From the NCBI GenBank assembly GCA_000999025.1, contig LCFM01000011.1:44475-84233 (forward strand): a stretch of DNA of 39,759 nucleotides, read 5' to 3'. The translations under genes and the position numbers were made by a program. Position 1 is the stretch's first letter. Each line of letters begins with the position of its first letter. The DNA is from Parcubacteria group bacterium GW2011_GWA2_43_13. Lineage in GTDB: Bacteria; Patescibacteriota; Patescibacteriia; UBA9629; GWA2-43-13. A model generated the notes under the pieces. That model was not told the origin of the DNA. It saw only the letters and a program-made list of their open reading frames with translations, and did not search any database. This document shows, one piece after another, positions 1 through 39,759 of the stretch.

Positions 1-21
1 TTTATTATATCACATTTTTCT

Positions 22-117
22 ATGACGTCACGCATGCGAAAAAAAGTACAAATATTGTTTGCTGTGATTCTTTTAGTAGGCATGATTTTTTTTACGATTT
101 TACCTTTGATTCGGTAG
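22..117 (+). CDS. possible small single-TM protein (MTSRMRKKVQILFAVILLVGMIFFTILPLIR*)
   Basis: 31-codon ORF with a basic N-terminus and one hydrophobic helix; its TAG stop lies in the 114-141 palindrome. Too short for the ORF track. Confidence 0.35.
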   Translation: MTSRMRKKVQILFAVILLVGMIFFTILPLIR

Positions 118-141
118 AGACGGGGTTAACTCCGTCTCTAC
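114..141. repeat. 28-bp near-palindrome gtagagacggggttaactccgtctctac (repeat family copy 1)
   Basis: Inverted repeat read directly; nearly identical to 1398-1425. Confidence 0.85.
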
Positions 142-147
142 ATACAG

Positions 148-1977
148 TTATCGTTTTAAAATTTCCAAAAATGCTTTGGTTGGGATTTGAACGCTTCCCT
201 GGCCTAATGCCTTCATTTTCTTTTTACCTGCTTTTTGCTTTTCGAGCAGTTTTCGTCTGCGGGTGATATCGCCGCCATAGAGTTTTGCAGTCACATCTTT
301 TCGCATAGGAGGAATGCGTTCCGATGCAATGATTTTTGCGCCGATTGCGGCTTGAAGTTTTATTTCAAACATTTCGCGCGGGATGTATTCTTTGAGTGTT
401 TTAACAACATGCCGTCCGGCGCGGTCTGCTTCATCCTGATACACAATACTTGAAAGCGCTGTAACTAATTCTTCGCTTACAAAAATATCAAGCCGTACAA
501 CATGTGCAGACCGGTATTCAAGAAAATCGTAATTCAATGAAGCATATCCAGAAGAGACGCTTTTGAGTTTATCATAAAAATCAACTAACAGCGCGGAGAG
601 GGGCAGTTCGCACACAGCGATCACGCGCTGGTTTGATCCGTGCGATATATAGTCAGTGTGTTTGAGCATTCCCCTTTTATCGTGGATAAGGCCCATAATG
701 CCGCCTAAATAGGATTCCGGAGTCAAGATATCAACACTCATCCATGGTTCCTTGATTTCTGTAATTTTTGTGGAATCCGGGAGTTCGGACGGGTTGGTAA
801 CGGTAATGGTTTTATTTTGGGATGTTGTTACATGATATTCCACAGACGGGACAGTTACGATAAGGTCAAGGGTGAATTCTCGTTTTAATCGCTCCTGAAT
901 AATATCAAGATGCAACATACCTAAAAATCCGCATCGAAATCCTGGCCCAAGCGCGGTTGAATGTTCTGGCTGAAATTGCAGAGCGGCGTCTGACAACTGC
1001 AGTCGTTCAAGGGCTTCATGTAAGTGTGGCACATCTTCTCCATTTCTGCAGAATAATCCGGCAAAAACCATTGGCTTGACTGTTTTATAGCCAGGCAATT
1101 GTTGGGCCTGATACTTGGTATGGGTGATGGTATCCCCTACTCTGGCGTGGCTGATGTCTTTAAGCCCGGTGATAATATAGCCGATTTCACCTGCTGAAAG
1201 CGTTTCGCTTGCGCAATATTTGGGATTAAAATATCCAACTTCTAATACTTCGGTATGTGTTTTTGTCCCTAAAAATATAATATGGTCTCCTTTTTTCACT
1301 GTTCCGCTTTTAAGTCGGATAAAAGTGATGACTCCGCGGTAATCGTCGAAGTTCGAATCAAAAATAAGCGCTTGGAGAGAAGGGTCAACGTCGGGCTGTA
1401 GAGACGAGGTTAACCTCGTCTCTACGGGCGGAGGGATGCGTTCTATAATTGCGTTTAATATTTCAGCGACACCTTGGCCTGTTTTCCCAGATGCGCGCAA
1501 AATATCTTCTTTTTTGCATCCTAATAGCGAGATAATTTCTTCTTCTGCTTTTTCTGGATCTGCGTGAGGCAGATCTATTTTATTGATCACTGGAATAATT
1601 TCAAGATTTTGATCTAATGCAAGATATAAATTTGCCAGTGTTTGAGCTTGCACGCCTTGAGTCGCGTCAACAAGCAAAATCGCGCCTTCAACAGCGGCAA
1701 GCGAACGCGATACTTCATAGGTAAAGTCAACATGACCAGGAGTGTCAATGAGATTAAGTTCATACATTTCGGATTTTAGTTCCCACTGCATTCTAGCCGG
1801 CTGGAGCTTGATCGTAATGCCGCGCTCGCGTTCTAATTCCATGGAATCAAGGATTTGGTCCTTCATGTTGCGTTTTTCAATGGTGCCGGTCAGTTCTAAA
1901 AATCGATCCGCAAGGGTCGATTTTCCATGATCTATATGCGCGATAATGCAAAAATTACGAATATGCTCAATGTCCAT
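148..1977 (-). CDS. lepA: Elongation factor 4 (LepA) GTPase
   Basis: MDIEHIRNFCIIAHIDHGKSTLADRFLE, DTPGHVDF, NKIDLP and the LepA-specific C-terminus. Confidence 0.97.
   Translation of the reverse strand: MDIEHIRNFCIIAHIDHGKSTLADRFLELTGTIEKRNMKDQILDSMELERERGITIKLQPARMQWELKSEMYELNLIDTPGHVDFTYEVSRSLAAVEGAILLVDATQGVQAQTLANLYLALDQNLEIIPVINKIDLPHADPEKAEEEIISLLGCKKEDILRASGKTGQGVAEILNAIIERIPPPVETRLTSSLQPDVDPSLQALIFDSNFDDYRGVITFIRLKSGTVKKGDHIIFLGTKTHTEVLEVGYFNPKYCASETLSAGEIGYIITGLKDISHARVGDTITHTKYQAQQLPGYKTVKPMVFAGLFCRNGEDVPHLHEALERLQLSDAALQFQPEHSTALGPGFRCGFLGMLHLDIIQERLKREFTLDLIVTVPSVEYHVTTSQNKTITVTNPSELPDSTKITEIKEPWMSVDILTPESYLGGIMGLIHDKRGMLKHTDYISHGSNQRVIAVCELPLSALLVDFYDKLKSVSSGYASLNYDFLEYRSAHVVRLDIFVSEELVTALSSIVYQDEADRAGRHVVKTLKEYIPREMFEIKLQAAIGAKIIASERIPPMRKDVTAKLYGGDITRRRKLLEKQKAGKKKMKALGQGSVQIPTKAFLEILKR
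1398..1425. repeat. Perfect 28-bp palindrome gtagagacgaggttaacctcgtctctac inside the lepA ORF (copy 2)
   Basis: Sequence equals its own reverse complement; encodes VETRLTSSL, followed by QP, between the PPP and LQALIFDS motifs of LepA. Confidence 0.95.
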
Positions 1978-1988
1978 ACTCTACATAT

Positions 1989-3557
1989 CTATTTATGGAA
2001 CAACTTTTTAAGCGTTGAAAATTCTTCAACTTTTGCAACCACACTATACCCTATATACGCACAGCAAAAAACGCAAGCCGAGACAAACGCTTGAATTAAT
2101 AATCCGGAAACAGTGCGCGTATCAACATAGTGCGCTACAGCATAGAGCATACCATAGGCAAGCCAGCCGGCAATCATTGCGCCAATACTGATTTTGCTTA
2201 CGTTTTTTAAAATACGCTCGTCATCCAATTCCCCTATTTGAATGCGCAGTAAAATCCATAACACTGATGCGTTGAAAATACTTGCAATGGAAAATGCCAG
2301 CGCAAGCCCTGCGACGCCGAAATGAGTACTTAACAGTAAAGAGCCGATAATATTTATCACAATAGAAAGCAAACTGACAATAACCGGCGTTTTGGTATTG
2401 TGATTTGCGTAAAAAGAACGCGCTAAGAGGGGCACAATTCCTTGAGCGAATAATGATACAACAAAAAAACTTAATGTCTGAATAGTCATGACAGTGTCTT
2501 CCCAATCAAACTTTCCGTATCCCAGAATCAACCGCACAATTTGCGCGCGTAAAATAAGGATAAGAATGGAAGCCGGGATAATAACAAATAAAATCCTTCT
2601 TAAAATCGCTGAAAAATGTTCAACAAATTCTTTGATATCATGTTTTGCGAATGAAGCCGCAAACACAGGCAATGCCGCTATCGCGTACGGAATGGCGATG
2701 ATGCCGTAAGGCGCGGACTGAAAATCAAATGCCCAATAATACGCCGCAACTGATCCTGAAAGGAGGGTTGACGCGATAATGGTATTGACGATTTCATTGA
2801 GTTGCACGCCGATCATTCCGATGGTGCGCGGAATCATAAGAGCGATGATTTTTTTGACATGCGTATTTGTCCACTGCACGGTAAACCGATAGCGGTATCC
2901 CAATTGCGCCACATCAACCGTTTGAACCAACACATGAAGGAGCGCGCCTAAAATAACACCGCATCCTAAAGAAAGAAGACCGAATCGAGGCGCAAACACA
3001 ATCCCGATAATGATTCCGACGTTATACAACACCGGAGCAAGCGCGAACATTTGAAATCTTCGATATGATTGCAAGATACCGGAAAAGATACTGCTGATTG
3101 CTAAAAAAAATACTCCTATGAGCATGAAGCGCGTGAGGGAAACAGACAAAGCCAATGTGGGAGCGTCAAATCCTGGTGTCATCACGCGCATTACCGAAGG
3201 CGCGAAAATCATGAGCGCAATAATCAATACTGAAATCCCAATTAATAAAATATTCAGCATTGAATTGGCAACATCCCAGTGCTTATGTTCAAGTGTTTCA
3301 TCTCCTTGAGATAAAAACTCCACAAAAACCGGAATAAAGGCAACAGATAGCGCGCCTACGAATAATGTATTTGAAACCAAGTCAGGTAAACGGAACGCGG
3401 CGTAATAGGCATCTGTTACATTGCTTGCGCCGTATTCATACGCCAAGAGCTGATTGCGAACCAATGCGAGGAGTTTTCCGATCAGTGTAAAAAAAGCGAT
3501 GATGAGCGCACCTCCAGCTATGGTTGATTGAAGTTTTTGAGTAACTCGTTTTACCAT
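1989..3557 (-). CDS. murJ: MurJ/MviN-type lipid flippase
   Basis: ~14 hydrophobic segments; 'GKLLALVRNQLLAYEYGASNVTDAYYAAFRLPDLV' is typical of MurJ. Confidence 0.92.
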   Translation of the reverse strand: MVKRVTQKLQSTIAGGALIIAFFTLIGKLLALVRNQLLAYEYGASNVTDAYYAAFRLPDLVSNTLFVGALSVAFIPVFVEFLSQGDETLEHKHWDVANSMLNILLIGISVLIIALMIFAPSVMRVMTPGFDAPTLALSVSLTRFMLIGVFFLAISSIFSGILQSYRRFQMFALAPVLYNVGIIIGIVFAPRFGLLSLGCGVILGALLHVLVQTVDVAQLGYRYRFTVQWTNTHVKKIIALMIPRTIGMIGVQLNEIVNTIIASTLLSGSVAAYYWAFDFQSAPYGIIAIPYAIAALPVFAASFAKHDIKEFVEHFSAILRRILFVIIPASILILILRAQIVRLILGYGKFDWEDTVMTIQTLSFFVVSLFAQGIVPLLARSFYANHNTKTPVIVSLLSIVINIIGSLLLSTHFGVAGLALAFSIASIFNASVLWILLRIQIGELDDERILKNVSKISIGAMIAGWLAYGMLYAVAHYVDTRTVSGLLIQAFVSACVFCCAYIGYSVVAKVEEFSTLKKLFHK

Positions 3558-3587
3558 GATTACGAAATTTTAAAAAAATATTACTAT

Positions 3588-6179
3588 TTAAATATCAAAT
3601 ACAACTCCCCATGCGATATCTTGTTCTAACGGCTGAAAGAGTTTAGCTGAATACGGGGTAAGTTGCAACGTGCCTTGCGATGCTTTATGCCAATACGGGT
3701 CAATCGTTCCATTACTACTTCGGAGCGTTGAAGAAATAGTCGCAGGCCCGCTTCCTGATTGCCTTTGAATGAGTATGCTATATCGGGCGGTGTCTTTTGC
3801 AGTCAGGGTAAATGGAAGTTTATATGAAAACGTGATTTTTTTTGTTTCTCCCGGGTTGAGCCACTGATAGGCGCCAAAAACCGTTTTCCCCCATTCCTGC
3901 GTGATTCTGATATCATTTCGTTCATTTAAGAGCGGATTTTTTTCATATTCAATCAAATCAGCATCTGCCTCAAGTTCAACCTCCGGTTCTTTGAATGTTA
4001 TTTTGTATGTTTGCACATCTTTTTCAACCGAGATTAACGCGCTGTTTTGTGGCACGTACAGACGGAGGTAACTGATATTGCGGACAAATGAGAATTTTTT
4101 TTCAGGAACAGCTGTGTGGGTTCGTTCAATCGTAACAGTTGAAATGACTGACCCATCATTTTGGATAACCGCTTCTTGGGTAATGGTTTGTTTGATATCT
4201 GCATTGGATTTTCCGCCTGCAATATTGCTGTCAACGAGCATGAGATAATCTTGAGGAGCTGATTTTATGCTTCCGGCCCATCCTTGTTGTTCAAGCCATA
4301 GCTGTAAATCTTCATGACGCGAGTAAAGCTGAATGTCTCGTGAGACCAGAGAGGTGGAAAGTAAAGAAAAAATATCTAAAAATTGTTTTGGCTCGGCATC
4401 AATCACTCGCTGGATAACGATAGGAGTCATCACAGCAATGATTTTTTTAGGCATGTTTTCTTGCTTGTCGTAATCTTCTTCCACTTCTTCTTGCACGACA
4501 TCAAAAAAATTATCAGCAGAAACAGTTCTGCCGAATTCAGGCAATTCGATCGGTCCGGTAATGGATAGGAGTTTTTGCATGAGGGTGGCATTGATCGCAA
4601 TGACCTCGTCAACAGTCGGGCCGCCTGATTTTTCATAAAACCATGCGATTTTTTTTGCCGAGCTGGGAAAATCCGGGAACCAGTTTGCATCATGAAATTG
4701 CCATTGCGGATTCACCACCCACAATGGCTGGGGAGCGGCAACACGCGCGGTTAATTGATTTTGCAAATCATAGAGCCCGCCTCCCGGGATTTCAATATGC
4801 ACAATTTTTCCCCTGTCAATATCAACCAATGCGAATGACCCTAAAAATCCTCCAGTGGGCCGCAATTCCGTATTGTTTTGAAATACAATCAGCGCGCGAT
4901 GGGTTTCGTCGTTTCCGAGAAGGATTTTAATATGATGAAGAATATCAGCGAGTTCAATGGTCGTTTTTTGCATGAGCGGAAGAATGGTTTGAAGTTGGCT
5001 CCAGTACGATTGAGCCGAACGCGGCACATACGACATATTTACCTCTGTGGCTCGCTGATTGACAAGCGCGATGCGAGGCCGAATACGGATGAGTGATTCT
5101 TCAAGCGATTCAATTTTGTGTATCAGGTTTGATTGAGCGGTATCATCGCTTTGAGAGTTAGCCAGCCCTTCAAATGGTTTTGTATCAGGCGTAAATGCAT
5201 TGCCAATATCAAAAATGTTCCCTTGAGTGAATTGGGAAAGCGCGTTTGTTAAATCCGCGCCTGCAAGCGTGAGTTGCGTGCCGATTTCCAATAATGTATC
5301 CGCAGTGTCTCCTTGCGGAGTAAAACGCGATAACGCATCCGCGATAATGCCGGCGCTTTTAAATGAGGATTGGGCTTTGAGAAAATAGGTATGAGCATTT
5401 TCAAGCGTGCCGGAGAGTTGTTCTAATTGTATGTTTTCAGGATGATCGGAAAGCTGTCGCAGTTCTTTGATTGCTTGTTCCGTATGTGCCACAACTCCCT
5501 GCTTTGCATGAGACGCAATGCCGAACGCTTGGATAGGCGCTGTAACAACGAGCGATATGGCGATGTAACTTGCTATTACTTTGACATACGGGTGCACAAA
5601 CCCGTGAGTGGTGAATCGCGGTGAAGATTGTTTTGCAGGCGGTTCTTCCTGGCGGTTTTTTATATGGGTGGCGCGTGAAAACAGCCGGCATAACGCAATG
5701 ATCGGAAAAATAAGGCCGTAACAGATATCAATAATCAGGCGGCCTAAAGCAATAAGAAAGGCATCAAAAATATTAGCAGACGCGAAAGCTGTGCGTTTTC
5801 TTTCACGCGAATACACGCGATCCGCTTGGCTTGAATTCGTGCGCAGAGAAGATGTTAAATCAATATTTTTTGCGCGCGACTTGCGCGGACTGGATCGTTG
5901 CCATGTCCATGAGTGTTTTTTTTGCGATTGTTTTTCTTGGGATTTTTTTTCAAAGTCAGCGATTTCCTCTGCGGCTCGTGTAAGTTTTATTTCAAAAAGA
6001 TCAAGCGCGTGTGAAATATCCACGCGGTTTAAAAACGCATCCCGATTGAAACTTCGTATCTGTTGTTTTGCAAGGGTTGTGTGATCAAAATAGGGATGAT
6101 TAAAAATACGCTCACACTGCTGTTCTATAGCAGAAAGCCGGCTCCTGTACTCAAAGGCGTTTTTTCGATTCATACACAA
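3588..6179 (-). CDS. DUF4012 domain-containing membrane-anchored protein
   Basis: 'IVFQNNTELRPTGGFLGSFALVDIDRGKI' is characteristic of DUF4012; one TM segment near residue 205. Confidence 0.8.
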   Translation of the reverse strand: MCMNRKNAFEYRSRLSAIEQQCERIFNHPYFDHTTLAKQQIRSFNRDAFLNRVDISHALDLFEIKLTRAAEEIADFEKKSQEKQSQKKHSWTWQRSSPRKSRAKNIDLTSSLRTNSSQADRVYSRERKRTAFASANIFDAFLIALGRLIIDICYGLIFPIIALCRLFSRATHIKNRQEEPPAKQSSPRFTTHGFVHPYVKVIASYIAISLVVTAPIQAFGIASHAKQGVVAHTEQAIKELRQLSDHPENIQLEQLSGTLENAHTYFLKAQSSFKSAGIIADALSRFTPQGDTADTLLEIGTQLTLAGADLTNALSQFTQGNIFDIGNAFTPDTKPFEGLANSQSDDTAQSNLIHKIESLEESLIRIRPRIALVNQRATEVNMSYVPRSAQSYWSQLQTILPLMQKTTIELADILHHIKILLGNDETHRALIVFQNNTELRPTGGFLGSFALVDIDRGKIVHIEIPGGGLYDLQNQLTARVAAPQPLWVVNPQWQFHDANWFPDFPSSAKKIAWFYEKSGGPTVDEVIAINATLMQKLLSITGPIELPEFGRTVSADNFFDVVQEEVEEDYDKQENMPKKIIAVMTPIVIQRVIDAEPKQFLDIFSLLSTSLVSRDIQLYSRHEDLQLWLEQQGWAGSIKSAPQDYLMLVDSNIAGGKSNADIKQTITQEAVIQNDGSVISTVTIERTHTAVPEKKFSFVRNISYLRLYVPQNSALISVEKDVQTYKITFKEPEVELEADADLIEYEKNPLLNERNDIRITQEWGKTVFGAYQWLNPGETKKITFSYKLPFTLTAKDTARYSILIQRQSGSGPATISSTLRSSNGTIDPYWHKASQGTLQLTPYSAKLFQPLEQDIAWGVVFDI

Positions 6180-6244
6180 ACAAGAAGGTTTTCACCTTCG
6201 ATCAATGTCATTGTACTCACATAGAGAGTATATCACAGATACGA

Positions 6245-7399
6245 TCATTGTTTCGAATTGAATATCTGTTGATAACATTCGATTGTTTGTTGTCCTGTCG
6301 TGCGCCATGAAAATTGCGTTGCGCGATGAATTCCTCTTCGCGCGTATTCTGATAAAACATCAGGATGTGATAGACACCGAACAATGGTATGTGCAATGTC
6401 CTTTGGATGGTCAGGCGATACGCGCACGGCGGCGTCTTCTGCTATTTCCTGCAAAGATCCCCTATCGCTGATAAGAACAGGTGTACCATGGCTCATGGCT
6501 TCAAGTACTGGTAAGCCAAATCCTTCATAGCAGGTGATATACATAAAAAACGTTGCGTTAGCATAAAGAATGGATCGTTCTTCATCTGTTATTTCCCCTA
6601 TCCACTGAATGCGGGAATGAATATCAGGATATGTTGTACAAACCAATTGTTCAAGCTGGGAATGAAAAACATCCTGTCTCCCCGCAATAATGAATGGATA
6701 AGTGGCAATCGTGGGGTCTGTATCGCATGCCATCATATATCCTTGTATCATGGCAGAAAGATTTTTATGCGGATATGCCGCACCGATGTAAAAAAGATAG
6801 TGATGCGACACAAGATGCAAGCGATTCAAATATGCGTGTTGAACTTCTTGTGCCACAGGATTTACTTGGGCAACACCTTCGTGTATCACAGAACATTTTT
6901 TTTGCGCGTGCGGATAGTAAGAAAGAATATCATCGCGCGTATGGTTTGATACCGCAATAATATGGCGCGCGCGTTTGATTGCGCGTGCGAGCGTTAATCG
7001 GTATCCCCACAGTTTTAGGCGATACATCGCGTGCGAGTGGTGTGTCGCGTATTCTGTTGGGAATTTGTGAATAATCATGTCATGGATTGTCATCACAAAG
7101 GGCTGTTTGGTAAATAGCGGAACAGTAAAATGCGGAAAATGCATGAGGTCAATATGTTTGCGAAAAATAATCCATGGCAAAAGAAGTTGTTCTTTAAGAG
7201 TATACAAGCGGATATCAACCATTTTTTTGTGAAAATGAGGATTGGTCGGCTGATATTCTCTCCAGCCCTGTTTGCTTACAAAAACAGTATACTCGTTTTC
7301 GGCATCCAATCGTTCGAGTTCAGCTATGAGATGTTTTAAATACTGGCCGATTCCTCGACCATAGGTGCCATATAACCGTGCGTCAATTCCAATATGCAT
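6245..7399 (-). CDS. Glycosyltransferase family 4 protein
   Basis: MHIGIDARLYGTYGRGIGQYLKHL start chosen within the longer ORF (6245..7489); 'YEGFGLPVLEAMSHGTPVLISDRGSLQEIAEDAAV'. Confidence 0.9.
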   Translation of the reverse strand: MHIGIDARLYGTYGRGIGQYLKHLIAELERLDAENEYTVFVSKQGWREYQPTNPHFHKKMVDIRLYTLKEQLLLPWIIFRKHIDLMHFPHFTVPLFTKQPFVMTIHDMIIHKFPTEYATHHSHAMYRLKLWGYRLTLARAIKRARHIIAVSNHTRDDILSYYPHAQKKCSVIHEGVAQVNPVAQEVQHAYLNRLHLVSHHYLFYIGAAYPHKNLSAMIQGYMMACDTDPTIATYPFIIAGRQDVFHSQLEQLVCTTYPDIHSRIQWIGEITDEERSILYANATFFMYITCYEGFGLPVLEAMSHGTPVLISDRGSLQEIAEDAAVRVSPDHPKDIAHTIVRCLSHPDVLSEYARRGIHRATQFSWRTTGQQTIECYQQIFNSKQ

Positions 7400-7410
7400 A
7401 GATGGTATAA

Positions 7411-8481
7411 TTATATTTGCATGCATTCCCACCATTCGCGGGCCGCTCGTTCCCATGTGAATTGTCGCGCCCGTTCCGTACCTTTGCACATTAGTTCATT
7501 GCGCAGTGCAGTGTCGTTGTGCAGTTCTTGTATGGCTTTGAGCCATTGGAGCGGCTGATACGGCGAGATGAGCAGTCCCGCATTGTCAACAACTTCAGGG
7601 ATACTGGTTGTATTACTTGCGATCACCGGAGTTCCTCCTGCCATTGCTTCAAGAATCGGCAAGCCGAATCCTTCGAATAAGGATGGATAAACCAAACAGT
7701 CAGCAAGGGCGTATACACCAGGTTTATCTTGCTCTTGGACAAAAGGAAGATCAGATGAACCAATAAGAATAAGCGGAAGCGGAAGATTGTGCCGTATACT
7801 TGAAAGTAATGTTATATTTTTTCTCGCATTGCCGTAAAAGCCAAGGATAAACGCAGGAGGAAGATGGTATTTTTTTTGAATATAGCGTTTGTGTTTTTCA
7901 GACGGTGGTGTAAAAAATCGTTCATCCACTCCCTCATGGATGATTGTTATCTTTGATTCTGGAACATCAAACATTCTTATCATATCATGCGCGGTAAATT
8001 CGGAAACAGCAATAATATGATGCGCGTTCGCAATCATCTTGCGTATACGAACCAGCGCATGCCACATCCGTTCTTTCCATGAATACGCTTCTGGATAATG
8101 GAAAATCGAAAGATCATGAATCGTGAGAACATACGGACTTGATGTCGCGGAAATGTTCCAATTCGGGAGCCATGTGATGTCCGGTTTGGCGTTTCGGAAC
8201 GCAAGCATATCTATTTGTGGCGCGTTGCATCCCACAAGGAGCATATGTAACAGGATGTTGGGGAGATGCGTGCGACATAGAGTACCTTCTTGCGCGAGCC
8301 ATGGAGCATTGCGTTTAATATTTTCAAACGCTTGATCATTTCTACCGCTCACAAAGAGACGTATATCGCATGAAGCGGACAGAGGACACTGCAAAATCGC
8401 GCGAGTCATTTCTGTCGCATACCATGAAACCCCTCCCCATTTGCGTTCAAGTAAAGATCGCGCATCAATGCAGATATTCAT
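7411..8481 (-). CDS. Glycosyltransferase family 4 protein
   Basis: 'MNICIDARSLLERKWGGVSWYATEM'; 'FEGFGLPILEAMAGGTPVIASNTTSIPEVV'. Confidence 0.9.
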   Translation of the reverse strand: MNICIDARSLLERKWGGVSWYATEMTRAILQCPLSASCDIRLFVSGRNDQAFENIKRNAPWLAQEGTLCRTHLPNILLHMLLVGCNAPQIDMLAFRNAKPDITWLPNWNISATSSPYVLTIHDLSIFHYPEAYSWKERMWHALVRIRKMIANAHHIIAVSEFTAHDMIRMFDVPESKITIIHEGVDERFFTPPSEKHKRYIQKKYHLPPAFILGFYGNARKNITLLSSIRHNLPLPLILIGSSDLPFVQEQDKPGVYALADCLVYPSLFEGFGLPILEAMAGGTPVIASNTTSIPEVVDNAGLLISPYQPLQWLKAIQELHNDTALRNELMCKGTERARQFTWERAAREWWECMQI

Positions 8482-8486
8482 ATACT

Positions 8487-9620
8487 TTAATAGTAATCAC
8501 CAAATAATGATGTGGTGCTCGCGTCTTTTTGTTTGATCACCTGCACAATATACTCTTTTATTTCTTGCTCAAATCGTTGTTTACTAAAACGCATTGCATG
8601 GGCGTGGATGGTTTGAGGATCAAAATCGTTCGGCTGAAAACGGATAATGGAATGGGCAAGGGCTTCCCATGATTGTTCTTCAAAAAAAACGCCTGTAATG
8701 TGGTTGTGAATGGTCTCTAAAAATCCACCGGCATGATACGCGATAACCGGCTTTCCCACGGCCATCGCCTCGACAGCCGCAATGCCGAAATCCTCTTCTT
8801 GGGGTTGAATAAAGGCAATGCAATTCTGATACAGTCGCCATTTGTCTTGTTCTGATATCATGCCTGTGAAATGGATGTTGGGTTGGGCTTTTTTCTGTAA
8901 CATTCTCATTTCTTCTCCTGTGCCCGCGACAACCAATGGAATGCCGAGCTCGTTAAATGCTTCGATCGCGATGTCAACGCGTTTGTACGCTTTTAGTCGG
9001 CCCAGTATGAGATAATAGTTTTTGTGCTCAAATGATGGTTGTTGGGATTCGACATCAACAGGAGGATAGATAACCGTGCTTTCTCTGCCATAGTATTTTT
9101 TTATGCGTTGGGCTACAAATGCCGAGTTCGCAATAAAAAAATCCACCCGTTGCGCGGCCAAATAATCCCACTGACGGAGTTTTGTTAGGATGAGGGGCAA
9201 AAAGGATTTGATAACAGCGCTGTACTGCAATTCATCAGTATAGGTATTTGCGTCGCTCCATAAATAGCGCGTCGGCGTATGGCAATAGCAAATATGCTTT
9301 GCTCCCGGGCGCACCAACACCCCTTTAGCAAAAGCCGATGCATCTGAAATTACGAGATCAAATTTTCGAAGATCAAGCCGTTCTATTGCCGATGGCATGA
9401 GAGAAAGATACCACTTGAAAGATTGTTTTGAAAAAGGAAGCGATTGGATAAATGAAGTGATAATGGCGCTGGTTTTAAATTTTTCTTTAAGTGTTGATGT
9501 ATCATGAATCAGTGTAAAAATAGGCGCCTTCGGATACATGTGGGTAAACGAATCAAGTACTTGTTCAGCCCCGCCAAGTTGGTTTAAATGGTCATGCACC
9601 AAGGCAATTCTCATAGACAC
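8487..9620 (-). CDS. Glycosyltransferase family 4 protein
   Basis: 'RIALVHDHLNQLGGAEQVL'; 'EEDFGIAAVEAMAVGKPVIAYHAGGFLETI'. Confidence 0.9.
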   Translation of the reverse strand: MSMRIALVHDHLNQLGGAEQVLDSFTHMYPKAPIFTLIHDTSTLKEKFKTSAIITSFIQSLPFSKQSFKWYLSLMPSAIERLDLRKFDLVISDASAFAKGVLVRPGAKHICYCHTPTRYLWSDANTYTDELQYSAVIKSFLPLILTKLRQWDYLAAQRVDFFIANSAFVAQRIKKYYGRESTVIYPPVDVESQQPSFEHKNYYLILGRLKAYKRVDIAIEAFNELGIPLVVAGTGEEMRMLQKKAQPNIHFTGMISEQDKWRLYQNCIAFIQPQEEDFGIAAVEAMAVGKPVIAYHAGGFLETIHNHITGVFFEEQSWEALAHSIIRFQPNDFDPQTIHAHAMRFSKQRFEQEIKEYIVQVIKQKDASTTSLFGDYY

Positions 9621-9723
9621 GTTATTTTAGAGAAATTGGCTTGTTTGCGCAACTGGCGCTATACACAGGTTTGCGAATAAAAAAGACGTCCCCCTCAAAA
9701 GTTTTGAATTATGAAATACCGTT

Positions 9724-9814
9724 GTAGAGACGTGCCGTTGTCTGCTCGCCATTGGAGGAGCACGTCTTGAGTAAGTATATACCGCTTTTAGACGCCCCAG
9801 CGGGGCGTCTCTAC
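9724..9814. repeat. ~91-bp MITE-like element with gtagagacg/cgtctctac ends (copy 3)
   Basis: Terminal inverted repeats plus internal gacgccccagcggggcgtc hairpin; aligns to the reverse complement of 25031-25101. Confidence 0.8.
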
Positions 9815-9826
9815 ATAATATATTCA

Positions 9827-11212
9827 TTATGCGACGTTTTTGCGTGAGATAACGACCCACGGAGTTTTGAGGATAATGCCGATATCAAATGTCAGTGACC
9901 AGTTTTCAATATAATACATATCCAGCCGAACTTCTTCTTCAAATGATAAACTTGAGCGACCTGAAATTTGAGCCATGCCTGTAATACCTGGTTTAATGGA
10001 ATGAACTCGTTTATGGTGGTGTTCGTAACGTTCAACCTCTTCTGGTTCATGGGGGCGTGGGCCCACAATACTCATATCGCCTTTTAACACATTATAAAAC
10101 TGGGGTAGTTCATCAATGCTGTATAGTCGAAGAAACGTGCCTATTCGCGTAATGCGCGGGTCATGTTTCATTTTAAATAACGGGCCTTCGCGCTCATTTT
10201 TTTCTATAAGATTTTTTTTCATTTCATGGGCATTGTTTACCATAGAACGAAATTTGTACAGCGAAAACGGTTTGCCATGCAGTCCGACTCGTTTGAGTTT
10301 CACGCATATCGGTCCTCTGGAATCGCACATAATCAACAGCGCCACGATGATACATAAAGGGACACACGCAATAAGCATGAAACCTGAAAAAATAATATCA
10401 AATACTCGTTTGCCGATCCTCCCCCATCCGTCAAGCGGTGTGTGTTTGATATGAATGAGTGGCGTTCCCATGATGGTGATAATATCAATATTTCGCAAAT
10501 GAGCATCAAACACATCTGCCACATAATAAAAATTTTTATGCGCGTCTTGCGCGGTAATCATGCATTGTTCCGTGATTTCACGAGGCGCGTGCGGATCCAT
10601 AAGTATCACGCTTGTAATAGAGGGATTGGCTAATTCTTTTGTAAGTTCTGGTACGATTTCCGGTGATAAAGGTAGAGTTTTATACGGCATAATGCCCCAT
10701 TGCTTGTTAGCGCGAAGTGAATTGAAAAATGTTTCAGTAAATCCATTACTGCCGATAAGAAGCGCTTGCTCAAGCCCGTATGAATGGCGATGGAACGACT
10801 GCCTAATGTTTCGAAGAATAAATCGTTCTAAAGCGATAAGGATAATGGCAAATCCCCATCCCATTAAGATGATAAATCGGGAATCAAACAGTTCTCGTTG
10901 GACAAACATCCAAACAGTGATGAATAAAAACCCGCCAGTTGATCCTAAAAATATTTTTGCGAGAATATCAATGAATCGTTTTGGCTCAGGAATCGTATAC
11001 AATCCAGCTATAGAAAATACGAGAATCCAGACACAGGCGATACCTAATACAGTGCTGAAATACACAGAGAAAGGTAAACTAAAAATCACCGGACGCAGTT
11101 CAGTGACGAAGGGATGCAAACGCGCTGAATAGGCAAGAAGTCCTGCCACAACAAGGGTGATATAATCAGCGATCAGTGCAAGTACGGAAAAAAGAATATC
11201 CGAACGACGCAT
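9827..11212 (-). CDS. Exopolysaccharide biosynthesis polyprenyl glycosylphosphotransferase (WbaP/WcaJ-like)
   Basis: N-terminal TM helices; C-terminal 'KRVFDIIFSGFMLI...YKFRSMVNNA...LRLYSIDELPQFYNVLKGDMSIVGPRPHEPEEV'. Confidence 0.93.
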   Translation of the reverse strand: MRRSDILFSVLALIADYITLVVAGLLAYSARLHPFVTELRPVIFSLPFSVYFSTVLGIACVWILVFSIAGLYTIPEPKRFIDILAKIFLGSTGGFLFITVWMFVQRELFDSRFIILMGWGFAIILIALERFILRNIRQSFHRHSYGLEQALLIGSNGFTETFFNSLRANKQWGIMPYKTLPLSPEIVPELTKELANPSITSVILMDPHAPREITEQCMITAQDAHKNFYYVADVFDAHLRNIDIITIMGTPLIHIKHTPLDGWGRIGKRVFDIIFSGFMLIACVPLCIIVALLIMCDSRGPICVKLKRVGLHGKPFSLYKFRSMVNNAHEMKKNLIEKNEREGPLFKMKHDPRITRIGTFLRLYSIDELPQFYNVLKGDMSIVGPRPHEPEEVERYEHHHKRVHSIKPGITGMAQISGRSSLSFEEEVRLDMYYIENWSLTFDIGIILKTPWVVISRKNVA

Positions 11213-11217
11213 ACAAA

Positions 11218-11253
11218 GTAGAATCTGAAGCACGAAGTACGAAATTCGAAACC
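11218..11253. repeat. CPR-type intergenic repeat (gaagcacgaagtacgaaattcgaa)
   Basis: Resembles 32190-32242 (ccgaaattcgaagcacgaaactcg...). Confidence 0.5.
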
Positions 11254-11459
11254 ATTATTTGTTATCGAGTGAGCGCTTATGGGACTGTCGCCGAATGCCA
11301 TATTTGGTATAAAACCTTAAATTTCGGTCAATTTCTCCGAACAATTCTTCGCTAATGTATCCACATTACCTCAAAATTTTTCGTAAAAATTTCCTCGCAC
11401 GAAGTTCGCGAAGCGTAATTTAAGATTTTCTCCTCAAAAGAGCATTTTATAGTTCCGGC

Positions 11460-12120
11460 ATTCGGGAACCTATAAGCCGAGTTCTGTCCTCCTGCGTTGC
11501 CGGAACGCAGAATGGATGATTATCTATCTGGGACTCATATTGCTATGGGCCTCGAACGTCTTTTTGACTTTCACCAGGAAGGGTTTACCAACAATACTCT
11601 TGCATTGCAATAAGGTGGAATACCTTTCTGCCATGATAAAAGAGTCACCAATGTTACCATTGGGGTTGCCGTTAGCCGCCCTCACTCTGTGGGGTATTGC
11701 GACATCGCGACACTTTTCACCTTTGACCCGCACTAACTTTTGCCATGTTTGCGTACACACCATGAAAAGCGCAATCATGTACCCATACACACGCATTTTG
11801 GGGCAAAAGTTAGTGCGGGCTTGTATTGTCTCTGTGGCACTTTCCCTGGGCTTAGCATCTGCGCATGCCTGAACACACATTCACGCGCTTTGGTACACCC
11901 GGTGGCCGTTAGCCACTTCCGCGACCCCGCACCTATTATTGGGTATTTTACTCTGGCGAGTAAAATAAGGATTATGTATGTACATTTTTTGAAGCTATTT
12001 CAATAGTGTTCTGTTGAAAAGCGATAACTTTCCCAATAATAGATGCGGGGGGTGCTCGGACTTTCCTCCCCAAAGATAAGGTTTTACCCTTACTTTAGAG
12101 CAATCATCCAGTTCCCGAAT
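11460..12120 (-). ncRNA. rnpB: RNase P RNA with two long helical insertions
   Basis: On the minus strand: 'ggggaggaaagtccgagcacc' (CR-I/P4), 'gggaaagtgccacagaga', 'ggtaaaccc', 'aggacagaactcggcttatagg' (P4 3' strand); P1 attcgggaac/gttcccgaat and P2 tggatgatt/aatcatcca pair. Confidence 0.95.
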
Positions 12121-12152
12121 TATTTATATCATACTAATAAACCTGTATTTTG

Positions 12153-12575
12153 TCAATTATTCTTATGTTCTTGTTTTTCATGAATATCAAGCGCTTTATT
12201 TACCAGCGCATCTGCATGTTTATTGCGTTCGCGAGGAATTGCGGTAAATGTGATATGAGAAAATAAGTGGCATATATTCCATACTTTGATAAATAATTTC
12301 CCAAGCTCTGCATCTTTTACTTTGTATTCACGATTCAGTTGTTTGACCACAAGTTCGCTGTCGAGAAAGCAGTGTATGTGTTTGATTCCTTTTTTATGCG
12401 CGTATTCAAGGCCTGCCAGCAGAGCTTGATATTCGGCTTGATTATTTGTTGTTGTGCCGATGTATTTTTTTATTTCGTGCACAATATTATTTTTTTCATC
12501 ATACAATACAGCGCCGATTCCTGCATGACCAGGATTTCCACGCGCTCCTCCGTCTGTATAGAGTGTGTATATCAT
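12153..12575 (-). CDS. rnhA: Ribonuclease HI-family protein
   Basis: 'YTDGGARGNPGHAGIGAVLYDE', 'NNQAEYQALLAGLEYA', 'RERNKHADALVNKAL'. Confidence 0.92.
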   Translation of the reverse strand: MIYTLYTDGGARGNPGHAGIGAVLYDEKNNIVHEIKKYIGTTTNNQAEYQALLAGLEYAHKKGIKHIHCFLDSELVVKQLNREYKVKDAELGKLFIKVWNICHLFSHITFTAIPRERNKHADALVNKALDIHEKQEHKNN

Positions 12576-13177
12576 ACATCAGTGTTTTTAATATCAACCA
12601 ATCGTAATTGAAGTGTCGTATGGCCATTCCATTCGTTTATATTAATTTCATACGCAATATCAATGTGTTCGTGGAGCGCGATGCTTTCTGCCCATTGTCC
12701 AAAACGAAAACCGATTGCCTGGTGAGTATGAACCCCGTCTGAAAGCGTCATTTTGAGATGCTGAAGATCTGACCCCATGGTTTGAAGAGACATAATTTCA
12801 AGATTGCGTGTACAAAAAAGAGGGTGTGGGTTTCCAATGCCATACGGAGCGCATTTTTTAATTTCATATGCAATATCAAAGCCGATGTCAGCTAATGATA
12901 ATTCAGCATCAATGGCAAGATGTGGTATGAGTTCATGCTCTGCAAGCATAGCGTCGGCATGATCATTCATGCGTTTACAAAAAAGATCAATATCTTTTTT
13001 ATGTTTAAAGGTAAAGCCGCACGCTTGAGCATGTCCGCCAAAGTTCGCGAATAAATCAGGGCACACCGCACCGATTGCCTCTATAATATTATACTGTGGG
13101 ATACTTCTTCCTGACCCAAGGTATCCTTTAGGACTTGTTCCAATAACAAAAGACGGACGATGGTATTTAGAAACCAA
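12572..13177 (-). pseudogene. recJ: RecJ-like ssDNA exonuclease, C-terminal part, in a different frame from the N-terminal part
   Basis: 'GSGRSIPQYNIIEAIGAVCPDLFANFGGHAQACGFTF' (DHHA1/RecJ C-terminus). The frame continues upstream as WPVGLVGLVAGKLVSKYHRPSFVIG. Confidence 0.85.
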
Positions 13178-14157
13178 TTTCCCTGCGACAAGTCCGACAA
13201 GCCCAACAGGCCATGTAATTCTTTTGCTAATTGTTGGGCTGTAATAAAATCTTTTTCCATAAGCAGAGCGATCGCGGTATTTGCGTGTTCCATTCTGCCT
13301 GCGGCATTGATGCGCGGAGCGATCATAAACCCGATATGATAGGTATCTATGGACTCTTGCACAATAGCAGATTCAATGATTAAAGCACGGAGCCCGATGC
13401 GTTGAGTTTTTTGAAGAACAGTCAAACCGTATGAGACCAATGTTCTGTTTTCTCCCACCAATTCCATGCAATCAGCTACAGTCGCAATGGCGACAAGATC
13501 TAATGACCATTTCTCAAATGCCTCGTCAATGAGTTTCGGGTCTTTTTTTCGAAACGCTTGGATGAGTTTAAACACCACCCCGGTTGAACAAAGATGTTTA
13601 AATGGGTATGACTCGGAACTGAAATGAGGATTGAGCGCGGCGTAAAATTCAGGAAGCTTTTCTGGTTCATGATGATGATCAAGTACGATTGTCGGAATGC
13701 CTTGTTGCTTGAGCAGTGCGATTTCTTCCACGCTTGTGGATCCGCAATCAACTGTAATCACTAATTCTTTTTTTTGTTCAATAAACTGATGAACTGTGTT
13801 CATGTTGAGTCCGTAGCCCTCTTTATCTCGATGCGGAAGAAAAATATCAATCTGCTCGGCGCCAAGTTTTTGCAACAATTCACAGAGTAAAATCGAACTG
13901 CACACGCCATCGGCATCATAATCGCCGTGAATAACGATGTGTTGTTTTTCTTTGATCGTTTCGGTTATTTTTTCACAAATGATATGCATCTGGGAAAACA
14001 AAAAAGAATCCACGCTGTCGCGATCATATGATGGAGATAAAAAAGAGAGCATATCCGCCTCGGGGATATCTCTATTTTTGAGTAATTGAAAAATGATCTG
14101 CGATAGTGTCGCTGGTTCTGGTTGAGTAGATTTTTTTTTGATATCCCATGTTGCCAT
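13081..14157 (-). pseudogene. recJ: RecJ-like ssDNA exonuclease, N-terminal DHH part
   Basis: 'VIHGDYDADGVCSSILLCELL', 'VITVDCGSTS', 'VLDHHHEP', 'GRMEHANTAIALL'; after LAKELH the frame runs into non-RecJ sequence. Confidence 0.88.
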
Positions 14158-14169
14158 AAAAGTTTAGTA

Positions 14170-14197
14170 TTGAGACGCCCCTATAGGGCATTTCTAC
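14170..14197. repeat. degenerate partial repeat ttgagacgcccctatagggcatttctac (copy 4)
   Basis: Matches the end hairpin of the 9724/25031 elements. Confidence 0.55.
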
Positions 14198-14199
14198 TA

Positions 14200-15207
14200 T
14201 TATAAAAAAGGGATAGCTTTGCGCGCGATTGCCTTTTCCTCGTTTGTTTCAATGGTAAGGATATGAAATTTTTTTATCCATGGATAACTTTTTTCAAGAG
14301 ACGCAAGAGTAAACGGATCCCCTGTGCCAATGCCACCGCTTATGACAAGAGCGTCAACGGTTTCGAGTATTGCGCTATACGCCCCGATATATTTTGCCAG
14401 TTTATACAAAAATAGATCAAATGCCAGTCGAGCTTTAGGATGATTTTTTTTGACTTTTTCGATAACTTCTAAAAAATCCTGCGTTTTGAGCATGCCGGCA
14501 AATCCTGATTCATGGGAGATGAAATGTTCAATATCAACTCCCTTTTTTTGAAGATAGACAAGTAGTCCGGGATCAATATCTCCGCAACGCGACATCATCA
14601 TCAACCCTTCCATTGGGGTGAACCCCATGCTTGTATCTATTGGTTTTCCTTTTTTAATGGCTGTGATGCTTGCTCCGCCACCAAGATGACAGGTAATGAG
14701 ATTGATGTCATTTTCTTTTTTTTGAAGAAGGCGGGCTGTTTCTTGTATAAGATATTCATGCGAAATGCCGTGGAAACCATAGCGCCTAATTCCATCTTCA
14801 AAATAATCAAACGGAATGGCGTACATCTGCGCGCGTTTGGGAAGAACGCTAAAAAATGCTGTGTCAAAAACGGCAATATGAGGAATAGCTGACAGCCATA
14901 AGCGCGCGGCATTGATTCCTTCAATATTGTAAGGATTATGAAGCGGCGCGAGTGCATTGCAGGTAGTGATATTTTTTATCACATCAGCATCAATCACAAC
15001 CGGAGCGCTGTATTCATTTCCGCCATGAACAACGCGGTGCCCTACGGCTTCGATAATATCAGGGTTACCAATTTCGCGCAAAACGTGTTTGACTCCTGTT
15101 GCCACAGAACCATTCCATGATAAAACACCGCGATTCACCTCTCGTTCGTTTCTGTCATATAAACCGAATTTGATGCTTGTACTACCGACATTTAAAACAA
15201 GAATCAT
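14200..15207 (-). CDS. ackA: Acetate kinase
   Basis: 'MILVLNVGSTSIKFGLYD', 'GHRVVHGG', 'VFDTAFF', 'RYGFHGISHEYL', 'CHLGGGASITAI', 'DTSMGFTPMEGLMMMSRCGDIDPG', C-terminal TNEE. Confidence 0.93.
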   Translation of the reverse strand: MILVLNVGSTSIKFGLYDRNEREVNRGVLSWNGSVATGVKHVLREIGNPDIIEAVGHRVVHGGNEYSAPVVIDADVIKNITTCNALAPLHNPYNIEGINAARLWLSAIPHIAVFDTAFFSVLPKRAQMYAIPFDYFEDGIRRYGFHGISHEYLIQETARLLQKKENDINLITCHLGGGASITAIKKGKPIDTSMGFTPMEGLMMMSRCGDIDPGLLVYLQKKGVDIEHFISHESGFAGMLKTQDFLEVIEKVKKNHPKARLAFDLFLYKLAKYIGAYSAILETVDALVISGGIGTGDPFTLASLEKSYPWIKKFHILTIETNEEKAIARKAIPFL

Positions 15208-15294
15208 AGAGTGAATGACAAAATCCACATGACAACTATCAAACTCATAGTATTAAGGATTGTCATTTGAGCTTTGACATTCATGTGATATGTG

Positions 15295-15924
15295 TCATGT
15301 GGGTTTTGTTATTATAACTTCTCCTTCTCCGCCCATTGGGATGCCGGAGGCGTTTCCTTCATCAGTATCAATGTGCATGTGCCATTGGAATGTGGGATGT
15401 GTGCGAATAATAACATGCTCAAAAATAACACCTCTCTGCTCGGCAACGCGAACAGAGACCTCTTGACCATGGGCCAATCCAAGTTTTTGGGCTTTATCAG
15501 TATTACAATGGATATGGCGTTGTGCCACAATAACGCCTGTATCAATCCGCACTTGTCCTTTTGGTCCGATAAGTATTAATCCTCCGGGAGTGTCTTCCAA
15601 ATCGCCAGATAATTTTATCGGCGCTTGAATACCAAGTAAATAGGCGTCTGCCCATGATAATTCTATTTGAGTTTGTTCTCTGAATGGGCCAAGATAGCGA
15701 ATAAGGTTATGGTCGCATGTTTTGCCAAATGTAAATGCCTCACACCCTGCTTTAGCAAAACTTTGTTCTGTTTGAATTTCTATTTTTTCTTGATACGCGT
15801 ATTGCTCTTTTTGAGAAAGTTCTTTAACCGTGGTAAATTCATATCCTGTGCCAAATAAAATATCCGCATGTTTTTGTGAAAGATGGATATGTCGCGCAGA
15901 GACCTCAATGGGGATAGTGAGCAT
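15295..15924 (-). CDS. pduL: PduL-type phosphate acyltransferase
   Basis: 'PIEVSARHIHLSQKHADILFG', 'KGQVRIDTGVIVAQRHIHCNTDKAQKLGL'. Confidence 0.9.
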   Translation of the reverse strand: MLTIPIEVSARHIHLSQKHADILFGTGYEFTTVKELSQKEQYAYQEKIEIQTEQSFAKAGCEAFTFGKTCDHNLIRYLGPFREQTQIELSWADAYLLGIQAPIKLSGDLEDTPGGLILIGPKGQVRIDTGVIVAQRHIHCNTDKAQKLGLAHGQEVSVRVAEQRGVIFEHVIIRTHPTFQWHMHIDTDEGNASGIPMGGEGEVIITKPT

Positions 15925-15929
15925 AGGAT

Positions 15930-16394
15930 TTAGAATGTTGCCGAGAGTATTTCAAGAGCTGTTTTTGCGGCTTCAGCTCCTTTATTATACTCGTCATCCG
16001 ATGTTCGCGCGATGGCGTCTTGTTGGGTGTAACAGCCGATAACTTCGTAAATAATAGGAGTTGAATATTCAACCATTAAGTCCATGATTTTTCTTGAAAC
16101 CTCGTTCATGATCATGTCAAAATGATTAGTTGCTCCTTTAATAACCACTCCAAGCGCAATCAGGCAGTGATACGATTTCGTATCTAAAAGCTTTTTGCAT
16201 GCAAGCGGGATTTCAAACGCTCCAGGCACTTCAATGACATCAATCTGTGCTGAATCAACGCCGTTTTGAATCAGTTCTTGAAAACACCGATCTTTCAGCG
16301 ATTGAGTCAGATCAGAATTAAACTTTGATCTAACAATGGCAATGCGCCACTCTTTACTCACCTCGACCTGTGATGATGTCTTTGGTATGTGCAT
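15930..16394 (-). CDS. ribH: 6,7-dimethyl-8-ribityllumazine synthase
   Basis: 'WRIAIVRSKFNSDLTQSL', 'VPGAFEIPLACKKLL', 'IALGVVIKGATNHFDMI'. Confidence 0.93.
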   Translation of the reverse strand: MHIPKTSSQVEVSKEWRIAIVRSKFNSDLTQSLKDRCFQELIQNGVDSAQIDVIEVPGAFEIPLACKKLLDTKSYHCLIALGVVIKGATNHFDMIMNEVSRKIMDLMVEYSTPIIYEVIGCYTQQDAIARTSDDEYNKGAEAAKTALEILSATF

Positions 16395-16403
16395 AGGAAA
16401 AAA

Positions 16404-16994
16404 TTATGATTTGAAGTGAGGAAGTAATTTTTCAATATATTTTGCCAATACGTCAACTTCGATATTAACGCTATCGCCTTCTGAAAGAGACGAAAGGTTT
16501 GTGTGATCCCATGTGTACGGAATGATAGCAATGGTAAAAGAGTTATGTTCCGCAGTCACAATAGTAAGAGAAATGCCATTAACAGCGATTGATCCTTTTT
16601 CAACAAGATATTTTGAGAGCGACGGATCAAAATCAATAGTAAAAATATAACTGTTTCCTTCTGGTTCCACACTGTGTATTGATCCCATCCCATCAACATG
16701 GCCCTGCACGATGTGCCCTTCAAAAACATCTGCAGGCCCTAAGCATGGTTCAAGATTAACTGTATCGCCTGCGCGCGCCTTGCCAAAGGTTGTTCGATAG
16801 AGTGTTTCAGGAATCGCTTGAAATTCAAACCATCCGTCATTATGGGCAACAATAGTAAAACAGGTTCCATTTACTGACATGCTTGCTCCTTGGTGAATTT
16901 TTTTTTGGACATCAGCAGAAGTAACGGAAATACGGAACAATCCATTATGATTGGATAAAATCGTGCCGACGTCTTTAATAATTCCGGTGAACAT
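16404..16994 (-). CDS. ribE: Riboflavin synthase, alpha-chain type
   Basis: 'MFTGIIKDVGTI', 'GHIVQGHVDGMG', 'GSIAVNGISLTIV' in two lumazine-binding repeats. Confidence 0.95.
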   Translation of the reverse strand: MFTGIIKDVGTILSNHNGLFRISVTSADVQKKIHQGASMSVNGTCFTIVAHNDGWFEFQAIPETLYRTTFGKARAGDTVNLEPCLGPADVFEGHIVQGHVDGMGSIHSVEPEGNSYIFTIDFDPSLSKYLVEKGSIAVNGISLTIVTAEHNSFTIAIIPYTWDHTNLSSLSEGDSVNIEVDVLAKYIEKLLPHFKS

Positions 16995-16996
16995 AC

Positions 16997-17458
16997 TTAT
17001 GTTGGTTTATGCAGATAATCATTTAATCCTTTACCAAACTGTTCCCCTACCATGCAGTGAGTTGTATCAAACTGCGCGCTATCAACCCATGTATATGACG
17101 CGTGTTCAGATGAGATCTGTATATCTCCTGTGATATACATGCCTTCATATAACAGTACAATCGCGCGGATTGGCGTATTGTCATCGAATTTTCCAGTTCT
17201 GGATGTAAATCGCAGGATCGAGGGATTTTGTGGCGCTATGGTATAGGTTATGGTTTCTCCCAGTTCTTCCGTGATTTCGCGTGTTAAAATATCAGTAAAA
17301 TTCTTTTCCCATTCTCCCACATTGATGCGTCCTCCCGGAAGATCATATCTATGTGATTGAGTACTTGATTCTAATAATAATATCTGATCGCCTTTTCGTA
17401 ATAAGAGTTTGATACTGACATGCACAAAAATTCTACTTTTCGGATCAAGATTATTCAT
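16997..17458 (-). CDS. NUDIX hydrolase
   Basis: 'LPGGRINVGEWEKNFTDILTREITEELGETI' fits the Nudix box. Confidence 0.9.
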   Translation of the reverse strand: MNNLDPKSRIFVHVSIKLLLRKGDQILLLESSTQSHRYDLPGGRINVGEWEKNFTDILTREITEELGETITYTIAPQNPSILRFTSRTGKFDDNTPIRAIVLLYEGMYITGDIQISSEHASYTWVDSAQFDTTHCMVGEQFGKGLNDYLHKPT

Positions 17459-17538
17459 AGTAGTTGAAAACCTGTTACTCTTTATTCATTGGCGACATCC
17501 ACAGTATACCGAAGATATGAGCATAAAAGCAAGAAATC

Positions 17539-17572
17539 AAAAAACGGTTACCTGAAAGGAAAACCGTTTTTT
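17539..17572. terminator. Bidirectional intrinsic terminator hairpin
   Basis: aaaaaacggtt ... aaccgtttttt. Confidence 0.75.
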
Positions 17573-17639
17573 ATCCCCTTCCATCTGATGGCCGTAATAG
17601 TGAATAAAAGGCCATGATGTAAGAGTAAACGTTGGGCTC

Positions 17640-17687
17640 TAAAAAATATTTAACTATTTATATATATAAATAGTTAAATATTTTTTA
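17640..17687. repeat. 48-bp perfect AT-rich palindrome
   Basis: taaaaaatatttaactatttatatatataaatagttaaatattttttA equals its reverse complement; overlaps the stop codon of 17685..17897. Confidence 0.9.
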
Positions 17688-17897
17688 CATTGACCAATAT
17701 TTATGCGTTCCATATCCGCCAAAAAAGCATAAAAACGCTAAAAATAAGTATGCAAGTAAAAATGCTGTCATACCAGGGCGCTCTTGTTCATTATGGAAGT
17801 GCCAGCCCAAAAAGAAAAAACCTGCCAAAGCCGCAAAATAGAATACATAGACACCAACGAACAGAGTTGTTTGTAAAAATTCTTCTGATTGAATCAT
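17685..17897 (-). CDS. small two-TM membrane protein
   Basis: 70-aa ORF with two hydrophobic segments; overlaps the next gene by 4 nt (17894-17897). Confidence 0.55.
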   Translation of the reverse strand: MIQSEEFLQTTLFVGVYVFYFAALAGFFFLGWHFHNEQERPGMTAFLLAYLFLAFLCFFGGYGTHKYWSM

Positions 17898-18748
17898 ATC
17901 TCATTATGGTAGACCGCGATAATCTGTCGGTCATCTAAACGAATAGTACGTTGACTATTGTACCAGTTTGCAATAGATTTGTCAATAGTTTGGTAAGAAT
18001 AGGTATATTTTTCCCCTTTTCTCGTACCTGGATCATTGGTAATAAACTCGGATGTTGCTTCGTTATAGCCCTGAATAACCAGCATGTGGTATAAAGGTCC
18101 CTTACCGCTAAAATTTGGGTTATGAAGGGCTCTTCCAGCCGTAGGTGCTATGATCACCCCTCCTGTGGCTATAATTGTCTTTAAATCGTCAATTGTGGGG
18201 TCTTTGTGTACTGTAACGTTTTGTAAACCAAAAAAATCAGTTAAAATAAGGGCTGTTTGTTGGGCGTCAGTATCAATATAGTCGCCAAATGTCTTGATTT
18301 CCCAGTCCTTGATGGCATTGAGCTCTTGTTCTTGCTGGTTTTTTGATACAAACCGTTTGTTTTGCGCCCAAAAAGCGGCCATAAGAACGGCCGCTTCTTC
18401 GCAAAAATTCTGATACGGCTCATTCCAATTTGAGCTTGGGGCTTGGCTGGTAAATGGAACATCCCACAGTATTGTTGTTTTTTCTATGTGAGGATCTGCA
18501 GTCGGTTTAGGAACGAGAGTGTTATGTGTGTTTGTATTTTTGAGAATAGGCGATGGCGCGCTCTCGTTTGTTTTTTGAATCGGTTCTTGAGCAGGAGCGA
18601 CAACAGCCGGAGGGCTGTATGATTCTTGCCCGGAAAATACATATGAATTCTCTTGTTTGACTAATTTATAGAACGCAAAAAAAACACTTGCTCCGCCAAT
18701 AGCACAGGCAAGAAATATACTCGTTATGGTTCGCAATGAGGGTCTCAT
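17894..18748 (-). CDS. C39-like cysteine peptidase, membrane-anchored/exported
   Basis: N-terminal TM; 'VPFTSQAPSSNWNEPYQNFCEEAAVLMAAF', 'GPLYHMLVIQGYN', 'TNDPGTRKG'. Confidence 0.85.
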   Translation of the reverse strand: MRPSLRTITSIFLACAIGGASVFFAFYKLVKQENSYVFSGQESYSPPAVVAPAQEPIQKTNESAPSPILKNTNTHNTLVPKPTADPHIEKTTILWDVPFTSQAPSSNWNEPYQNFCEEAAVLMAAFWAQNKRFVSKNQQEQELNAIKDWEIKTFGDYIDTDAQQTALILTDFFGLQNVTVHKDPTIDDLKTIIATGGVIIAPTAGRALHNPNFSGKGPLYHMLVIQGYNEATSEFITNDPGTRKGEKYTYSYQTIDKSIANWYNSQRTIRLDDRQIIAVYHNEI

Positions 18749-18831
18749 ATCTATTAAGACGAATGTAGTCCGAAATCGTTACCCTCAATATATCACATCT
18801 ATTGAGACAGATTCTTCGTTTTTCTCTAATC

Positions 18832-18880
18832 CTCGGGAGTAGGGATGTGAACCCCAATTACCAGGACTCCTGCGACAAAT
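18832..18880 (-). pseudogene. degenerate tRNA-like 3' half
   Basis: Minus strand 'GTCGCAGGAGTCCTGGTAATTGGGGTTCACATCCCTACTCCCGAG': variable loop, paired T-stem TGGGG/CCCTA and acceptor 3' strand, but truncated anticodon arm and non-consensus T-loop TTCACAT. Confidence 0.55.
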
Positions 18881-18951
18881 CTCGAGGACATGGATTCGAA
18901 CCATGATTACCAGGGCCAGAACCTGGCGTCCTACCATTAGACGATCCTCGA
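18881..18951 (-). tRNA. tRNA-Gln (anticodon CUG)
   Basis: Acceptor TCGAGGA/TCCTCGA, anticodon arm CCAGG-TTCTGGC-CCTGG, T-arm CATGG-TTCGAAT-CCATG; CCA not encoded. Confidence 0.93.
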
Positions 18952-19002
18952 ATTTTGCGCGGGACACATGAGAGGACACCCGAGAATTAAAGAAAAACAT
19001 TA

Positions 19003-20496
19003 TCAATCCGCAACCGCGCCTTCAAACGTTTCAAGCACGACAGCGAGAACATCATCCTTATTCGTATCGGTCTTGATTGGTTTTTCTTCTGACGCAATGG
19101 TGCGTATATCATATACAACACCAAATACATTGCGCAATGCTTGTTGTACAACTGCTTTATTTTTTTGATTATTGATGATATCTTGGTGAAATTTATAAGA
19201 AAAAGCAATAGTAAGGATTGTATTATTCACAGCAATGGGCTGGGCAACTCCCAAAACAAACGAAAGTGACGGGGCGTGATGTTGGATATAATCCAAAACC
19301 TCTTCCCATCGCTGTTGAATGGTTTGTATTGTATGGTCAGATTTTTCAGTATGATGTTGTGTTAATGGTTCATGAATAAGCGCGGCGCCAGGACCTGGAG
19401 TGGGAGGAACCTGCGGAGCTGACGCGGGTACTGGATTAGTATGATGAGAAGCAGACGTTGCTCGGTTTAATACCATTTCAACGGCAACTAATTCAAGCGG
19501 AAGATGAGGTATTTCTGTCATTTTCCGAATATCAGGCATGCGTTGAATAAGCATATCAAGAAAGGTAAAAAGAATACTCCCCTTATCCATGTTCTGATCG
19601 CTTATTTCTTGCATCATTTTTTGTCTTATAACAATAACTGTATCTTGGGCAAAGCGTTCGATGTCAACTCCTTCATTAATAAGCTGTTGAATTAAAGAGA
19701 GGGCTGAGTCGATTTTTTTATCAAGAACCGCTGTGATCCATTGTTCAATCAACACGCGATCAGAGCGTGGAAGCACTAATCCCGCGTGTTCCCATGTAAT
19801 TCTTTGCTCTCCCAGTGAAAGTAATTGCCCTAAAATGCTTTCCGCATCTCGTCCACATCCTTCTGCTCGAAGGATAAGTGTGTCAACAACATCTTCCTCT
19901 ATAGAGGCACCTTCTTTTTCAGCAATCGCCATAAGCCGCGTTTTCAGTTCGGTTGAAGGAAGTTTTTTAAAATCAAATCGCTGGCATCGGGAGATAATCG
20001 TTTCCGGAAGTTTATGCACTTCGGTTGTTGCTAAAATAAACAGAGCGTGAGCAGGCGGCTCTTCAATCGTTTTTAACAGCGCGTTGAATGCTTCAGATGT
20101 GAGCATGTGCACTTCATCTATAATAAACACGTTATATAATCCTTGTTGGGGAAAGAATTTTACATGTTCTCTCAATTCCCGTATTTCGTTGATGCCTCTG
20201 TGAGACGCGGCGTCTATTTCAATAAGATTCAAAGAGCGCCCTTCATTGATTGCAGTGCATGATTCGCATTCATTACATGGCTCGCTTGCCGTGCTTTCCC
20301 TTGTTTGGCAATTAATGGTCTTTGCCATAATACGGGCCAATGTTGTTTTCCCCACTCCGCGCGGACCACAAAAAAGATACGCATGGGCAAGGCGATTCAT
20401 TTTTACCTCCTGCTCAAGCGTAGCTTTTATGTGCTGTTGTCCTATGATCTCAGAAAAGCACTGTGGCCTGTATTTGCGGTAAAGCGTTGATGACAT
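19003..20496 (-). CDS. dnaX: DNA polymerase III subunit gamma/tau
   Basis: 'LYRKYRPQCFSEIIGQQHI', 'GPRGVGKTTLARIMAK', 'CNECESC', 'IDEVHMLTSEAFNALLKTIEEPP'. Confidence 0.96.
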   Translation of the reverse strand: MSSTLYRKYRPQCFSEIIGQQHIKATLEQEVKMNRLAHAYLFCGPRGVGKTTLARIMAKTINCQTRESTASEPCNECESCTAINEGRSLNLIEIDAASHRGINEIRELREHVKFFPQQGLYNVFIIDEVHMLTSEAFNALLKTIEEPPAHALFILATTEVHKLPETIISRCQRFDFKKLPSTELKTRLMAIAEKEGASIEEDVVDTLILRAEGCGRDAESILGQLLSLGEQRITWEHAGLVLPRSDRVLIEQWITAVLDKKIDSALSLIQQLINEGVDIERFAQDTVIVIRQKMMQEISDQNMDKGSILFTFLDMLIQRMPDIRKMTEIPHLPLELVAVEMVLNRATSASHHTNPVPASAPQVPPTPGPGAALIHEPLTQHHTEKSDHTIQTIQQRWEEVLDYIQHHAPSLSFVLGVAQPIAVNNTILTIAFSYKFHQDIINNQKNKAVVQQALRNVFGVVYDIRTIASEEKPIKTDTNKDDVLAVVLETFEGAVAD

Positions 20497-20587
20497 ATCA
20501 AAAAAATGACAAAACTATAGGGGGCACAGCGCCTACAGTAGAAATATCTCAATGTCAAACTTAATATTTATTCATTTTTGTTATTTA

Positions 20588-21211
20588 TCAGAGAGTATCA
20601 AGATCATCTAATGGAGATAATAGATCATGATCTTCTACTGTATTAAGCGCTGGGTATGGTGAGGTGGTGGAAAGTTCTTTTATCACATTTTCAACTGCGG
20701 CCCATGAACATTCGCGATTTTGGGGCACTAAAATCACAACTTCATCGCCCAATTCCGCATGGAAAAAAGTTAATGACGCTGTGAGCATGTGATATATTTT
20801 TCCTTCTGCAAGAACGCATAGCCTGTTGGTTTCTTCATCTTCAATCAAAACGCCTTTCAAGCGATTGCGTTCAACAGGCCCGGTTTGTTTATACAAAAAT
20901 CTGCCATCATGCGTAATTGCGAGTTTCAACCGATCACCGCACACTAATTTTGATTTTGACGCGTAATTTGCAGGCACTGAATACCGTTTGGCATCAGGGC
21001 CGATCATGTTTTGACCATCAAATTCTCCTTCAACAATATGCCCTTCTTCAGAATCATACGCAGATCCCGTGATATGGGTTGAGGTGTGCGACGCGTTTGA
21101 CTCTTCGGAAATGCCGGAATCAGAATTTTCAAGAAGCGATCGGGCTGATTTGAGCAGATTTTCTGCTTGTTCTACAAGGGTTGTTACCCGTTTGATAGTA
21201 TGTTCATGCAT
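20588..21211 (-). CDS. conserved hypothetical protein
   Basis: 207-aa ORF with Ser/Thr-rich N-terminus and compact C-terminal domain; no function recognised. Confidence 0.6.
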   Translation of the reverse strand: MHEHTIKRVTTLVEQAENLLKSARSLLENSDSGISEESNASHTSTHITGSAYDSEEGHIVEGEFDGQNMIGPDAKRYSVPANYASKSKLVCGDRLKLAITHDGRFLYKQTGPVERNRLKGVLIEDEETNRLCVLAEGKIYHMLTASLTFFHAELGDEVVILVPQNRECSWAAVENVIKELSTTSPYPALNTVEDHDLLSPLDDLDTL

Positions 21212-21279
21212 AGAAGTTTGTTTTGACTTTGTATTGTATTGATTTTTTGTAAATTGTCAATGGAGCGATGCGGTAGATA

Positions 21280-23847
21280 CTATCGGGACGGCTCAATTGT
21301 TGAAAATGTCTCGGCTTTGGCAGTTGATGTCCCAAGTTTTGTTCTTAAAAGAATTTCTTGTTCAATGCTTTTGCGGTCTTTCCCGTATTTCAAGCGTGAT
21401 AAATCTTTTATCGCTTGGGCAAGCTCGTGACTCCCTTGTTGTGGCGGATATGTTTTCATATCAAATGGCCGAGCCGCTGTGTTATCAATCAATAATTTCA
21501 TATACACGGTGTATTTTCCCACATTAATCACATCGTATTCGTTAAACACCGGCGCGTATTCTTTTGCGAAAATTTCCGCGTCTTCAACGCCAATGCGGTA
21601 TGAAATCAGCGTACCAATGTTGCCAAACACAGCATCGCGTATTTTTGTATCATTATTTGAAACAAGCTGGGAAACATACTGATGAGCGACAGTCAAACAC
21701 AGACGATATTTTCGCGCTTCAGAAAGAATAGTTGCAATGCTATCGGTAACAAAGTTTTGAAATTCGTCAATGTACAAATAAAAATCATGCCGTTCTTTTT
21801 CTGGCAGATCAGCGCGGCTCAATGCCGCCATTTGTAGTTTTGCGACAAGGATAAGTCCTAAAAGATTACTATTGACTTCGCCTGTTTTTCCTTTTGAAAG
21901 GTTGATTAATAAGATTTTTTTATTATCCATAACATCGCGGATATCAAAACCTGATCGTGGCTGACCGATAATATTGCGCATCATTTCGTTTTCCACAAAG
22001 CGACCGACTTTTGAAATAAGATACCCGAGCATTTCGGACTTATGAAAATCAGTTGTTTGCGCCATTTCTTTTTCCCAAAACGAACGCACCACAGGATCGG
22101 AAACAAATTGCAATTTATACTCTTGAAACTCTTTATCTGTAAACATGCGAGGAATGTCCGCGATAGTGCCGGGATGCTCTTTATCCGCCATCAGAGTCAG
22201 CATCACATTGCGCATATTGTGTTCAAACATAGGGCCGATCATTTCCGGCGGAAACAGTTTATAAAATATTTGAATCATTTCCTGCACCACAAAATCCATT
22301 TGCTCTTCTGTTCTGTATTCCAGCATATTCAAGCCGATCGGCCGATCTGTATCACCCGGGCAAAAATACACCACATCATCAACTCGGTCTTTGGGGATAT
22401 GTTCTAAAATTGAATCAATTAAATCCCCATGCGGATCAATCACGCCGACTCCTTCGCCATTTTGAATATCTTGAATCGCCATATTGGCAATAAGCACTGA
22501 TTTACCGCTTCCTGATCTCCCAATCAGATACACATGGCGTCTGCGATCTTCGCGTTTGATGCGAATTTCTTTTTTCTGACTGCGATAATCGCTGTATCCA
22601 AGCAATAATCCCTCGCGTGGCGTATTTTGAGGTGGCGGAGCTTTTTTTGCTGACAGCCATTCAATATTCGGCGCGTCCATATCAGGATGCGGAAGGTGCC
22701 AAATACTGGTAAGTTCTTCTGTATTTAAAATAATTTTGTGGCGTTTGTGAAAGGTTCTATACACAAAAGCGGAAATCATTTTATCATCTCCTTTTATGCG
22801 TTTAAATCCATTGCCTTTTTCTCCGGCATCATATTCTGAAAACGCGTTTGTTATACTATTGACGTCAACTTCTGCTTTTCCCGGAGTTGGCGAAGATGCG
22901 ATAATGCGCACATTTACCTGAAAGGCAAATTTTGACGCCTTTTCCTCTATCCCCTTTACGATCTCTTCTTCCATTGGCGAAAGTTTATACAGTTCTTGTG
23001 GCTGTTGTCCTTTTCCCATGGATTTCGAATCATTGCCAAGCACGCTTTGTGTTGCTCCAGCAATGGCTCCGGAAACCGGAGAAAATATTTTTAATCCGGG
23101 AACACCCATCCCTGCTTCGGCAAGCGCTTTTTTTAACGACTTTCCTTGTTGCATTTTTGAAGCGATTTGAAGACCTTTTTTCGTCCATTTTCTTTTAATG
23201 GGACAGGTAATAATTTGAATAGCGGCGCCTTCTTTTTCCCCTATTTTTGATAATGCATTGGTTAACGCTTCAAGCGGATCGGCGCCATCCATAAGGCGGT
23301 ATGTTTTGATTGGAAAAAAAGCATGCCGTCTGAACGTTAATGCTGAAACAGTTGTTTCTCCGGTTGGAGAAAAAATATTATAATCAGGAACTTCTTCAAT
23401 ATGTGCTTGATAATACTGGGCATGAATTTGTTGCTCCACATATTGTTTCAGTTCATCTGGCACAATAATATAAAAAGCGATAAGCCCGCGCTCTACAATA
23501 ATTTCAAATGACATGTATATTTCCGCGCCTTTCCAAAATCGGTTCCACGGTTTAGGCCGTTGGATCCCGGCGAGATTGGCATACATTACTTCAGCCACTG
23601 ATATCACCTCGGCAAGGTTCTTTTTTTGCCCTTCTTCTTTTTGTTCGCTCCCTTCTTTGGGTAGAATGATTTTTAGAATAGCTGTTCCAAATGTGTGATT
23701 CATGCGGTGTCGTTTTCGTATGATAAACCGCGTGATAAAAACAATGCCAATCGCAAGAATAAGCGCTCCTGCAATGCCAAACAACCACCACAAGAGCAGT
23801 TCTATTGGGTTCATAAGAGAAGGCGCATCGGACACATTAACCGGCAT
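21280..23847 (-). CDS. VirD4/TraD/HerA-like ATPase (type IV secretion-type DNA-binding protein)
   Basis: N-terminal TM; Walker A 'GRSGSGKSVL', 'GVIDPHGDLIDSIL', 'FYLYIDEFQNFVTDSIATILSEARKYRLCLTVAHQY'. Start chosen at MPVNVSDAP. Confidence 0.88.
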   Translation of the reverse strand: MPVNVSDAPSLMNPIELLLWWLFGIAGALILAIGIVFITRFIIRKRHRMNHTFGTAILKIILPKEGSEQKEEGQKKNLAEVISVAEVMYANLAGIQRPKPWNRFWKGAEIYMSFEIIVERGLIAFYIIVPDELKQYVEQQIHAQYYQAHIEEVPDYNIFSPTGETTVSALTFRRHAFFPIKTYRLMDGADPLEALTNALSKIGEKEGAAIQIITCPIKRKWTKKGLQIASKMQQGKSLKKALAEAGMGVPGLKIFSPVSGAIAGATQSVLGNDSKSMGKGQQPQELYKLSPMEEEIVKGIEEKASKFAFQVNVRIIASSPTPGKAEVDVNSITNAFSEYDAGEKGNGFKRIKGDDKMISAFVYRTFHKRHKIILNTEELTSIWHLPHPDMDAPNIEWLSAKKAPPPQNTPREGLLLGYSDYRSQKKEIRIKREDRRRHVYLIGRSGSGKSVLIANMAIQDIQNGEGVGVIDPHGDLIDSILEHIPKDRVDDVVYFCPGDTDRPIGLNMLEYRTEEQMDFVVQEMIQIFYKLFPPEMIGPMFEHNMRNVMLTLMADKEHPGTIADIPRMFTDKEFQEYKLQFVSDPVVRSFWEKEMAQTTDFHKSEMLGYLISKVGRFVENEMMRNIIGQPRSGFDIRDVMDNKKILLINLSKGKTGEVNSNLLGLILVAKLQMAALSRADLPEKERHDFYLYIDEFQNFVTDSIATILSEARKYRLCLTVAHQYVSQLVSNNDTKIRDAVFGNIGTLISYRIGVEDAEIFAKEYAPVFNEYDVINVGKYTVYMKLLIDNTAARPFDMKTYPPQQGSHELAQAIKDLSRLKYGKDRKSIEQEILLRTKLGTSTAKAETFSTIEPSR

Positions 23848-23848
23848 C

Positions 23849-24439
23849 CTACGCTGCGATTGCGTTGTCGTTAGAAGCATATAATTCCGGATATATCTGT
23901 TCACTTATTTCTTCTGCAAAGCATTTGAGCTCTTGTTCAAGATACGCTTTCTTCACATCCGGAAACAGCGCGTGAAATACATCTCGTAACGCATTTCCTT
24001 CTGTAAGGAGATAGAAGAAAGTTGTTTCTGATTCTCGAGCCGAAGAAAAATGAGCATGGTTTAAAATTAAATCAATGATTCTATCTCGCAACGGATTGCT
24101 CATAGCCCGGAATTTTTTTTGATGATGTTCATCAAGATTGGCATACGCTTCTCCGCACGAGAGATCTCCAATTTTATGCCATAAAAAAAGATGAGTTACT
24201 CTCTCTGTTACCTCGTGCTTTGACGCACGATCAAATTCAATAGGAGATGTTTCTGCTGTATCGCGGGGGGCACCGACAACAGGATATTCTATTATGGCTC
24301 GCGGCGGTACTGTTTCAGAAGGAGATTGGACAGGAGGTTCTGATGATGATTCAATAGAAAATTTTCTTTCAAGGGAAGACGGCGTTATTTCTTGAGCTGG
24401 GATGATTCGTTTTTCAGGAAGAGTGGTTTGATCTGCCAT
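23849..24439 (-). CDS. hypothetical protein
   Basis: 196-aa ORF directly upstream of, and apparently co-transcribed with, the ATPase. Confidence 0.6.
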   Translation of the reverse strand: MADQTTLPEKRIIPAQEITPSSLERKFSIESSSEPPVQSPSETVPPRAIIEYPVVGAPRDTAETSPIEFDRASKHEVTERVTHLFLWHKIGDLSCGEAYANLDEHHQKKFRAMSNPLRDRIIDLILNHAHFSSARESETTFFYLLTEGNALRDVFHALFPDVKKAYLEQELKCFAEEISEQIYPELYASNDNAIAA

Positions 24440-24534
24440 AAGTGAGTATGTAAATGATACTAATCACTGTCATTTTTAAGTATAGCATATTCCATAACGA
24501 ACAAGTATATCATTATATCTGTATGTTAAAAAAA

Positions 24535-24560
24535 TTGACAAAAGAGTGAGAAGGTTATAC
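24535..24560 (+). promoter_or_regulatory. candidate sigma70 promoter (TTGACA ... TATACC)
   Basis: TTGACA at 24535-24540 and a TATACC-like -10 about 15 nt later (short spacing). Confidence 0.4.
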
Positions 24561-24588
24561 CATTTGCTTTATTCACACGCATTCACAA

Positions 24589-24645
24589 CGTATCAGTCGT
24601 TGGAGGGCTGATACGGCAGTAACTCTGATGGGTTACTGTTTTTTT
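24589..24645 (+). terminator. tandem hairpins ending in an intrinsic terminator upstream of rpmA (leader/attenuator or sRNA)
   Basis: cgtatcag/ctgatacg hairpin followed by cagtaac/gttactg + T7. Confidence 0.65.
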
Positions 24646-24708
24646 CTTGACAAAACAGGATATAGTATAGTAAACTTTTTACGTTATTTTAGCTTTTTTA
24701 TCTTTATT

Positions 24709-24990
24709 ATGGCACATACAAAAGCAGGCGGCTCTACCCAGTTAGGGCGAGATTCACAGTCAAAACGATTAGGCGTTAAAAAATACGGAGGCGAATACGT
24801 TAAGCCGGGTATGATTATTATCCGCCAGCGCGGAACAAAAGTGCATGCAGGGGTTGGAGTAAAACAAGGTAAAGATGATACTTTGTATGCAGGTACCGAA
24901 GGAAAGGTCGCATTTTCAACTCGAAAACTACTTAAATACCACGGCAAGCGCGTGGCTACTAAAATAGTCAATGTAATACCTATACAATAA
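24709..24990 (+). CDS. rpmA: 50S ribosomal protein L27
   Basis: '[48 protein letters not shown]'; start reassigned within the longer ORF. Confidence 0.96.
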
Positions 24991-24997
24991 GGACTAT

Positions 24998-25027
24998 AAA
25001 AAAGATGGCTGTTGCGCCATCTTTTTT
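24998..25027. terminator. Bidirectional intrinsic terminator
   Basis: aaaaaagatggc tgttgc gccatctttttt. Confidence 0.85.
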
Positions 25028-25030
25028 ATT

Positions 25031-25101
25031 ATAGAGACGCCCTGATGGGGCGTCTAAAAACGGTAAGTGTTTGCTCAAGGCATACAACGGCGCGTCTCTA
25101 T
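25031..25101. repeat. ~71-bp MITE-like element with atagagacg/cgtctctat ends (copy 5)
   Basis: Its reverse complement aligns end to end with 9724-9814. Confidence 0.8.
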
Positions 25102-25117
25102 AATACAAGTTCTCATA

Positions 25118-26719
25118 TTATTTTTTAAGCGTTGCTTTGAGTAAAGCATCAAACAAGGGATGCGGTCGCAATGGACGTGATTTGAATTCCGGATGAAACT
25201 GCACTCCTATGAAAAATGGATGTTTTTTTAATTCTATAATTTCTACGATATGGTTATCAGGAGAGGCGCCGGCGATAACCATACCAAGCGATTCGAATGA
25301 TTTTCGATACGCATTATTAAATTCATAGCGATGACGATGACGTTCTGATATACGTTTACTTTTATACGCGCGTGCTGTTTTTGTTCCCTGCTTAATCACA
25401 CACGGATATGCGCCTAAGCGCATTGTTCCTCCTTTTTTGCGAATATGTTTTTGTTCCGGCATAATATGAATCACCTGATGTTTTGCTCTGGTTGAAAATT
25501 CTTCACTTGTCGCGGAGTCAAGCTTGGCCACATGACGGGCAAATTCAATGGTGGCGATTTGCATGCCAAGGCACAGCCCCAAATACGGGATATCATGCTC
25601 CCGAGCGTATTGAGCCGCAAGAATTTTCCCTTCAATTCCGCGATTGCCAAATCCGCCCGGGACAATAATCGCATCGCACGCTTTCATTCTATCCCACTCG
25701 CGCTCGTCGTTTTTTTCTATTTTTTCTGAATCAATATCTTCAATAACGCAACTCACATTATTATGAAATGCCGCTGAAACAATCGCTTCATGCACGCTTA
25801 TATACGCATCCCCATGAGAAATATATTTTCCTACCAATGCTACCCTGCGTTTTATTGATTTTTGCGGCCCTTTTCTAAATTTATCCCACACGACCATTTT
25901 GGGTTTTATGTATGAAAATTTAAGTTCTTTGCTCAATATACGAGACAGCCCATAGCTTTCAAAAATAGAAGGAAGCGCGTAAATATTCGGAGTGGTAACA
26001 TTGGGAATAACAGCGCCTTCCTTTACATCGCAAAAAAGAGTTATTTTTTTGAGTAAATCTTTAGGGATATCTTGATCGGCTCGAGCGAATACAATATGTG
26101 GTTGAATGCCACGACGCTGAAGTTCACGCACGCTTGATTGCGTTGGTTTTGTTTTTAATTCCCGCGTTACCGGAAGATATGGAAGAAGCGTTACATGCGC
26201 AAAAAGCACATTCCCCTCCCCTTTTTCGCGATGAAACTGTCGAGCCGCTTCAAGATATGGTTCACCTTCTATATCGCCTACCGTCCCGCCAATTTCAATG
26301 ATGATACAATCGGCTTTGCTCTCATCTGCCGCGCGCTCTATTCGTTTTCTAATAACATCAGTAACATGGGGAATAATTTGTATCGTTTTACCTAAAAACG
26401 CGCCCTCCCGTTCTTTTTCAAGCAATTCTTGATATATTTGGCCTGTTGTGGCGTTTGACAATTTTGACAATGGGACATCAATAAAACGTTCATAATGGCC
26501 CAAATCAAGGTCTGTTTCAGCACCATCGTCTGTCACAAACACCTCTCCGTGCTGAAAAGGATTCATGGTGCCAGGATCAACGTTTAAGTACGGATCAAAT
26601 TTCATTACAAACACCGATTTCCCCATTGCTTTTAAAATCGCGCCCATAGACGCGCTCGCAATGCCTTTCCCAAGGCCTGAACATACTCCTCCTGTAACAA
26701 AAATATATTTTTGAGGCAT
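25118..26719 (-). CDS. pyrG: CTP synthase
   Basis: 'KYIFVTGGVCSGLGKGIASASMGAILKAMG', 'YLGLCLGMQIATIEFARHV', 'GVQFHPEFKSRP'. Confidence 0.97.
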   Translation of the reverse strand: MPQKYIFVTGGVCSGLGKGIASASMGAILKAMGKSVFVMKFDPYLNVDPGTMNPFQHGEVFVTDDGAETDLDLGHYERFIDVPLSKLSNATTGQIYQELLEKEREGAFLGKTIQIIPHVTDVIRKRIERAADESKADCIIIEIGGTVGDIEGEPYLEAARQFHREKGEGNVLFAHVTLLPYLPVTRELKTKPTQSSVRELQRRGIQPHIVFARADQDIPKDLLKKITLFCDVKEGAVIPNVTTPNIYALPSIFESYGLSRILSKELKFSYIKPKMVVWDKFRKGPQKSIKRRVALVGKYISHGDAYISVHEAIVSAAFHNNVSCVIEDIDSEKIEKNDEREWDRMKACDAIIVPGGFGNRGIEGKILAAQYAREHDIPYLGLCLGMQIATIEFARHVAKLDSATSEEFSTRAKHQVIHIMPEQKHIRKKGGTMRLGAYPCVIKQGTKTARAYKSKRISERHRHRYEFNNAYRKSFESLGMVIAGASPDNHIVEIIELKKHPFFIGVQFHPEFKSRPLRPHPLFDALLKATLKK

Positions 26720-26790
26720 AGCGTTATGATTGTTACATTATTTTATTCTTTGATTGTTGATAATAATACAGTAGTGCAACAAAACCACTA

Positions 26791-27231
26791 TCACGTTATT
26801 TGAACCACGAGAGTAGCACGCTCGTTATGTCCGCAATCAACAGAAATACTATACTGGCCCACATGTTTTAGATGATGCAGTGATGACAAAGAAAGAGCTG
26901 CAGGGCTTACACCTATGTGGGCATGAACTGCTTCTTTTATATCCTGTTCTGTCAGCGCGGCATAGAGTGTCCCTTTTTCTGTTTTTGGCTTTGTAAATGT
27001 GAGAATTTTTCCTTCAAGTTGCCGTGCGTATTCTCGACTGCGCGACTCATTGGCTTTTGATGTTTTTTGCGTTTTTTCTTTTTGCCGTTGGAGCACTGTT
27101 CGTGTTTCACGAGTCGCGATCATACCCAATTTTTTTGGCAATAAAAAATTGCGCGCAAACCCTTCCTTTGCTGTAATGATATCTCCTTTTTTCCCAATAT
27201 TTTTTACATCTGACAATAATAAGATATCCAT
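26791..27231 (-). CDS. rplI: 50S ribosomal protein L9
   Basis: 'MDILLLSDVKNIGKKGDIITAKEGFARNFLLPKKLG'. Confidence 0.94.
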   Translation of the reverse strand: MDILLLSDVKNIGKKGDIITAKEGFARNFLLPKKLGMIATRETRTVLQRQKEKTQKTSKANESRSREYARQLEGKILTFTKPKTEKGTLYAALTEQDIKEAVHAHIGVSPAALSLSSLHHLKHVGQYSISVDCGHNERATLVVQIT

Positions 27232-27277
27232 ACGTTACTAAATAACAACATTCAAACGACACATAACAAACCAGACA

Positions 27278-28510
27278 TTACTGTGAAAGAATCTCAATGG
27301 CTTTGTCTAATTGCGGGTCTTTTTGCGTGTCAGCATCCTCGCGAGTCATATCAATTTCAATATCAGGAGTAATCCCTTCTTCATTAATGGATCGTCCTTT
27401 TGGCGTGTACCATTTTGCCACAGTGAGTTTTAACGATGACAAGTCAGGCAGTGTTTCATACTCTTGAACCGATCCTTTGCCAAAACTTTTTTTTCCGATA
27501 ATTTTTGCCACTGCGCTATCCTGAAGCGCGCCTGCTACGATTTCTGACGCAGATGCGCTTCCTTCGTTAATAAGAACAACAGTAGGGATACCTTTAAAAT
27601 AGGTCCTCCCTGTAGCAGGATGTTCTTCTGATGTTCCATTACGATATTTTTCCGAAACAATACTACTATTGTCAATCCAAAGAGATGATACTTCAACCGC
27701 GGTCTCAAGGTATCCTCCCGGGTTATTGCGCACATCAAGAATAATCCCTTGTACGCTTTCTTTATTTATTTCCTTGAGCATTGCCTTAATTTCCGGCATG
27801 GTTTTTTCGTTGAATTGAAACAACTGCAGGTGGATGATTCCATCATCCCTCTGCTTCCATGAAATACTCGGGACTTGAATAATATCTCGGGTAACGATCA
27901 CTTCGCGGGGTTCGCCATCTCCTTTGGAATATATCGTTAATGTAACCGTAGTGCCGCGAGGGCCTCTGATTTTTTTTACAGCGCCGTCAAGGGTAAGTAA
28001 ACTCACATCTTCAGCGTTAATCAGTACAATAATATCCCCTGATCGTAATCCGGCTTTCATGGCAGGAGTATTGGGTAAGGGAGCTACAATGGTAAGTTTT
28101 TTGTCTTTTACACTGATTTCCATACCCACTCCCTCAAAAACGCCGTCAAGCTCATCTTGAAATTCTTGTGTTGTTTTAGGATCAAGAAATTCAGAATACG
28201 GATCATTAAGGGATTGGACTAATCCTGAAATCGCGCCATAAAAAAGTTTTTCATTTGGAACATCCGTATTGACGTAGGTGGATTTAATTCGTTTCCATAC
28301 ATCCCAAAATGTTTGGAAATCAAGATCACTAACAACTGACTCATCAGCAGGGCCAAACAGGCCTTTTAACAATCGCGATTGATTTCCTGTTTCTGCGGAA
28401 AGAGTGCTGACAGAATCTCTACCCACAACAAAACCAAATAAAAAAAGAGTCACCAAAACGACTGATGTGGTGATGATGCGTTTCCATGAAAAAGACGTAT
28501 TGAAATTCAT
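27278..28510 (-). CDS. S41-family (C-terminal processing) peptidase with PDZ domain
   Basis: N-terminal TM; 'GVGMEISVKDKKLTIVAPLPNTPAMKAGLRSGDIIVLI', 'DVRNNPGGYLETAVEVSSLW', 'EGSASASEIVAGALQD', 'KSFGKGSVQ'. Confidence 0.95.
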   Translation of the reverse strand: MNFNTSFSWKRIITTSVVLVTLFLFGFVVGRDSVSTLSAETGNQSRLLKGLFGPADESVVSDLDFQTFWDVWKRIKSTYVNTDVPNEKLFYGAISGLVQSLNDPYSEFLDPKTTQEFQDELDGVFEGVGMEISVKDKKLTIVAPLPNTPAMKAGLRSGDIIVLINAEDVSLLTLDGAVKKIRGPRGTTVTLTIYSKGDGEPREVIVTRDIIQVPSISWKQRDDGIIHLQLFQFNEKTMPEIKAMLKEINKESVQGIILDVRNNPGGYLETAVEVSSLWIDNSSIVSEKYRNGTSEEHPATGRTYFKGIPTVVLINEGSASASEIVAGALQDSAVAKIIGKKSFGKGSVQEYETLPDLSSLKLTVAKWYTPKGRSINEEGITPDIEIDMTREDADTQKDPQLDKAIEILSQ

Positions 28511-28539
28511 ATAATAAGATGGGTTAGTCGGAATGGAGG

Positions 28540-29829
28540 TTATGTTTCAATTCGAGTGATATCAGCGCCGACTGCATTTAAGCGCTTGTCTAATTCCTGA
28601 TATCCTCTATCTATAATTTCCGCATCACATATCGTTGTTTCCCCTTGCGCAATAAGCCCGGCGGCAAGGAGCGTTCCTCCTGCGCGAAGATTTAAACTCT
28701 TAATCCGCTGGCCGAACAGTTGGGTCTTTCCAATAATAATAACACGGTGCGGATCGCAAATAAATGCCTTCGCTCCCATACGAACAAGATCAGGGATATG
28801 AACAAGCCGGCTTTCGTATAATGGATCATGAATAAGAGACATCCCTTGGGATTGAGTCGCAAGCACAGTAAACGGGGATTCCGCATCTGTGGGAAAGCCG
28901 GGAAACGGAAGGGCTTGCAGTTTAAAAGATGTATAAGATTTCCCTTTGGCGATTCCCCTTATGCTAACCGAAACTTCGCCAAATCGGTTTGGTTTTGAAA
29001 GCGCGCACGACACGCCGGCTGATTTCAGTTTTAATAGCACCATTTCATTATGATCAGGCCGCACTCCTTTTATCAGCATGTTGGTTCCTGCGGTTGCGGC
29101 AATAACCGCAAGAGTTGCGAATTCATTCGGATCTCCTGAAATACGATGCTCAACACTTTTTAACGCAACTCCGCCATGTATTTCTATCCGATGTTGCGGG
29201 TATAAAATAATGCGCGCTCCTGCTGAATTTAAAAACTGAATCAACTCCTGAACATGCGGCTCGATTGCCGCCCCCCGAATCGTGGTAATCCCTTTAAGCC
29301 CGACTGCCGCCATAATAATATTTTCAGTTGCTGTTACTGAAAATTCTGGTAGAATAATATCAGTTGGTACTAATTTTTTCGCGCTTACCCGTATATGACG
29401 GCCATCAACCTGTATATCAGCTCCTAATTGAGCAAGGGCGCCATAGTGGGTTTCCAAAGGTCTATTTCCTAAAATACATCCGCCTGGCTCTGAAAGTGAG
29501 AATTTTTTAAATCTGGCAAGAAGCGGGCCCATGAGCAATACTGATGAACGCATGCTTTTGACAAGGTCATCATCTAATTTTTTACTATCCGCCGATCTTG
29601 CGTCAATCCATAACTCTTGAGGCCCGTGCCAGTCAATGCTAACATTCAACCCCTTGAGTAGTTCTATCATATTGAACACATCGAGAATACGAGGCACATT
29701 GGTTAATCGCACAGTGCCTGAAATAAGCAAAGATACGGCAATTAAAGGGGTTGCGGCATTCTTGTTTCCCGCAATTGTTATCTCTCCTTTCAGCCGGCGT
29801 CCGCCTTGTATCGTAAGTATAGTAGCCAT
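28540..29829 (-). CDS. murA: UDP-N-acetylglucosamine 1-carboxyvinyltransferase
   Basis: 'GGRRLKGEITIAGNKNAATPLIAVSLL', 'RSSVLLMGPLLARF', 'GGCILGNRPLETHYGALAQLGA', 'GFPTDAESPF'. Confidence 0.94.
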   Translation of the reverse strand: MATILTIQGGRRLKGEITIAGNKNAATPLIAVSLLISGTVRLTNVPRILDVFNMIELLKGLNVSIDWHGPQELWIDARSADSKKLDDDLVKSMRSSVLLMGPLLARFKKFSLSEPGGCILGNRPLETHYGALAQLGADIQVDGRHIRVSAKKLVPTDIILPEFSVTATENIIMAAVGLKGITTIRGAAIEPHVQELIQFLNSAGARIILYPQHRIEIHGGVALKSVEHRISGDPNEFATLAVIAATAGTNMLIKGVRPDHNEMVLLKLKSAGVSCALSKPNRFGEVSVSIRGIAKGKSYTSFKLQALPFPGFPTDAESPFTVLATQSQGMSLIHDPLYESRLVHIPDLVRMGAKAFICDPHRVIIIGKTQLFGQRIKSLNLRAGGTLLAAGLIAQGETTICDAEIIDRGYQELDKRLNAVGADITRIET

Positions 29830-29865
29830 AGTACAACAGGAATAGTATAAACCAGAGAAATTATT

Positions 29866-31341
29866 TTGTCATCTATGATCAGAAAACATCAAAGAATTTT
29901 GGTATTCGGGTTTTCTCTTCTTTTTTTTATAACAGCGCCTCTTGTCCTGCTGTATGGGACGGGATTTCGGTTTGATACTCGCACATTTGAGTTTGTTGAA
30001 ACAGGGTCTTTTGTTATCCGTTCCTATCCCAAAGATATTTCAATTGAGGCAGACGGGAAACCGACTGGTAAAACAACCCCTGCGGTGTTATCGCATCTCC
30101 TCCCAGGCATACACCACATTCGGCTACAGTCACCGGAATTTTCAGTATGGGAAAAAGATGTGTACATTTATCCTAAAATGACGACGTTTGCCGAAAATAT
30201 CCAATTATTTCCGGCCATTCCAATGGAGGGCTCACTATCAACGGAAACGCAACCTCATTTATTTTTCCCAAGTCACAGACTACGTTACGCGATTGAAGTA
30301 AAAAAACAAACAGCTTCCTCAAAACTTATACTGAAAAACCTTCAAGAATCATTACTGCAAGAAACAGAAAAAACAATAACAACCCTTGCGAAGGGAGAAG
30401 AGTTGCGTCATCTCTCATGGGCAAAAAGTGAGAAAAAAATAGTACTCACTACCTCTTCTCGCGCAATGGTTTTTATGATTTCTCGAGATGACAGCCCGAT
30501 TGATATTAAAAAAATACTCAATTTTTTACCAGAATCATGCAGTTGGCATCCGTTTGATGATACACTACTTTTGTGTGAACGGAAACAAGAATTATGGCTT
30601 ATTGATATTGCTTTATCGCGTCCCGCGCATCTGTATACAGGCGAATACGGAGAGTTCCGCATTGATGAGTATGAATTGTTTTTACCAGTCATTCAGCCAA
30701 CGAACTCTGATTTTATCGCGGAAAAAAATAACACAACAAAAGACGAAATGGACGAATCACCCCCTCCCCAATGGACTCTTCTGGCCTTCGATTTAAAAGA
30801 TACTAAACTTCAACCTCGCACGCTTATGGGATTACCTCTTTTTTCCGAAGATGCAGAGTTTAAAGTGGTAAAAAATTATTATTCATTATATATTCCATCC
30901 CGTAAACAATGGTTTCTTGCGCCTCGTACGACGCCGGTATCTTACAACGCCTCTATGCCTGTGTTTTCTTTTACCAGCGAACAGGTTGAGCATATAACAT
31001 GGAACGGAGATCATACAAAAGCGTTGTATATCACAAATGAAACTCTTTGGTATCTTGATGTGGCGTTTGATCAATTCGTTCCGCCCATAGAATTGAGTCA
31101 GCTGAAAGATGCTGTTCAATCTCTTGTGTGGATGCCTGGCGATCGGCACGGATTAGTTATATACCCTTTGTCAATAGATGTTGTTGAAACCGATTTGCAT
31201 ACTCCTCCAATGACTCGCACTCTTGTCAAACGCGCTCAACCCATCACCCCAATAGAGCCAATGACTGATGGAAAGTGGCTCTATACCGGCGTGTCAGACG
31301 GCGCTCATCCAGGCATTGTGAGGTTTCGGATACGACCGTAA
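29866..31341 (+). CDS. PEGA domain-containing protein
   Basis: N-terminal TM, then 'GSFVIRSYPKDISIEADGKPTGKTTPAVLSHLLPGIHHIRLQSPEFSVWEKDV'. Confidence 0.8.
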   Translation: MSSMIRKHQRILVFGFSLLFFITAPLVLLYGTGFRFDTRTFEFVETGSFVIRSYPKDISIEADGKPTGKTTPAVLSHLLPGIHHIRLQSPEFSVWEKDVYIYPKMTTFAENIQLFPAIPMEGSLSTETQPHLFFPSHRLRYAIEVKKQTASSKLILKNLQESLLQETEKTITTLAKGEELRHLSWAKSEKKIVLTTSSRAMVFMISRDDSPIDIKKILNFLPESCSWHPFDDTLLLCERKQELWLIDIALSRPAHLYTGEYGEFRIDEYELFLPVIQPTNSDFIAEKNNTTKDEMDESPPPQWTLLAFDLKDTKLQPRTLMGLPLFSEDAEFKVVKNYYSLYIPSRKQWFLAPRTTPVSYNASMPVFSFTSEQVEHITWNGDHTKALYITNETLWYLDVAFDQFVPPIELSQLKDAVQSLVWMPGDRHGLVIYPLSIDVVETDLHTPPMTRTLVKRAQPITPIEPMTDGKWLYTGVSDGAHPGIVRFRIRP

Positions 31342-31390
31342 CAACATCCGATCCGCCAGCTGGCGGACGCAATTCGAACCCACCATTATG

Positions 31391-32173
31391 CTATTTTTCT
31401 GACTCTTCTTTTATAATCTTTTTTAAAACATCAGCAAGAATTGGATTATTAAATGCTTGTTCGTTATGCGCGGCAAGCAGTGTCGCGCGCATGAGAGACG
31501 GAAACGTGCCCGCATCAGTCCAATCGCCTTGCAAAATAGCATAGCGCATGTTCCCTTTTTCAATATATGCGTTATTAACATCGGTTATTTCCATTTCTCC
31601 TCTGCCTGATGGCGTAAGTTCTGATATAATGCGGAACACATCAGCAGAATACAAATACAAACCAGTCACTGCGTATGGGCTTTCAGGATGTTCAGGTTTT
31701 TCCGTAATTTTGACAACTGTATCGTTTTCAAGAGTGGCAACGCCGAATCGCTGTGCGTCTGGAACTTCTTTTAAAAAAATCATACCGCCTTTGTGTTGAG
31801 GAAACTCATGGATAGCTGAACTGATTTTTTCTTGATCAGTAAAAAGATTGTCTCCAAGTATGACGGCAACATCTTCATTATCAGCGTAGTCCTCGCATAA
31901 CCCCAGCGCTTGAGCAATACCGCCTGCCTCCTCTTGCACCTCGTATGAAAATTTACACCCAAGTTCTTTGCCTGATCCTAATAATTCCAAAAAATGACCT
32001 GCGTGTCCTTTTCCGGACACAATCATAATCTGCGTAATCCCGGCCTGAATAAGTGACATAATGGGATGATAAATCATCGGTTTATTGTAAACCGGAAGAA
32101 GATGTTTATTCGTAACGCGTGTGAGCGGTAACAGCCGCGTGCCGTGGCCTCCTGCAAGTACAATGCCTTTCAT
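31391..32173 (-). CDS. rfbA: Glucose-1-phosphate thymidylyltransferase-like nucleotidyltransferase
   Basis: 'MKGIVLAGGHGTRLLPLTRVTNKHLLPVYNKPMIYHPI'. Confidence 0.88.
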   Translation of the reverse strand: MKGIVLAGGHGTRLLPLTRVTNKHLLPVYNKPMIYHPIMSLIQAGITQIMIVSGKGHAGHFLELLGSGKELGCKFSYEVQEEAGGIAQALGLCEDYADNEDVAVILGDNLFTDQEKISSAIHEFPQHKGGMIFLKEVPDAQRFGVATLENDTVVKITEKPEHPESPYAVTGLYLYSADVFRIISELTPSGRGEMEITDVNNAYIEKGNMRYAILQGDWTDAGTFPSLMRATLLAAHNEQAFNNPILADVLKKIIKEESEK

Positions 32174-32240
32174 AGTGTCATATTAAATTTAAATCCGAAA
32201 TTCGAAGCACGAAACTCGCAACACACTTCGAATTTTGAAT

Positions 32241-33086
32241 TTAACTAAGATATTCTTCCAGTGCTTTATCCCATGATCTCATGGGTGGAAGTTTTGTATT
32301 AACTAAGGGTGAGTACATAGGACGCTTCGCTGGGGTGGGAAAATCGGACGAATGTCCTTCAATAAGGATAGTATGCAGAGCGAGAACTTCTTTGATTTTT
32401 GATACCCATTGAAAACGATTGGCAATACCTTCATTAGAAACATGGTAGATACCTGATTCTGGAAGTGTCTCCGCAATGAGCTGTATTTGTCGCGCCGCGT
32501 CCATGGTCCACGTGGGTTTCCCCCATTGGTCAGTAACCACTTTGACTTCTTGATTCTTTTTCATAACCTCTATCATGGTATCAACGAAATTTTTTCCACT
32601 TTTCCCGTATAACCAGCACAACCGCACAATATACCATTTAAGTTCTTGTGTATCTATTTTTCGCCCTTCGATTTCTTCTCCTTGTAAAATTTTTTCCCCT
32701 ACCAATTTACTGTAACCGTAGGTGTTTATTGGCGACGGGATATCATCTTCAAAATAGCCGTTTTCATGAGTACCGTCAAATACATAATCAGTTGAAATGT
32801 GAATCAATGCCGCGTTAATATCTTTGCATATTTCCGCGATATCTGCTACGGCAAGGCCGTTAATACGTACAGCTAATTCTTTTTGGCTTTCACAGTCATC
32901 AACTCGGGTAAAAGCGGCGCAGTTAATAACAACATGCGGCTGTTTAAGCGTTAAAATTTCACGAAGTTCAGTAGATTTTGTAATATCTCCGTACCCGATG
33001 TCCAAAAGGGTCAGCGTATGCTGTTGCAGTACTGTCGAAAGATCAATCCCCAGCATTCCTTTTGCTCCTAAAATGGCTATGTTCAT
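32241..33086 (-). CDS. rfbD: dTDP-4-dehydrorhamnose reductase
   Basis: 'MNIAILGAKGMLGIDLSTVL', 'VINCAAFTRVDDCE', 'HISTDYVFDGT', 'YGYSKLVGE'. Confidence 0.92.
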   Translation of the reverse strand: MNIAILGAKGMLGIDLSTVLQQHTLTLLDIGYGDITKSTELREILTLKQPHVVINCAAFTRVDDCESQKELAVRINGLAVADIAEICKDINAALIHISTDYVFDGTHENGYFEDDIPSPINTYGYSKLVGEKILQGEEIEGRKIDTQELKWYIVRLCWLYGKSGKNFVDTMIEVMKKNQEVKVVTDQWGKPTWTMDAARQIQLIAETLPESGIYHVSNEGIANRFQWVSKIKEVLALHTILIEGHSSDFPTPAKRPMYSPLVNTKLPPMRSWDKALEEYLS

Positions 33087-33128
33087 ACGAGAATTCAATA
33101 TTAGAGTAATGAGGCCATGAAAAATTTT

Positions 33129-34139
33129 TTATGATAAATCAGGATACTGCCGCTTGTAATAATCAATAAATTCAGGGCTTTGTTTCACTTTTTTCCAATA
33201 CCATTCGTTGTCTTTGTACCATTGAATTTTTTTCTGTAATCCTTGTTCAAAATTGAATTCCGGATTCCAGCCAAGGGCTTTTAATTTATCAGCATTCACA
33301 GCGTATTTTACATCGTGCCCGGGTCTATCATTAACATGAACGATATGCGATTCATTTTTTTGCAGTGCCTGAAGAATCATCAATGCCACATCTTTATTTT
33401 TCATGCTATGGCCGGCGGAAATGTTGTATGCCTCGCCTTCTGTGCCGTGGGTGATAATATGTTCCAGCGCGCGGCAATAATCATCAATAAAAATATATTC
33501 CCGCACCTGTGATCCATCACCGTACAAAGGCACTTTTTTTCCTTCTAAAAGATTGGTGATAAATAACGGCATGAATTTTTCAGGATGCTGATTATAGCCG
33601 TATACATTGCAACTGTGAGTAACAATCGTCGGCAATCCGTATGTTGTGAAGTAACTTTGCACCAAATGATCTGCTCCGGCTTTGGAAGCGGAATATGGAC
33701 TGCGTGGACGAAATGGAGTATCTTCGGTAAAATATCCTTCGCCTTCAATATGACCGTATACTTCATCAGTTGAAATTTGAATGTATTTTTCAACTTTATA
33801 TTTTTTTGCGGATTCAAGCAAGGTATGGGTTCCGATGACATCTGTCATGACAAAGGCGGCAGGATCCATAATAGAACGGTCAACATGGGTTTCCGCGGCA
33901 AAATTAACAACAATATCCGGCTGGCTTGCAAAGGCGAGTTCCACATCTTCGCGTTTTGTGATGTCGCCTTTTTGAAATGTATAACGAGGATCGTTTTCTA
34001 CTTCTTTTATATTATCCAGATTCCCCGCGTACGTCAGTTTATCTAAATTCAAAACAGACGCATCCGGTTGCGTCTTTAAAATATGTTTAATGAAATTGGA
34101 GCCCATGAATCCAGCTCCGCCGGTGATGAGATAACGCAT
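33129..34139 (-). CDS. rfbB: dTDP-glucose 4,6-dehydratase
   Basis: 'MRYLITGGAGFMGSNFIKHIL', 'NFAAETHVDRSI', 'STDEVYGH', 'YSASKAGADHLV'. Confidence 0.95.
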   Translation of the reverse strand: MRYLITGGAGFMGSNFIKHILKTQPDASVLNLDKLTYAGNLDNIKEVENDPRYTFQKGDITKREDVELAFASQPDIVVNFAAETHVDRSIMDPAAFVMTDVIGTHTLLESAKKYKVEKYIQISTDEVYGHIEGEGYFTEDTPFRPRSPYSASKAGADHLVQSYFTTYGLPTIVTHSCNVYGYNQHPEKFMPLFITNLLEGKKVPLYGDGSQVREYIFIDDYCRALEHIITHGTEGEAYNISAGHSMKNKDVALMILQALQKNESHIVHVNDRPGHDVKYAVNADKLKALGWNPEFNFEQGLQKKIQWYKDNEWYWKKVKQSPEFIDYYKRQYPDLS

Positions 34140-34147
34140 ACAAGGAA

Positions 34148-34256
34148 AGCAATCCTAATCTACTAATCGCATCCGAATCTACTAATACGTTAAATATCAT
34201 TTTTTGGCATTTGTAGTATTCGGATCATTCATGTGTATTTGTAAATTAGGATTGCT
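34148..34256. repeat. 109-bp nested inverted-repeat element between rfbC and rfbB
   Basis: Outer arms agcaatcctaat (34148-34159)/attaggattgct (34245-34256); inner arms atccgaat (34171-34178)/attcggat (34218-34225). Confidence 0.75.
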
Positions 34257-34712
34257 CTATTTATTCTCTGTCTCCCACCCAAACCCAATCTTTGGATCAT
34301 CAAACGGTATGCGTTCTTCGTCCGGATTGGCAGGATCGTATGGCTGGTCTGTGTGGTAAAACAGACCAGCTTTTTGCGTGCCTAACACCCGATACCCATG
34401 CGCAATACCAGAGGGGATAATCACCATAATAGGATTGCTTTCGCCGGCATACACCACCTGTGTCTGGCCTTTTGTTTCACTATCTTCGCGCAGATCATGC
34501 ATTACAATTTGGATTTCACCTTTTACAACAAACCAGGCGTCTGTCTGATTTTTATGCCAATGAAATGCCTTAATAACGCCCGGGTAGGTTTCGGTATATG
34601 TGGTCTGTTTTACATCAATCGCAGTTTCTTCACCTTGTTTTTGCACCTCGCATAAAAACCCCCGATCATCGCAAAACCGCTTAATTTGCTTTATTTTAAC
34701 GCCTTTTAGCAT
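34257..34712 (-). CDS. rfbC: dTDP-4-dehydrorhamnose 3,5-epimerase family protein (RmlC-like cupin)
   Basis: 'DDRGFLCEVQKQG...YTETYPGVIKAFHWHKNQTDAWFVVKGEIQIVMHDLRED...IPSGIAHGYRVL'. Confidence 0.85.
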   Translation of the reverse strand: MLKGVKIKQIKRFCDDRGFLCEVQKQGEETAIDVKQTTYTETYPGVIKAFHWHKNQTDAWFVVKGEIQIVMHDLREDSETKGQTQVVYAGESNPIMVIIPSGIAHGYRVLGTQKAGLFYHTDQPYDPANPDEERIPFDDPKIGFGWETENK

Positions 34713-34949
34713 AGATATCTCTTTAAAATACTACCTCACCATATCATATATGTATAAAATTGACAAGTATTGCTATTTATGGTCATTTCGAGGAAGGAAA
34801 ATAAATACAAAGCTCGTTTTATAACAGACGAAGAGGTATGAAATCGGCTACGATACTTGCATATCCAGAGAGAAACCCAGGCGTGTAAAGACACGCGAAC
34901 TCGGCGATTTTGCGTTCTACCTCTGTTAGCGCGCCACGACGTTTCAGCT

Positions 34950-34980
34950 GGACTTAACACATTAGTGTGATATTAAGTCC
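34950..34980. repeat. inverted repeat ggacttaacacattagtgtgatattaagtcc
   Basis: ggactta/taagtcc arms with cac/gtg inner pairing. Confidence 0.7.
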
Positions 34981-35260
34981 GGCTGTCAATTTTTTTATCC
35001 CATACTGCAAGAAATACTACAAATAATATCCCCCATATAAAAATGAGATAATTCGTTTTAATATAAAAACTCACAAACCCATATTTTATATCTTCACTCA
35101 ATAACAACAAAACGACTGCTATTGTATATACAATAAACACTTCTTTAAATATACTTCTAATCACTTCTTCTTTCGATATCTTTAATACTCTTTTTAACAT
35201 TTCTTTTCCCTTTCCTTCTCCTTTCCCTCCCTCCCCTTTTTTTAAAATTATTTTAATCAT
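34973..35260 (-). CDS. small membrane protein (two TM segments)
   Basis: 95-aa ORF, lysine-rich N-terminus, preceded by an aaggag-like SD. Confidence 0.5.
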   Translation of the reverse strand: MIKIILKKGEGGKGEGKGKEMLKRVLKISKEEVIRSIFKEVFIVYTIAVVLLLLSEDIKYGFVSFYIKTNYLIFIWGILFVVFLAVWDKKIDSRT

Positions 35261-35284
35261 ACTATAATCATACTCCTTTTTTAT

Positions 35285-35312
35285 TACATCGATGTATCAA
35301 TACATTGATGTA
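35285..35312. promoter_or_regulatory. tandem 12-bp palindromic operator-like sites TACATCGATGTA-tcaa-TACATTGATGTA
   Basis: Two (near-)palindromes 16 bp centre to centre, 25-52 bp upstream of the 35260 start codon. Confidence 0.5.
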
Positions 35313-35417
35313 TGTTAGTTTAAAGGTTATTTTATTACCAGAGCATGGAGTATATAATAGGAAAGTAATACTTGAAAACTCCGCAATAATTGTACACTAT
35401 ATTCTTCGCCTAATGTA

Positions 35418-35999
35418 TTACATCTTCAAAAATCGTTTTACCTTTTGCCATGTTAATGGCTCGCGGGTGAACGTGAATTCTACTTTTTTTATCGTGATTT
35501 TTGATTGAGTTGTATCAAGTCCGGGTGCGGAAAAAATAAAGGTATACACGCGTTTGTTAAAATCAGCCGTAAAGAGCGGAGAATGTATTTTTGCAATGTT
35601 CCACCCCCCTTCTTCGCCATCCGGTTCAATCGCCACAAGATTGTAATCCCATTGATCAAATCTATCAGATGCAAGACGCGGGCCGATATGAGTCAACTTT
35701 TTATCACTATCTTGATACCAAATACGAAGCGTTACAGTATCAAACTTACGCGGAAGATGAACGCCAAGGTACACAGGGTCTGTGACAATATCAATAGTTC
35801 CGGTTAATTTGCTTAAAAATCGCTTTGGTGGAGACCATGGTTCAATCACTGGTGTAAATGCATTGTCATACACAATCGTTTGTATGCCCGAGGGAATGCG
35901 GTCTTGGTACATGAGCCATGCGAAAATAAAGGCAATCATAATACCGCCGATAATTCTTATGCTATACTGCATCTTTTTATTCATTTCTTTCATATTCAT
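35418..35999 (-). CDS. hypothetical membrane-anchored protein
   Basis: 193-aa ORF with N-terminal TM and predicted extracytoplasmic beta-rich part. Confidence 0.65.
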   Translation of the reverse strand: MNMKEMNKKMQYSIRIIGGIMIAFIFAWLMYQDRIPSGIQTIVYDNAFTPVIEPWSPPKRFLSKLTGTIDIVTDPVYLGVHLPRKFDTVTLRIWYQDSDKKLTHIGPRLASDRFDQWDYNLVAIEPDGEEGGWNIAKIHSPLFTADFNKRVYTFIFSAPGLDTTQSKITIKKVEFTFTREPLTWQKVKRFLKM

Positions 36000-36029
36000 T
36001 TACAACTCTTTACCTTATAACATGGCGTT

Positions 36030-36142
36030 GTAGAGACATGCCACTGCCTGCCCGCCTTTGGAAAGACACGTCTTGAATGATACATACTGCCGTTATTGAG
36101 ACGCCCCCCTCCAGAGGCGGGCAGGCATCGGGGCGTCTCTAC
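36030..36142. repeat. ~113-bp MITE-like element with gtagagac/gtctctac ends (copy 6)
   Basis: Aligns with 9724-9814; its right end supplies the TAG stop codon (36139-36141) of the next gene. Confidence 0.75.
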
Positions 36143-38445
36143 AAACGAGACACATACCGCCAAATGAGAACATCGCCAAATGTTTTTTCCGGAGCGCCTA
36201 AAAGTTTCACTGTTTCTGTATACACTCTTCTATTGATAAACCGATATTCTGTCATATAAAAACACGTTTTTGCGGTGGTTACAGCCAATGCTCTCTCTAA
36301 TAATTTTTGGTTCGGATGCTGGGACATTTTTTCAAAGAGCTTCACTCGTTCCGGTTGGGCGTATTCAGTATACACGGGAAACCCGCCTCCGATCACTTCA
36401 CGCGCTGACACACTTTCAACCGCAAGTAATGGCCATGTGTTTGCAAGTACGCAATACTGATTTGAATCCGATACTATGCTGGGCAATTCAGCCCACAAAT
36501 ATTCTGCCGCAGATAGTTCGTCAGTTGTTACGCGATCCAAAATCGGGCCTGACGCATAGGTGGATAACGTAACAAAGGAAATACCAATAATGAATAAAAT
36601 AAGGATGTTGTGTGCCGTAAGGATACCACCCCCTCCTCTCTCCTTATAAAGGAGGGGAAAAGAAAAGCGATGTATAATCCAACGCGCTCCATATAAAAAT
36701 AACAATCCAACAAAAAGCGCAATACTTAAGTCAAGCCGCCGCGCAAGCGTGTGATAGCCATCCATTAAAAACCAGGAGATAAAATATGAAGCCCCAAGAA
36801 TTCCGCAAAACAAGGCGATGAATTTCCATTGCCGAGATGATTTCTTTTTAAGCGCCAATACCCAACCGATACCCGCCATACCGTATACAATAAGCGAAAG
36901 AATCATAGGCCAATACGGCCATCTCAAAAACGATGCACTGCTTTTTGGTAAACGGTTTGCTTCGTATAAAAAATTTCCTTCACCGATATATGATCCATAA
37001 TGATTATATCCAACAATGTTTGTAAGTCGCCCAAATGCATCAGCCGCGCTTAAAACTAATGTCTGTGGATATAATTTTTCAAATTGAAAAGTGCTGAAAC
37101 CAAATATATACTCACTCAAGGGGATTAAAATGATAAAAAGCACAAAACACAAAACACAAAACACATACAACCATGCTTTGTGTTTTTTTGCATACACCCA
37201 ACCCAAACATCCTGCCAAAATCACACCAATACCTCCTAAAAAAAGATGAAGGATATAACTGAAATAGTGGAGCAATGTAAGAAATACACTCATTTTTGCA
37301 AAAGAAATATTTTTTGTATGAATATACTGCAATAAAAAATACACAATAAACAAAAACATCATCTGCCCGATCCCGACCGCGATCGTGATACTGCCATACA
37401 CCTGATACGGGAAAAACATACTGGGAATAAATGCGCACAGCAATGCCCAGCGCTTTTCCTGAAATAATACTTTTCCGATGGAATACATGATCATCGGCAC
37501 AAACCAAAACCACAACAAAGGAACAATCCACTGATCAACATCCTCCACAGAAATACCCGTGACGCGGTGAAAAAAAATCGTCAGCGCCCATTGCGGAGCA
37601 TATGATGTTTTATTGCCGGCGATAAATACCTCTGGAATAGTCATGCTGAATATTTTTTTTGTCGAAATCGCGTCTTCGCCGATCAATCCGGGTTCATATA
37701 TTTCTCCTGTTAAAAGATACCGCTCTGATGCAATATGCCGCCAGCGATCTCCGCCAAACCCTGAATCATATACAATGGGCAAATATGCATGCAAAACAAG
37801 CGAATGAACAATAATCAAAAAAAACGCTATTCTCAATGACGCTTGAGAAAAAATAACCACCACAACAAGCACTGTCATCACTGCAAAAGCCCACAGAGCA
37901 AGCGGATGAACTACCTGCCACGGGTGAAGGATATGTTCCCCTGTACGAGCAAAGAAAAAAAAGAGCACCGTCACTATGCCTGATATCAAAACCGCGACAA
38001 CCATTTTTTTCACAGGCACGCGGAATACGGGGACTGAATCGTCTTTTCCCGTTTCCAAAGGCGCGCAGTTGGGATCACTATCTTTCACTACACACCTTAA
38101 CAGGAATGGCACAGAAACAAATAAAGAAAAAATAAACGGACTGTATCGGTAAAAAACCAACGGGATTCCGGCGCTTAATGACACGCTTAGTATAAAAAAT
38201 GCCATTGAGAGCGGATAAAGACACCAATACGAGAGATGTATAAAACGATCAAGAAATGTTTTAAAAAAAGAACCGCCAACCCCAAGAAATAACACTAATA
38301 CTCCATAACGAACCATTATGGGAAATGTATGGTTAATAGAGAAATACAAAAGCATTGCAAAAAATATATATGCAATCACTCCTTTGTATAATGGATGCTG
38401 TTTAAAAAAATGGATTCCTTTAGATATGAGTGCGAATATATTCAT
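36139..38445 (-). CDS. large polytopic membrane protein, possibly a surface-polysaccharide/glycosyltransferase-like protein
   Basis: Many TM helices; start chosen at MNIFALISKG; sits among glycosyltransferases. Confidence 0.65.
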   Translation of the reverse strand: MNIFALISKGIHFFKQHPLYKGVIAYIFFAMLLYFSINHTFPIMVRYGVLVLFLGVGGSFFKTFLDRFIHLSYWCLYPLSMAFFILSVSLSAGIPLVFYRYSPFIFSLFVSVPFLLRCVVKDSDPNCAPLETGKDDSVPVFRVPVKKMVVAVLISGIVTVLFFFFARTGEHILHPWQVVHPLALWAFAVMTVLVVVVIFSQASLRIAFFLIIVHSLVLHAYLPIVYDSGFGGDRWRHIASERYLLTGEIYEPGLIGEDAISTKKIFSMTIPEVFIAGNKTSYAPQWALTIFFHRVTGISVEDVDQWIVPLLWFWFVPMIMYSIGKVLFQEKRWALLCAFIPSMFFPYQVYGSITIAVGIGQMMFLFIVYFLLQYIHTKNISFAKMSVFLTLLHYFSYILHLFLGGIGVILAGCLGWVYAKKHKAWLYVFCVLCFVLFIILIPLSEYIFGFSTFQFEKLYPQTLVLSAADAFGRLTNIVGYNHYGSYIGEGNFLYEANRLPKSSASFLRWPYWPMILSLIVYGMAGIGWVLALKKKSSRQWKFIALFCGILGASYFISWFLMDGYHTLARRLDLSIALFVGLLFLYGARWIIHRFSFPLLYKERGGGGILTAHNILILFIIGISFVTLSTYASGPILDRVTTDELSAAEYLWAELPSIVSDSNQYCVLANTWPLLAVESVSAREVIGGGFPVYTEYAQPERVKLFEKMSQHPNQKLLERALAVTTAKTCFYMTEYRFINRRVYTETVKLLGAPEKTFGDVLIWRYVSRL

Positions 38446-39571
38446 ACAGTTGAGCGCCGATAATTGGCCATTGATATGTACGCGCGACTTTTTCTCTGCC
38501 CCGAGCGCCCATAGAAGATCGTTTGTGAGTATCATTTAACAATTCATATACATAGCTCGCAAGCGCCTGATCATCTCCCGAAGAAAAAATGAACCCGTCA
38601 CTTTCGTGGTCAACAAGGGAACGTGGCCCGGGTAAATCTGAAACTATCACCGGTTTTGCCGAAGCCATTGCTTCAAGCACCACCAATCCGAATGCTTCTG
38701 ACTGATCGGTTGAGGGTAAAATAAACATATCAAAAAGCTGAAAATAACGAGGTAGATCAGTATGCGATACTTTCCCCGCAAAAATAACATATTGAGAAAC
38801 GCCAAGATCACGCGATAATTTTTCATACTCGGAACGCATATTTCCATCACCCACAATAATACATTGAAAAGAAGGAAGTGGATATTTTCGGATAAGACAC
38901 GCAAGCGCGCGTAATAACACAGGGATACCTTTAAAATAATGTTGGGAATCAAGAGCGCCGACAAATCCGATAAGCGTATCAGAACGTTTTATATCAAGTA
39001 ATTGCAAAATATCGCTGTTGCCTCCGCCGGGATAAAAACGCCGTGTGTCAACGCCCAATGGAATAACAGATAAGCGATTCGCAAGAAGTGTCTTATGATT
39101 GGAAAGATAGGAATGACGTGCATACGCATCGCTCGCGACTAAAACTCCGCGCGCTTGTTTTAATATACGAGGAAACATGATTTTTCGATACAGAAAAAAC
39201 ACTGCTCCTTTAATGCCGTCAGCGATGGTATCCATGTGATAGTATACAAATAAAGGTATATTGTAGCTCTGTGCGGCTTGGTACGCAGGTTCTGCCAAAC
39301 CATACGCGGGATACTCAATCAGTAAAGCGGAATATTCTTTAAGTATTTTTTTTAATTGTGGAGCATAGGCAGAGTATCCAAAACGAACGCGCGGAGTCAA
39401 ACGATGAACAGTAAAGGGATAGTTCGCATCTTCGCTCTTTTGATCTATTGTCTGCGTAAAAACATGCACCTCAACTCCGTGCTGCGCTAAAAGCGTGGCA
39501 TGATAATACGATGCCACTGCCATCCCGCCGACAATCGGAGGAAAAGTTGTTGTAATAATGGCTATTTTCAT
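38420..39571 (-). CDS. Glycosyltransferase family 4 protein
   Basis: 'MKIAIITTTFPPIVGGMAVASYYHATLLAQHGVEVHVFT', 'QSEAFGLVVLEAMASAKPVIVSDLPGPRSLV'. Confidence 0.92.
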   Translation of the reverse strand: MKIAIITTTFPPIVGGMAVASYYHATLLAQHGVEVHVFTQTIDQKSEDANYPFTVHRLTPRVRFGYSAYAPQLKKILKEYSALLIEYPAYGLAEPAYQAAQSYNIPLFVYYHMDTIADGIKGAVFFLYRKIMFPRILKQARGVLVASDAYARHSYLSNHKTLLANRLSVIPLGVDTRRFYPGGGNSDILQLLDIKRSDTLIGFVGALDSQHYFKGIPVLLRALACLIRKYPLPSFQCIIVGDGNMRSEYEKLSRDLGVSQYVIFAGKVSHTDLPRYFQLFDMFILPSTDQSEAFGLVVLEAMASAKPVIVSDLPGPRSLVDHESDGFIFSSGDDQALASYVYELLNDTHKRSSMGARGREKVARTYQWPIIGAQLYEYIRTHI

Positions 39572-39572
39572 A

Positions 39573-39759
39573 TTACCACCATATACAGGCGCGGATAATC
39601 CAGCCATATACTATAAAAAGCGGATTTACCATATATGTCAAAACCAATGGATCTCCTTCAGGAAAATGAATAGCAAGCGCCATCTGCCGGATAACCGTTC
39701 TATCTTTAATTTTTCGGGTATGACGAATGTGCTTTCGGCGTTCAATGATACAACCGCGC
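39573..39759 (-). CDS. C-terminal end of a truncated ORF, possibly a membrane-associated glycosyltransferase
   Basis: Open to the window edge: ...RGCIIERRKHIRHTRKIKDRTVIRQMALAIHFPEGDPLVLTYMVNPLFIVYGWIIRACIWW*; 1-nt gap to the next start. Confidence 0.5.
   Translation of the reverse strand, partial: RGCIIERRKHIRHTRKIKDRTVIRQMALAIHFPEGDPLVLTYMVNPLFIVYGWIIRACIWW

Follow-up and report, generated by a model that had tools for sequence, protein, structure and literature searches.

The only RNase P RNA gene (rnpB) of Parcubacteria group bacterium GW2011_GWA2_43_13 contained a 126-nt insert at the junction of helices P5 and P7 (J5/7), and this insert was a dispersed palindromic repeat, a point that was missed in the initial annotation of the region. 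Judging from its sequence, it was very probably a non-autonomous, MITE-like palindromic transposable element that entered the sole rnpB at J5/7 and replaced the short hairpin typical of the class. The element occupied positions 11925-12050 on the minus strand of the window, which was the whole stretch of DNA that we analysed (39,759 nt), and was recognized by its fold (z -9.8) together with its copies elsewhere in the genome.

The host gene extended from P1 to P1' over 661 nt (12120-11460, minus strand); its neighbours were an RNase H-like gene at 12153-12575 and, on the other side, a sugar transferase gene at 9827-11233. Its P1 arms (AUUCGGGAACU / AGGUUCCCGAAU, minus strand) and CR-I (minus strand; GAGGAAAGUCCG and ACAGAACUCGGCUUA were both present) could be read directly in the sequence, as could CR-V. 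The gene matched the bacterial RNase P RNA model RF00010 (E 4.5e-22, model positions 1-367) and had P4 and CR-I to CR-V intact. Thus, the covariance check that had been proposed for it recognized rnpB, but the score of 73 bits was below the gathering score of 100, and the 5' part of the alignment was not fitted across the insert. No second RNase P RNA was found in the assembly, which comprised 971 kb of a CPR (Patescibacteria) genome in 27 contigs. A metagenome-type assembly and an insert belonging to a repeat family could raise the suspicion of a chimera formed at the repeat. However, the copies differed by about 25%, too much for a collapse, rnpB was in the interior of a 90-kb contig, and the RNase P core continued in register on both flanks, which made such an artefact scarcely credible.

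According to the sequence and the RF00010 alignment, P7 was followed by a P8 hairpin (11902-11916, minus strand, GTGGC-TAACG-GCCAC), and P15 was minimal (11558-11568, minus strand, GUC-AAAAA-GAC) with a 3-bp stem and AAAAA as L15. The same alignment had no P6 and placed 0 nt at P16/P17. The GGU motif was missing from P15; this fits the tRNA-Gln gene at 18880-18952 of the window, which had no encoded CCA. Loss of the GGU motif alongside absent CCA is a trend that Lui et al. (2021, PMC8172020) report for CPR. The insert was not the sole expansion of the gene, since P9 was likewise enlarged and P12 formed a 93-nt hairpin (11727-11819, minus strand) with perfect 18-bp arms (CCCGCACTAACTTTTGCC / GGCAAAAGTTAGTGCGGG). 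These arms began with CCCGCAC and resembled the ends of the 126-nt element. Nevertheless, P12 was rejected as a second dispersed copy because no copy of the 93-nt hairpin was found in the own genome, and the similar ends were suggestive at most. The initial annotation had attributed the length of about 661 nt to an insertion of about 124 nt; the total proved right, whereas the unit measured 126 nt and was accompanied by the enlarged P12 and P9.

The insert was located on the 5' side between P5 (GCACC/GGUG) and P7 (GGAAG/CUUCC), with CR-I and P5 (GAGCACC) directly before it, and the sequences flanking the site were GAGCACC and TCGCGGAAG. Its terminal inverted repeats, CCCCGCATCTATTATTGGG at the 5' end (12032-12050, minus strand) and CCCAATAATAGGTGCGGGG at the 3' end (11925-11943, minus strand), paired as 12050-12032 with 11943-11925 into a closing helix of 19 bp with one U.G, in agreement with the 18-19 bp and single wobble described previously. 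Both internal hairpins were present as described as well. The 3' one (11944-11967, minus strand, tattttactc-gcca-gagtaaaata) was common to the other full copies according to the alignment and pair counts, and the 5' one (11994-12022, minus strand, gcttttcaa...ttgaaatagc) was absent from them. The predicted folding energy was -52.0 kcal/mol, compared with -20.5 +/- 3.2 for shuffled sequences, none of which (0/200) was as low. The arm motif had two sites in the whole window, both inside the insert, where 0.02 were expected. The structured insertion at the P5/P7 junction was therefore real.

When the own genome was searched with the insert, five more copies emerged, three of full length (73-90% identity) and two partial. 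Together with the one in rnpB, the family consisted of four full copies of 126-135 nt and two partial copies. Namely, the full copies were at C1:86486-86608 (76% over 123 nt, E 2e-17), C12:14840-14967 (73% over 127 nt, E 3e-12) and C12:33614-33748 (90% over the 3' 40 nt plus a matching 5' arm), while contig C9 had a bare 42-nt palindrome and contig C2 a degenerate copy (covariance model E 1e-2). A covariance model built from the four full copies recovered the same six places. The arms and the 3' hairpin were retained across these four copies through five double changes, and only 4 of 500 shuffles were as good. The copies outside rnpB were situated between ORFs; the C12:14840 copy had an exact target duplication (TTAT at both sides), and one further full copy had a near-exact one. 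Among 300 random intergenic 125-mers from a 406-kb sample of the own genome, 19 (6%) had a dispersed match of at least 80 bits, and the case therefore does not stand on similarity alone. The weight for a repeat came from the full-length collinearity, the transposition signature and the coinciding edges: the homology ended where the insert ended (aligned query 6-132 of 141) and left the flanking rnpB sequence outside. In the same sample, about 20% of the 125-mers had a dispersed homologue of at least 40 bits, and intergenic repeats were abundant in this genome.

It might be argued that rnpB was the source of the repeat and that the dispersed copies were derived from it. The rnpB copy scored best against the covariance model, but the model had itself been built from four sequences that included this copy. 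Moreover, the own-genome copies stopped at the palindrome ends and none carried the RNase P core, one full copy had an exact target duplication and another a near-exact one, and the end motif occurred outside rnpB in many unrelated genomes of the class. Thus, an origin of the family in rnpB was highly improbable.

In the class as a whole, 28 of 381 genomes had the end motif CCCCGCACC...GGTGCGGGG at a spacing of 101-131 nt, with as many as 21 copies in a single genome, and the reversed control gave 0. The ends agreed across genomes and most interiors differed. Exact 4-bp direct repeats flanked 15 of 35 non-tRNA copies versus 7.4% of mismatched pairs, in which the left flank of one copy was combined with the right flank of another. 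The duplicated sequences were TTGA, TTTA, TCAA, TTAA and a few others, and none was longer than 4 bp; a 6-bp duplication (GTTATC, GTTTAC, GTTGAC) that had been considered was replaced by 4 bp after the flank pairs were compared. With its terminal inverted repeats, dispersed copies, lack of coding capacity and 4-bp target-site duplication in the family, the element resembled a MITE, except that the rnpB copy itself had no target duplication (left flank GCACC, right flank TCGCG). Going by the ends and the TTNA-type duplications, one may guess at a piggyBac/IS1380-like transposase. A DNA similarity search of 37 relatives revealed no copy of the element, and no exact element arms were found in viral contigs. 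Twenty-six viral matches to the short end motif were set aside as looking like chance in G+C-rich phages, since they had hardly any target duplications and their arms were mostly unextended.

The CCCCGCACC...GGTGCGGGG palindrome could also enclose a complete tRNA gene (L302, L295, L296, L297, L298, L299, L241, L249, L252, L300 and L301). One of these cases, L302:598-698, belonged to the genome analysed here (C11:43997-44097) and preceded the window start by about 380 bases. Several such units sat within a second, broken tRNA whose isotype seemed to match, in the anticodon loop or close to it: L295 (Thr-TGT), L298 (Ile-TAT), L302 and L252 (both Thr-CGT), and L241 (Gly-CCC). In L295 and L298, the flanks of the unit were called as a tRNA-like gene once they were joined.

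To place the insert among related rnpB genes, we measured the distance from CR-I to P8 in the 63 genes of the class in which an automatic finder could locate P8. The median was 32 nt, leaving room for a small hairpin, and the 126-nt insert was indeed far larger than usual, as initially noted. J5/7 reached at least 60 nt in 9 of the 63 genes (L023 among these was overestimated by the P8 finder) and at least 100 nt in five. The comparison with sister genomes that had been proposed thus revealed a normally short hairpin in the class, but the only same-family genome in the search set, G001 (Ca. Jacksonbacteria SI072_bin11, with a contig identical to JABIPD010000005.1 across rnpB), had a J5/7 insert of about 120 nt with unrelated sequence and different loops. 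The search set, which contained no genome of the same genus, yielded no relative with an empty site. The G001 insert was not accepted as a dispersed repeat, as it had only a 44-nt A+T-rich match, apparently in coding DNA.

Five long J5/7 inserts (G044, G036, G028, G011 and G056) were searched against their own genomes. Those of G044, G036 and G028 had matches with E values from 1e-6 to 5e-13 (G028 5e-13, G036 2e-7), although one G028 match (L186, at a contig start) may be in coding DNA. The G044 core TAGCCGCTAGGCGGCTTCGCCTT was present at about six other places in that genome, at least three of which were palindromes whose ends were of the CCCCGCCCC or CCCCGCTCC type. The match of G011 was weaker (E 1e-6, A+T-rich sequence). 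The G056 insert had no match in its whole own genome and matched another genome only; in the 70-97 kb sampled, neither G015 nor G056 had a dispersed match. In G022, P12 and P19 of rnpB contained two copies of one repeat that was also present elsewhere in the genome, and the arms shared by P12 and P19 of G026 had no dispersed copy in 400 kb. Thus, J5/7, P12 and P19 of rnpB genes in this class repeatedly held genomic repeats, and J5/7 was a recurrent acceptor site: at least three other genera likewise had an insert there with dispersed copies.

A second kind of repeat, a small GC hairpin (e.g., TGCTTCGCA) followed by GGAAACTCTAAATCC... and mirrored, appeared to occupy J5/7, P12 or P19 of rnpB in L036 (G022), L043 (G051), L032 (G001), L040 (G011) and L041 (G018), sometimes twice per gene. 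Near-identical palindromes with arms of approximately CCCAGCACCACTTTTG were also observed at two sites within one rnpB in L028 (G026) and L061 (G360), and these arms resembled the MITE ends CCCCGCACCACTTTTG of G378 and G138.

The position of the insert was where B-type RNAs carry P5.1, as the initial annotation had pointed out, and a home-grown P5.1-like domain could have been selected to replace a lost P6/P16/P17 contact, with the dispersed copies being secondary or coincidental. P6, P16 and P17 were indeed absent, nearly all class members retained some hairpin at J5/7, and all 19 closing pairs were intact in the rnpB copy while some were lost in the C1 and C12a copies. On the other hand, L15 (AAAAA) offered neither a P15.1 nor another loop partner, G001 conserved neither the sequence nor the loops of the insert, and the whole unit was common to three full-length copies elsewhere and belonged to a wider family with target duplications. 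The idea of a peripheral domain that substitutes for a missing contact was therefore not borne out, and a home-grown origin was distinctly improbable. Other candidates were rejected as well: a B-type P5.1 in the strict sense had the right position and no P15.1 (GUC-AAAAA-GAC in the P15 region), an A-type P6 pairing with L17 had no P16/P17 (0 nt in the RF00010 alignment), and a mobile group I or II intron had no Rfam intron match in the insert, which at 126 nt was too short.

According to the transposition model that we prefer, the element with CCCCGCACC...GGTGCGGGG ends and a 4-bp target duplication would have inserted into J5/7 of rnpB, probably taking the place of a former short hairpin. In the transcript, its self-complementary ends would pair into a stem-loop and the P5/P7 stack would re-form across the base of this stem, a bridging that would be structural and not chemical. 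The catalytic core (P1-P5, P7-P11, P15, CR-I to CR-V) would still be expected to fold. Since the rnpB copy had no duplication, we only infer its arrival by insertion; the duplication may be missing because it decayed, because the earlier hairpin was deleted or because of recombination. The insert was probably tolerated rather than selected.

The insert was likely to be retained as an extended peripheral arm of the mature RNA, a prediction that we prefer because nothing requires its removal, and no tertiary role could be argued for it from the sequence. As in an rRNA intervening sequence, RNase III might instead cut the stem and leave a mature RNA of two core-held fragments without the insert. 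The genome had an RNase III gene, and the 19-bp closing stem was lengthened by the stacked 10-bp hairpin to approximately the length needed by this enzyme. However, such a stem was about as short as RNase III can accept, and we know of no fragmented bacterial RNase P RNA, so excision was rather unlikely. In any case, this alternative concerned the fate of the insert and not its origin.

RNase P RNA is a textbook ribozyme with a fixed core and peripheral helices that come and go. New helices seldom reveal where they came from; the one in this CPR bacterium with a tiny genome leads back to a transposable palindrome that has sister copies and, across its family, a target duplication. This suggests that transposon-like hairpins can become parts of an essential catalytic RNA. 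An origin from dispersed repeats also helps to explain why many CPR rnpB genes are below annotation thresholds, and it predicts that enlarged variable helices in CPR genomes should match dispersed repeats. Tentatively, and with somewhat more doubt than confidence, transposition of self-complementary elements may be a general CPR route to peripheral helices of structural RNAs, catalytic ones included: one family would enlarge RNase P RNA (J5/7, perhaps P12) and also sit, with a complete tRNA, in broken genes for tRNAs of that isotype, making hairpin loops of RNA genes a preferred safe harbour.

Among known systems, rRNA intervening sequences are stem-loops of about 100 nt inserted in a structural RNA, and the present insertion was similar with RNase P RNA as the host. 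The MITEs and palindromic repeats of prokaryotes (REP, RPE, ERIC-type; reviewed in PMC10969869) were like our element in being short and non-coding, with terminal inverted repeats, dispersed intergenic copies, target-site duplication and a stable hairpin fold. Our element differed in having one copy within an essential gene, that for RNase P RNA, and that review had no mention of rnpB. The type B P5.1 is at the same P5-P7 junction in an RNA without P6/P16/P17 (PMC2858038) and kisses P15.1 (PMC11779636), whereas our insert had no P15.1 partner and its size and sequence were not conserved. STRR repeats are reported within rnpB of heterocyst-forming cyanobacteria (Vioque 1997, Nucleic Acids Res 25:3471), which is likewise genomic repetitive DNA in an RNase P RNA gene; STRRs are short tandem repeats, in contrast to a dispersed 126-nt palindrome at J5/7 from a family with 4-bp duplications. 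The diverged CPR RNase P RNAs of Lui et al. (2021, PMC8172020) likewise score under the Rfam threshold and have large helix extensions; P13/P14/P16/P17 are missing from many of them, and the UGG motif is often lacking. The accessible part of that paper noted extensions such as P15 and gave no origin and no J5/7 case, while here the extension was traced to a dispersed repeat. In the literature covered, which included few subscription papers, we found no MITE-type palindrome serving as a J5/7 arm with sister copies and target duplications. Repeats in rnpB and large extensions of CPR RNase P RNAs were already known.
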